The position numbers were made by a program, and so were the translations under genes. DNA of 64,000 nucleotides from Tribonema minus (lineage: Eukaryota; Sar; Xanthophyceae; Tribonematales; Tribonemataceae). The notes under the pieces were generated by a model. That model worked only from the letters and a program-made list of their open reading frames with translations, ran no database searches and was not told where the DNA came from. This document shows, piece by piece, positions 1 to 64,000 of the stretch; within the stretch, counting starts at the first letter, position 1; every line of letters starts with the position of its first letter. Location: assembly GCA_017506865.1 (NCBI GenBank), contig JAFCMP010000106.1, positions 124,001-188,000 of the forward strand. The letters run 5' to 3'.

Positions 1-3000
1 CGCAGTGGCACTGCGATGTCCGTGAGTTCTGGCGGGCCCAAGCGCGGCAATACCAGCACGCTGCCACTGCTGGCTTCCTCATTGTCACCAGCAGTGCAGG
101 CGGCCAGCAGGTGTGACTTCATGACTGCCGCGGTAGCGCAGCCGTGCAGGTGCAGCATGCGTTCAAGCGTCCATGCACAGAACCCGTCAAATGCGTGCAG
201 CCATGTCTCACTCAAAGCCGTGTCAACGACCCGAGCTAAGAAGCCCATGCGCTTCGTCAGTGACCTGCGCAGAATGAACTGTGCTGCCTGTAGGTGATGC
301 CGCGCCATTCCAGCTAGCTGCCACGACAATCGCCATGTCCCTGCGTCAACAAGATGCTTGCTCATGGCAGCATGCACATAGGCTGGGTGCCCTACCGGTA
401 CCCCGACCGACGTAAAGCCCTGACTGGATTCTGGCATGGTGGCGTCCACAAACGGTATGTCAAGGGCGCGCAGGCGTGCTCTGGCCGCTTCATCAAACAC
501 TGTGCCGCGCATGGCGATGGCCAGCGACTTGTCTGGTCGAACGCGTAGGCCCCCTGCCGCAAGCCGGCGGATCACCTCTGCCACCCCAGCGGCCGCTGCA
601 TCGTCGAAGTAGGCAGCTTGCAGCACGTTGAGGTCATCCAGGAAAGCGCAGTGCGGGGCTGGCGGTTCCGCTGTGCTGTGGCCGTAGGCCGGCATACTGC
701 CGGGCGTCGCATTCACTCCATCAGGGTAGAAGAGTAGGAAGGCCGCTGCCACTGCAAAGTACAGCGGCCCTAGAGGGTCCCCTTGCTGGCACCCTAGGTG
801 GGAGCAGATAATGCGAGCTTCACCGTTCACCTCCACTCGCATCTCTGGGGCAGTGTCACCACAGTATACGGACTCAAAGTGCGGGAGCAGCTCCGGACAG
901 AAGAGCATAAGTCCCCGCACAATGGCGGCGCGATCCACACTGTTAAATGCGTTCTCACAGTCCAGCTGGATTGTGGTGCCATTCAGCTCGTGCCACACAC
1001 GCGCGCGCGCTGCCACATGCTCGACGCCAAGCCGGTATCCTACGCCAATTTGCGACATGGAGGCCAGCAGCCCCGATATTTTGCCCTTGACACTCCGTGC
1101 CGCTGTGGACCCGAGGAGTCTGCGCCAGACACTGGAGCAGGCGATCGGACGCCGCTTCTGTCCTATGCCTGAGAGGGCCGCGGCGCGGAGAAGCCGTTGT
1201 GATTGCTCCGGCAGCAGTTCGGGCTCAACAAGCAGCGTCGTCAACACCTTGGCCAGGTGATGGGCGAATGCCGGTTCCATCACATCCGATTGTGAATCAC
1301 CAGCTAGTCCTGGCGAGGCACTGCCCACGGGGCGGGTGGCTGCTTTCACTGGTGCACCAGGCCCAGCGGCCATCAAGAGGTGTTCATAGCGTAGGCCGTC
1401 CAGCCCTCCTGCCTTCCCCGCCCCTGCTGCGGACAAGGTCGACAGTATGTCTGTCGCCTCCACCTCGAGGCGCCGTCCGGCTGCGCTGGCAGCATCCTCA
1501 GGCCTATCGCTGTGATCGTGCGCCTGACCCAATTCGAAGACGGCACTGCCGCTGCCAGCGGGCCCGGCGGTCGTTGCCACCCCTGCGCAGTGCAAGCAGT
1601 GCCGCCGGGCGTTGCGTACCAGGCCGCGCATTTGCTCCATTGGCGTATCGACTACCCCGGGCCGGGTGCCAGTTTCAGGGTGCTTTGCTGCCAGCACCTG
1701 TGCCGTGACCTCGTCTGCTGGGGCGCATGCTTCACGCGCCTCTAGTCGTGCGGCAGCCAGGCCTACCCCCCGTCGCTTGCCTGAGAGGGCAGCGCATGCT
1801 GTTTGCTGCCTGGAGTCAGCCTCCGTCCAGTCGGCATCGAAGTTCGTTTGTGCCGACGCCGTAGCTGCGTTGTTTGGTTTGGGGGCCCGCAGCGCCGCTG
1901 CTGCTGACAGCGTCTTTCTCAGTAGCTCCGCAAAGTCGCCAGACAGCAACGCTGCCAGCCGGGCCGCAGGCGGCATACCGGTTCCCTCCGGTTGCCTACC
2001 AAAGGCCATTGCTGCTAGCAGGTGCAGCAGCCTGTAGCCGCGCTGCACTAGAGTCTGAGAAACCTGATGAGCAAACGCCCCGGCACCATGGTGGAGGCGC
2101 ACCCGTGCCGCCTCACGTGCACTGTCTGTGGCGTCCGCCAGTAGTCGTGTGGCGTGCTCCACTAGCCGTGCCCACTGGGTGCACTGCAGCTGAGTGCGGA
2201 AGGGGTTGGCAGTCGTGGTGAACCGTAGCAGCAGTAGATCCGCCTCATTGGTCTGGTCAAGTGCGTGGACGACCGAGGGCGTCGAGAGGTCCCAAGCCAG
2301 GGATGCTCGTGCCTGGGGCTTTGAGGGCCTGCCACTGGTGGTGGTGGTTAGGGGGGGCGGTGACGCGGCATCGTCCGGCGGGTCCAAGTCCATGTCCGCC
2401 CATCCCACGACCGTCCCGTGGGGGGGGCTGCTGTCCTGCAGCCTCAGGCTGTTAGACTGAGTGCGGCTGCCGGCGCTGCCAGGCGGTGCCGCAGCAGCTG
2501 CCGTTCGGCGCCGGCGTTGCGCGCCGGTTGCCGTGCCCGCCGGGCGTTTCTTGCTGGACTTTGAGCTGGCAGCGCCACTAGCCGGCACCGCCGGTGACTT
2601 TGGAGGTGTTGCTGCGGCAGCCCCCGCCGCCGCGGCCGCGCCGTCGCTACCCGCACCCCCGCCCTCGGACTGGCCCGGGGGTACTGCCGGGCGTGCGCGC
2701 GTGGGGGCGCTTCCATTCCGTCGACACGTGTGGCATGGCGAGGTCAGCGCGCATTGCCTCTGCCCCGCGCTGGCTGACATATGGACCAGACCGCAGGCAC
2801 CTGTGCATGCACTCAGCTTCCTTACCGCCCGTAGGAAGTCTTCTGCCGTGCAACCATACATGGTGCTCATCTCCTGCACACACTTGGCATGGTGTGCCCC
2901 AGTGCTGCAGGTACTGCTGCCTGAAGGGGCACGGTCACCGGATGGGTCGTGATCAACCTGCTGCCGGATGCCCTTGGCGTATGCTGCCGCCGGATTTTGC

Positions 3001-3485
3001 TGACAGTGTGATGTGCTCGCCTCAGGGTTCAGCATCGACCTCGTGCAGCTACCACCGTTGAAGTGGGCCACTACCGGTGCCATGCGGCCTGCAGCTGACA
3101 GTTTGCCTCGCTGTTTGCTGTCCTCTTTCTTACCAAGCTGCCAAAATGCCAGTGTGCATAGTGGACACCTCAGTGGCTCAGGCTGCTGTGGCAACTGCAG
3201 CGCAGTACGGGGCTGTGTCCGACTCAGAGCCGTGATGTGGGTGCTGTCAGCTTGAGTGGTCGCCGACGCTGTCACAGTGGTTGGCAAGGGCGGAGCTGCC
3301 GCAGGGGCGATAAGCAGTTCAAAGTGTCCCACATTTGTATATAGCCCAGGCGGCGTCCACAGCACATCCAGATGGCAGTCAGGCTGAGCTGGAGTTGCCG
3401 GTGCGAATACCGCTGGCAGCCCCATCAGTTGTGCCAGCACCAGCCAGGGCCTGTTGATTTTTGCGTGCTGCCAATGGCCTGAGGC
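1..3485 (-). CDS. reverse transcriptase half of LINE-A (partial, open to window edge)
   Basis: One reading frame (codons starting at multiples of three on the plus strand) is open from about 3485 to the window edge, more than 1,150 codons. It begins with the end of an OTU-like domain (NVGHFELLIAP; His codon 3324-3326) and passes through Cys-rich zinc-finger-like stretches (CPLCTLAFWQLGKK near 3160; CALTSPCHTC near 2740). It then enters a reverse transcriptase: GLDGLRYEHLL (about 1400), RRPIACSSVWRRLL (about 1130), LDCENAFNSVDR (catalytic Asp codon 960-962), GCQQGDPLGPLYFA (about 785), FLDDLNVL (about 635) and GVPVG (about 395). It would make cDNA by target-primed reverse transcription. I translated it codon by codon from 1 to 3485 and found no stop. 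No Met is proposed as start because the protein is expected to be the C-terminal part of a longer product. Confidence 0.88.
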
Positions 3486-6400
3486 TCGGCCTGCCACACC
3501 GTCACCGAGACCGCGTAGACCGCTGCAACAAAGGCCCACACAGACAAACCAAGGGGCCGTCCCCACACGCCCTCTTCCTGTAGGCGTTGCAGCAGGAGCG
3601 TGTGCCCGCTGTCCGCGCTGTCCGTTTCATTTGTGCCGTACTCGATTGCGAGGCAGCGAGCGCGTGTCCCGTACGTGTCGAATTGTTCACGTGTACACGC
3701 AGGTTGGCTGCTGCATGCGCGGTCAGTTGACGCATCGATGACATTCTGGCCCCTTGTTTGCCCGCCCCCTGCGTGACGTATGCCACCATCCCGTCCAACA
3801 GTGCCTCTCGCATGGCCATCACCAGCGCTGGGGCCGGCAGTCCGTGCTCAACTGCGACGCTGCCTATGCCGTGTAGAGCTGTATGAATCAGGCAGTTGCC
3901 GTTGCCCACGTTGCTCACGGGGCGAAGCTCCCCACCACGTGCTAGCGCCGCTGTGTCACAACGGTTTTCTCCAAGCGCCTGTTTGTGGAGTGCCTGCAGG
4001 CCCGTGTGCCAAGTGGAAAAACCATAGTTGGTGGCTTTTGCCAGCGCGTCTTGCTGCTCCTCCACGGTGACTGTATGGCACACGGTTGAGGGTATCCGGG
4101 TCGCCACCGTCACGGTGGTGACCTTCGCCGGCCCGGATATTGGTGCTGAGGGGGCAGAGGCACCGCCCCTCGGCGGTGTGGTGGCTGGTGCCAGGGGTGC
4201 ACGAGAATTGTCGCACTGGGCCTGTCGCTCCTGCGTCCGCCGTCTGTGTTTACCTGCGTCGACTGCGCTTTCCACTGGCAACCATAGCCGTGACAGGTGC
4301 TGTCTCGGTCATTGTTGCGTGGGTGCTGTTATCACCAGCCTGCGTTACGTCTGACTCACCACGTTTCCCGGCTGGCTGGCGAGGCGACCTGGCAACGACC
4401 GGTTCCCTAAGGGAGAGTTGGTCAAACACCGTTGCCAGGTCATTACCCTCTTCTCGGAGGGAGAGCAAGCTGAACGTGACCGTCAGGTCATGCATCTGAC
4501 TCACCAGCGGTGCGCAGGGAGTCCGGCCCAGCAGGGTCTGTGTTGCTGGCGCGTCGCTGGCCGCCGGCCGCATATGCAGTCGGCGTGACGTGCGGCAGGG
4601 TCCAAGCTTGGTACCCGTCGGCCAAGCGCAAAGCACCGTGACGCGTGCCCGATTGGGGGCAAGGGCCAGTGCACGTACCCTGCGCGCGAGTGCGCCAGCC
4701 GCCCCCAGCAAGGCTTGCCAGTGTGACCCCCGTCGGGTCCCTGGGGCATTCGCTAGACTGAGCGCCCGCTGCGACAGCAGCTGCGGCACTGCCAGGTGTG
4801 CTGGGCACACGATCGTTGCTTGACATCGTTGCGCCGCTATCGCTAGCACGACTTTCGCCAGGCGGCACACCCATTGTGCTGCTCCGGGTCAGTCTCGGCA
4901 GCGGCGCAACTGCCACACCGTCCAACGTAGATGCATGGGCTTGCCTGGGGTCTACCCCCAGGTGCTCGCATCCGAGGATTTTGCGTATGGGACCACATTT
5001 GCTAGCGGCGGCGAGCAGCGCGGCTGTTGGCTTCAGGCTATTCCCCCCACCAACAGCTGCACCACCCGCTGCCGCCGCGCATGTCGTTGGTCGGGTGTGT
5101 ATGTCAGCAATGTGATCATGGCCTGATGCACGGTCACAGCCTGACAGTGTGCATGCTGTCGCGGCGACCGGGCCTGCGAGGCAGTCGGCGCAGCGCCACA
5201 CGTCGCACTGGTCCAGGGCCCCTAGATCACCAGATGGTGTCGTGGCGCTTGCTGCTGTGCGTCTGATGAAGAGGTTGCCGCACCCATCGCAGACCTGCTC
5301 CAGGCCGCCGCATATTGGTCGTGGTCTAGGAAAAGCTGAACATGCAGTTCTGCAAATTGCTTCCCTTTCCCTGTGTGGCGCGTGCGCTGGTGTGCACATG
5401 CGTGTGCCGCTGGGCAATTCTTTCCCGGGGCCCGAGGATTTGCTCGCACTATGAACTTGTCGCACATGCGGCAGTCCAGCCCCGGGATATTGACCTTCCG
5501 GTTGGCAGCGGGTGTCTTGGCGGGCGTTAAAACTGTCATAGCGGTGATGCCGGATATTGGGTGCCCGTTGCGACTGTTACCGTCAGAGGTGACGCTGCCG
5601 CCTGACAGAGAGGCGCCGCTGCCAGCTGGCTGCAAAGACCGGGACGTGATTCGTCTCTGGTGACCCGCTGGCCCAGGTTCGCCAACTTCCATCGGTACAG
5701 GCATGGTCACGGTGACCGGCTTTGCCAGCGCACCGCCAGACTCAGTCTGTGGCTCTGGACGGGTGACGCTGCCAGTGCTTTGGGCGCTGGCGCGGCGCCG
5801 ACCCCGCCGGGGTGCAGCCGCCCCACGTTCGCCGCCCGGTGCAGCAGCCGCTGCGGCCGCTGGTGCTGTTGTCACCATGTCTGCAGTACATGGGGTTTCC
5901 GCTGCGGTGACCTCCATCGGCTGAGGACCGGGATGCCACTGGGGAGAGGCGCCGCTGCTAGCTGGCTGCGAAGGCCGCGACGTGATCCGTCTCTGGTGAC
6001 CCGCTGGCCCACTGGTAGGTTCGCCAACTTCCATTGGTACGGGCACGGTCATGGTGACCGCTTTTGCCTGCGCACTCAGTTTGCCAGACGGCGACTCTGG
6101 GCGGTTGATGCTGCCAATGCTTCCGAGGCGTCCCAGGGGCGGCCCGGCGCTGGCGCCGCGACGCCGACCCCGCCGGGATGCAGCTGCCCCGCGTTGGCCA
6201 TCTGATGCGGCAGCGGCTGCCGGCGGTTTTGGCACCATGTCTGCCGCACGTGGCGTTGCCGCCGCCGTTAAGTCGGAGGTAACCTTGCGACCGCATGCAG
6301 CGGCGGCTGTGACAGTCGTCCGTGGCTGTGCAACCACCGGGTTGGCCGGTGCGGTTCCCGCCGCTGATGCGGCAGTGGCAGCCGTCACTAAAGGCGTTTT

Positions 6401-6607
6401 CCGCCGCGAACGTCGTTTTGGCATTGGCGTTGTCGCTACTGGTGAATCCGGCGGCAGTGTCGCCCGACGGCGTGTACTTGCCGCTGGTGGCGGTAGTACC
6501 ACCAAGCTCAGTACAATTATCGCTGCGGCATCTGGACAAGCTCGCATGTGCCTCATCTCCAACTGTGAATGACACAATTCTGGTATATTATATGAATGTT
6601 TGGCCAC
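3440..6607 (-). pseudogene. frameshifted N-terminal half of LINE-A with OTU-like protease
   Basis: Four overlapping open stretches in different frames (5222-6607, 4488-5465, 4250-4870 and 3502-4281) read as successive pieces of one former protein. The first is Pro/Ala/Arg-rich, with a duplicated block of about 110 residues, and ends in a CxxC...H...H cluster (LDCRMCDKFIV). The second has VCDGCGNLF and CDVWRCADC. The last holds GNGNCLIHTAL, the typical active-site Cys motif of OTU proteases (Cys codon 3892-3894). The OTU domain then continues in the next frame (QEEGVWGRPLGLSVWAF) and finally in the RT frame, where its His lies at 3324. Three frames are therefore needed for one domain, and an AAAAA run near 3463 is a likely slip point. 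Decay is the simplest reading; sequencing error or programmed shifting is possible. Confidence 0.7.
5640..6270 (-). repeat. two-copy tandem repeat inside LINE-A N-terminal region
   Basis: A block of roughly 340 bp occurs twice. Both copies encode PMEVGEP and GPAGHQRRITSR, followed by an Ala/Pro-rich stretch and RGRRRxS. Compare the plus-strand text at 5680-5725 with that at 6015-6065. It expands the disordered region of the element protein. Confidence 0.75.
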
Positions 6608-6907
6608 TGCACTGCAAATGCACCAACCTCATCACCCCTGCACCTGACTATAATGATAACCCTACGGCAAGTGTATGTATTGCAAACCCTAATGCCTGTT
6701 GAAAAAGGCACAAGGTGCACCATAAATTATGCAACAACTTAAAAGCCAGTCACTCTTCAGCTTGCAAATCGGGATGACGGCAGTCTGTAAATGCTTGCCA
6801 GATGGCATTGCTCACATTTCACTGCTGCTGACCGGGGCCTGTAAATCATATATTTTTTTAAATGATAAATGCCAGAATAGACCCTCACTGCGACACCACC
6901 AACTCAG
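6608..6907. other. spacer between LINE-A and first recognised exon
   Basis: No gene is seen. The stretch is AT-richer than the LINE on its left. It must hold either the LINE-A 5' end or the intron upstream of the 6908 exon. Confidence 0.4.
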
Positions 6908-7000
6908 CCATCCGTTGCATTTACCACTGAGCCCGCAGCACAGCCAACAGGAAAGCCAACAGCACAGCCTACGACTGCATCAACTGCTGAGCCAACAACG
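6908..7000 (+). CDS. Pro-Thr linker exon (phase 0-0)
   Basis: The exon has acceptor CTCAG and donor ACG|GTGAGC and gives 31 codons with QPTGKPTAQPTT-type repeats. Such PTxxPT stretches are usual O-glycosylated spacers in algal secreted and wall proteins. It is the most upstream exon I can support. Confidence 0.6.
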
Positions 7001-7340
7001 GTGAGCTGCGATTGATAGTTGTGCCATTTGAAGATCCTGCTGCTTGTGTGTGGTTCTGCCGCTTCAATGTGCTGCTGCAGCTGACGAAAGACTCAAGTCC
7101 TAGCAGCCTGGGGGCAAATATGAGAACCTGTGGATTACTACTGTAGTACGTGAGAAGCGTTATGCAATGAACAATTGTATTCATCATCGCAATCTCATAG
7201 GCCGGCCGTAAGTTGCACCTACAGCCCGTCAACAGCTTCAGCTTAGACAATGTACCTTCTCATGCGACGCAATCGTTTATTATACCTGAATTCACATATT
7301 TAATACCCTACTGCTGCTCTGTCCTTTGACTTGTGTGCAG

Positions 7341-7380
7341 CCACAACCTTCTTCTGATCCGACTGCAACGCCGACACCAT
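7341..7380 (+). CDS. short Pro-Thr exon (phase 0-1)
   Basis: The acceptor is TGTGCAG and the donor is CCAT|GTAAGT. Its 40 nt encode PQPSSDPTATPTP plus one base. The outgoing phase matches the next exon at 7869. Confidence 0.55.
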
Positions 7381-7868
7381 GTAAGTCTCTACTCACTAAG
7401 TAGTGCTGCTGATTTGGCTTGTTTATGTCATATGTACTGCTCAAGTAAGAATTGCACTTTCCTCTGGTCTTGTCCTGCAACAATAAGCACTGCCTCACTT
7501 TCAGCGGAGTCTCTGACATGCCACGAATTGCAGTGCATGCATTATGAATGCAGCTGCACAGCTCCATAATTACTGTGGCGCGCACCCACAGTTGCTCTAC
7601 ACATTTCACAATCAGGATGTTCTGACACTGCAACCGCTTATGTGGCTCGGTCCTTGTTGGCGGCGATGATTGCGAGCTCTGTGTTGTTCAGAGGCTTTCA
7701 GACACAGTGCAGCATATCTTCTGAGTGTTCCCCTACATTGGCAATTGTGTATGGCAAGTGACTCATCGGATGCAAAAATCTCCCTCGTTTGGCCATCCTA
7801 GACCTGGCAAAATGAATTGCGGTGCTCAATGTCTGAATCGCAACCCTTGCTCTTCTGTCGCCCCTCAG

Positions 7869-8213
7869 CTCCCGTCGATGTTGCCATCGCCATAAAAAAA
7901 GCTGATGCATCTGCACAGGACGCTCGGAACGCAGCAGACCGGGCGCACCAGCTTGTCGTGGACGGCCAGAGCGATGCTGACATTCTAGCAGCGGCCGATG
8001 ATGTATTTGTTTCGGCTAGTGCTACGTTTGTGAGTGCTGGCGCGGCGCTGGCTGGGACTCCGTTTGCAGCGGCATTTGCAACATTTGCGGCTACTTTTGC
8101 TGCCGCCGCCGCGCCACTTGCGACGGCTTCACTTACAGCAGTGGCAGCTGCAGACCTCGCGCAGAAGCTTGCTGGCATGGCTGAGAAAGCGGCACAGGAT
8201 GCGAAGCAAAATG
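7869..8213 (+). CDS. alanine-rich helical exon (phase 1-1)
   Basis: The exon lies between acceptor CCCCTCAG and donor AATG|GTGAGC and is 345 nt (2+342+1). It encodes a strongly Ala-rich, probably helical segment running from VDVAIAIKKADASAQDA to LAGMAEKAAQDAKQN. Charged residues are spaced along both ends, and the middle is a more hydrophobic Ala/Phe/Thr-rich stretch (AAAFATFAATFAAAAAP). I recognise no family. It could be a coiled stalk or a membrane-interacting helix between two linker regions. The open frame extends slightly upstream of the acceptor to a Met at 7829, so a short stand-alone ORF (140 codons) is an alternative; splice phase favours the exon reading. Confidence 0.55.
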
Positions 8214-9302
8214 GTGAGCTGTGCTGCGGATCAGAGTAACTTACAGCGGCATCTCAACATGACAAGAATCTAACTCTGGAGTGTTACAATAGCTGGTCTA
8301 TGCTTCAGCAGCAAATCCTGCTAATTTGGGGTTGCAACATCCGATTCGCGTATTCTCCGCAGCGCAATCCAGCATATTTAAAGTACTTTTGGCACATAGA
8401 GCTTCAAAGTGGCAGTGAATTATACAGGTGCTACTCGCCTGAAATGCAAGTGAGCTGCTAGTGGTTGTGATACAAGTGACAGCTTGGTCAAGTTCAACAT
8501 TCCACTTCATTCACGTTCACTCTGAGGTGCTGCGTGTAAGCATCAAAGGTGCGAAGGACACTGCGGGCATCAAAGTGAAGTGTATCCACTAACTTAGCCT
8601 TAAAGTTCACAATACGGTTGCTACCATGGCGGCAGCCTGAGCCCCATTAGCACTGCTCCTGTAGCAGCATCAACTGTCAGTGGTGGGCCTGATCTTCAAG
8701 AAGACCTAAGCTGAAACATTCATGCTTGCGCGTGGTGCCAGCACGCTTTACCCTCTGACTCCGCTGCCCCTAACTACATGATTGTCAGCCAGCGTTTGGC
8801 CCTCTGTTGTAGTGCGCAAATTTCCATGCTGCAGGCACCGTACTACCAACTGCGAACATGCATGGGCACGTGACGTATGTCTTCAGGCCAATTTATATCA
8901 CCTTACAGTTCTTGAACCTTGCTCAGTTCAACTCGCCTCCACAACATACCGCCCGCCCTTGACAAACACTTGCATATCATGTTGCTGCCTTGCCCGAAAG
9001 CTGCCCGTCCGCTTTGAAACAGATGCCTTTAGCAAAAAGTGTCCCTTCATATCTAAAACTTTAAAGTAAAAGTATCATTGCTGCACATCTTGTGGCGCAA
9101 TCAGTCTTCTAACTTGAAGGTCTGAGATATTCGATGTCCATGCAGCAGACATTGGCAACCCCACGCAGTCAACACTCGCTATAGTTGCGCACTGCCACCA
9201 CATGTTGCCTCAAGCGCGAGGCACGGCTTCACATCTCACAAGAGTCATTGTCAATGCCTGGGTTTAATCCACGCCAGAACCGGGTGCAGCGCCAACCCGC
9301 AG
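8214..9302 (+). other. intron without recognised content
   Basis: No coding exon is convincingly seen. The incoming phase (1) and the next acceptor (phase 0 at 9303, or phase 1 at 9307) leave open whether a small exon hides here, for example near 8640-8690. Confidence 0.35.
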
Positions 9303-9386
9303 CCAGCTGGGGTCCCAACTCCGGCTCCAACTAGAATGCCGAATGAGAACCCAACACCGGCCCCAACGTCAGAGCAGACAGATCAA
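9303..9386 (+). CDS. Pro-Thr linker exon
   Basis: The exon encodes GVPTPAPTRMPNENPTPAPT and ends at CAA|GTGAGT (phase 0). Two acceptors compete: CGCAG before 9303 (phase 0) and AGCCAG before 9307 (phase 1, which fits the 7869-8213 exon). Confidence 0.55.
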
Positions 9387-9581
9387 GTGAGTCTGCTACG
9401 ATTCCCATATGCTGCAGAGCTGCGCAGTGTCATGTCAGTTGCATTGGCATGTCCATGCGACATTGGTTTGACACTTGTGTCTTCAGGTTCAAGTTGGCTT
9501 GGCATACTTTGTCATAGCATCAACCAACATTCATGAAGCCATTGACACTCATCTCCGACGTCTGCAACCTTTGGGCCCGTG

Positions 9582-9736
9582 CGCCCGGATGTTGTCACTG
9601 CAACGCATTTCAATACCTGTGCGACATATCGTACAGGCGCCGCATTTCGGTACCTTATGACAACGTCGTACCAGTACTACCACAGTGTCGTACAGGTAGT
9701 ACCTACCGAAATGCATTGCATTGACAACACCTGGGC
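9582..9736. mobile_element. old foldback MITE, relative of the 40.2 kb element
   Basis: The left arm from about 9582 (cccggatgttgtcactgcaa) is an imperfect inverted match of the right arm ending near 9736 (ttgcattgacaacacctggg). The core words (caggt.gtcaatgc, gcatttcg, gtcgtacagg) are shared with the 98 bp palindrome at 40221-40318. It lies in the intron between the linker exons at 9303 and 10077. Confidence 0.6.
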
Positions 9737-10076
9737 TGACAGGCCAATATGTATACTGTGTTCAGCAAGCCGCCGTACCAATCACAGGATGAAGCCTCTG
9801 TAAAGAGCTCGGCAGAGTTTGTAAATGCTACATGATGATCCAGTTTTCCTTCTGGTGCATGCTGCTGCTACCGCAGCCATGCAAACCCTGTCAGCATTGC
9901 ATTGCAAAACTGGCCATGCTTGACTTCTGTGGCCACACTGATCAACACATGGTGTGGATGTTTGCATTCCACACCGAGGCCCTCTGTTCATGACTTTGTG
10001 GTGAAAGGGCACACGGACTGCCGCACGCTTGAGATCTGAGTGCCACCTCGTGCCTCTTTGTCCCTACAACGCGCAG

Positions 10077-10112
10077 CCTTCTTCAACGCCAACGGCTATG
10101 CCCACTGACAAG
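10077..10112 (+). CDS. 36-nt Pro-Thr exon (phase 0-0)
   Basis: The acceptor is CGCGCAG and the donor is AAG|GTGAGC. It encodes PSSTPTAMPTDK. It is the last exon before the 11.7 kb Mutator-like insertion, and the next exon (22485, phase 0) has the matching phase. Confidence 0.55.
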
Positions 10113-10532
10113 GTGAGCGAAACGAATCACTAGCTCCTCTGCCTGCTTCAGCATGAGGACTGATGTCTTGGCTTGTACAACTTGAACCCAAGTCCATCAA
10201 TGCAGCAGTGTATGCACTATCAAGTACAAAGAGGCATTGCGTGAGCAGCACAGCGCTACCTCAGAGTCTGCTGATAAAACATTGATGCGTTGATGTCATC
10301 TGCACCTTTTCGAAGCTGCACGTCTCTGAGGTTGACAATTATTCTGGATTCCGCTTCTTTGGATTTTCAGTTGCTGTGACAACGGCGCAGCCTCCATCAC
10401 ATCAAGTCTCACTATGCAACATTGGGCGTCAGCGAAGCCATTTGGGGCACCCAGCTTGACGTCATGAGCAGTATGCCCATCTTCATCTCAGATGTGATTG
10501 ACCCAACCAACTGTAAAGTTGCTGGCTGAGGG

Positions 10533-10542
10533 CCATGTCACG
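10533..10542. repeat. left target-site duplication of the Mutator-like element
   Basis: CCATGTCACG lies immediately outside the left terminal inverted repeat and is repeated exactly at 22245-22254. If the terminal repeat is taken to start two bases earlier or later, the duplication would be 8-10 bp. Confidence 0.85.
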
Positions 10543-10693
10543 CGGATCCCATATTTGGGCCAGCCTGGCCCAATTAACTATTTGGGCCAGGGGGGTTGAA
10601 CACCCCCCAGCAAGTGCACATTTGAAGTGTGCGTGTTCGCAGCAGTCGCCCTTGCGTTTCTGGCGCTACGCACAGTGCGGAGGCCGTGTTGAC
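10543..10693 (+). repeat. left terminal inverted repeat of the MULE (151 bp)
   Basis: It starts CGGATCCCATATTTGGGCCA and is the reverse complement of 22094-22244 apart from about two bases near 10655-10660 (gt versus ag). The outer part contains its own small palindromes (ttgggcca...tggcccaa). Confidence 0.93.
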
Positions 10694-10956
10694 GGCTCAT
10701 TCTGTTGTAAAACACCAGCGGTCTGTGGTCTGGCGATGCAATGGCGTGGCTGGTGCGGGCAGCTGTCATAGGCAAGTGTTTCGAAGCGAAAGTCTGCAAC
10801 TGTTGCTCTTATCCTTCGTGCGCTGTCTATGCTGTGGCGAATGCAGTGCTTGGTTTGCAAGAATTTGGAGTATTTCAGTCAACATGTAGAAATCTGCACC
10901 GGCATACACGGCAGCAGCAACCAGATTTGGCAGTCAGCACAAAGAGCAAGCACTCA

Positions 10957-10958
<2 letters not shown>

Positions 10959-10997
<39 letters not shown>

Positions 10998-11021
10998 ATT
11001 GCTGCTGGCGGTGCTGCTATT
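10959..11021 (+). repeat. CTG microsatellite
   Basis: About nine uninterrupted CTG units are followed by decayed CTG/TTG/GCTG units. On the plus strand one frame reads as poly-Leu or poly-Cys, which is not taken as coding. Confidence 0.85.
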
Positions 11022-11305
11022 ACTGCCACAACTGCGAGACCAGTGGCTATGGTTATTATCGCTGGCGACATTGTAGGGCGACGATAGCTTTCTGCAGCAG
11101 GCTGCTGTGCTCAGGTTGCGCTTGCCGTTCGTGTGTTGCTGCTTTACCACTGCCAGTGACGCAGCTGTGGTTGCTCAAAGCTGCTTACAACTGCAGCATA
11201 TGTGCACCTGACCTGTAGGCTGTAGGCTTTGTGGCTCTTGCCTTGATATGACTTGAGACTGAGCTACTGCTTGTGCACGGCGCGAGTGCTTGTCCCATAC
11301 TTGTT

Positions 11306-11340
11306 GGATCCCGCATATGGGCCAGCCTCACCCATTCAAT
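11306..11340 (+). repeat. degenerate internal copy of the MULE terminus
   Basis: The text gttggatcccgcatatgggc followed by cagcctcaccca resembles the element's terminal cggatcccatatttgggcca gcctggccca. It is in the same orientation as the left end and about 770 bp inside it. It could be a remnant of an inner or older end. Confidence 0.5.
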
Positions 11341-14300
11341 GTTGAGGCCTCAGAGCCACGTCATCCATTCATTCAGCACTGCCGCCTCGCTGCTGCTGCT
11401 ACGTGAGCGCCAGAACTAACAGGCAGTAGGAGGGCTGGCTCTGTGGCAGGCGCTGGCGGCAAAGGGAGGCCGCTGCTGCGACAGCCCCAGTCTCACAGGC
11501 AGTAGAAGGACTTTGTAGACAGGCGCGGGCGGCGAATGGAGGCCAATGGCGGCATGGAGACTGGTTGCAATGGCGAAAGCGCTCCAACGGCATTACAGCG
11601 GCGTTGTGTAGTGATCAGGTAAAGCGGTATACTAAAGGCTCTCAAACTGGCTTTTTTCGCTTGTGTGCTTTACTGAGGCGCTGTGTGAATACCTCTCCGT
11701 TCGCGCAACATTGCATTGAACCAGGCTCCAAACAGAGTTGGTTTACCACGTCAAGCAGACAAGGAGGCAATGATGCAAGCATCGGCTCACCACCAGCAGC
11801 AGCAGCAACAGCAGCAATTGAAACGCAGCCGCTGGTGCGTGCTGCTGCTGATGTTAGCATGCTACATGCAGGTTTTTTTGTGGTTGCTGCGCAATTCCCA
11901 TATGCTCCTGGCCTTAGTCGCCCGCAAGTGCATGCCAAGCGCACTAGCAGTTGCTCTGCAGGAGTCGCAGCAGTAGCAGCGCAACGGTCACTGGATACGG
12001 TACAACAATAGAGTGAAAGCGCGGGCCAAAATAAATATAGGAACGCATGGTTTTTTTCGACTTCAGTGCAATATTCTGTCGACCACATGTGCTCATTCAA
12101 GGTGGCACATGGCAGATGTTCTGATGCTATCTGTTGAAGAGTGTGATTGAGACAGCTTACACACGCACCTTCCGTTTACTGCATGTTATGGTTCCACTAA
12201 ATGTTATGGTTCCACTGTTAATGTGTTCAGTCACTACCGTCAACGCGGTCTACCATACCGTAAGGCAATTATCTAGTACAAGTCTACACCACGTGTCGTT
12301 ATTTAGGGGTACAGCAACAAACGATTTTTTGGAAAGCGTATCCCACACGTGAAGACAAAGCTGAAAAGTGCCAGAGATACTGCAAAATTCAAATGTATCA
12401 ATGCAGGCCAGAGCGGCTGAGTTGTGGCGTCATGCATGTGCATGTTGATGTGATTGGACACGCTCCCGAGCAATAGAAAGATGAAGGACCACTGATTTGC
12501 ACGGAGACCGTTGGGTTTGACAGGATTGCGCATGCTGGAGACGGTCACATTCCCACCTGCCTCAGTCAATCCTAAGCTGAATGCGCATGCCCGTTGAGGT
12601 GAAATGCTTGAATGTTCCAATGTGCATTGATGTTAACCAACGTCGAAGAAAGTGACAATGACCATCATGTGTTGTGGTAGTATACTGTGCCTAGTGTCAA
12701 GGAATGCTGGAAGATGGTGAAATGCTTGCAGGCAGCTGAAATTGCTGTCGTCAGCATGAACACAAATGGATAACTGGACTTGTCCACACATCGCAGCGGC
12801 GCAACGAGCAACATTTGCGACTCAGGCAAATGCAATCACTATACGCTACTCAAGAACTTGTTGCACTGTTAAATGTCTTACAGCACAATAGCGTTCTCAA
12901 TGCAGTGTTCAAAACATGTTCGCATTATCACCTCACGGCCATCCTATTGCAATCTTATGCAGGCCCACCATCTGAGATCGGCTCCAAGCGAGGCACAGCT
13001 GCAGGCACCCTCACGAACTGTCAAATCGCCCTAGTACCAAGCAGCTGGTGTGCGCCACTTGCAGCGAGCAGGCCTGGCTATATGCTTGGCTCCAAGACAG
13101 GCAGGTGGTTTTGAAACTGCTCATGTTGCTTGCAAAGTTAGTTATCCGGAGCCTTTGTCCTGTGTGTATTATAAACACTGGCAGGTGTTGCTTATGTTGC
13201 GCATGCTGAAGGCATCATTGCAAATGGTGAGCTTGATTTATGCACCTGCAGAAGTGCAGGGTGGATAAGCATTATGCTATGCCCATCAATACAGCTCAAC
13301 TGCAAGGGTTATGATTCAGCAGTAGTTGCTGTCATGATATATGCATTGCAATCGATGCCTTGTCCTGACCATCAAATTCATGCTGTTGAAATGATCAGGC
13401 TATTCAACTGCTGCTGTTGATCTAGTTAGCATGAGGTGCGTGCATGCATGGCCGCTGCTTGCGAAGAGGGCATCACTGGCCCCTGATGTGAGTATGCTGC
13501 GGATGAGATGTTTTTCTGTGACTGATGCACAAGTCCTGAACCTCTGCGGTCTGTGCTAGTGAAGGTGGTACAAGTACGCTGCAGGCACAAACTGCGTCCT
13601 TTCCATACGAGCACCAGCACACAGCCTGATTTTAGAGTGTTTCAGGTTCGTAGCATTATCAGTATTCGTGTGCTGCAAGCAGGAACCATGATCATTTAGC
13701 AAATTACCTGATCGATGTTATCTCTATCTGACGTCGCAGATGTCGTGGAGATTCCAGCAGCAAGATGGCGTGTTTTGCAGCTGCATATTCTGCATGGTGC
13801 CAGGCAACCATCCGCCCAAGTACTTATACCACCTGCAACGTGCGATTACAGCACAGCGGATTTGCGCATTGCGCCCAGATGTGTACACACGCACTGTTAT
13901 GTCAAGGCACACCGTTTTTTACAACAGGCACCTCATCAATGCCCCTCTTTCTTTTCTTTTCTGCACAAATGCATTTCTGAGTTGTGCGTCCCCGTGTTGA
14001 GTATTAGTTTGTGTTACCATTTCAATTTGCGACACACTTGACCGGTTTCAAACTGTGAGGCCAACATCACATACACGCACAGGCGGCTGCAAGAGAGGGT
14101 GCATGCCCGTTCAGCAGGTTGTTTGGAGAACGGGTGCTCTGCTACACCTGATTCGATCATCTTTCAGTATTTCTCGCATTACAGTTGGTGCTGTGATCCT
14201 ACGCGCATGACCTTAGTGTGAACACACATGCATGCATGCATCATGTTTGAGTTGTGGTCCTGTCAGTGGTGAAGCATCAACAGTACATCAGGCACATGTA

Positions 14301-14864
14301 CATGCACGCACCTTGGAGTTGTCCTCGTGAACCTGATGTCAAAAGACATGCCATATAGCTGGCAAGCACATGCCATGGAATTGCAATCCAGGTCTGTATG
14401 CAAAAATTATAAAGGTAGATGACTTTGTCAGAATTCGACATCAGGTGGCTCTGGCAGAGCCAGCTTGACAACACTTGGCTCGTGAAGTCATCATCCGTCG
14501 CTCAAGATGCCATGCACTGTTATGTCGTGTTGCAACAACAGCACTAGACAAGCATACATACTCTGCTTTACAAGTACTAGCATGACATGTCATTATCTGC
14601 ATTACAAGAGTAGGTGAAGCGGCTCACCGCAGCACGGTCACAATAGCAGAGCGGCTTTAGTTTTCACTATGCAGGACAAGGCTGACCTTACACAGCAGAT
14701 GACAACGCAATGTATGCTTGCAAGCGGCTTACTTTTGTACATGCATAAAGTTGTCAGGATGTGTGATCTGAACGCCGAAAGCAGGAGCAGTAGAACTTCA
14801 ACATGCATCATGAATAATCTTGTGATTTAAACACACATTAGGCATCACAACTGGCTGCTGATGT

Positions 14865-17800
14865 CTACGATTTGGGCTTCTTGCGGGCTCCGCCTGTGCT
14901 GCCCTTAATGCGTTTTCCCACCGTGTTCTGCGTACGCCGTTTCCTGACAAAAGGGTCATGGACATTGCCAGCAACCATGTCGCGCATTACCTCAGCCAGA
15001 TACCTCATTTTGTCTACTGCCTGCTGTGGTGGCAATGACTTAGCGTCTGCGACAATGGTCTTGGCAATCGCCCATACCTCAGCATGAGCCTTCTCAACAT
15101 TAGTCTGCAATGGCTCATCTAATGCTGCTGCCCCTGCCCAATCACCGTCGAATGCGTGTTGAGTGACATCTGTGCCAGCAGCATAGTGCATTGCAGCAAG
15201 AGCCAACACTTTGGCCAGTGCTACCTGCTGACCAGCACTAGTGGTGACGCAAGCTGCTGCCTGGGCTGAGGAAGGACGCAGCCACCTAGGGTTGGTGTTG
15301 CGGAATACAGCATTGGCAGCTGCAATGGCGACACGTAAGCATTGTGGCCGGCCAGGCGCTGCAGGATTTGATGGAAGAGGTACATCAGCCACCATTTGCT
15401 GCGCACTTGTGCCCGCCCCACCCCCCCCCTCCTTACCATTCCGCAGAGTAAGTGTGTTCTGCATAGGGCTTGCTTTGCGAGCAGCCTTGAGCACCCGCTC
15501 TGCTGTGCTCTGCGGCAGCCCTTGCAGAGTGCAACCATCTATGGCAGTGATGATGTCGCCAATGGCTACAAGCTCTGATGCCTCGGCAGCAAGCATGCCA
15601 CCGTCCTCCGCGCGCGTGAACGCTTGTACGACGACCATGCGGTTGCCGAATTTGAGCTTGACGCCGAGGCCCTCGCCCTTGCGCATGCGCAGCGTCACGT
15701 CGAACATGCCGTACGCCGGAGCTGCTGACGCCGCACCGCTTGTATCGGCAGCGGCGGTGCCAGCTGCGCATTCTCCAGAGCCCTGCTCGCTATCCGCTGT
15801 CCCCCCCACCCCCTGTCCCTCCCCCGCCGCCGGCCCCGCCGCCTCTGCCACCCCCCCAGCGGGGATGACTGTCACTCGCGGCAGGCAAGCGATGATGTGA
15901 CGGCAGAGCATGCCTGTCCGTATGGGGTTCAGGCAGCTGCACAGGGCAGCGCCTGAGGCCGCCACCACCACCGAGTGCTGCGAGCACCCTGAAGTAGCCG
16001 TCGCTGCAAACCACTCCTGATTTGCAAACACTGGGGCGCTGCGCGTGATCGCTTGCAACATGCCCTCACTTGCCCTCCGACTATCATTGTCATCTAATGT
16101 TGCGTCAGGGTCGTCCTCCGGGGTTGGTCCTGAAAGCAGCAACACACGCGCATCAAGTCAGAGGGTGCTTTAGAAAGGGCTTGAATGCGTCCAGACATGA
16201 GAAGAAAGTGCAGGTGACTCTCGCATCAGGGCTGCCACCACCCAGCAGTCCGCAGTGCACGGCGCCTCATTGAGAACCTCACGTTGATTGTACAGGGCTG
16301 CACAGGCAGACAACCTGAAGATTGAGGAAAAAGGCAGGTGCGGCGTCTCAACGAGGCTCTGGTGTTGGTTGCAGCGGGCTGAACAGGTGAGAGGGGGTGA
16401 GAAAAATGCATGCAATCGAACTTCAAGTCCAGCTCAGCAGTGGAAACGTGTACCACTGAGGACATGAAGCTGAAGAACTGGTGGACATTAGCCTTCATTC
16501 GGCAGTGCACGGACTCATACAGGGTATGCATATACTAAATTACATCGGATGATCATGATCCCTCAGTCAGGCGAGTCTGACAGCACCCCTTTGAGGGGGG
16601 GGGGGGCGGGGCATTTACCAGGGCGGGGGGGGGGGGGGGGGGGGGGCAGAGGTCCAAGATTGGCAAGCCGAATAAACCAGGAGGCAGGCGAGTGGGTCGA
16701 GAGGGAGGGGGGGCAGGGGCATAAGAAAGGCTGAGGGTATCGAGGATGCCGTTACCTTGCTGGCTTTAGTGTACTCGACTTGCTTGGCACATGGACATGC
16801 AGTACTATAATGGGAACAGCAATATTTGCTGCAGCACTGTTGCTGTTGTCGACATTTCTGTAGGTGGGTGTTGTCGCCGTTTGGCAAAAGGGGGGCTATG
16901 ACTTTGCAATGACGCCCGTGGTCTCACACAAAGAGAGGGGGCGTCTAGAATGGGGGGGCAGTAAGTCATTATTCAACAGCGGTACGGTAAGGTCACCAGG
17001 TGCGTGTGCTACATGTGCATGATGAACTTCGCAAGAAAACGTACCTGGACTGGAATTGAGACCTTCATCCGCAACCGCCACATGATACCGCGCTGCAGCG
17101 ACCACCTCCTGGGCGATGTGCTTCAGGCAATGCAAAGTGCCATGATGCTTCGCTACCTCCAGCAATGCCCCGTAGATGCTGCGCAGCCCTGCATCGATGC
17201 CCTTCACAGCCACGTCCAATGCGCGGGTGCTGGCCTCCATGTATAGCTGGTCTTCCGCGCTGTATCTTGCAGTGATGCGGCTGATGGAAGTGGTGAGGGA
17301 GCACAGCGTGCCCATTTTCTCCAGCTCTGCCTTCAGCTTGGCAAAGTAGCCCTCGCAGCGCTGGGTAGAGTTGATGCCGAGGGTGAGGATGCCAAGCCGG
17401 AAACAGAAAGCCCACCGCCTGCGGATTGCGTAGATGGTCCGGTTGAGGTATGTCACCACCTCGGCCTCAGCTTTTCCAGCGTGTGCAAGGCAATGGTGCA
17501 TTGCTTGCCACGCTGATTCGAAGCAGCGCTCCGTGGGCGCTCTGGACGCCAGCCGCAGATGCCGCTTGAAGTCCTGTCAGTCAACAAGAATGGACAGTAC
17601 CGGTGATGGATATGCTTGGCATAAACATTAGCATACACGGACGAGCCTGGCCATGTCCACAGGCCAATAAGCACATGAAATACAGGAAGGTACAAACAGT
17701 ACATGAGGCTCTCACTTCTCTTGTAGTAGTACATTTTTCTGCCATCGCTGCTTGTTGCCAGGCAAACCCTAGTAAATCGCGCACATTATCAAGCTGATGT

Positions 17801-20800
17801 AAGTGTATCAAGCACATCTCTGCACTTTGCAACCCTATATGCGCATTCTGTCAGATCAATTGTTTTTGAGTTAAAACATTGTGCACGTGATTCAGCTGCC
17901 CAGCACTTCCCTGGCTGAGTATGCGAGTTGCAGCATCACTGTTTAAGATGGCGCAGAACACGCAGTGCACGAAGATCATGGTTGCTTCATACATGTCACC
18001 TTTGGGTGTCAGCTGGCACATTCTGGAAAAATACCATCTTGATCACTGCAGACTAGCCAGCGCTCAACACTAGGGTTGGCAAAGTGCGTATATTTGGATT
18101 TTACATACCCCTATATATACGTACTTTTGGCGTATAATACGTATATACTGCGTACATTAGCGTATCTGACAAAGCCAAATCTCGCTACGGCGCTTTCCCG
18201 TCTTTGGATTTCTCTGAAACCAGGTGCATTCGAACGGGCTCAGGCTGCTGATTACAGACATGCAGACACTAGAAATAATTGCCTTCATAAAGTGATATCA
18301 GAGCAACACTTGAAGTATGGGATTTTCTTGAAGTTGGCCGAAATGCCAAAAGAAGCTTGGTTACGGCCTGAGTGTGCCGACCGCATGGTGCCGCTGAAAA
18401 GCCGCACCTCGCCAGGGGGCAGCCTGTGCTCTGTCAGCATGAGCAGCGACTCCTTCCCTTCGTCCTCTTCCACATCACCGATAGAACAAGCCGTGAAGGC
18501 TCGTGCAGGCTCTGCTGGCGAAGTGCGAAGCTGCCTGAGCCACTGAATTGTCAAGTTCAGGCTGTGCAGGCGCCTTGTGTGGCTTAAGACCACCGCTCAG
18601 CCCTGCCTTTCCGCTTCTGGCCCCAAGATAGCCCTAGCCACCTTACCCTTGGCATGCGCTGGGCCACGGGCGACACTCGTGAGCACCACAGCGGTGCAAA
18701 AGCGTATACGCGAATATACGCCCCGTTTCGGCGTCTACGCGTATATATACGCGTATATACCAATATACCGTATATATACTATCTACGCATGTGCCAACCC
18801 TACTCAACACCAAAGACTTGTGCAAGCCTGACATGCAATGTCTCACAACGTGCATTTGGCAGCGGATGACTAAAAAAAATGCCACGGAAGTTGGCTTGCC
18901 AAGATAGGGATGCACAGCAATGCTGGCTGACAACATTGCGATCAGATTGTTCCTGTCAACGTCATTTTTGTCACCTTTGGGTGTCAGCTGGCACATTCTG
19001 GAAAAATACCATCATGATCACTGCAGATTAGCCAGCGCTCAACACCAAAGACTTGTGCAAGCCTGACATGCAATGTCTCACAACGTGCATTTGGCAGCGG
19101 ATGACTAAAAAAAATGCCACGGAAGTTCGCTTGCCAAGATAGGGATGCACAGCAATGCTGGCTGACAACATTGCAATCAGATTGTTCCTGTCAACGTCAT
19201 TTTTGTTCACGTGATGCACTCATGGCTAGGTGCTCTACACATGCAAACAAGGGGCATGCACTCATGGCTAGGTGCTCTACACATGCAAACAAGGGCCATG
19301 CTACTAATTTCCAACAGCTGTAGACATACATTTGACAGTCAACTTCCGTGGCGTCGGGGTTGCACTTGCCTTCCATGCAGTCCCCAGTCTTGATTTCAAC
19401 TTCTCCTTCACGTTCTTGATGAAATGCCACTCGCAGATCAGGTGCACCGTTCCCGGCCATGACAACTCCATGGCCGCCTCTGCAGCTGCATCTCTGCACA
19501 ATAACACAAGTAAGGATAAGATTGGGTCACCAGCCTGACAGTGATGCCATGTGTAACAGGATAAGGGATGTGCGCTAGCGTATAGCACCGTACATATACG
19601 GCTGTGCAAGGGATGACTAAGAGCCTCGCTTCTTCTTCGTACATACCACGTAGGTGATACCTGAACTTCAACTTCTTTCAATTTCTCGTTCAGCAGTGTA
19701 GCGCTATTGCAGACAGCAGGCAGTTGTGCATTTGATGACACCACAACCACAAGCATAACACTGCAAGCACGTGCGGGCCGATGGTGGCAGCTGCTCAACA
19801 ACAGTTTATGTACATATGTCTGGGTGACTACCTTCAGCTGTTCGCTCATGTCCCTGAAATCAAGCTGAAAGCAAACCTTGTTGCTTAGTGAGAAAGGATC
19901 ATGACATGTACGCCGTATGCCGCATGCCACAATGGCTAAACTGCCGTCTTTATAACGCATATAGAGCGGGTAGGATACTTGAGTTGGCGTATATGTATAT
20001 GCTATAGTATTTAATAACCAACATGTATATCAGTTTTGTTAAACAGGATACTCTTGCAGAAACAGGATATGCTGCAAGCCTTCATACCTGTCTGTGAAGC
20101 ACACTCGAGGGAATCGCCCGTCCACCATTTTCACATAATGGTCGAAGAACCACGTGAACTCTTCAGTGCCCTCTCCATCCAACACTGCCTGGCAGAACAG
20201 TCTTGTCCTGCACATATTGCAGAGAGATTCGCACAGTCTGAGTCAGACATCTGTGTTTCATGGCCCGCTGTGATTTAAACTTGACTGATACATGCTCAGC
20301 AATCAATAGCATAGAAGCCATTAGCATGACAGTATACGGTATACGCATATCAGAACCATGCATTCGCGCATACAGTACTTCATCACCATCAGACATTCCT
20401 GCAACAGCGACATGACTCACTTGCTCTCGCCGTTCACGCCAATGATAATGCTGAGCGGCAGGCCATACTTGTTTGTGCCAAATGTGCAGTCCTGTGAAAC
20501 ACCCAAGCAAGTGGACAACAGAGACGATTCAGATTAGTGGTGCTTCAGAAAATGCAACAGTGATCACTCCAGCGGCAGTTGAGGCATTGGCACGACGACA
20601 CAATCATGACAAAGCCTGCAAGCTGACCTAAATGCAAGATTATACCCCAAGGACGCAAGGATGGCACATTGACAGGTTTGTGACTGCACGTTCACTCACT
20701 ACGGAAGCGTTGGCCGGCCTCAGCACACACACTGATAGCTGACAACTGCGTGCTTTGCATGCATCACCCTTTGTCACCTCAGTGCAGACCGACCGACAGT

Positions 20801-21651
20801 TGTGGCAAAAGCAAACTTACGTGCAGTAAGCGAGCTCAGCGACTGTGGGTCACCTGTTGAATGACATCCAGACCAAACTCCATGGCCAGCTCCACCTGCT
20901 CGCGTGTGGCCCAGAATGCTCGCTTAAACGTGCTGTCCTCCGAAAGGTCATGAGCAGCATACCCTCCTGTCGCCACCACATTGTTGAGCTCAGCAATGAA
21001 CTCTTTGCTGTCGCCAGCAACGAATGCAAGCTTCGCCCTGACAGCCGCCGCTACATTGTTGAGCTGATTGATTGCCTGCTCATCGAAGACAGCCTTCAGG
21101 TCCCCGCCGAAGTGGTGAGCGAGGACAGTTTGTCGCAGCATCTTTCCACACATGCTGGGCGCCACGCACCAGCTCCTGACATCAGCTAAGATTTCTGCTG
21201 TGAGCTCGCTCTTGGCAATGATGCGGCCGATGCCATCAGGCCGAGGTAGCTGCTTCACAGCCATTGCATGGTTGTGACCCTCGCTGAATGACGAGGGGAC
21301 ACTGATCAGAGTCCATGGCACTGGTGTGGCAGTGACCGTATGCTCCAGGCTATCAGTGATCGCAGCAAGAGGCTGACGCGCTGATGGCATGTGAGGCTTT
21401 AGAACTGCACGCCAGCTGCAGTTGCATTTGATGCACTGATTTACCACTGTCCGTGGTGCAGCATCGGGCTTCAGTGCAGAGGCCTTCTGAGGAGGGGCAC
21501 CTGCACAATGGCAGACTAGCCAGTATAGCGAGCTGTTTTTTTTCTTCAGGTACACCTTAAAACCAGCAGTGGAAGCTTGCATCTGCACGACCTCCAAAGC
21601 TTCGTTTGGTGACCCAAACAGCCTCCCCTGAAGCTCAGCACCGAACTGCAT
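14865..21651 (-). CDS. Mutator-like transposase with FAR1-like N-terminus, SWIM finger and PDZ domain
   Basis: Six exons: 21651-20854, 20491-20421, 20207-20088, 19493-19370, 17573-17045 and 16129-14865. Together they make 2,907 nt (968 residues) with all phases matching and no internal stop. It is a DDE transposase of the MULE/FAR1 class. The N-terminal region has a Cys/His DNA-binding look (VCHCAG, CIKCNCSW, EGHNHAM). The catalytic signatures are DCTFGTNKYGLPL (first Asp, residue ~267), RVCFTD|RDAAAEAAMELSWPG (~329) followed by HLICEWHFIKN, and GINSTQRCEGYFAKLKAEL (Glu ~445). A SWIM zinc finger CSCLNPIRTGMLCRH follows (~611-625), then a PDZ domain (~690-779) and a basic tail (RKRRTQNTVGKRIKG). 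Donors are GT except exon 4, which uses AAG|GCAAGT (a GC-AG intron). The protein would act in the nucleus on the 151 bp ends. The PDZ is the unexpected part. Confidence 0.92.
15435..15704 (-). other. PDZ domain within the transposase
   Basis: The segment begins MFDVTLRMRKGEGLGVKL and contains the GLGVKL carboxylate-loop position, then VVVQAFTRAEDGGMLA, the SELVAIGDIITAIDG strand-turn, AERVLKAA as the second helix and TLTLRNG as the last strand. That is the full order of a PDZ fold in about 90 residues. It lies in the same exon as the SWIM finger, joined by an Ala/Gly-rich linker, so it is not a splicing artefact of my model. Confidence 0.85.
15897..15941 (-). other. SWIM zinc finger of the transposase
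   Basis: CSCLNPIRTGMLCRH fits CxC-x(n)-CxH, the SWIM pattern common after the catalytic core of Mutator-like transposases. Confidence 0.9.
16588..16647 (+). repeat. poly-G tracts in transposase intron 5
   Basis: Two long G runs (about 16597-16607 and 16626-16646) lie inside the 16130-17044 intron. They may mark an unreliable sequence length and could form G-quadruplexes. Confidence 0.8.
17996..19206. repeat. tandem duplication in transposase intron 4, one copy interrupted
   Basis: A unit of about 240 bp starts gtcacctttgggtgtcagct and is present at 17996-18070 plus 18803-18970, and again at 18971-19206. The first copy is split by the hAT-like element 18071-18802, and the second preserves the empty site ctcaacac at 19038-19045. 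Confidence 0.88.
18071..18802. mobile_element. non-autonomous hAT-like element (732 bp) nested in the MULE
   Basis: The ends are TAGGGTTGGCAAAG and its inverted counterpart TGCGTAGATAGT...TGCCAACCCTA, so TAGGGTTGGCA is a shared terminal inverted repeat. The flanks are a perfect 8 bp duplication CTCAACAC (18063-18070 and 18803-18810). The tandem neighbour copy shows the uninterrupted site, which proves the boundaries. Eight-bp duplications and a (C/T)AGGG start fit the hAT superfamily. Subterminal regions are rich in cgtatatac words. The interior contains an open stretch of about 100 codons (18285-18593, minus) that I do not recognise, and no transposase. Confidence 0.88.
19213..19296. repeat. 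two tandem ~42 bp units
   Basis: gcactcatggctaggtgctc followed by tacacatgcaaacaaggg occurs twice in a row inside transposase intron 4. Confidence 0.85.
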
Positions 21652-22093
21652 GCAAACGAACAGGGCACAATGCGATCAGCTTGACACGATCTGCTATCTA
21701 AGGTCGAGCTGTGCCGTGCACTCAGAAAACGCAGTGGCCATGCAGTGCGAGAGCTAACAGTACAGTCAAACTTGAGCCAAACTGGCCATGCCCGCGGTAG
21801 CGCTGCTGTCCGTTGGTGTGTGTCTTTGAGTTTTGAGTACGCAACATGTGCAGTGCGACTGGTCCACTCAAGCTGTGAAGCTTACAAGGCCGATGTCAAA
21901 ATGGCTTGGAACATGAACCTGACTCCCTCATGGACATTGGTCTACCGCTGCAGATGGCAAGTTATGAATGAAATTTGGCAGTTGCTTCATAGTCACCTCG
22001 ACATCTCCAGCGGTTGCAGCTGAGCTCGCCGGAGGCGAGCCCTCCATCTGTGCGTCACCAAGCCCACTGATTGCTGTCTTAGCTGCTTACTCG

Positions 22094-22244
22094 GTCAACA
22101 CGGCCTCCGCACTGTGCGTAGCGCCAGAACTGCAAGGGCGACTGCTGCGAACACGCACACTTCAAATGTGCACTTGCTGGGGGGTGTTCAACCCCCCTGG
22201 CCCAAATAGTTAATTGGGCCAGGCTGGCCCAAATATGGGATCCG
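22094..22244 (-). repeat. right terminal inverted repeat of the MULE (151 bp)
   Basis: It is the reverse complement of 10543-10693 and ends ...CCCAAATATGGGATCCG. The transposase start codon lies about 440 bp inside it, so the promoter is probably in or next to this repeat. Confidence 0.93.
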
Positions 22245-22254
22245 CCATGTCACG
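22245..22254. repeat. right target-site duplication of the MULE
   Basis: CCATGTCACG is identical to 10533-10542. Confidence 0.85.
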
Positions 22255-22484
22255 AGGGTGTTTGCTTCATGTGGCGTGTACGACGGCTGCCACATGCATG
22301 CATATATGCATACACTCAGAGTCTCTAGAGCTGATTCAGAATCAGATGTCACATTCAAACTCCACTCTGTTGTGCTGTGACATTGACAAATTGAGGATGA
22401 GTCGTATGTCATTTTTGTTCAGGATGTGTACTATGGCATACTCAGCTCACTGACATCTTTGTTTGCTGACTCGGCCGCTCATAG

Positions 22485-22538
22485 CCAACTTCCACCCATG
22501 AGCCAACACCTGCGCCTACTGTGGCACCGACAGGAGAA
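22485..22538 (+). CDS. Pro-Thr exon just beyond the MULE (phase 0-0)
   Basis: The acceptor is CATAG and the donor is GAA|GTGAGC. Its 18 codons read PTSTHEPTPAPTVAPTGE. Both phases agree with the exons on either side (10077-10112 and 24890-25478), which supports the MULE as an intron insertion. Confidence 0.6.
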
Positions 22539-22812
22539 GTGAGCCGACAACCTGTTTCAGTGCATTACTTGTTGCTAACAATACTCAGCAGTTGTTGACA
22601 ATATCCACATGATGAGAAGTATCGTCACCAGTGGGTGTGCCTGCGGCGCATTGAAAGTTTAGCAGTGCGACACAGCCTGCTTTTTCCCTACTTTGACTAG
22701 CGGCCCCGATGCCTGTGCAACACACACAGCTGGCAGCATTTGTCTTGCGTTGTCAATAAACACCTAGATGCACCCGCCGTTTTTTGATTCATGTAACGAA
22801 ATGGAAAAAAAG

Positions 22813-23227
22813 AAGGATTGAGGTAGTGCGTGCGCCTTACCAGCCTGAGTGGGTGTAAGGTACATGTTCATCTGCATCAAGCGCGTGTTTTGTCATGTAA
22901 TCAGCAGCTGGAAGGACAGCATGGTACCACAACATGCCATAATTTTTGTCACAATAGGATCATCATGTTCAATGGTTAGGGTTGCCGACCAGCGAACAAT
23001 GTTATCCCCTATGGTATATGAAGGATTGAGATGCTGCGTGCGCCTTACCAGCCTGAGTGGGTGTAAGTACATGTTCATCTGCATCAAGTGCGTGTTTTGT
23101 CATGTAATCAGCAGCTGGAAGGACAGCATGGTACCACAACATGCCATAATTTTTGTCACAATAGGATCATCATGTTCAATGGTTAGGGTTGCCGACCAGC
23201 GAACAATGTTATTCCCTATGGTATATG
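22813..23227. repeat. tandem duplication of ~208 bp
   Basis: Copy 1 is 22813-23020 and copy 2 is 23021-23227. They differ at a handful of bases (for example gaggtagtgcg versus gagatgctgcg). Both contain ggttagggttgcc. Confidence 0.9.
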
Positions 23228-23784
23228 ACGCAAAGTCCTAACATATATATTATCTATATTGCATACAACAGTGCATATCAATATGCTAAAATCTGAAAAG
23301 GCGGCGTCCGATTGAAGCACAACAGCGTCAATTAATTTTCAAGAGTCTAGAAGACCCGATTACATCCTCCTAGTCTAGTGCAAGAAACCTTACAATTAGC
23401 AAGATCGCCACTTAAGTTGTTCAACTTTGATGCCAAATGAAACAATTAGCATGCATGTATGCACTCACAGATCCAGTGCATGCGCCATGAGCTCCAGATT
23501 TCAACATGATGCCAGGCTTGTTTTTGTAGTACATAGTGCACGAGCAGTGGTGCCGCACATGTCACGGCATAGCAGATGCCAATACAAAAACAAAGTTCTC
23601 GGAACTTGCATGACCATAGCACACACCTCACAACATTAGGTGCAGAGGCCTAGCATAGCTGATGATGATCGTAGCCATACATTCGCTACACATACCATGC
23701 ATCAAGGACACGATGTTGAACAGCAAGCCAGGCTTGTGCTGGGAGGTCATGACTGCAGTTGATTGATAGACAAATGAGAACAAC

Positions 23785-23902
23785 TCACCGGTATCCAAGC
23801 TCCTAGGGCACAGTGCAGACTAGGCTGCTGCGTTGACGCAAACGTTTCGATTGCACAGGTAGCCCGGGCTCCCTTGCGCCTTTGTAGATACAATTGTCCA
23901 TA
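23785..23902 (+). mobile_element. LINE-A 3' tail, 5'-truncated
   Basis: It matches the 3' end of the copy at 43370-43480 (ggtatccaagctcctagggc ... tgctgcgttgacgcaa ... cctttgtagatacaa) with several substitutions. It is an older insertion of about 115 bp. Confidence 0.75.
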
Positions 23903-24224
23903 GAGACACACAATACACAGACACAAAGTAGGGCAAGATGTGGTGCTGAGAAGCATAACACCTCGATGGTCTCTCATTTTTTTTCACGATACGAGCAGTC
24001 TCGAGGATCGCTACCTAAGGCTTGCGCGGAACTTTACGAACCAGCCTGAGGCACATTGGAATTCTGCTCAATGATATCCTTCCTCAGCTAGGGAAAAATT
24101 GAAGCAGTCACAAGAACTCAGAACTTGAATGAAGGCCCCAAGTACCTCTGCATTCCGAGGGTTGACACCTATGCAGCAGCTTACATGGACTGCATTCCGC
24201 TCTTCCAGTAAGAGCTTCGATGCC

Positions 24225-24345
24225 AGAGCGACTGCAACAAAGCCCAGCATCTGCGCTCCGTGTGTGTAGTACTACGCTGTGATGCACTCTGCCAGCTCCA
24301 GCGCCAACTGCAGAGTACAGTACTCAGCTCAAAGCCATAGGTACC
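24225..24345 (-). mobile_element. decayed LINE-A 3' coding fragment
   Basis: The words gcaacaaagcccagcatctg, cgctccgtgtgtgtag and gctccagcgccaactgcaga follow the reverse complement of the LINE-A endonuclease C-terminus at 43290-43370. Confidence 0.55.
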
Positions 24346-24889
24346 GGTGCGCAGCTGTGCTATGATCTGCGCGCTGAGCTAGTAGCCCAGCCTGCTGGCG
24401 GCCGCGGCTGGTGCCGCGCGGGTCAGGAGCAGCCATTGCTGACGGCTTGCGCGCGGCACCAGCCGAATCCTGTACCAGGCAATCGTTCTTGTGCTGTCTG
24501 CAGAGGATGTTTCAAACGCCCACCTGTGCTACTAGTGAGCCTCTGCGTGGACGGCCGCAATTCGGGCCACTGTTTTACAAGCCAGACTTTGCCGCCAGCT
24601 CAAGAAAAAGGCGCTTGGGCCTCATTTTTTTTCCAGCACGATTACAACTTTCGACTGCCCCAAAAGACGGCCAGTGTGTTGCTGGCTTTGGCAGCCGTGT
24701 AGTGTTGCACAGGCCTTGGCAGTGGGCCACCAGTCAAACCCAGTCGCAGAGGTGACCATTGCAGCCCATTACTTTTGATTGGGGGCGCCTCATTGTTCAT
24801 CAGCATGACCTGCGCATCAGGCAATACTTGTACTTGATGATTTTTTGGACCACCGCATTCTTGTTGCCAATTTTGTGTTTGCATTGCAG

Positions 24890-25478
24890 CGGTGCAATAT
24901 CGAAGAAGCCTACACTGTGGGCTCACGTGCCCCGCTGTTGGGACCTGGCCAACGCTATCTGCAAAATGATTGCAACGCCTTCCAAGCGCTTCCCCTACCA
25001 GACGATCTCACATCACCGTGGGAGAGCCTGACAAACCTGCCTGCAGAAGGAGTTTGCACAGAGTGGGCGAGACCGAGTCATCATCCCGATATCCCAGACT
25101 GGCTGTTGAAAACGGAGCACATTCTTGTTAGTCACTACTACACAGCAGTCCCTTTTAATCCCCCAAAAGCCAAGTTTGCTGACGATCAGGATACCACGCC
25201 TGAAGATGAGCGCTTTACGCCTGACGATGTCATTAACTGTTGTGCCATGGCTGCGGACCACATTCGGTCCGCAAGCATTATATCCATGGTAGACCTCTTC
25301 AGCGCAACGAATGGTTTCAATCCTCGGGTATCTGTTGAGCTACCCGATGAGAACATCTGGGTGACGGTGCGTTTATACAAGGAGCCAGGAACAATTCCAT
25401 CAGTGGAGACGTGCTATCCTGCCCAGCAGTGCAACAACGTTTTTACCCCCCCTGACCTACTGGGCCGATGCAGAAAAG
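24890..25478 (+). CDS. 196-codon Cys-containing exon, family not recognised (phase 0-1)
   Basis: The acceptor is TTTGCATTGCAG and the donor is AAAAG|GTGAGA. The frame is fully open and free of low-complexity sequence. It runs from RCNIEEAYTVGSRAPLL through PDWLLKTEHILVSHYYTAV and DVINCCAMAADHIRSASI to TCYPAQQCNNVFTPPDL. About eight Cys, with no obvious hydrophobic segment, suggest a disulphide-bonded extracellular domain. It is the largest exon of the modular gene and joins the Pro-Thr exon 22485-22538 on one side and another Pro-Thr exon (26452) on the other, both with matching phase. I do not recognise a family; a search with this exon would be the most informative single query for the gene. 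Confidence 0.65.
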
Positions 25479-26451
25479 GTGAGACCAAGTCTTACAGAAT
25501 GATTGTAATACAGCATAATGTTTGGTCAAACCGGGAAGGTATACCTCTGTGAGAATGTGTGCTGGTGCAAATGAAACAACAGTATTCATGACCCAAAACG
25601 TGGTATAGAGCGGGTCAAAGGCAGCGTCCACAACGTGAACTCTGGTCATCAACTCAGCGGACTACGTCACGATGCTGTACAACAGAGTGGATTCAAGTCA
25701 GACACTGCCTGTGCGCATTCGTGCTTCCGTTGTCCTTGCAAGTGTTCGATTGGCCAACGCTGTGACACTACGAAACACTTCAAGGCAGTAAAACAATCGC
25801 TGCGCAAGTCCACCAGATGAGTTTGATGCCTCTGGTACATGCGAGTGCAGCACCCTTATTCATGAAAGCCTTGATTGATCATTGTTAACAATGATTATTA
25901 TGGCAGCCTTCATGAGCATCAATCACACCATATGCTTGGGTGGCCCGCATTTATACCAGGTACTCAAGCAATCATTATGGCGTGACAGTCACTGAACGGG
26001 GTTCTTGATGAGTGTTTCACACGTTTTGTTGCTATCATGCGCCAATTGCCCTAATTAAAGCTATTTATGGTCAATGATAGAACACACACACCTTTGCATG
26101 CACTTCAGGATGGTGCACCTGAATATGAAGTTTTGCATTCAATCAACATATGGTAAGCAAGCATGATGACTTCCAGTCACTTTGTGGGGTGCTGCTGCCC
26201 CAATTGTTATAGCATGAACACAGAACATGCAACTTGATTCATTTGCAGCACTTCAGTATGATTTACAGTCATTGCCTCCGATGGAGTCCATGTGCGCAAC
26301 TGAACAGCATGAGTTGCGCCAGACTGAGTGCCAACCTTCCCCATACACAAGTAATCTAAGACTTGCGTTCTTGTTGTAAATGAGGCTCGAGCGTTCAAAA
26401 CTGACATGTCACGAGCTGACTTCGCGCTTGTCTGTTCTGTGCTGAATCCAG

Positions 26452-26541
26452 TGCCAACCGCAGCACCAACTGGCACTCCAACTGCACTGCCAACTCCGCT
26501 GCCCACAGCAGAACCCTCGGTGCAGCCAACAACAACCTCGG
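26452..26541 (+). CDS. Pro-Thr linker exon (phase 1-1)
   Basis: The acceptor is AATCCAG and the donor is TCGG|GTAAGC. It encodes VPTAAPTGTPTALPTPLPTA and a short continuation. The first of the phase 1-1 series. Confidence 0.65.
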
Positions 26542-27580
26542 GTAAGCATGCATCCTTCAAGTTGCTTGTGCAATGATGCTGTTTGCACATTGACTACGAA
26601 CATTGGCGGACCTCTCATTGGACAACTGTATTGGTGCATAATGTGCGACTGTGTGTGTGTGTGTATGTTTGTGTTTTAGCGAATGCACTGTTGGCTCGCT
26701 ATCCTCGTGATGCCTGTACAAATACTACCTGCAAGTTCACCGTGTGTTTCAAGGTGGGCTTTAGAAGTTTTGTGGAATGCTGAGGCGTAGGAGTCCTTCA
26801 GACAACGCGGGCATCACATGCTTTAGTGATTACCAAGTACTACTTTGCAGTACAAAGAAGCTGAAGCTTCAGGTAGCTCAGGCTTGGCGATGGTCCAGGA
26901 ATGAGTCAAGTTTCTGAGTCACTGACTTACGAGTGCTTTGCTTACATGATATCAACATCAAGTTTGCTGTGAATTGCTGTGTAAGTGCAACTGCATGGGC
27001 TGCGGCAGTCATCACTCTATTGAGTTCAACTGCATGATCAATTGTCACTGTTGCAACAACAATGTACTACAAGTAGGTACATACTAGTAGGCGATGGCCC
27101 ACATGCTAAAACACGACCCCGAATGGGATTACCCATTGGAGCGACCGGTGCGGAGTATTTGGTGGCCTGTTTGCCTGCATCAGCTATGCTCTTTCAGAGG
27201 GCATATGGTACTGTAATTATTTTCGCTTAAGGGGCAGGCTACCCCGCTGGATAACAAAAATGTTTTGCAACTCGTGTACACTCGCTGTTTCAAGCGTGCA
27301 ACACATGTGCTCTGTACGCTTTCAAACGGCACTGACTGACTGCCACGCCATTGATGTCTACAGATGAGCTTGCAAGGGGACTTTCGAATTGCTTGCCTCA
27401 AAACACCCACTACTGCCCCTACAAGTTGTTGGCGCCGTCAGATGCGCCATCGATCGCTGAGACAATATTGCATTTGCAGCGCAGTAAAACCTTGAAAGCG
27501 CAGCCCTAGCCCCAGCGACTGCAAGTGCCTGAGGCTTTATACAATTGCGCTCACTAGCCAAGATGTGTCAGGCTGTCCAG

Positions 27581-27891
27581 GTCTGATTTGAATGCAGATG
27601 CACCCACACACACCACAAGTTACTTTTAGTAGTATCCGCTCAATTGGTCATCATGACATTGTGATAGAGACGGTCGGCAAATTGTTGAACAAATTGTCAC
27701 TACTGAACTTGTGGATTTGTATTTAATAAGGCCAAGGTCTGATTTGAATGCAGATGCACCCACACACACCACAAGTTACTTATAGTAGTGTCCGCTCAAT
27801 TGGTCACCATGACATTGTGATAGAGACGGTCGGTAAATTGTTGAACAAATTGTCACTACTGAACTTGTGGATTTGTATTTATAAAGGCCAA
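27581..27891. repeat. 156 bp tandem duplication
   Basis: gtctgatttgaatgcagatg... is repeated at 27581 and 27737. Each copy ends in the LINE-A tail terminus (ggatttgtatttaataaggc / tttataaaggcc), so the unit was duplicated together with the edge of the neighbouring LINE-A tail. Confidence 0.85.
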
Positions 27892-28012
27892 AGGAGGCCG
27901 GGTTGCCTAATAGTATGCAACCAAAAAGTCTGCTTCAACGCAGCAGCCTAGTCTGCACTGCGCCCTAGCAGCTTGGATACCGAGGCTGCAACACAGCCCA
28001 GCATTCTCGCTA
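27868..28012 (-). mobile_element. LINE-A 3' tail, minus orientation
   Basis: tttataaaggccaaaggagg, ccgggttgcctaatagtatg, acgcagcagcctagtctgca and cacagcccagcattctcgc read as the reverse complement of the element's 3' end. Confidence 0.75.
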
Positions 28013-28125
28013 CTGCAACGCTGTTTCGATTTCGATGATGCTACCTTCCTTCTACCACCAGCCTGAGGCTAAATTCGCCATTTTTGTGGTTGTGATATCC
28101 CCTCTGCCTGTGACAGTTTGTGCAG

Positions 28126-28263
28126 CTGGTACCGGCGGTGATGACTGCGGCCCCTGCACAGACAACACCTTCTCAGCGGGGGGCTCTGATGACGACCCTC
28201 ACCCGGCCTGTGAGACATGTGACCCCTACCTGGTGAACGAGGACCATACGGAGTGCACTCAAA
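28126..28263 (+). CDS. Cys-rich ephrin-receptor/GCC2-GCC3-like module exon 1 (phase 1-1)
   Basis: The acceptor is TGTGCAG and the donor is CAAA|GTACGT. Its 138 nt encode GTGGDDCGPCTDNTFSAGG, then DPHPACETCDPYLVNEDHTE and CTQ. The spacing GxxC-xx-C-xxNxFSxGG...C-xx-C...N..HT.C recurs in the exons at 31216 and 32110. It resembles short extracellular Cys modules of the ephrin-receptor-like type. Confidence 0.7.
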
Positions 28264-29322
28264 GTACGTACCCCTGAACTAGCAGAACTTGGTGCAACTT
28301 CGATCACAAGTGCCCACATACCAGTGCGCGGCTTTTGCTTGATAGGAGGCTGCCATTAACTTGCCTGAGTCACTCGGTGTTGCGTTGAAGCTATATTTGT
28401 GTTGTCCCTGGTTACATATGGCGTAGCCTAAGGGCTGCTGGCCTCGTTTGCATGTTGTCAGACCTCAAGGTCACCTACTAGGTACTGTGAACATTACTTT
28501 TGTTTTCAATTTGGTACTTTGTTCTCCTCAACTCTCAGTTTCTTGAACGGCGCTGTCAAGTCACATGACCCAACAAATTGAATCCTCATCCCAGATATGG
28601 TCCACACCATATAATCTGAAGATTGCAGATCTGATGGCATGCAGTAAACTAGATATCGTTGTTTGCCACGAGTGGAGTAGTGCTACGTGCGGCCCTGCAC
28701 CCTGTTCCAAGCCATGTCCACTGTGCCAGTGGCACAGCGCAGTCAAATTTGCTGCTCTGCCAATCAGTTAGTGCTTGCACAATCAAGACCAGTTTGCAAA
28801 GGTAGCAAACTAGCAATACTCCCCCACAACTATAAATGGATTGCCTTGCTGGCAGCACAACATGCAGAAGTTGCGCGCACTGCCAGGCAGTTCGATTGGT
28901 GCCTTCTGCTGCACTGCCTTGCATCTGCACTGGCAGTGGCATCTTGTACTGCCTGATTATGTGTCAATCCATGCGTGTGCACATGCACGAATATATGCCA
29001 TACACTCTTACAGGAATGGCTTCGTATTTTTCAAGAAATGCACAAATCACCCTTCTGCTTATTAATAAGGGCTTTGCTTCTTTGATCTATCGACAAGAAC
29101 CATCCAATTGTGAAGGCTGGGTGGTGAGACTCCGGGCCTGTGGTTGTTTGCTGTGCGGAGTTACATATGCGTGCCATTGGTGTCCACCTCTTGAAAAGTA
29201 TACTCAAGACAGCTGTGTGGACTGCTCTCGAGGTGTCCTTCTGTCAGTGAGTCGAAACAGGCGCACAGTGGGCACTCCATGCATCATATGATAGACTTGA
29301 CGCATGTCTGAACTTGATGCAG

Positions 29323-29418
29323 GTTGCAAGAGGCAGCGGTGTAGCCCGGCTCTGGCTTGGTCCTCGTCCACCAAACATCTGGGACGCCGCGAGCTGCAGA
29401 CTTGCAGTTGTGAAACAG
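29323..29418 (+). CDS. small Cys-containing exon (phase 1-1)
   Basis: The acceptor is TTGATGCAG and the donor is ACAG|GTATGC. Its 96 nt encode CKRQRCSP... and LQTCSCET. It is supported only by splice signals and matching phase. Confidence 0.45.
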
Positions 29419-31215
29419 GTATGCACACAAGAGGTACAGTGGCCGTATAGTATTGAGTAGATGCTTCAGAGATTGTAGTTGCTGCATGACAAAGTTTATC
29501 ATGATGCACTGCTTCATGAGCACATGATCATCAATCCGGTCGTCAGGTTGTGCGACAGTTGAAACTTTGGAGAATTGAAACATCCAGTGGTGATCATAAT
29601 GAAATAGAAGCATGCTGTGATTCACAAGAGGTTACAAGGCTGCCAGTCGCTGCATGACGTGATAAAAGCAACATCCCTCTTGAACCGCTAGCTGCATGAA
29701 CACATAATCAGAGTGAGCACATCATGATGATAAATCTCTAACTATATTGCATTGTTGTTGTTCGCTTGATGGTATTCATCACATCACACAAAAAAATGAG
29801 AGTGCTGGACCCAATTTCTGTGTATACCTTTCTTGCAGCCTGTGTTCAGGGTCAGCTGCGCGGTGACAACGTTCAATGGCCGTATGAGATGCGCGGTCGT
29901 GTCAGCAGCGTATTACCACCACTGCAAGTCTGAAACATGATTGTACTGGCAGTCCTGCCCATGCCCCCAGGCCCTTTCACTACTGTGCGCACTATGCCCT
30001 TCCGCTACTGTGCGCACTATCACCGCAGGCAAGTGCTTGCTTGCACAAGGATACATGCCAAGTGCGCTGCTTGACTACTACTGTCGGCAGCACACGTGCA
30101 CAGCCCTTGGCTACTTGTTCACACCTCCATCATCGCTGACTGAGTTCAAGCGCCAGTCAAAGAGGGTTACGAGCTAGGGCTAGGGTTGGATTTTGCAGAC
30201 ACTTTCCGCCTGGGCTGCAAGCTCCACGTGCCACCTTGGGCCACGTTGGTATGACTGCTGCATGTCAGCCAAAGACTGCGCCGCGTGTGACTGCACACCA
30301 ACCCCATCACCCCCTCCTCATGCCCCCTGCTGGCTCCTGATTTTTGGCTTCAATTTGTGCCAAAGTTGCCGAAACCTTTGAGTTTGGTAATTTTTGGAAA
30401 TTGAATCAAGTTGACTTGCAACACAGCTGCCTGATGAGGTGCTATGATGCTGCGCAACAGGGACCTCTCGGGTATAAAACATGCAAACCTCAATGCTGTT
30501 ACAATAGCAATTGCTTCTGAGTTGCATCAGCGCACACAAGTGCGACTGTTTGCCAAGGTGTCTAAGAGCCTCAGGGACAACTTGAAGGAGCTGTTGTACG
30601 CTACTAGTACAGACTCATCTCTGTATGATAGCCATTACTGGTACGATACAGGAGCAACGATACACATCTGAGTACATGAATGATGACGAATAACCAACAG
30701 AAAACTGACAAATGGGCAAGCAACAATTCCGAACAACTAGCTATAGCAATAGATGTCGCATTTTGCTCAAATAGCGCTGCGATCATTATGGCATGTTTCC
30801 TTATTGATTTCGATTGCGATAACCGCATACCGTGCAAGTTGGCTACACCTCTTTATCATTAAACACTCTTGCACTTTGACTCGGAGTTGCTGAGAATTCG
30901 GCTTGCATGGCCAATATGTTGCACACTGTGGCAACACCAGAACACCATCATTGTGATGCTGCTTCTTGCAGCGTTCATCACAGTGCGAATGTGCCTCGCG
31001 CAGACTGTCTACTGACTGACAGTCAAGCCAAGTAACTGACACTTGTAGCCACTGCTTCATGATCAATGACATGCAAAACATGCCATGACGTCAGTGAGAG
31101 CATCAGCATCCAGCTGGTCAGTTGACATGCTTTGGAATCAAGCATGCTCACGTGCAATCTGTGCAAGCACACATGTTCAGCTGAATGCTTGCACTGCTTG
31201 CTCTTCAATTCCCAG

Positions 31216-31362
31216 GCTGCTACCCCGGTTATGGTGGCGAAACGTGTGAACAGTGCACCGGCAACAACTTTTCAACTGGGGGGACTGCAAACGACCCTTA
31301 TCCAGACTCTCAGCCATGCAAAAGCTTCGCTGCAAATGATGCGCACACGTTGTGCTCAGAAG
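31216..31362 (+). CDS. Cys-rich module exon 2 (phase 1-1)
   Basis: The acceptor is TTCCCAG and the donor is GAAG|GTGATG. It encodes CYPGYGGETCEQCTGNNFST, then DSQPCKSFAANDAHTLCSE. It is clearly related to the exons at 28126 and 32110. Confidence 0.7.
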
Positions 31363-32109
31363 GTGATGCAGCAGCTTGAGGCAGGAGTTTGTGCATGCGG
31401 CATTCTCTTCTTTGCATGCAAGCTGCATAGTAACACATGCTTCCCGGTGAATATTTACCATTCCACTTAATGTTGGTAGCGTAGTAGGCTGCGACAGCCT
31501 ATGCCAAGCAACCGAGGTTGCCAGGGCACTGTCACGGTGTGCTTCTACTAGTAGTACTGTAGCATCATAACACCAGGTGAGTGACTTGGTGTCACTGTGT
31601 GCAGGGCCTAGGCAGCTGCTTATTGTTTAAAGATGAAGCTCCACGTAATACTGCTTTCAACACTCAATGAGCGGGCTCAGGTGCACCTGATGCCACCCTA
31701 TACCTGACTTTTATACTCGTCACACTGGCAGTGACTGTTGTCAATGCCCTCCGGCTGGAAAAGGGCCTCGAGCATGCGATGCTGCTCACAAAGTTGAACT
31801 GCCGTGTCAATTGTTGCCTGGAAGCCTTAGGGCAAATTGACAACAACACCGGCTGTGTAGAGCGTGACCACGAAGCCGCGCAGTGCCCTGACTTTGGAAG
31901 CCACGCCTATTGGTCATCAATTTGAATGCACCTATTTTGCACGTAGTAGCTTCAGCAGTGGCGGCCATGTTCAGCACAGGTCGGACGCCAGCTGCGCCAT
32001 ATACCTCCTCCACATGTACCCCCTCAGAGTCTCCTCTACTACAGTGGCACGCTGTCCATTCCTATCAGGGTTGACTGACTGTCAAGCTGCCGCTGTCTGT
32101 GACTGGCAG

Positions 32110-32244
32110 CCTGCCAGCCTGGCTTTGGTGGCACGGACTGTGCATCTTGCGGTGGGAATGATTACTCGGTGGGAGGACTGCACGCAGAATGCCAGCCGTG
32201 TGGAGGCGGCCAGGTCAACGACGCACACACAGATTGCTCCCTGG
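32110..32244 (+). CDS. Cys-rich module exon 3 (phase 1-1)
   Basis: The acceptor is GACTGGCAG and the donor is CTGG|GTGAGT. It encodes CQPGFGGTDCASCGGNDYSV, then HAECQPCGGGQVNDAHTDCS. It has the same Cys spacing as the two exons before it. Confidence 0.72.
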
Positions 32245-32892
32245 GTGAGTTTGAGTGTTACAGTACCTGATAGATTGCTCTCCGCCTGTAAATTTGCAGT
32301 AAGATCCGCCATTAGCAACTGAATGACGTTGTGCAGGCTTGTGGGAATAATCATACTTTGAATCTCCCAAGCGAAGATAATGGTCGCGACGCTGGCCGTG
32401 AGGGTTGATGATAACCTTACCGTAACCGGTGACCTTGCAGTGTAATGCTAATAGCAGCAGCATCTAAGGCAAGCTTCGTCATTTCAGAGTTTGAAAGGTT
32501 CATCCTCGTCTGCAGACCGAACTGAAGCAAACTAGTTGTTAGTGCTTAGTCAATAAATTGCGCGTTTACAACGCGATCTTTGAGTTATAGTGCTGTGGTG
32601 CAATCTAATATCCAGGTTTGCGTCAAAATTTTTCTCTCTTGAGGGGCCTGAGGGCTGCTTTGACGCCCAATACACTCTTATGCAAGCATTGCCAAGTCCC
32701 CTCCTTGCTGAGCGTCTGAGTCTGTACTGTCAGAGTGCGGTGTAATACATGCTAAGAATTTGAATGTGTACAGCTGTAACATAGAGAGCTGCTCGGTGTC
32801 ACACGATATACTGCAGTATCCCGCTGGCGCTGGCAGTCTACCTGAAAGCATTGACGTTTTCTGTTGCTCGCCGTTCCTGAACTTCATAGATT

Positions 32893-33058
32893 ATACTTGG
32901 GGACTTGTAATGAGTAAGATCTATACGGAGGCTGGGTGCCCTATGCAATTGCGAAGCTTGCTCTTATTAGTATGTAGCAGCCTAGTCTGCACTGCGCTTT
33001 AAGAGCTTGAACACCGGCGATGGAACACAGCTGGCTCAGCATTTGCGCTCCCCTTGAA
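32893..33058 (-). mobile_element. LINE-A 3' tail, old
   Basis: The words ggggacttgtaatgag, agcagcctagtctgcactgc and cagcatttgcgctcc mark a diverged minus-strand tail. Confidence 0.6.
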
Positions 33059-34000
33059 ACTGTCTACCCCATGATACGCTCCACAGCACCCGTGCCAACA
33101 TTGTTTGTACATGCACTGCCAGCCCGAGGGATGCCTACTTGACACAAGGTTCCAATGGATTTGCCAGCGGCCCTTGTCTGTTAGCTCGTGTACATTTGTG
33201 TGTGACCAAAGGCATCAGCAGCTAGTGAGGTCCCAGCATGAGCACAAGTCTGATGCACTGGATTGTGTGATTTTTCCTTACTGGGACTAGCATCGGGACG
33301 GTCAGATGTCAATGAAGCAGATGTGCATTCACGCTCATAATAAAGTGCCCAAATCATTGATCATGTGCATGTTTACTGTACTTACCCTGACAGTGTGCCA
33401 CACACAATCACTGAAACAGCACAATGTCATTTACAAGTCAAGGAAGGAGCGAAGTACAGGTTGAAAGCTGAACTCTGCTACAGTTTGGTTCATGGAAGTT
33501 ATTATTGGTGGGTTTCCATCATGTTCAGCCTTAACTTAAATAGAGTAGTGGCGAATGCGCTCATTGGAGGAACATACAATATGAAACTTAGGAAAGGAAG
33601 CTTGAAGTTGCCGGTGTCCGCCTCTGGCTAAGTGCCACAGTATAATTCACCACTTGTTCCCCCAATCTTGCAACTAGTAAGCAGCGTCGCAGCTTTGCTC
33701 ATGGCTGCCACCCAAGCGTCGAAAGCATTTTCACAGCTGAACTTCTGAATCAGATCTTGGACCAGCCTAAGGCACGCTTAGTTGCGCCTATGCAGAAAGG
33801 CAGCAAGGGTTCACTAGCCAACGGCGCTAACATTCGGACATGTATGATATGAGGTTGTGCACCTGTGGCCCTGTCAGGTGCTTCAGGGCATTGGTGTCAT
33901 CATGTTGTTCTAGTCTCAAGACCTGATTCACGAACAGTCAGGTACTGGCCGGTAAATTGGCGTGGGTCTGGGTGGCTGTATGTACTAGTGCGTAAGGACT

Positions 34001-34150
34001 TGTATTCATAAAGCCCCCAAGGGAGGCCGGATGTGCTATGCACTCCTAGGGTTTGCTCCCGACAGTGTGCAGCAGCCTAGTCTGCGCTGCGTTCTAGTAG
34101 AAGAGCTTGAACACCGGCGCTGCACCACAGCGCAGCATTTGTGCTCCATA
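34001..34150 (-). mobile_element. LINE-A 3' tail in duplication copy A
   Basis: aggacttgtattcataaagc, ggaggccggatgtgctatgc and cagcgcagcatttgtgctcc; its twin is at 36411-36560. Confidence 0.75.
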
Positions 34151-34376
34151 CGCGTACGTCATGACCTAGGCTCATGACAACTAAAAGCTTGCACACAGAA
34201 GTATGTTGACTACTGTGGATACGGTGGTACTGTTTGACTCATGGCAGATTACTTCACCAGCGGAAAACATGGTTATTGGTGGAAGGCACTTGCGGCTGAC
34301 CATCCCTTGTCACCTAGAGCTCTACATTTTTTTGATTCGTTTTCATTATCTTATGCTACTTTTACGCCCCCCACAG

Positions 34377-34487
34377 AACCTACTGCCACGCCAACTACGG
34401 CCGAGCCAACAGGAGACCCCACAAGCACGCCAACATGCAACTGCAATGTCGGATTCTCCTGTGACAGTACAGGACAATGTGTGAATG
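34377..34487 (+). CDS. Pro-Thr plus small Cys module exon, copy A (phase 1-1)
   Basis: The acceptor is CCCCACAG and the donor is AATG|GTAAGT. It encodes EPTATPTTAEPTGDPTSTPT followed by CNCNVGFSCDSTGQCVN. The Cys core CxCxxGxxCDxxGxC is repeated at 35912, 36608 and 38457. Confidence 0.7.
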
Positions 34488-35492
34488 GTAAGTGGAGACT
34501 AGTGAGCCGCTGTCTTTCTCTGTACAGTGCTGCATATTGGCAGCATCAGGACAGAAACCTTCTGCACTCTGGGCTGATGTTGCAAGATGATCTAGAGGGT
34601 GTCGCTGTGTGCCGCAGCTGTTGAATGTGTATACCTCACACTGACAGGTGGAAACCTTCATGCTACAGACTGCTGTTGACGTATTGAATTCGCCAAGTGC
34701 CATGGGCACGTCTGTGTATACAATTACCCATTTCAAAACGATTATATATAGGCATCAATGCCATGACAAGAAGCTGTGTGTCAGGGGCGTTGAATGCGCC
34801 TGCCTCTCAGGTGGACGAATTTCATGTTACCTACTGCTGTCGATGCACTTGCCGAGTGCACGTTCACACATCTACCTATGATGATATTCAGTTGAGGATC
34901 AACGCTAGCAGGGGATATCAGTTTCTCAAGTGTAGCTCTATTGACAGTGTCACTGCAGGTCATGAGTGGTAATGCTGAAAATGCGGTCGACAGTGCTCGT
35001 GGCCCTGGCCCTGTCAGTGACCTCAATTGTTGCTTTGAAAGGCCAGAGTGTGGATTGATGTCGTTACTTAATTGACTTTGTCCAGACTCGCCAGTGTAGC
35101 TGCAAGTTCAGACTTCTCCTCCGAGCCAACTAACTGCTAACTGCGCAATGGCACTGCTAGTCGAAGCAAGAAACTTTGAGATGCTGGAAACCCTGCAGAT
35201 GGGCTGCCGTTTAAGCAGTTACAGGCCGAGGTTATTGCTTTTTCAACTTCGTTTTCTGCTCCAATAATGTGGTTCTCTCAGCTGCCAGTGACCAGCCATG
35301 CATTATACACAACTACCACCTCGGTGCTGTCATACCTGTTACTTTTTGCAAACAGCGCGTTGTGCATGGCTACTCAAAAGCACGACCGGCGGTTAGACAC
35401 CTGGTTGCCCTGTAAGGTGCTATAGGCATCACTTTACTTTCATCATGTTCTCTTAACACCCAACCTTCAATGCTTCCGTGTACATGCAACAG

Positions 35493-35630
35493 CGTCCGGT
35501 ACGGTGCCGTATGGCACTCCCTGCGACGCCGACAACAACAGCGTCTACAATTACTTCAAGCCTTGCAACCAGTGCCAACAGCAATACTCTGGGTGGCCAG
35601 GCGGTTTCAATGGGTGCGGCACACCGACAG
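35493..35630 (+). CDS. Cys module with PYGTPCDADNN motif, copy A (phase 1-1)
   Basis: The acceptor is CATGCAACAG. Its 138 nt encode SGTVPYGTPCDADNNSVYNY, then FKPCNQCQQQYSGWPGGFNG. The donor here reads ACAG|GCTAGT (a GC donor), while the duplicate at 37766-37903 has ACAA|GTTAGT. I do not know the family. Confidence 0.6.
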
Positions 35631-35911
35631 GCTAGTAGAAACACTCATGCCATGCTCCAGCGCTGCTTTGCAATGCCAAATGCATTGTAGCCGCGTCATA
35701 TGATACTCTACGATCTTTTGATTCGCTTCCGTGTATTTATATGTATACATAAATATGGTAGCCCTTTCTGTGTGTCACAATGCCTTTGCCAGCAGTGCGC
35801 AAGCAATCTATGCCCGCCTGGTGCGATCATGGTGCGCTCATTTTCCCAATGGGCTGATGACTTCACTTGGAAATGGTGCATATGGTACGTGATGCTTGCT
35901 CTCCCACTCAG

Positions 35912-36031
35912 GTTGCACATCTGGGGATGACTGCAAGACTGTCCAGTACATGAACGCATGCGATGGCGGCTGCTGCAAGTGCAACTGTCAAGCTGGAGTT
36001 GCCTGTGATGCCAGTGGGCAGTGCATTAATG
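35912..36031 (+). CDS. Cys-rich module exon (phase 1-1)
   Basis: The acceptor is CCACTCAG and the donor is AATG|GTAAGA. It encodes CTSGDDCKTVQYMNACDGGC, then CKCNCQAGVACDASGQCIN. It is the intact paralog of the interrupted exon at 38457-38824. Confidence 0.7.
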
Positions 36032-36410
36032 GTAAGAGTAAATTGGCACAAACGTTACTACACATGGCGTTGTAGGCATGCCATTCCTCATGAATCGGCC
36101 AACTGTAACAATATTGGCTCTTGCTGAAGTAGCAGCGCCAAGCCAGCTTCAAAGTTTGCATGTTGACCATGCCCAGTCTACAAACATCTTTGTGTTGTTG
36201 TACATGCAACCAGTAGAATGCTGAACATGCGTTGTGCAAGGCTACTGATTTGGACTTGTATGATCTGAGGTTCTGCACCTGTGGCCCTGTCAGGTGCTTC
36301 AGGGCATTGCTGTCATCATGTTGTCCTGGTCTCAAGACCTGGTTCACGAACGGTCAGGTGCCGGCCGATCAATTGACGTGGGTCTCAGTCTTTTTGTGTA
36401 CTGGTGGTTA

Positions 36411-36560
36411 AGGACTTGTATTCATAGAGGCCCCAAGAGAAGCCGGGTGTGCTATGCACTCCTAGGGCTTACTCCTGTGCAGCAGCCTTGGCTGCTCTGC
36501 GCCCTAGTAGAAGAGATTGGACACCGGCGCTGCACCACAGCGCAGCATCCATGCTCCATA
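36411..36560 (-). mobile_element. LINE-A 3' tail in duplication copy B
   Basis: It is the same insertion as at 34001-34150, carried along by the duplication. Confidence 0.75.
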
Positions 36561-36607
36561 TGTGCACGTCATGACCTGGACTCATGATAACTCTAATGCT
36601 ACTTCAG

Positions 36608-36763
36608 CACCCACCACAGAACCTACTGCCACGCCAACCACGGCCAAGGCAACAGGACATCCCTCAAGCACCCCAACATTGAGGCCTACTGCTGAGCCCA
36701 CTGCATTCAAATACAACTGCAATGTCGGATTCTCCTGTGACAGTACAGGACAATGTGTGAATG
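36608..36763 (+). CDS. Pro-Thr plus small Cys module exon, copy B (phase 1-1)
   Basis: The acceptor is either CTTCAG before 36608 or CCACAG before 36620; they differ by 12 nt in frame. The donor is AATG|GTAAGT. It is longer than copy A by an extra PTLRPTAEPTA stretch, then has the same CNCNVGFSCDSTGQC core. Confidence 0.68.
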
Positions 36764-37765
36764 GTAAGTGGAGATTAGTGAGCCGCTGTCTTTCTCTGTA
36801 CAGTGCTGCATATTGGCAGCATCAGGACAGAAACCTTCTGCACTCTTGGCTGATGTTGCAAGATGATCTAGAGGGCGTCGCTGTGTGCCGCAGCTGGTGA
36901 ATGCGTATACCTCACACTGACAGGTGGAAACCTTCATGCTACAGACTGCTGTTGACGTATTGAATTCGCCAAGTGCCATGGGCACGTCTGTGTATACAAT
37001 TACCCATTTCAAAACGATTATATATAGGCATCAATGCCATGACAAGAAGCTGTGTGTCAGGGGCGTTGAATGCGCCTGCCTCTCAGGTGGACGAATTTCA
37101 TGTTACCTACTGCTGTCGATGCACTTGCCGAGTGCACGTTCGCACATCTACCTATGATGATATTCAGTTGAGGATCAACGCTAGCAGGGGATATCAGTTT
37201 CTCAAGTGTAGCTCTATTGACAGTGTCACTGCAGGTCATGAGTGGTAATGCTGAAAATGCGGTCGACAGTGCTCGTGGCCCTGGCCCTGTCAGTGACCTC
37301 AATTGTTGCTTTGAAAGGCCAGAGTGTGGATTGATGTCGTTACTAAGTTGACTTTGTCCAGACTCGCCAGTACAGCTGCAAGTTCAGACTTCTCCTCCGA
37401 GCCAACTAACTGCTAACTGCGCAATGGCACTGCTAGTCGAAGCAAGAAACTTTGAGATGCTGCAAATCCTGCGCAGAGCAGAAAGGCTGCCGTTTAAGCA
37501 GTCACAGGCCGAAGTTATTGTTTTTTCCACCTCATTTTCTGCTCGATAATGTGGTTATCTCAGGTGCTAGTGAGCAACCATGCTATATACACAACGGCCA
37601 CCTCGGTTCTGTCATACCTGTTACTTTTTGCGAACAGTGCGTTGTGCATGGCTCTAAAACACGACGTCGCGGTCAGACATCTGGTTGCCCTGTAAGCTGC
37701 TAAGATCACTTTCATCATGTTCTCCTAACACGCAGCCCTTCCATGCTCTCGTGTACATGCAACAG

Positions 37766-37903
37766 CGTCCGGCACGGTGCCATATGGCACTCCCTGCGAC
37801 GCGGACAACAATAGCGTCTACAAATACTTCAAGCCATGCAACCAGTGCCAACAGCAATACTCTGGGTGGCCAGGCGGTTTCAATGGGTGTGTCACACCGA
37901 CAA
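37766..37903 (+). CDS. Cys module with PYGTPCDADNN motif, copy B (phase 1-1)
   Basis: It is the same length and frame as 35493-35630, with a few replacements, and has a normal GT donor. Confidence 0.6.
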
Positions 37904-38456
37904 GTTAGTAGCAACACTCATGCCATGCTCCATCGATGCTTTGAAATGCCAAATGCATTGTAGTCGCGTCGTATGATATGTATTTCGGTGGGGCGTTTTG
38001 TGCGGCAACCCGTTGCGCGATCCCGGCCATGTGTTCGCCGTGAGGATGGTCCCCCCCACCACATCTGTCAGTTTCTCAGCTGTCTGTTGCACTCGTGTGC
38101 TGATGCTCCACAGTGCTCATGCAGCATCGATTCTGTGCGCCTTGCATCGCATTCCATCGACCAGCCCACGGCTAGTTCTATGTACATACATCAGTATGGT
38201 AGCCCTTCATTGTGCTGATGTGCACATACTAGTAGTGGCAGCGTCCTGGCGAGGACAGTGATAATGCATCGTCACATTCGAGGCAGCTAATAACGCTAAT
38301 TGCAAACCGTTGTCTGTGTGTCACAATGCCTCTGGCAACTGTATGCAAGCGGCCTATGCCAAGCTGGCACGAACATGGTGCGCTCATTGTCCCAATGGGC
38401 TATCTGATAACCTCACCCCGAAATTGTTGTTGATGTGGTTTGTGATGCTCACACAG

Positions 38457-38824
38457 GTTGCACATCTGTGTCTGAGTGCAAGACAGCCACTGTCCAGTAC
38501 ATGAACGCAGGCCGGGTTAGCTAAGCGTCAGATCCACATTGAGCTGAGCATATCGCTGGCGCGGGAGTTGGCGGAGCGCGTCATGGCATACACACGTGGA
38601 GCGCGAATGCTGGGCTGTGTTGCGGCGCCGGTATCCAAACTCCTAGGGCACAGCGCAGACTAGGCTGCTGCGTTGACGCAAGCTTTTCGATTGCATAGGC
38701 AACCCGGCCTCCCTTGGGCCTTTATAAATACAAGTCCATACGTACATGAACGCATGTGCTGGCGGCTATTGCAAGTGCGACTGCCCTGCCAATTCTGTCT
38801 GTGATGCCGGTGGCCATTGCAAAG
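38457..38824 (+). pseudogene. Cys module exon interrupted by a LINE-A tail
   Basis: The acceptor is ACACAG and the donor is AAAG|GTAAGC. The reading frame runs CTSVSECKTATVQYMNA, is broken at 38510 by 233 bp of LINE-A, and resumes with CAGGYCKCDCPANSVCDAGG. Removing the insertion and one target duplication (245 bp) leaves 123 nt, again 2+120+1, matching the intact paralog at 35912-36031. As it stands the frame is shifted (245 is not a multiple of three) and stops enter from the LINE. Confidence 0.8.
38510..38742 (+). mobile_element. severely 5'-truncated LINE-A insertion with target duplication
   Basis: It is nearly identical to 43250-43482 (last ~45 codons of the endonuclease ORF plus 3' UTR). 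It is flanked by tacatgaacgca at 38498-38509 and 38743-38754 (13 bp if the ambiguous g is counted). It is inserted in a coding exon. Close identity and a perfect duplication make it young. Confidence 0.92.
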
Positions 38825-39190
38825 GTAAGCACTTTGGTCGACACCAACAGTTCTGAATACTTACATCCTCACCTGCTCTATGCCTGGCCTAGCCAATCTG
38901 TTGCCATGCAAGTAACGGACAGGGTTGCCTGAAATGGCATTTAGAGCGACCGACCTCTCATTTTGTTTCCTCAACAATTGCCAACACTCTTGAAAGATGC
39001 GATGCGTCGCAAGCTTGCACAACCTCTGCCCCCAGTGTGCAAACCAGCGTGCCAACAGTTCCCTCTTAACCCTGCAGCATTCTTCAAACGAAGTTGAGCG
39101 TTCGTTAGTTTCTACCATCATGCTGCAGCACTGCGCAGCCTGTACTATGATATGGGAACGCAAGTACGCACGCTGTGGCAACGTGTGGAG

Positions 39191-39998
39191 CAGGGCTCGA
39201 CACGGATCAAGGCCTTGGATGGATCATTCGAAAGGCACGGATCAAATCACTGATTTTGATTTGATTCACAACCTACAACCTCCTGCAGATTTGATTTATG
39301 AATGATTCTGGGCTGTCTGCACTGATTTGATGTGATCCGTGAGTTTTCAAAACACCGTGGACAGACACGGATCAAATCTCAGCGGTTCAATCACCAAAAA
39401 CAAGCCCTTGGCGCCGGTGTCTGACTATAGACGCCGTGCGGGTACTGCAGGCGATCACTGAACACATGGCAGCCGCCGTCTTCCATCGCTTCCTCAACAC
39501 CACCATCGCTTCACGCCATTGAACTTGGGCCTCACACAGGTGGTTTTGTGGAGTACACACAGCGAGGCACTACTGCCAATGGCGGCATGTGTGTGTGTGT
39601 GGCTCGTACGTGTGGCTCTCGTATCGAGGCATTGTCAATGGCGTGTGGGTGTGTGAGCTGAAAGCCCACGCCCACAGCGCATGTTGTAGGATGACGGAGC
39701 TGCCAGCGTTATTTGATGCCGGGTCAGCCCTCATACATCTCCCACTTGAACATCTCGCGTATGCCACGAACCACTGGTTGTCACGCAATTGGTGCTGGCT
39801 GCTTGATTTGATCCGTGAGGTACAATGATTTGATTTGATCCGTCTGATTCTGATTTGATCCGTGGGGGCAAGCACTATGATTTGATTTGATCCGTCACTA
39901 TTGGCTGGGGCACTTATGATTGAGTTGATCCGTGAGCCCAAGAAAGGCTTTGGTTTGATTCACACTTTTGGCAAAAATGCGATCCGTGTCGAGCCCTG
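39191..39998. mobile_element. hAT-like non-autonomous element with internal GATTTGATCCGTG repeats (808 bp)
   Basis: The termini CAGGGCTCGACACGGATC and GATCCGTGTCGAGCCCTG are perfect inverted repeats of 18 bp. The flanks gtgtggag (39183-39190) and gtgtgaag (39999-40006) form an 8 bp duplication with one mismatch. A CAGGG start and 8 bp duplication fit hAT. The interior carries many copies of tgatttgatccgtg and its complement in both orientations, clustered toward both ends. No transposase is present. Confidence 0.82.
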
Positions 39999-40180
39999 GT
40001 GTGAAGTCTGCAAAGCTACCGTAGCAGGAGCATTACGTCACTGACAAGGTTTACGTTTTTGTTCCGGCGTGCATTGACAGGGGCTCACTTTTAAGGTGAC
40101 AAAAAAAAACCTGTGCACCCCTGAATGTCTAATACTGCTGTCGCTGACTGGCAGTGCACATTCTTGCCGTTTGCGAGCAG

Positions 40181-40519
40181 CAAATCCAGCGCAACCGTGC
40201 AGCTCAGACAGCGACTGTGCTGTGCGCCCAGGTGGTCAATGCGACGCATTTTGACCTGTCGTACATTTCGACCTGTCGTACAGGTCGAAATGCGTCGCAT
40301 CGACCACCTGGGCGCACAGTGCCAACGGGCAATGCGGCAGGGACTCAGCTGCTTCTGGTGCCACCCTGCAGTGCTGCACCCATGGCACCGCAGAGCTGTT
40401 TAGCGGCCTCGATTACTGCTCGCAGATGCCCAATGGCTATACATGTTGGTCAGAGTGTGCGTCTGGCTCTTGCTGAGGCAGCCTTTTTGGGCTCCAGAGG
40501 GGAACGTGCGAGACTCTAG
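40181..40519 (+). pseudogene. CSSDxDC-type Cys module exon, copy 1, interrupted by a MITE
   Basis: The acceptor is GCGAGCAG and the donor is CTAG|GTGCGC. It encodes PCSSDSDC, is then interrupted by the 98 bp foldback element at 40221, and continues NGQCGRDSAASGATLQCCTH. The insertion plus its 4 bp duplication (102 bp) keeps the frame length but brings a TGA. A second TGA lies near 40478, in place of the xNxxG segment seen in copy 2. It is not functional as read. Confidence 0.7.
40221..40318. mobile_element. 98 bp palindromic foldback MITE
   Basis: The outer arms TGTGCGCCCAGGTGGTC and GACCACCTGGGCGCACA are perfect inverted repeats, and the rest folds back as well (atgcgacgcatttcgacctg / caggtcgaaatgcgtcgcat). 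It is flanked by gtgc at 40217-40220 and 40319-40322. The two paralogous exons at 41086 and 44009 show the empty site (cgactgtgccaacggg at 44039), so both ends are certain. Confidence 0.9.
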
Positions 40520-41085
40520 GTGCGCTGATTGCATCGCAGACATGCTGTAATTTCAGCATTTCCATGTGGGGCTGTGGAAATGCCCTGCTGTATGGTGGTC
40601 GGCCTTGTTTTCATGCTTCGACGTAGCATGCAGAACTTGCACGTGTGCACCACTGTGACACCCCACCCCCACATCACCCACTACAAAACACTTGCAAGCG
40701 ACTGACCCACACATTTATGTAGGAACAGGCTGCAAAGCTGCGTCACTTCCGCCCCACAGACACTGTGTCAAGCCTGCATTAAGGCCACCCAGCTCCACGC
40801 AGTTCTGGTAGAGGAGTCCATGCTGTACTAAGTACCAGTAGTAGTAGGTGCAGTTGCGCTCCTCATGCATACTGCATCAGCGTTGCATCTCCCCACTTTG
40901 ACCATTGCGATAAATCAGAACTGCTTGCCAGAGCGAGTATGCCTCATTGTTCATGTCACGCGCTGGCACCTGAGGCTCACATCACGTGTCTCGCAGAGCT
41001 GCTGACATGCACGCTACCTCATACTTCTATTCACGGTACAGTAATGCTGTCGGTGACTGCAGATTCTCTTGTTGTTTGTGAGCAG

Positions 41086-41331
41086 CAAGTGCAGGGCAGC
41101 CATGCAGCTCAGACAGAGACTGTCCCAACGGGCAATGCAGCAGGGACTCAGCGGCGACTGACACCCTGCAGTGCTGCACCCATGGCACGGCAGAGCCGTG
41201 CCTCTGGAATCTCAAAGACTATTGCACACAAATGCCCAGTGGCTATGCGTGTTGGTTAGATGCTCAGTGTGCGTCTGGCCATTGCGTGGGCAACATTTAT
41301 GGGTTCCGGACGGGAACGTGCCAGACTCTAG
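41086..41331 (+). CDS. CSSDxDC-type Cys module exon, copy 2 (phase 1-1)
   Basis: The acceptor is TGTGAGCAG and the donor is CTAG|GTGCGT. Its 246 nt are open. They encode SAGQPCSSDRDCPNGQCSRD, then LQCCTHGTAEPCLWNLKDYC and SGYACWLDAQCASGHCVGN, ending FRTGTCQTL. About 11 Cys in the pattern C..D.DC.NGQC...CC...C suggest a small disulphide-rich extracellular domain. A LINE-A copy follows immediately in the intron. Confidence 0.7.
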
Positions 41332-41357
41332 GTGCGTTGATCTTATCGCCGACATGC

Positions 41358-43480
41358 TGCACGCTGCCATGAGCAAGCATCTTGTCGACGCAGGGACATG
41401 GCGATTGTCGTGGCAGCTAGCTGGAATGGCGCGGCATCACCTACAGGCAGCACAGTTCATTCTACGCAGGTCACTGACGAAGCGCATGGGCTTCTTAGCT
41501 CGGGTCGTTGACACGGCTTTGAGTGAGACATGGTTGCACGCGTTTGACGGGTTCTGTGCATGGACGCTCGAACGCATGCTGCATCTGCACGGCTGCTCTA
41601 CCGCGGCAGCCATGAAGTCACACCTGCTGGCCGCCTGCACTGCTGGTGACAATGAGGAAGCCAGCAGTGGCAGCGTGCTGGTATTGCCGCGCTTGGGCCC
41701 GCCAGAACTCACGGACATCGCAGTGCCACTGCGGGCGTCACGGTTGCCGGAGCGACGAGGCGGTCTGGGCATGCCGCTTTTGGGGCTACTGGCACCAGCC
41801 GCATACACGGCCCAGGCATGCACAACACTGAGGCCGGCAATAATTCATGCCACTGTGGCAGCAGGGGCCCTGAGGCTCGGCACTGACGAACACGGCGCAG
41901 TCACCTGGTTCGCGCAGCACTCATGCGCAATACGCGAGGACCAGGGACTGCCGCCAATCATCGAGGCCGTGCGACGCTCTACGCGAGCGCTGACAGCTGA
42001 TGGCGGCGAAAAATCACGCACAGCTGTGGCCGAGCAGCTCCCAGCATCGTTGCTACGGTGGGCAGCAGATACGACGGCCGCAGCGTCGACGCTCCCCACT
42101 GCGGTGCAAGCGATCTACGCCGCAACTGCCGTCACGGAGACAGTGACCACTGAGCCAGCCCCACACACCCACGGCATTGTGCCTGGCGCCGAGGCGGCCG
42201 CTGCGGCGGCGACCGTACCTGGCCCTCAAGCCGCTGCCGCGGCTGCCCCTTCCACGCCCGCTAAAACACAAACTAGCGCGGAAGAAAGCAGCTGCAGCGG
42301 CGGGCAGGAGGACGACGACGACGACTGGGAGGCCTATGCTGACGAGATCTGCAGGAAGGTAGTGCCCCGCCGCCGGCGCGGTCACTTCACGCACGGACTA
42401 CAAGCCGGCCTTTCAAATGTTCTTCGACGTCAATACGAGGATTGCCTGGTGGAGGACCTAGAGGCTGCCTCGGCTGGTGCCGTGGGCAAGCCGACGCAGG
42501 CTGCACCTATTGGTGACTCGCGCGACACCAGCCGCCGCCGCCAACAGGCTAGCGCACGGGTCCTGGCGCAGCTGCGCAGCCAGCGTGCGTCCGGGGCAAT
42601 GGCGTGGATGAGCGTGCCACCCACTGCCAATGACCGCCCGGGTGCGGCGCCCATGTCCAGTATGGCAGCAGCCACGATGATTTTGATTGCGATCTTCATA
42701 GACGGGTGGGGCATACAGGGCGAGGTGTGCCCATGGCGGTGCAGTGATGTGAGCCCCACCTCCACGCATGCGATCAGCTGCCCCAGCCAGCACATACGGG
42801 GGCACAACGCGACACACACTGCCCAAAAGCGGTGCCTGCAGCGCATCTTGAGACAGCACCATGTCTCTATTGTCCGCAATGAGGACGCTAGCGTCTTCAA
42901 GGTACCGGGGTATCGGGCGGACACAGTCATTGACCCAGGGTGTCTGCACTTTAGCAGTGCATACCGTAACAAGGGAATAGTGCTAGACACAAGTGTGCGC
43001 GCGCCCACAGCGAGCTCGTACCTGACAGGCAAAACAAATGCCTCGAACACGGACGGCTATGCTGCTGGGGTGGGGGAGGACGCGAAGGTCAAGCACCACA
43101 CCGGCACCTTGACGTCATCTTGGGCTTTTGTGCCATTCGTGCAGGAGTCGTACGGACGGCTGGGCAAGCAGACAAGCCTTTTTGTTAAGGAGTTGGCAAT
43201 GCACTCAGCACTGTGCTCAGGGGGGGGGAAGGCAGATGTGTTACGCAAGGCCGGGTTGGCTAAGCGTCAGATCCTCATTGAGCTGAGCATATCGCTGGCG
43301 CGGGAGTTGGCGGAGCGCGTCATGGCGTACACACGTGGAGCGCGAATGCTGGGCTGTGTTGCGGCGCCGGTATCCAAACTCCTAGGGCACAGCGCAGACT
43401 AGGCTGCTGCGTTGACGCAAGCTTTTCGATTGCATAGGCAACCCGGCCTCCCTTGGGCCTTTATAAATACAAGTCCATAC
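41358..43480 (+). mobile_element. LINE-A copy, 5'-truncated, 2.1 kb
   Basis: It begins in the post-RT region (homologous to 1-370 on the opposite strand) and ends at ...ttataaatacaagtccatac. The paralogous uninserted intron at 40519-40610 has gacatgctgtaatttcagca, whereas here gacatgctg is followed by the LINE, and the local sequence resumes as gtacttttcgcaattccacg. I see no target duplication, so the insertion may have removed a few bases. Confidence 0.88.
41362..43402 (+). CDS. C-terminal part of LINE-A protein with zinc knuckle and restriction-like endonuclease
   Basis: The frame is open to the stop at 43400-43402. It reads MSKHLVDAGTWRLSWQLAGM, a post-RT helical region, PERRGGLGMPLLGLLAP, an Ala-rich and acidic linker (GGQEDDDDDWEAYADEI), then CPWRCSDVSPTSTHAISC with following His (a CCHC-type knuckle, ~42730). 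After it come YRADTVIDPG, GIVLDTSVRAPTASSY (~42970) and KHHTGTLTSSWAFVPFVQES. These are the features expected of the PD-(D/E)xK-like nuclease that nicks the target in RLE-type LINEs. The first ~60 codons of the long open stretch (from 41171) belong to the neighbouring Cys module in another frame. Without the RT it cannot retrotranspose alone. Confidence 0.85.
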
Positions 43481-44008
43481 GTACTTTTCGCAATTCCACG
43501 TGGGGCTGCGGAAATGCCCTGCTGCTTGGTGGTTGGCCTTGTGTTCACTCTCCGGTGTAAGTAGCATGCAAAGCTTGCACGTGTGCACCTCACCCCGCCC
43601 CCACATCACCCACTACAAAACACTTGCACGCGACTGACCCACACACTGACGTACTACTAGTAGGAATACGATGCAAAGCTACATCACTCCCACCCCATAG
43701 ATACTGTGGCAAGCTTGCATATTAAGGCCACCCACCTCCACGCAGTAGGAGTCCATGCTGTACTAAGTACGAGTAGTAGTAGGTGCAATTGCGCTCGTCG
43801 TGCATACTGCATCTCCGTGGTTTGACCGTTGTGATAAATCAGAACTAGTTGCCAGAGTGAGTGTATATCTCAACATTCAAGTCACGAGCTGGCACCTGAG
43901 GCTTACATCACGTGTCTCTCAGACTGCTGACATGCAGACTACCGCGCACTTTCATTCACGGTGCAGTAACTCTGTCGGTGACTGCACATTCTTGTTGTTT
44001 GTGAGCAG

Positions 44009-44254
44009 CAAGTGCAGGACAACCTTGCAGCTCAGACAGCGACTGTGCCAACGGGCAATGCGGCAGGGACTCAGCGGCTACTGACACCCTGCAGTGCTGC
44101 ACCCATGGCACGTCGGAGCCGTACGGCTTTTATTTTAAAGACTACTGCACGCAAATGCCCAGTGGCTATAGCTGTTGGTCAGATGCTCAGTGTTTCTTCA
44201 AACTATTGTGGGGGCAACTTGGGTGGGGTCCAGAGGGGCACGTGTCGCTGATTG
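44009..44254 (+). pseudogene. CSSDxDC-type Cys module exon, copy 3, frameshifted
   Basis: The acceptor is TGTGAGCAG. It encodes SAGQPCSSDSDCANGQCGRD, LQCCTHGTSEP and PSGYSCWSDAQC. A one-base shift after DAQC then moves the module end (SSNYCGGNLGGVQRGTC) into the next frame, where it stops at TGA near 44252. Read without the shift, the ORF runs on to 44410 with unrelated sequence. Confidence 0.6.
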
Positions 44255-45707
44255 CCCAGGTATGCACTGCAGACTCTGGAGATGCATACGTCGATGATTG
44301 TTATGGCATGCATGGCTTGATTTCTTTCAACTGCAATCCTCTAAATGACGCACTCAAGTATGCTGGTCGGATGCCCAGTAACACGTGTATACTGTGCTTT
44401 TGGCAACTGTAAGCGGAACCTGACAGGAGAACTTTGTTGAAGTTGAGAGCGCTTCGGAAAGGTGCAGCAATGCATGCAAATTTGCCGTAAGGCAACCGTC
44501 ACGACGTGAATTTGAAATGTGTAAGACACAGGCTGCAGCGCTGCAGCAGTCCCTCAGGCTTGGACCACAGTCCCAGGTGACTTCACATCCCCCCCTCTCC
44601 CCCCTCCCCGCCCCTTTTTCTTGATGCACAGTTCAGCATTTTTTGCAAACCTGGCCGTGCTCCTTTTGTTGGCAGCAGAGCCGAGGCGTGCTGGAGCATG
44701 CTGCTGGTTGTTGCCACCGCTAATGGACAGCATGATCGTTCAACTCGGCAAGCTTGGCGACTTGCATGCGCATTTGGTACTCGAGCAAACATGCTCAGCA
44801 TCTGCCATCGTTGAATTCTGATGGACTCGGACAGCACGGGCACAGTACATCTTTTCCTCATGCTCGCTTAGGGCGCAAAGCATTGCTTCAGGAAGAGGGG
44901 CACAGGACGTATAACAGAATCCTCAGAGTTCCTTACAGAATAGCAGGTTTAGGGGTAGATCTGCAGATGTGCAGGGTTTGATTGGCAGGGTCACAGCATT
45001 TTCTCGAGACAATTCCGAGTCTCTCCATTTCTTCCCGGTCTTACCATGTTTCTCTCTAGAGCACGTTTTCTCTTAGGGCATGCTTCACTTGCCCACCTAT
45101 CTCAATTCACTTCTTCTTGCACGTCCTTGCAGCCGGAGTATCTCTTCCTCCTTTGTGCCTTGCTACGTTGGCAGCTTTGCACGGTGCATTGGCTGCACAC
45201 TCATCATTCCGACACTCCTGCACCACACCTGCAGCATGTGTGTGTCCTGTGTGCGTTTTGTTAGCTGTCACAAAGACTTGCACAGTGGGGTGCAAAATGT
45301 AGGAGAGTATCTTGTTATTATGGTACACGCATAGATTTCTTCCCATTTATTTCTCACAACAGGTCTGCCAGTATGCACCTCGAGGTGTTGCAGCTCGGCA
45401 TTGCTGCTAGTCAAAGCGACAGAAGCACTAGAATACGTGAATCGCAGCGCAGTGGTTCAAAATGCCTGCCATTGACTCACCACAACACTGGAAAACTTGC
45501 AATTGACAAACTCTCAAAAAGCCAGTTCCCACAGTACACGGAGCAGCTCATGCAAGCCGAGCACCGCTCCCCTTGCACCATCAAGCTGCGTATTGGCACA
45601 GAGCAGGCAGATAAGCCTGTGCTCCTCTAGCACAAGTATGTACGACGCAGCAGACTTGTGTGACTTCAAGTGCACCAAGTGTAACTTGAAGCGTGACTTG
45701 AAGTTTC
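44255..45707. other. intergenic / convergent 3' region
   Basis: It lies between the decayed plus-strand modules and the HPRT stop codon. Only short ORFs without resemblance are seen. It should contain the HPRT 3' UTR (minus strand), but I cannot point to its polyadenylation site. Confidence 0.4.
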
Positions 45708-48700
45708 CTAAGCGGCCGAGTCACCCACAGCAGCCATCGCGGCATGCTCCTCTGCGGCAGAGATGCTCCTGTAGCGCTCAATGCCCTCCTGATTGACAAC
45801 ACACAAGTGCGTCATGTCCCTGAAGTGCTCGTCGTAGTCTATGCAGTAGCCAACGACAAACCTAGCAGCGACAAAAGCACCAGCAGCAGGTTATTGCAGT
45901 GCAGTCAGTCAAAGTCGACATACCAGGAAAGCAGTGCACAACACAGCGCTGTTTATACAAAGCCTGAAAACAAACGACTCCACATAGAGCACAAAAATTG
46001 TTAAAGGTTGCACAGCACCTTGAAGTTGCAAAGCTGAGCAATCGACAGCAGCTGTTCTAGACCAACGGCGAGAACAGCAGCTGCACAGCACAGTTCCTCG
46101 TGATAGATTACTGTCACCCTGAAAATGACCCCACAAAGAAGTGCTCGCAGGTTATTGGATGTAAGCACAGCAGCAACCCGAAACCTAACCCTGAGGTCGC
46201 AGTGCAGTGCACTGGTGCTGCCCTACACGGGATAAAAAAGCTATACCCAACCCTAACCCTTGTAGATGTGCTCACTGTCAACAACGCTTCATGTCCACCG
46301 ATTCAAGTCCACCATACATGGCAATAGTCAACAGGAGGCCATGTGTGGCACCAAATGTACTTCAAATTGCACCTGATGACTGCTCAGCAACAGAAAGCCT
46401 TGCCGTCTACTCTGTAACGTGAGTCGTATCTCTGCACGGCCATGCTTCGACAATCGAAACACAGCTTCGCGGCACAGCAGACCCACGCAAACTAACTTGC
46501 GCTGCAGAGCACAGGAGTACGTCATGTACATGTACGTAGCATATACACAGCAGGTCGCGCTCATACAGCGACATTGACGACAAGAGCAGGACACAATACT
46601 ATCGGCAGCTTGTCCTTGCACGTGAGCAGAAGGCGGACCATAATAACACCAAATTCCGCACATGAACGCAAGAAGGTGGCCGAGAAGTGCAATATGTCTA
46701 CACACTCTCAAATCAAATTACTCTGTAGAAGCACTCTATAGCCCTTGCTTCCATGTTGCATAACTGACACTTTGAAGTACCCACAATTACCGGTTGGGAT
46801 CATACGTAGTGTGCGACTTGTGTTTATCAAACAGCATTTATGGGTTCTGAACTTGTCCCAGAGTCAAAATTTGTTTGGTGCAACGCACTTGTGAGGTAGA
46901 AATTATGTGCGCTGTTGCATCACAGCAATGCTGTCTGAAGTGCAGCAGAGGCAGCACGCTTAGCAGTGCTCCTGCAGCAGCTACTGTCGTACTTCGCATT
47001 TGTCGAGCCAGCAGCACCTGTGGCAACGTCAAGTTCAATGTGACTGTTTGAGGTTCACTCATCATGTATGTCGCAACAATGAATGAGCCACTTACTTGTC
47101 TGGAATGCTGCGCAGGCCATCGCCGCCATCACGAACGCAGCGCCATCAGTCATCAGTCCAGCAGCAGCACCGCAGAGATTGTCAGCAGGAAGATGCATAC
47201 CGTCAGTCCAAGAAATGCACAGCATATGTACTCCAAAAACAAGTTCAGGTCTGAACAGCGCAACGAGTGCACCCTTTCTAGCAATAGGTGACCCTGAACG
47301 TGAGTCCACTCTCAACCTAAGTTTACGTGTGACACCCTGAGCTTTTCACACTTCACATCCAACCCACGTTGGCAGTGAGTTGATGTGCATCGTGTTTGTT
47401 GACATCTCGCAGGGGTGTGATGCACACGCCATGCTCTCAAGCAGTGCTCAGTAAATCTATACTTACAGGCTCTCAACTGAAACTTCAACTTGAAGTCAGA
47501 GGGCCTGTAAAATTGACTCAAAGTCAAAGACGTCGCCGAGACGCACTCTGTTGGCAAGAGCCTTTGCTGAGGTGCTTGACGGAGCTCCACTGACGAACCG
47601 ATTACACTAAGTGTCCAAAGCTTGTGTGTTTCTCAAACAGATGCTGGTAGTATTACTGGTGGAGTGCAGCACTCAAAGAACGTCCTTGCCAGCTTCAGAC
47701 CACGATGTCATGGGAGGTTGATGCACCGAGTGAGTGTCGCAACCTCACGGATCGACTTCAAAGAGCCAGTAACTTCAACTAGCATTACCCGCTGCTCATC
47801 TGATGAGGTTTGTGCCGCCTACTGGAGCAGTATGTGCATAAACTGTACGTGTGCAACCGCGAGTTCCACTAAAGCGTCCACTTCAATCTACTGTAAGACA
47901 AGGCAAGTCGCGCACGGCTGGATCTGCACTCAGCACTTTTTTCACCACCGAGTGTGGCAGCTGCCAGCTACATCAGTTACATCAGGACATATCCTTCCGC
48001 CGCAGGTTGTTGGCAGCAATGCCTTGACGTCGCCATCACCGCAAAATGCACATTATGCAATGACGCGTTGTACCATGCAGTGAGAATGGTGCCTGGTGGT
48101 GGTGTATGACTAGGGCTTAAGATTAGGATTGGAGTTTACCGACACACAGAGTTCAATGTCAAGCGCAATACTGCCACAGCTTTGTATGCAAGAGGACATT
48201 GTCGCCACAGAGGCAGTGACGTGCTGTGCCGTGTAGTAAAAGCACGCTGGGGTTGCCCTTGGGGCTAGGGGTGAATTAGCCTACCAGCACACCTAAAACC
48301 AACGTAGTGCACCGTGTACCCTGAGCTGCTCTCAATGAATACACGTGTATGACATCATACAACAACATGCTGCGCCGTGCTGTGAGTTCCCCAAGTTTTA
48401 GGGCGAGGGCTGATGCTGCACCCGGATCCCTTGTAATGTGCCTTACTTCCGCGGCTTTAATCGGCGGCTGCCTTCGAAGGCCACACGTGTTTGACGTTAT
48501 ACAGCAACATAATGTGCCATACAGTGAGTTACCCAGGTGTTAGGGCAAATGTTGAGTTCAGAATGCACCCAAATCCTTTTCAATGTGCAGTAGCTCCTCT
48601 CCAAGGCCACACCTGTGACATCATGCAATGACGCGCTGTGCGGTGCAGTGAGACGGGTGCTGCCTTGCTGTTACAACCACGACTACGGCTAGTGTTGAGG

Positions 48701-51700
48701 GTAATTAATTGAGGGTTTGGCGGCATACCTGAACCCAACGTAGTGTGCCTTGAAACCGCAGCTCCTCTCCGTCCGTTTCTCCAGCAGCGACGCCACCTTT
48801 AGGCTCTTTGGACCCTCCTTGCGCAGCACCGGCAGCAGCGCTCGCATGCTCTTGCCTGAAAATGGGTGTTACATAAATTTAAAGTTGATTGGAAGTTGAC
48901 TATGTGTATGCGCAACATACGGCAAAGAGACTTGCCAACACACCTATCAGCCAGAATGGAGACTTCAGCACACTTGAGTGACAATCATCATAAAGCGTAA
49001 CAGCAGCAGTATCACCGCATTGCCTTGATTTGCGAGCAACAAACGCATGCAGGTTGCATCTGCTTGCCGTACGCAGAGCACACAGCTCGCCCTCAGATGG
49101 TGCATGCAACAGCGATCACTTACAAACACAAACACACGAGCAGTCCGTGATGACAGCGCAATGTTCGCTTACAACTGTTGCGGTAGGGTTAGCCTACCCC
49201 CAAAACAACAAAGCTCATCCCCACGACTGTATAACGGAAACTTGCATCAGAGGCAGAAATGAGTAGACATGGCGAGAGAGTACCAAACTACATGTTTCAC
49301 ATTCATTTGATTCAAACAAAGTGTCAAATGTAAACAATTCCAGCCTGTGCCGACAAATGTGATTTCATACACGCAATGCCCTCCACCACTCAACATCGCT
49401 CTGCACTCTCCCCCATTTCTTCAAGTTGAAGTATCACTCCCGTGTAGATGATGAGGGCCAATCCATCAGCCCTTTCAGTCGAACCTTCGCTCCGTACAAA
49501 AACTCATATCTCCAAGTTGAAGTATCATACCTGCGTCAATGATGATCCTCCACCATTACCTTCTTTTTAACAGTCGGAACACTTGACGCAGCACTTATAC
49601 ACGCTCCAACACTTCTTGCAAGTTGCAGTGTCACACTTTTTTTTTAAATGATGTCCTCCACCAGCACCTACTAGTCAAATCACAGCGTACACGCACACAC
49701 CCCACGTCTTCAAGTTGAAGTACCGCGCCTGTGTCAAAGCTGTCCTCCACTCCTCCACCGACGCCTACTAGTCAAACCACAGCGCACTCACCCACACACC
49801 TCGCGCTTCAACTTGAAGTGTCACACCTGTGTCGATGATGTCCTCCACCAGCACCTTCTTGAAGCACTCAGCAACCACACCCTCAGTTACTTTTTCAAGT
49901 TGAAGTATTGCACCTGTGTCAACGATGTCCTCCACCACCACCTACTAGTCAAAACACAGCTTTCAGTCACACACGCTCCACTACTGCCTCAAGTTGAAGT
50001 ACGGTACTTGTGTCTATGATGTCCTCCGCCAGCACCTTTTTACACCACAAAGCGTTCACTCACACACACTCACTACGACTTCAAGTTGAAGTATTGTACC
50101 TGTATCTATGATGTCCTCCACCAGCAGCACGTGCTTCCCCGCCATGCGCTTCAAATCCCCGCCCGTGATTTTCACGTCCATGCTCTGCGTCCCAACATAG
50201 CTCTTCACGCGGATGAAATCATACGTGAAAGGCACATAGCTCTCGTCGTTAAACTCGTGAAAGTAGCGCAGGCAGCGCAGCAGGTCCTGAAAGAACGCGC
50301 TCCCGCCCTTGAGCACGCACACCAGGTGGATTGTCTGCAAGAGGTTACATGTAGCGTAAGGGGTGGGGTTAGGCTGAGGGGTAGGGGGGGGGGGGGGGGG
50401 GGGATCACTCGATGTTGCTTTGCTCAGGCGAACGCGTGAAGGAGATTATTGATGCACTGCTCAGCTCACATCAATACAGAAAGGCAGGCCCCATATCATT
50501 AAGCGCGGTGTGTCAGCGTTGCAAGCTCGTTGTCAGCATATATGCCCTTTGAAAGCACTATGCTTGCAATGCACACGTGCTCAGATTCTCATGTACACCC
50601 TGCGTCTACAACTTGCGCACTGTTATGCATGGCTCGAAGCAACAGAGCAATACCGTCTTGAGCAGCACCTAAACAAGACCCTCGCCCTAACCCTAAACCC
50701 AAACCGTAACCCTAAGCACTTTGCTGAGCACTGCAGATGTGGCAGTACAGCAGCGCTCACCGTGCACCCGTAGTCAGCCCGTATGTCCTAGGCAGGCATC
50801 AACAGCACAGGAGCAGAGCAGCCGAACCGCATGGATTAGCACTCAGAGCTTCAGCCCTCTTAAACCTCAAGTTGCGCAGATGACATTTCACCGTGGCAAT
50901 GCGCCATGAAAGACTCAACGGTAATGTAGCCTGGAGGTTTCAAGTGTTGGATGGTGCTACCATGAGAGGACGAGCTTCATTGTATGTGACAGCGCTCAGC
51001 TTTGCAGCAGCGCTCCACGTGCAGGCAAGCTGCCACACGCAATGATGTGCCGTCGCACGTGTTCGTGCAGAAATGTGCAAGCGCTGGCGCGTGGTTGTGA
51101 AACTGGAAAACTTGGATATGACTTTGCGCGACCAGCACTGAAAACTATATTTCATGTTGTGATGACTCTCTGGCCTTACTGCAGGAGCTAAGCAGCCTGC
51201 GCACACTTTGTTGTGTAGCTTGCTTCTTCGTCAAGGGTGCCATGCCATTGTAACATCCAGGAGCACAAATAAGGACAAGAGCAAACATCTGCATTGTACA
51301 TCAATCATCCCTCACCCGCGCTAGCTTTCGCACTCTATCCTGGATCAGGCCGCCCGGTACAAGCCTGCGCCACGATCAGAAAAGCAGCAAGTGCATAATC
51401 GAAATCGATCAGCGGAGCTTGGCGCTTTCAGAGCAGCTCCTGTGTCGACAGGACGATCAACATTTTTGCGCAATCGATGGCTAACATGTGTTAGTGCAAT
51501 GCAGGCTCACAATGCAGTGCGCATGAGGTATACGTACACCTCTTGTAGCGTCCCATTGTAGTGATTGGGGATCAGCAGGTCTGCCAAGCGGTAGGAATGG
51601 TCATCCTGCAGTGCAGCAACAGCACAAACATCAGGCTTTAGACAATCGGTGCCAGCCTGCCACGCAACGACGTTTGAGTTGCCTTCAAAAGAGCGTGCAT

Positions 51701-51797
51701 CACTTGCCGTAATCATGATCGGAGGATGTCTCCTTGCTTCCACCTCCGCATCGGTCTGGATCAAGGCGTCCGCAGCGGCATCTGCTATAGCAGCCAT
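45708..51797 (-). CDS. HPRT: hypoxanthine(-guanine) phosphoribosyltransferase, eight exons
   Basis: The purine-salvage enzyme transfers phosphoribose from PRPP to hypoxanthine/guanine. Exons: 51797-51744, 51605-51538, 51364-51316, 50787-50761, 50334-50100, 48855-48729, 47107-47096 and 45861-45708. Together they give 726 nt, 241 residues, and every junction has GT-AG and matching phase. Signatures in order: LADLLIPNHYNGTLQEV, PGGLIQDRVRKLAR, HLVCVLKGGSAFFQDLL (PPi loop), TYDFIRVKSYVG, VLLVEDIIDTG (PRPP-binding loop), LKVASLLEKRTERSCGF, SIPDKFVVGYCIDYDEHFRD and HLCVVNQEGIERYR. Length is close to the human enzyme, with ~20 extra C-terminal residues. Uncertain point: exon 1 may read through to 51606 without the first intron (also open, same frame). 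Introns are long and repeat-laden. Confidence 0.95.
47096..47107 (-). CDS. HPRT: 12-nt HPRT microexon
   Basis: cattccagacaa lies between acceptor CTGCGCAG and donor GTAAGT. It supplies the IPDK part of VGFSIPDKFVVGY, bridging an exon ending TTC AG and one starting G TTT. Without it the protein would lack four conserved residues. Confidence 0.93.
47108..48728 (-). other. HPRT intron 6 with partial exon-edge repeats
   Basis: The intron is 1.6 kb. Near 48291-48335 is a recognisable decayed copy of the end of the 48729-48855 exon with its donor. Two weaker copies lie at about 48424-48470 and 48558-48600, separated by similar filler (catca.acaacat...gtgag). Confidence 0.55.
49420..50080 (-). repeat. 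tandem array of decayed copies of an HPRT exon edge
   Basis: About seven units of 85-105 bp lie in the intron directly after the 50334-50100 exon. Each unit contains, on the minus strand, a version of the exon end encoding VLVEDIIDTG plus the donor and the following tcaagttgaag-like text. Best copies are at about 49830, 49925 and 50018. Several keep an intact GT donor (ACACAG|GTGTG, ACACAG|GTGCA, ACACAA|GTACC). Confidence 0.85.
50382..50402 (+). repeat. poly-G tract in HPRT intron 4
   Basis: About 19 consecutive G lie close to the 50334 exon's acceptor side. The run length may be unreliable. Confidence 0.8.
50678..50715 (+). repeat. short telomere-like CCCTAA run
   Basis: ccctcgccctaaccctaaac and following cccaaaccgtaaccctaag lie in an HPRT intron; shorter versions occur near 46180 and 46245. 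They are too short and degenerate to be a chromosome end. Confidence 0.7.
50761..50787 (-). CDS. HPRT: 27-nt HPRT microexon
   Basis: The acceptor is CTGCCTAG and the donor is ACG|GTGAGC. It encodes DIRADYGCT, which continues VRKLAR and precedes TIHLVCVLKGG, exactly the spacing of the family (human [23 protein letters not shown]). Phase 0-0. Confidence 0.93.
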
Positions 51798-52870
51798 GTC
51801 TTCTATCAGGTTGACAGCTTCTGATGATCACGCCACTGGTGCGGACGGCGTTAATCTGTGGATCTCTCCATCTCCGGCCTAAGCTTCAAACGTCAACTTC
51901 AACTGTTTCGTTCCCCCATAGTTTTGAACCTTTCATGATCATGATCATCAATCATGTTTTTTTCTGCGCCAAGCGCGAGGATTACTAAAGGCACGGGCAT
52001 CAGTGTGTGTGGTGCCTGAAGTGTGCCTGATCTGGGCCCCAAGGGCTGACCTTGCATCCCACACCAGCAGCCGAGCTCACCAGCCTGACATGAGCACTGC
52101 TGAATTGATCATACTGCGTACATACCGCATCATTTGAAAGCAGGCGCGTGGGCAAATAGTTATGGCACCCTCGTTGCTTACGATAAGCACCAGTACTTCA
52201 ATCACAACACAGACAACTCGTGGGAGTGAAGGTTGGTCGGTATGCACATTCAAGTTATGGTTCATTCGCCGCTCAGCATCAAAAAGCAAAAAAACATACA
52301 ACCTGTTTGCTCTGGAATGCTTTGCTACCTGAAGTATACAAGGCATGATGCCAACAGAGCTAGAACACACTGTCATGGTGAAGACATTTACGTTCGTAAA
52401 AGATTGTAAATTGCAGATGAGGTGCCACAGTATTTATTGGTAGCATGAACCCTAACAACAAATTGTGGTGCTGCTGTGTGGCAAGCTGAGATCGTGCAAG
52501 CATGAACCCTAAGAACCAATTGAGGTGCTGCTGTTTGGCAAAACTTCGCACTTACTCTACTAGCGTGCCAATTGCGAGAAAGCCTCCATCATAGGTGTGC
52601 CGCCAGGTGTGTAAAGGCAAACAGGCCACACGCAGCAAACGCTGAGCCGTGGAGGGCTTGCTCAGGTACACCCTTGAAGTTTGTGCAGGCATCGCATGAG
52701 ACGCAGTTGGGTCATGCCACAAACACAATGATATGCAAGACAGTGCAGACGCAGCAAAGCAGCAGGCCAGGCACGGCAAAGCAGCAGGCCAGCAGCATTA
52801 TGTGCTGGTACACATACACCAACAGACTGAGTATGCAAGCTTGTCATGATTGTCGCGTGTGTGGCAGCAC
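51798..52870. other. spacer upstream of HPRT
   Basis: It should contain the HPRT 5' UTR and promoter; no clear element is visible. A ~60 bp imperfect duplication (gcatgaaccctaa.aa.caa) lies at 52443-52550. Confidence 0.4.
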
Positions 52871-54353
52871 TCACTGGCCCCTAAAATCGACTTCACACCT
52901 GAAGGCTTCATAATCACGCACAACTCTGCCCCTGAAGCTGTCGAGGTCTAATGCTTGTGTGAACTGGCAGCCTAGGCACAATTCCTCCAGGGTCTGTGGC
53001 AGACTTGTGTGGACTTCGCAGTTATTGAGCTCCATTGTCTCAGTGTGGGAGGCAGGTGCTCGATGCTGGGCACCGGCACCTTGGGAAACTTTCCCCAATA
53101 CACGAGACGCTCTAGATGAGCAGGCCAGCGGGCTGGCAGCGGCAGCGTTGGAAAGGCAGGGTCACCGTGCCAGTATAGGGAAAGCGAGCGCAAGCTGTCG
53201 GGGAGGTCGACGACATGGTGCGTGCACTCGTCTACTACGAGCGCCTCGAGCGTGTCTGGCAGCTGCGGCAGCGGGTGCTCGTAATTGCGCAGCATGAGCA
53301 TCCGCAAGCCTGCTGGCACTCTGCCGAGCGGCTGTAACAGTCTCTGCTCGGCCCCTGCCAGTTCCAGCTTGCGCAGGCTCGCTGGCAGCAAGTCCATATC
53401 GATGTCAACGTTGCTGTATACTATTTCCGTCCTGAAAGACTCCAAGAGAGTCGGCAGAGGTGCCTCAAACCGGATACTAGTAGTACTATCCATCTCAACG
53501 CCAAGGTGACGCAGACTTTCTGGCAATCTGCCGAAAACCCACAGGTCGCTATTGCTTTCACAATTCACCAGGTCAAGCGACACTAATCCTTCGGGCAGCA
53601 ACGGTAAGGTGTATTCGAGTGCGTCATCTACGATCGCATTACAGTACTCAAGCTTCACTTGTGCCAATGCCGGCGACAGCAGCAGCAGCAAGGCCTCCCA
53701 CGGCACTGCCCAACTGCGGAGGCTCAAGACCTGGAGGCGCGAATGTGGTGTCTCAGCTAGTCTTTTCACCAGCATGCTGATTGAAATTTGGTTTGAAAAG
53801 GTCGGTCCGTGCACGTGTAGCATTTGCAGAGTGGGCAAAAAGGCCTTGACGATCTCTGTCATCTCCCCAACGAAGTCGTACAGCGCTCCAGGGTCACAAA
53901 CTTCGACCAGAGGGTCATAATATTTGACCAACAGAGGGTGCGGCACATCATCGGTGCCCCTCTCAAAGAATGCGCACAGGTACAGCTCTCTTAGGCCCGA
54001 GGGCGCGGCGCCCAGTTCACCCCTGAAGCCGTTCAGCTCCAGCCGCTCCAGGGAGGGAGGCAGGCTCAGGGGACGCTGTTGAATGCTAGTGAAGACGCCG
54101 TCCAGCGTCAAGGACCGTATGTGCCTCCTGCTGGTGTCCTCCAGCAGGCGATGTAGGACGGCGGAGTTGGCGCTGTCGGCCACTAGGTGGACCTTGATGG
54201 TAGGTGCGACTGTGTCGTGCAGGATTCTGCTGAGGCTCCAGCCTCCTTTGGCAGCAGCCTGCGCCCCGCCATGCTAGTGAAAACCATCCTCGCAATCTCC
54301 GGCTGACTCGAAGAGCCCGCAGGCGCAGGGACTCGGATTCGCTCCTCCTCCAT
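52871..54353 (-). pseudogene. leucine-rich-repeat protein LRR-1, two frameshifts
   Basis: The start is ATG at 54353 (MEEERIRVPAPAGSS), just after a TTGTGCAG acceptor shared with LRR-2. The main frame (52972-54183) contains about ten LP-x-SL-x-x-L-x-L repeats, for example SLPPSLERLELNGF, LPEGLVSLDLVNC, LPASLRKLELAGA and LPDSLRSLSLYWHG. This is the irregular LRR style seen in many F-box-type or FNIP-like proteins. A one-base deletion near 54245 breaks the N-terminal join, since LRR-2 has AAGTACTGG where this copy has GAGGCTGG. Another near 53035 moves the last repeat (ELNNCEVHTSLPQTLEELCL) into another frame. Role unknown; a substrate-recognition protein is a guess. Confidence 0.75.
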
Positions 54354-54784
54354 GGCACCGTTTGGCCTGCACAACAACCCAAAAACCACGAAGTGGTGCG
54401 TGCAGAACGATGAGGTGACGATGAGTGCGCGGCCGCATGACGAAATGAGGGCTGTCATACTCAAAAGCTTTGCATTCGTCTTGATCGATTCACTCACCTA
54501 TTGATGCCGAGGGTGGATGATGAGATTCCTCTGCAAAATACACTTCAAAGTGTTCGTCTTGATCGATCACTCACCTCCGGACTTGACGTTGGTGAGCTGG
54601 TTTTGTTTTTCTCAAAGACTTCCTTGAAGTTGACGTACTTCAAGTTGTCTTTTGAAGTTGTCTGAAAAAAAGTTCCGAATCTATGTAGATCTACATCTGT
54701 ACGTACGGCGTGCAGTATCGAAAAGGTACCAAGGAGGTAGGTTGTTACAGAAGTGAACATGTTGTTGACAATTGTCAACTTCAG
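54354..54784. other. upstream region of LRR-1 up to LINE-B
   Basis: No gene is seen. It contains several cttcaag/cttgaag words and ends in the 9 bp target caacttcag at 54776-54784. Confidence 0.4.
54776..54784. repeat. left target duplication of LINE-B
   Basis: caacttcag is repeated at 60192-60200. The base composition changes abruptly to very GC-rich right after it. Confidence 0.8.
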
Positions 54785-54812
54785 CTGCGTCGCGGCAGCC
54801 GCCGCGACGCAG
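54785..54812 (+). other. 5'-terminal perfect hairpin of LINE-B
   Basis: CTGCGTCGCGGC, a loop of agcc, then GCCGCGACGCAG: a 12 bp perfect stem at the very first bases of the element. It might be a structured RNA start such as those at the 5' ends of R2-type elements, or a protein site. Function is inference. Confidence 0.75.
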
Positions 54813-55925
54813 CGTGCGCCCACCGGCGCCGCCGCCTCGCAGCCCCCAACGCCGGCGGCGACCGGCGCCGCCGCGACGGACGCTGCCGCCGCCTCGACAC
54901 CCGCGCGGGCGAGCGCGTCGCCGGGCGCCTCGCCGCCGCCGCCGGCGGCCGACGCGGACCCTGCGCAGCTGGGCCAGGAGCAGCGCATTCAGCAGCTGCA
55001 GGGGGCCATCATGGAGGGGAGGACCGCGCGGAAGGGGCTGCAGCAGCAGGTCAAGGCACTGACAACACGGCTGGCAGCCGCCGAGGCGGGAAAGCGGGCT
55101 GCTGAGGCCGATTGTGACCGGTCTCTGGCAGAGCAAGTTCGTGCGGAACGGCTGGCGGCGCAGCAACGGAGCCTGCGCGAAGGAGAGCAGGTGCGCAACG
55201 CTGCGGCGACCGCTCGACTCGAGGCGCAGCTGACAGCGGAAGCGGCGCGCGCTGCGCGCGTGGCGGTGCCGGCGGCGGACGCCGCCGGCGCGGTGGCCAC
55301 CATGCCCGTGGCGGGAGACCTTGAGGCTAGCTCTGAAGCGGCTGGCGCGGCGGCCGCAGTGGCGGCGGACGGGGCAACGGCGGCGGCGGGCGCGGAGGCG
55401 GCAGGCGCGGCGGCGGCGGGCGCCGCCGCGGCGGAGGCGGCGGGCGCGGCGCCGGCGGGCGCCGCCGCGGCGGAGGCGGCGGGCGCGCCGCCGCCTGCTG
55501 TAGGTGCTGCCGGCGCGGCAGCGGCAGCGGCCGCAGGTGCGGCAGCAGACCCCGCGGTGGCACCGGAGGCAGCGGCGGCGCCGCGGCAGCCGCCGCGCTC
55601 CTGCTCACGCGGGCGCTCGCGGTGTCGGCGCGCATCGTCGCCAGCGGCTCGGCACGGCAGCGGCTGCAGCGCCTCCCCCTCGCGCAGCGGGCAGCCCCCC
55701 ATGCCTGCCAGTGACAGCAGCGCGCTTATGTCCGACAGTGGCACACCCCGCCCCAGCCGCAAGCGCACGGCTGCTGAGCGCACGCCGGGCTCGGCGGCGG
55801 AACCCCCCGCTGCACGCCCTTCGCGCGGGCTGCCTCAGGGTCAGTCCGCCGCCGACCGCTTCCTCTGCACCTTGACGGCGCCGCCGCCGGCACCGGAGGG
55901 AGGCGGCGGCGCCTCGGGCCTGTAA
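54785..55925 (+). CDS. LINE-B ORF1, Ala-rich coiled-coil protein
   Basis: The frame is open from upstream of the element (Met 54753 lies in the flanking DNA) to the stop at 55923-55925. Within the element the first Met is about 55011 (MEGRTARKGLQQQVKALTTR). Residues after it form a heptad-rich coiled coil (LQQQVKALTTRLAAAEAGKR, LAEQVRAERLAAQQRSLREG), followed by a long Ala/Gly/Pro-rich region. A basic Ser/Arg tail ends it (SCSRGRSRCRRASS, PRPSRKRTAAERTPG). A coiled coil plus a basic tail fits an RNA-binding ORF1 protein. The true start is uncertain; the element may use a structured 5' end rather than an own AUG. Confidence 0.65.
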
Positions 55926-55958
55926 GCCGCCGGTGCGGCGCTCCCCTCATTCATCGTA

Positions 55959-58900
55959 ATGATGTTCGACTCTACTTCAGGGGGAGCCGCACCAGCGGCC
56001 TTTGCGGCAGCTGCTGCTGCAGCAGCGGCTGCCGCGGCGGGCACAGATCCGCCGGCGGCGCAGCCCGAGGCAGTGCAGGCGCCCGCTCAGCCTGCAACGG
56101 CTGCCATTTATCCGCGCTGCCCTTTACATGACACTGGCTGCCTCTTTCGGGTGCCAGTGCCCAAACCGCGCCTTCGCAGGAACGGGTTAGGCGCACACGC
56201 TCACCGCGCAGACATCAGCGTCGCCGGCGCTGGCGCGCCGCATCGCCACGGCGCTGGCGGATCACCAGCGCCGCGAGCATCCGGATATGCCTGCAGATTT
56301 CCTCACGCGTATGCAGGTGATTGACGCCGAGTGTCTGACCCTCCACCGCGCTGGCGAGGGCACCTACCGCGCCGTGGAACCTGAGCTGGTACTCTGCGCA
56401 TGCGTCTCGTGCGGCGAGCCCGGGTGCGTGCTCACGAAGTTGCACCTGCGCAAGCACCTCGACAAATCCCGGCCTGCGAGCACAACGCAGCGGCCGCGCG
56501 GGCCTCGCGGCGTCGCGCCTCTGCCCCCCATTCTCCCCCTCCCTACAGCCAGTGGCGGCACGCAGGGCCACGGCGCCCGCGCAGCTGCGGCGGTGGCTGC
56601 GGCAGGGCCAACGTGGCGCAGCGCGCTTCCGCTCTGGACGCTCGCGCTGCTCTCGCCCGCGCGCGCAGCGCTGGACGAACTCTCCTTTGACTACGTACTG
56701 CAGCAGCAACTGGTGGTTGGCCGCCGCATTCGCCTGGAGCACCGCTCGGACTTCACGGCCGCTTTGACGGCCACGCTGGCGGGCCTCCGGGAGGCGCAAA
56801 CGGCGGTAGCGCAGGCGCACGGTGCCGAGGCAGCGGCGCAGGCGTCCGCTACAGCGGGTGCATGGTGCAAGCTGCTGCATCTGCTGCCGTGCCTGCTGCT
56901 AGTGCCTGACGGCTCCCTGCCGCGGGCGCACCGTTTCGCGGCCTTCGCGGCAGGCGAGCTGGAGCTACTCACGCGCACAGCGCTGGCCTTCTGCCGCCGT
57001 GGCGCCGCCCGTGCGTGCGCGCGTCGCGCTAGGTCCATGACGGAGGCGGCGGCGGAAGTCCGCGAGCGCGCGGCGGCGACGGCGCGGCAGCCGGGCGGCG
57101 TCGGGCGCGCCGCGCGGCTGCTGGCGGAGGGCACTGACACATCTGCCCCCCGCGACTCCGCTACCTTGCATAAACTGCAGGCTAAACACCCAGCTGGCGA
57201 TGCGCCTGCGAAGCTGGATGCCGCGGCATCGCGGGCGCGCAGCTCAGTGGCGGCGGCGGCGCTGGCGGCGCCGGCACCACTCAACTGCGCTTCGTTCACA
57301 GCGGACGGGCTACGTGAGGCCATCCTCGCCGCCAACCCTGGCTCGGCCGCCGGTCCCTCTGGGCTGCGCAACTCCCACCTCCAGCAGTGCGTCCGGCACA
57401 CGGCGCACACGTCGGGGCGCATGGTTGACTGGCTCCTTGAGCTACTGGCGTGGCTGGGTACCACGGCGTACTCCACCCCCGCCACGCTGCCCGCCCCCTT
57501 TTGGCGCCTCCATGCAGCCGCGCGCCTCAGCGCTGTGGGCGAGAAGGCGCGCCCCATCGCGTGCGGCGACACCATCCGCCGCCTGTTCGCCCGCACCTTT
57601 TGCACGGACACCCGAGACCGTGTCTCCGCGCTGCTAGAACCCATTGGCCAGTTTGGGGTCGGCGCGCGGGGGGGCGCGGAGAGGGTGGCGCTCATGGCGC
57701 AGCTCACGCATGAGTGCGGCGGCGTGCTCCTTGCCATTGACGGCAGTAATGCCTTCAACGCGCTGTCGCGCTCGGCAGTCCTCACTGCGGTGGCCGAGCA
57801 TCTGCCTGGCCTGTACGGCTACGTCGAGCATATCTACGGCCCCGGGCGGGCCCCTTGGCTACAATTTGGCCTAGATGGGCACGCCGACGCCGCCATCATC
57901 CTCTTCCAACAGGGCGTGCAGCAGGGCGACCCATTGGGGCCGCTGCTTTTCGCGCTGGCACTGCGCGGCACCATGGTGGCTGCCCGCGCCAAGTTCCCGC
58001 AGCTGGCGCTTCCGGGCTACCTCGATGACCTCACCATCATGACGCCCAGCTGTGACGCGCCAGTGCTCGGCCACGTTGGCCGCGCTTTCTGCTTCATACA
58101 ACAGGCGCTGAGCGAGCTGAACATTCAGGTCAATGTCACGAAATGCGCAGCGCTGGTGCCGGCCTCAGGCGGCGCTCGCGAGCGCGCCGCCGCCGTCTTC
58201 GCCGCCGCCGATGTCCCCGTACCAGTATGTGACGACGGCGTCACGCTGATGGGGGTGCCGGTAGGCACCGAGGACTTCGTGCGCACACACGTAGCGGCGA
58301 CCCTTCGTGCCCCCGGCACCGACCGCCTGGTGGCGGAGCTGGTGCAGATGGAGGATGTGCAGGCTGCCTTCTCGATTCTGCGTCTTGCTGTCCCCGCCCG
58401 CGCAGGGCATGTCGCGCGCAACACGGCGCCATCCCTCACGCACGAGGAGCTACGGCGCTTCGACGCCATCACGCTGGCGGCCGTGGCTGCGCTGGCGCAG
58501 GAGCCATCGGCGGGCCTTACGCCGCCGGCCCACGATGGCGCGCCGGCGGCTGGTGGCGATTGCCGCAGCCCGCCGGCGGTTGCGGCGGCGGCGGCACCGC
58601 CCTCTCTGTGGGCGGCGGCAGTGGCATGGGTACGCGGCGCAGACTGGGGTGGCGAGGCCCCGGTGACGCTACTAGCACATCAGCAGGTACGCGTGCATCT
58701 GCGGCTGGGGAGCGGCGGCTTTGGCGTGCTGGGCGCGGCGCCGCGTGCATGTGCCGCATTTGCTGCGCGTACCCTCGAGTGCATGGGACCGGCACTGGCG
58801 GCGTTTCCAGTGGCGGCACGCAGCCGCGTCCTGGAGCACGCCCGCTACGGCTTCACCTTCACTCAGATAGCTACCTGCCTGCAGCAGCTGCGCAGCGGCA

Positions 58901-60132
58901 GCGATGATGCCGCAGCGGCCCTCGCACTGCTCCTGCCCTCGGTCTGGTACCAGGACTGGCGCCAGGACGACGGCGCGTGGCGGGCACTGCGCGATCTGCT
59001 GCAACGGGCAGGCGGAGCTGCGGGGCTGGGCATGCGGACTCGCGCCGGCGCGCGCCGCGCTGCGCCAGCGGCGGCGCGCGAGCCAGGCTCCGCCCAGGCC
59101 CCGCCGGCCGCCGTGCTGCCGCGGCGTCAAGCCGCGCTATCACGGGTGCTAGACGCAGCGCTCGCCGCCACGCAGCTGCGCCGGCTTGAAGCAGCAAATG
59201 CGTTGGAAGCAGTCGCGGCGTGGCGCAGCGGTGCCTCTAAGGGGGCCATGGGTTTCTTGGCGCAACTGCCGAGCACTGACCCAGCGGAGACCATGTCGCC
59301 GCCGGAATTCCGCGAGACGCTGCGGCGCCACCTGGGCGTGGAGCGCCCCGCCTCCGCTGCGGCGCGGTGCCCCAAGTGCCAAAAAACAGTGGAGTCAGGT
59401 GCCCACCTGCGCCGCTGCACACAAGGGCTCAACGTCACGCGACACAACTTGCTCGCAGACGCGCTTTTTCAGATGCTCAAGCAGGTGGCCCACCTCCGCG
59501 GTCTCGACCGGGACACCCTTGCCCCCTTCCGCCGCTACGCGGCGCGCCACGGGTTCAACAAGTTCATGGACATCGTCTTCGGCAGCAACCAGATCTGCCT
59601 TCCAGTCCCTAAAGTGCAGCCGAGCGCCGACGCGGTAGCGGCAGGCCGGTGCACTAAACTGCGCGGCGGCTTTGAAGTAGCTTGTTGCATAGACGTCACC
59701 ATACGTGACAGCTCATGTCCCTCCCGCCTCCGTCAGGCTCAGGGGGGCGCGCGCGATGTGCAGCGCGTGCTTGAATCGGCTTCGCAGGAAAAGATAGACA
59801 CATACGTAGTCTCAGGGGCCCTGGACCCCACTACACACACCCTATTTTCCGCAGCCTTTGACCACTTCGGCGCTATGTCACGCGACACCCAAGCGCTGCT
59901 ACACGCACTCGCCGAGCAGAGCTCGCAGGGCAGCTACAATCTCGCGCAGCGCGTTGCCTTCTGGCGCCGCCGCGCCTCCCTCGCGCTACAGCGCGCGCTC
60001 ACACGTGTCGTGATCGACAACTGGAACGCAGTCATTGCCCCTGATGGCGACGTCAGTGCTTACCGCCGCATCGCACTGTTGCAAGTGCCGCGGCCCTCGC
60101 CGGCCAGCGCCGAACCGCCGGCCCCTCCGTAG
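55959..60132 (+). CDS. LINE-B ORF2: zinc fingers, reverse transcriptase, restriction-like endonuclease
   Basis: The main frame starts at Met 56287 and ends at the stop 60130-60132 (1,281 codons). Zinc-finger-like Cys/His are at CGEPGCVLTKLHLRKHL (~43-60). RT motifs: AGPSGLRNSHLQQ, EKARPIACGDTIRRLF, AIDGSNAFNALSR (catalytic Asp ~483), QGVQQGDPLGPLLFA, YLDDLTIM (~578) and GVPVG. A CCHC knuckle CPKCQKTVESGAHLRRC (~1027) follows. The nuclease part has PSADAVAAGRC, CCIDVTIRDSS (~1134) and ASQEKIDTY, the D...EKxxxY layout of RLE LINEs. An upstream piece (55959-56190, YPRCPLHDTGCLF) appears to be the first half of a finger whose second half (HTLTAQTSASPALARRI) is in the main frame after a TAG at ~56187. 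The true N-terminus therefore needs a frame change. Confidence 0.88.
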
Positions 60133-60191
60133 ATTTAGTTATCGCCCGATTATCGTGTGCTCAACCCCCATGCGGTCCAGGACATAATATA

Positions 60192-60200
60192 CAACTTCAG
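60192..60200. repeat. right target duplication of LINE-B
   Basis: caacttcag, as at 54776-54784. Confidence 0.8.
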
Positions 60201-60836
60201 TGCCAAGATGCGTCACGACAATAATGCACGCGCACATCTGCTCACATCGGGCGGCATGCTACTCCGGTCGATCCATGCTTGTGCTATGCTGTGCCAGCAC
60301 GCAGTCCGCAATGCTCATGAGTGACATGACCAGCTACATGCACCGCATGTGCATGTGGCCTGGTGGGAAAGTAGCACAGTGCTCGATGGGCTTGCTGCAG
60401 CATTGAAGTGCTTCAAGTTCTGATGGTGTCCCCCAGTTAATGGCAGCGTGCAGAGCTCAGGTGGAAATCGTGAAAACACTGCCACATGCAAAGTCATGCT
60501 TGAAGTACATGTTGATGTATAGGGTGCCTCAATCGACACAAGAAGACAAGCATAGCTCAATGGACATCACAATCATTTCAAAAAGCTGACGAGATGGCAT
60601 GTCACCAGCGCCATAGCTCAAGTTGAGATGCCACTGGCGAGACGCAATGCACGTTGACTCACATTGTCAATTGCAACTGAAGCAGAGGCATGAGACACCA
60701 GTGCTGCGCAGAGCAGTCAGATACGGCAGAACAGCATCATGACAACACGAGTGGTGGACTGATCCGCCTGGCAATGACAACAGTCTGTATGCATAATCAA
60801 TCAACAGTGGAACCAGTGTGAGCACTGCTCAACGGG
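60201..60836. other. intergenic, downstream of LRR-2
   Basis: No gene is seen. Confidence 0.4.
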
Positions 60837-62284
60837 CTAATCGTAGCTGTACTTGCTGCTGTTGACTGTGGCTATAAGACTGCCGGTAAGGCATAGCTCC
60901 TGACTGAAACTACGGCCCAGCTTCAGTTTCTGCAGCATCCGCGGCAGATGTGTGGCGATGCTGCACCCGTTGAGCTCGAGCTCTGTCAGCTTGGGAGGCA
61001 GAGGCCGGTCAATGCATGGCTCTGGTGCATCACCCGACACCCCGATCGCCCAGTACACGAGACGCTCTAGCTGCACGGGCCAGCGGGCTGGCAGCGGCGG
61101 CGCGGGATGGGGATGGCGCCAGTACAGTGCAAGCGAGCGCACGCTGTCGGGGAAGTCGATGATGTCATGCGTGCAGTCATGTAGTACAACCGTCTTGAGT
61201 GTGTCCGGCAAGAGGGGCAGTGGGTGCTTATAGCCGCGCAACAGGAGCTCTTGCAAGCGCAATGGCAATCATCCAGCCGCTCGAGCTGAAACCCCCCCAA
61301 TTGTAATACGCGAAGGCCCGCTGGCAGGGCGCCCGCAGCGACATGAACTTCGCCGCTGCTCTCCACTATGAAGGACTTCAAGACGGTGGGCAGTGGCTGC
61401 CCGAATGCAATGACATCAGTGCTAGCCCTGTCCACAAGTAGGTGACGCAGGCTCTGCGGCAACTCGCGGAATACCCAACTAACAGCTAACGAGAAGCATG
61501 TTCTCACACTCAGCGACGATAGTCCTTCGGGCAACAACGGAATAGCGATGGCGTCACCGACATCGTCTGACTCAGAGAAAGTGCAACCCTCTACGTCCAG
61601 TTCCGCTACTGCAGGCGACAGCAGTGGAACCAGGTCTGCCCAGCACAGTAACCAGTCACGAAGGCCAAAATACTCAAGATGTGGATGGGGCAGGCCCCAT
61701 AGCGCTTGAATGCACGTGCGAATGCCGATGCACTCCGAAGCAAGCGGGCGCAGACCACACAACTGTAGGGATCGTAAAGTGGGCAGCATGGCCTCAACGA
61801 TCTGTGCTGTCTCTTGAAGGAAGTGCTGCACCGCGTCATCGTTTTCAATGTCGGTGAGCAGAGGGTGAGGAATTTTCTCCTCGTCATGCATATACCTATA
61901 TGCACACAGGTACAGCTTCTGCAGGCTTGGTGGCACTGGGCCCAGCTCACCCCTGAAGCCGTTCAGCTCCAGCCGCACCAGAGAGGGAGGCAGACTCAGG
62001 GGACGCTGTTGCGTGCTAGTGAAGTCGCCGTCCAGCGTCAAGCGCCGTATGCGCCTCCTGCTGGTGCCCTCTAGAAGGCGATGTAGGATGACGGAGTTGG
62101 TGCTGTCGGCCACTAGGTGGACCTTGATCATGGGTGCGACTGTGTCGTGCAGGAGCCTGCTGAGGCTCCAGTACTTCTTAGGCAGCAGCCTGCGCCTCGC
62201 CATGCTGGTGAAAACCATCCTAACGATCTCCTGCTGAGTCGAAGAGCCCGCAGGCGCGGGAACTCGGATCCGCTCCTCCTCCAT
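60837..62284 (-). pseudogene. leucine-rich-repeat protein LRR-2, paralog of LRR-1, one frameshift
   Basis: The start is ATG at 62284 (MEEERIRVPAPAGSSTQQEI), 3' of a TTTTGTGCAG acceptor. A single frame runs to about 61265 with repeats such as SLPPSLVRLELNGFRGELG, VPPSLQKLYLCAY, LPEGLSSLSVRTC and LPQSLRHLLVD. A small deletion there (compare the LRR-1 text at 53300-53330) shifts the rest (RLQELLLRGYKHPLPLLPDT, LPPKLTELELNGCS, LPRMLQKLKLG) into the frame 60837-61268. The N-terminal segment RMVFTSMARRRLLPKKYWSL could be a degenerate F-box; I cannot confirm it. It lies 8 kb from LRR-1 in the same orientation, so the pair is a tandem duplication. Confidence 0.75.
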
Positions 62285-62797
62285 GGCACCTTGAGCCTGC
62301 ACAAAATCCAAGGTGTGGTGCACGTCATGTTGTGGCGCGGCCGATTCATGAGTTGAACGGTATGAACATTTGAAAGCTTTGCATACAACACCATCGTATA
62401 GCTCACCCTTGCGTGTCCTGCTCTCCTTCTTTCTAAGCCTGCATCGAAAAAATAACGGTTGCGGAAACTAAACTTCAAGCCAAGCCTTGCCTTGAAGTTT
62501 ATGGCAAACATTTGTTTGGTATGCTCATGCACACACCGCATACCGTTCTGGACAGGGAAACATAACAAAGGCCTACAGTACTGCTGGCAAGACGAATTGC
62601 ACTGACACAAGGGTTTCAGCGCCGATGACACACGGCAACGCAATAGTCACAAAAATCTCAATGGCAATGGCACAACACCACAAGCATTCATCAGTAAGCA
62701 GTGCAAACGCTGGCAGGCACACCATCTTCCAAGGCAGTGCCCATGCAAGTCGTCTTGGTGAATGTGTGTTTATGTACAGAGTGTGGCGCAGTGCGTG

Positions 62798-62869
62798 TCA
62801 CATTTCGTCGATGTTCTTGTCCTCCATTTCGAATTGGGACTCTATTTCCTGGGCATGCAGCAGGTAGGC
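62798..62869 (-). CDS. orphan terminal exon ending MEDKNIDEM
   Basis: After a good acceptor (TTGCCCGCAG) the minus strand reads AYLLHAQEIESQFEMEDKNIDEM and stop. The composition looks like a real acidic C-terminus. Upstream exons would lie between here and the window end, but I could not place them. It may belong to a gene extending beyond 64000. Confidence 0.45.
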   Translation of the reverse strand, partial: AYLLHAQEIESQFEMEDKNIDEM

Positions 62870-64000
62870 CTGCGGGCAACAGAGAAGTTACACACAAACA
62901 GAAGTCATGAGTGTATGAGAGGGGCATTGCGATGAATTTGGAGTATATGCTGCACGCACGTGTTAACAGACATTGCATGACACACACAGGTAGTCACGTG
63001 ACGCAATGTACATGTTCGTCAACGAACAGATATGCTCTGACTGGGCCATGACGACAGCAGCAACGGAGGCTGACACAATCTGAAGTTTGCATGTTTGAAC
63101 TTCAGTTCATCGTGTGTCAACTTCAGCACTGCTCACTCATGCAACATGATGCACGCACGCCAGCCGAGGTACTCGGGTTACGTGTGTAAGACCAAGTTGA
63201 GTTGTGCGCCAGTCGCAAGAAGCCCATCACATTGAGACTTTGACCTCTGAATGTCATGTTAGGTGAGCATTGCTAAAAAAACAGTTTCTTCTCGTCTTGG
63301 CACAAAGCGCACTGAGCACATGTGTCAGCCTTACCCACAGCAAAACACTTTTGTAACAGGTTTGTGTCCCAGTGTCAGCACTAGCGTTGCTCAAATACGA
63401 ACTTTGAAGTCTCATTCTGAGCTGAAAGTACCCCTTTTGTGGTGGACTATATACTTGGAATTGAGCAGACTCGCCACATGCCCACCAGATACGCCCTTCG
63501 CGCAGCATGTCATCATGTTGAGGTTAGCGCAAGATGTATTCCTGGTTGCCAAACACGCCCAGATATGCCGTATTTGTGTGGCCAAGTATGTTTTCGTGCA
63601 ACCCTAGTCAGCTCCAACATGCCCGCTTCTTCAACACTTTCACGCGTGCTGCAACTTAAAGTTGGACCCTTCCAGTGCCCTGACTTTCTCCTCTTCGGCG
63701 CATCCGCCAGAGCCACCCGCTTCCAGTGTAGGCTGGTGCAACGGTGTCAGCATTTCCATGGAGTAACAACAAACTGCAAGCCGCCCCGCATGCTGCTTCT
63801 CTCCCAACTACATAACGTACTGTGCCAATACCTCTACACACCGCAGATTACCTGTTGCTACCTACACCCGCCAATGCTTGCATACCCCAAGACATGCATA
63901 CGCTGATACGCTTGCATACCTACCATACTATACATGCCCTTGCACAACGCACCTCCACGACCTCCTGGCACGGTTGCCTATGTGCCTCCCATTCCAGCTT
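62870..64000. other. unassigned sequence at the right edge
   Basis: Only short ORFs are seen. A minus-strand segment near 63690-63720 (EEEKVRALEGSNFKLQ) might be another exon of the gene ending at 62798, but splice sites are unconvincing. Confidence 0.3.

Follow-up and report, generated by a model that had tools for sequence, protein, structure and literature searches.

A Mutator-like DNA transposon of the stramenopile Tribonema minus with a PDZ domain in its predicted transposase

Mutator-like elements (MULEs) of the MuDR, Jittery and FAR1 types combine a transposase with a MULE core, a DDE triad with a C-x2-H motif and a SWIM motif with long terminal inverted repeats (TIRs) and target-site duplications (TSDs) of 8-11 bp. 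The element described here shares these features, the SWIM motif as read by eye, and differs in that its protein additionally harbors a PDZ domain and a conserved C-terminal region. It lies in a stretch of 64,000 nucleotides from Tribonema minus (contig JAFCMP010000106.1, positions 124,001 to 188,000), denoted as the window. PDZ domains are protein-docking modules, known chiefly from scaffold proteins. KI-MULEs, which carry a ULP1 peptidase, likewise join a MULE to a host-like domain, theirs being a protease and not a docking domain. Closer in lineage, passages of PMC12477816 describe a Gypsy element of Ectocarpus that bears a Tudor domain at its C-terminal end, and a homologue in Tribonema minus. 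As portrayed there, it is also a mobile element of the lineage with a protein-recognition domain added C-terminally; it joins a retroelement to a chromatin reader, whereas the window element joins a DDE transposase to a PDZ domain. The literature searched, judged mainly by title and the start of the abstract, yielded no PDZ-bearing MULE or other DNA transposon, in line with a previous reading of the sequence only, which knew of no description of this architecture; passages of PMC10161547 mention PDZ and MULE, unrelated to each other.

Rebuilt from the sequence, six exons on the minus strand (21651 to 14865) join with consistent phases into 968 residues and a stop codon, as the sequence-only reading had proposed (Table 1). 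Intron 4 has GC-AG borders, and the other four introns have GT-AG borders. The gene model is borne out by P0001, a protein of 960 aa with the whole architecture, which can be aligned to 99% of the model (50% identity), with no gaps at the first four exon junctions. P0001 is taken as transcript-derived because it bears a Trinity name. Two stretches of a T. minus locus (C190) match it at ~96-97% identity, which places the origin of P0001 in Tribonema or a close relative; its assignment to a different species, and with it a cross-species argument, was dropped for this reason. The exons corresponding to P0001 stand apart in the C190 genomic locus, which, together with the architecture of P0001, shows that such exons get spliced together. 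SWIM and PDZ are encoded in a single open frame in the window and at L070, L071, L072 and L076. For the C112 copy, NCBI gives a partial model (P0002) that differs from the six-exon one.

Table 1. Features of the element and of its transposase gene in the window (positions of the window; strand "." where none applies).
Feature	Position	Strand	Remarks
Complete MULE	10543..22244	-	11,702 bp
Left TSD	10533..10542	.	CCATGTCACG, 10 bp
Right TSD	22245..22254	.	CCATGTCACG, 10 bp
Left TIR	10543..10693	+	151 bp, CGGATCCCATATTTGGGCC...
Right TIR	22094..22244	-	2 mismatches vs left TIR
Exon 1	20854..21651	-	N-terminal region, putatively zinc-type: C73, C76, C78 ... H126, H128
Exon 2	20421..20491	-	Putative first catalytic Asp, D267
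Exon 3	20088..20207	-	Putative second catalytic Asp, D329
Exon 4	19370..19493	-	C-x2-H motif (C350, H353); GC-AG intron after exon
Exon 5	17045..17573	-	Putative catalytic Glu, E445
Exon 6	14865..16129	-	SWIM, PDZ, conserved C-terminal region, stop codon
SWIM knuckle CSC...CRH	15894..15938	-	Residues 611-625; by eye, alignment
PDZ domain	15435..15701	-	Residues 690-778; profile matches

The transposase core is recognized by the Pfam MULE profile (PF10551) at residues 263-357 with 70.8 bits (E 1.4e-19, cut-off 27.6). D267, D329 and E445, which we take to be the DDE triad from their position and the familiar motif, are the same in the model and in P0001, as is C350-E-W-H353, the C-x2-H motif between the second D and the E. 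Searching the genome with the MULE profile gave no match, probably owing to the division of the domain among several exons. The SWIM motif C611-x-C613 ... C623-x-H625 was read by eye and is kept in all eight aligned sequences. The Pfam SWIM profile (PF04434) matched two of five exon-6 proteins, both below cut-off, and gave no match at E<=1 on the model, P0001 and P0003. Of the domains for which a profile search had been suggested, MULE and PDZ (the segment alone, 25.2 bits) were recovered, and SWIM stayed below cut-off or unmatched.

The order of SWIM followed by PDZ in the last exon was confirmed by the eye-read motif and the PDZ profile matches; the start of the PDZ domain at 15435 stands, and its end is placed here at 15701 instead of 15704. 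The domain scores 19.0 bits in the full-length model and 20.6 bits in exon 6, both below the cut-off of 23.2, and the window segment scanned alone reaches 24.5 and 25.2 bits. PF00595 matches all eight MULE PDZ segments at E<=0.1 (best 1e-6). A profile built from eight related PDZ domains matched 28 solved sequences at E<=0.01, all of which are named or known as PDZ domains or PDZ-bearing proteins. The best matches among solved structures are the PDZ domains of X11/Mint (APBA) and MPDZ, both animal scaffold proteins, with no orthology implied. AlphaFold models of exon 6 and P0001 (mean pLDDT 33.8 and 34.3; alignments of 4 and 5 rows) are too poor to judge the fold. A carboxylate-loop-like L-G-(V/L) is kept in 8/8 sequences. 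His never occurs at the site taken as helix B position 1, and the residue there changes from family to family, which points to no common class of ligand.

The gene belongs to a complete element with the long TIRs and the TSD length expected of MULEs (Table 1). These TIRs and the TSD did not feature in the sequence-only reading. In most of the 40 TIR rows from the genome, the match to the 152-base query sets in at its second base or a later one, and an element of the C9 family has TIRs of ~141 bp at 90% with a terminus similar to that of the window element. Thirteen of 16 copies with both ends measure 10,954-10,972 bp; judged from the lengths, the excess of the window element would be a 732-bp insertion with its own 8-bp TSD. 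Among 14 pairs of insertion ends, the TSD is an exact 10 bp in ten and an exact 9 bp in one; one pair matches at 9/10, one has a 10-bp TSD outside an extra end of 13 bp, recognized by eye, and one is without TSD. The C137 insertion sits inside a repeat, at least 40 paralogous sites of which are without interruption. Within the T. minus genome, 22 places are 98-100% identical to the window PDZ, and several other families exist besides. Of five ORFs listed in the element's leftmost 4 kb, three were scanned, and Pfam recognized none of these.

Across the T. minus genome, a PDZ match lies 70-342 bp downstream of SWIM in all 67 SWIM rows, representing 66 loci. PDZ identity between families is 43-54%, and the tree of the PDZ domains agrees with that of SWIM plus the C-terminal region (eight sequences aligned). 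Three exon-5 loci without SWIM and PDZ were considered as PDZ-less variants and rejected, being truncated or at a contig end. The segment of P0001 with the conserved C-terminal region has no Pfam match. The same genome encodes a cellular-type PDZ ORF (C531, locus L073; a 791-aa frame, PF00595 28.9 bits), and the 3.3 kb around it match neither MULE nor SWIM. Its PDZ shares 40-48% identity with the MULE PDZs and is about equally distant from every MULE family sampled. Searches of the protein set, including two word-sampled ones that used a profile and the P0001 catalytic region, gave the same three relatives among the candidates covered, at most 8000 in the first search and 7997 in the profile search; with the scanned viral contigs, which held no relative, these searches found none outside Tribonema. 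Green algae, previously suggested as search ground, are the wrong lineage, since T. minus is a stramenopile.

Purifying selection on the PDZ had been put forward as a check, and it holds for two of the three family pairs with usable synonymous sites (intervals in brackets). For L072 versus L076, dN/dS of the PDZ is 0.34 (0.18-0.64), against 0.96 and 0.97 in the linkers. For L084 versus L071 it is 0.18 (0.08-0.33) at a high dS of 1.15, against 0.83 in the second linker, the first not being scorable. In the pair of the window and C112, the value of 0.67 (0.35-1.39) is not separable from 1; here the nonsynonymous rate of the PDZ exceeds that of the core (p=0.0038) and is below that of the linkers (p=0.0013), a second alignment lowers dN/dS of the first linker to 0.44, and the whole gene gives 0.36. 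The linkers beside the PDZ vary in length. Taken at the level of sequence, the joining of MULE and PDZ is supported by the profile matches, the transcript-derived relative, the 66 SWIM-plus-PDZ loci and the selection seen in two of the three pairs above, and the MULE-PDZ protein is almost certainly real.

The overall explanation judged best, and fairly probable, is a recently mobile MULE with a captured PDZ that serves as docking module for a host partner. In it, the element is an autonomous-type DNA transposon whose transposase retains the N-terminal zinc region, the DDE core with its C-x2-H insertion and the SWIM motif, and has gained the PDZ between SWIM and the conserved C-terminal region. 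The source may have been a cellular PDZ protein, captured before the sampled families split. The domain would then bind a partner protein, most likely one of the host, by its tail or by an internal motif, and docking would affect the site or the timing of transposition. That the PDZ docks the transposase to a host partner is, taken by itself, an evenly balanced proposition. The fuller version, in which a single capture was maintained for docking on a host (perhaps nuclear) protein that directs targeting or timing, with specificity drifting between families, is put forward tentatively, at slightly less than even weight. Self-assembly through the transposase's own C-terminus, also raised by the sequence-only reading, is disfavored, since the usual PDZ ligand ends in a hydrophobic residue and none of the five tails read does so (window S, C112b A, C13 R, C112a T, P0001 T).

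A docking role competes with the view that the PDZ is a real fold without free ligand that acts inside the protein or the transposase multimer, as a scaffold placed between the SWIM motif and the C-terminal region. The constant place of the PDZ after SWIM and between two conserved segments in the aligned families would suit such a scaffold, as would a conserved fold core with a variable residue at helix B position 1. The flanking linkers, faster-evolving and of differing length, suggest an independent module instead, and the retained L-G-(V/L) also argues against this view, which is considered unlikely, though not negligible.

Improbable is a PDZ that was captured once and decays slowly as a passenger, without any part in transposition. 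In the C13 family the PDZ reads as broken in nine places, so copies with no intact domain can still spread, and the ratio in the window's own pair is compatible with such decay. The two broken copies that were sequenced share a 1-bp deletion inside the PDZ; since this frameshift also costs the C-terminal region, they are more simply read as mobilized in trans. The low ratios in the other two pairs and the retention of the PDZ across such divergent families speak against a passenger as well. A domesticated, immobile host gene of MULE origin, to which the intact reading frame and the low gene-wide ratio against the C112 copy might point, is ruled out at the window locus by TIRs and TSD and has next to no probability given the 22 near-identical places and differing insertion sites. 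Just as far-fetched is an artefactual exon join with a PDZ from another gene: the transcript behind the join is that of a relative, and P0002 differs, but the separate C190 exons united in the P0001 frame and the single SWIM-PDZ frames oppose it.

A PDZ domain kept by selection in a DDE transposase, as the docking reading holds, would give a handle on the interaction of transposon and host. The isolated PDZ of 90 residues could name the partner in a pull-down, and comparative tests are possible with near-identical copies, subfamilies with intact or broken PDZ, and families differing at the pocket. With the Tudor-bearing Gypsy element, as far as passages of PMC12477816 portray it, the MULE-PDZ transposon joins the mobile elements with an added protein-recognition domain.

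The window spans C106:124001-188000 of the assembly searched. The six exons join on its minus strand into a protein of 968 residues, with a GC donor in intron 4, and this gene model, first proposed in the sequence-only reading, is borne out by the relative P0001, a complete 960-aa ORF from EukProt with a Trinity-type name, which aligns to it over 99% with 50% identity. The first four junctions fall in gap-free parts of this alignment; the fifth lies within a gapped stretch of poor conservation. P0001 is 96–97% identical to a locus of the 158-Mb assembly searched (L084, C190:696600-701000) in two stretches (389-493 and 572-840) and matches a third piece of exon 5 and the C-terminal part of L084 inside poorer alignments (73% and 75%). 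Because of the 96–97% identity, P0001 must stem from Tribonema or a close relative. The matching stretches are separate in L084 (bases 128-442, about 1047-1409, and 3031 onward) and continuous in P0001, which is evidence at the transcript level that, in this sister family, splicing joins the SWIM-PDZ exon with the catalytic ones; close to its 3' end, the C190 copy is itself disrupted. P0002, an NCBI protein of T. minus, corresponds to the copy on contig C112 (83 residues at 100%, 155 at 99%, 192 at 94%, and 27 at 96%). The earlier suggestion of green-algal relatives does not suit the host, which we take from this match to be T. minus itself, a member of the Xanthophyceae (stramenopiles) and not a green alga.

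By its core domain, terminal inverted repeats (TIRs), and target-site duplication (TSD), the element is a MULE. Scanned alone, the PDZ segment of the window reaches 24.5 and 25.2 bits against PF00595 (PDZ; cut-off 23.2 bits), and it scores 19.0 bits within the full protein and 20.6 bits within exon 6. PF00595 recognises each of the eight MULE PDZ segments (E≤0.1). With a profile built from them, 28 solved sequences were matched (E≤0.01), and we take every one to be a PDZ domain or a protein that contains one; less sensitive searches, by single sequence or by profile, brought in some unrelated proteins as well, a few with E values above 0.04. As the AlphaFold models were unusable, the PDZ fold rests on sequence profiles. 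The profile searches thus support the MULE core and, for the segment alone and its family, the proposed PDZ; the SWIM motif is visible by eye and stays below the Pfam cut-off. The literature search returned no MULE or DNA transposon with a PDZ, in keeping with the initial impression that the architecture is undescribed. The nearest parallel in the literature searched is the Tudor-bearing Gypsy element of Ectocarpus, which has a homologue in T. minus (PMC12477816).

The genome-wide PDZ search returned 69 places, 22 at 98–100%, one at 78%, and 46 at 40–53%. Among seven fetched loci of the last group (L070-L076), L072 with its flanks holds all six exons, L070 exons 1 (in part) to 6, L076 exons 3, 4, and 6, and L071, L074, and L075 exons 5 and 6 in stretches that exclude the upstream part; the fetched stretch of L073 has no MULE match. 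A PDZ lies 70–342 bp downstream on the same strand in 67 of 67 SWIM rows (66 loci, one split), and a SWIM match adjoins 65 of 68 exon-5 loci, counts made with the window's SWIM and exon-5 queries, which a distant PDZ-less sister might escape. The remaining three exon-5 loci either stop short of exon 6 or lie where a contig ends. Three PDZ places lack SWIM, two cellular-looking (C531, C479) and one a degenerate relative (C290). The C531 frame (791 aa; L073 292-2664) has a cellular-type PDZ related to that of the MULEs, and could be kin of the PDZ donor; the C479 frame (L080) shows a weak PDZ match and, by eye, a possible SAM-like segment. The C9 element measures 10,544 bp, with TIRs of about 141 bp whose end, CGGACCCCATATTTG, is close to the window's CGGATCCCATATTTG; an exact TSD was not found by script, and a 7-of-9 match is seen by eye.

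The PDZ tree equals the tree of SWIM plus C-terminal region, ((window, C112b), C112a, ((C9, C507), (C13, (P0001, P0003)))), with bootstrap values of 85–100 in the core tree and 53–99 in the PDZ tree, and the C531 PDZ is placed inside the PDZ tree (66 and 53). The simplest reading of these sequences would be a single PDZ acquisition before the sampled families split. Two pairs show clear purifying selection on the PDZ (dN/dS by Nei-Gojobori with codon bootstrap); in the pair that includes the window it is weak. For L072 and L076, dN/dS is 0.34 (0.18–0.64) in the PDZ, 0.19 in SWIM, and 0.96 and 0.97 in the linkers; for L084 and L071, 0.18 (0.08–0.33; dS 1.15) in the PDZ, 0.11 in SWIM, and 0.83 (0.39–1.60) in the second linker, the first being not scorable. 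Between the window and C112 the PDZ gives 0.67 (0.35–1.39), the linkers 1.02 and 2.52 (the first 0.44 in a second alignment), the N-terminal part 0.31, catalytic exons 2-4 0.08, exon 5 0.32, SWIM 0.24, and the C-terminal part 0.32; the nonsynonymous rate of this PDZ is lower than that of the linkers (p=0.0013) and higher than that of the core (p=0.0038). Five more distant pairs are saturated or near-saturated at synonymous sites, and their four computable PDZ values (0.22–0.35) were not relied on. Residues 809-968 of the model form a conserved C-terminal region (AVFRNT..RWLRPS...), for which a scan of the P0001 segment gave no Pfam match.

Ends of the PDZ-bearing MULE in the window
Feature	Position	Description
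Left terminal inverted repeat	10543-10693	151 bp, 2 mismatches between the pair
Right terminal inverted repeat	22094-22244	151 bp, 2 mismatches between the pair
Target-site duplication	both sides of 10543-22244	CCATGTCACG

A TIR search of the genome gave 40 matches (at least 86% identity) and 16 copies with both ends, the window's included, 13 of them 10,954–10,972 bp long and those on C106, C41, and C379 longer. Among 14 end pairs examined (C123 and C539, 746-11710, left out), the TSD is an exact 10 bp in ten, an exact 9 bp in C426, and 9/10 in C447; in C41 it is seen by eye as 10 bp beyond a 13-bp extra end, and C522 has none. By eye, the C123 (at one end) and C539 sites agree with those of C348 and C438; with one site common to several contigs, independent insertions are fewer than copies. 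The C137 insertion has at least 40 uninterrupted paralogous sites (94–98%) that span the junction with the duplication in single copy; re-searching six further junctions turned up one such site, for C348 (87%), and was negative for the remaining five, which include the window's. Protein identity within the window's family is 98–100%, except for C313 exon 6 (96%) and C123 exon 1 (84%, with stops), and 80–81% to the C112 copy; exon-6 DNA of L001-L018 is 99.49–100% identical to the window. Judged by sequence, amplification of this family is recent. The C123 copy, with exon 5 at 100% against exon 1 at 84%, is perhaps a patchwork.

Intron 4 houses a 732-bp hAT-like non-autonomous element (18071-18802; ends TAGGGTTGGCA...TGCCAACCCTA) with an 8-bp TSD, CTCAACAC, the uninterrupted site being kept in a duplicated neighbour at 19038. 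C41 may share this insertion, its total length being similar, and a part of the hAT-like element adjoins the C76 insertion (L029 1-585) as a 95% match. Directly outside the MULE lies a tandem pair of 207-bp units (22812-23228), and inside the MULE a degenerate TIR-like stretch (11299-11339; 76% over 41 nt), which may be left over from an older related end.

Within the C13 family, a subfamily of nine places, counted by frame length, has a shortened PDZ match in a 259-aa frame and a SWIM frame of 171 aa; both of the places sequenced, L074 and L075 (C25, C47), have the same 1-bp deletion, which falls in a T run of the PDZ. The altered site resembles a 3' splice site (TTTTCAG). As this broken type is multicopy, a copy apparently does not require the PDZ and the part downstream in cis, which is most simply explained by mobilisation in trans. 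Four copies of the window's family, C123, C348, C379, and C426, lose the frame directly past the PDZ, near a C-rich run; two of them occupy one site, and these breaks may be sequencing errors.

A carboxylate-loop-like L-G-(V/L) is conserved in all eight aligned sequences. The residue that we take, from the general anatomy of PDZ domains, to be helix B position 1 is Q, Q, A, V, T, A, T, and T, hence variable and never His, which indicates neither a class I pocket nor a common specificity. Self-assembly, one of two roles first envisaged, is disfavoured in so far as it would run through the protein's own C-terminus, since the last residues of the five tails read are S, A, R, T, and T, which is not how a PDZ ligand usually ends. 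These tails and the lack of a common specificity favour an outside partner: the PDZ would bind a protein other than the transposase, whose identity differs or has drifted among the families.
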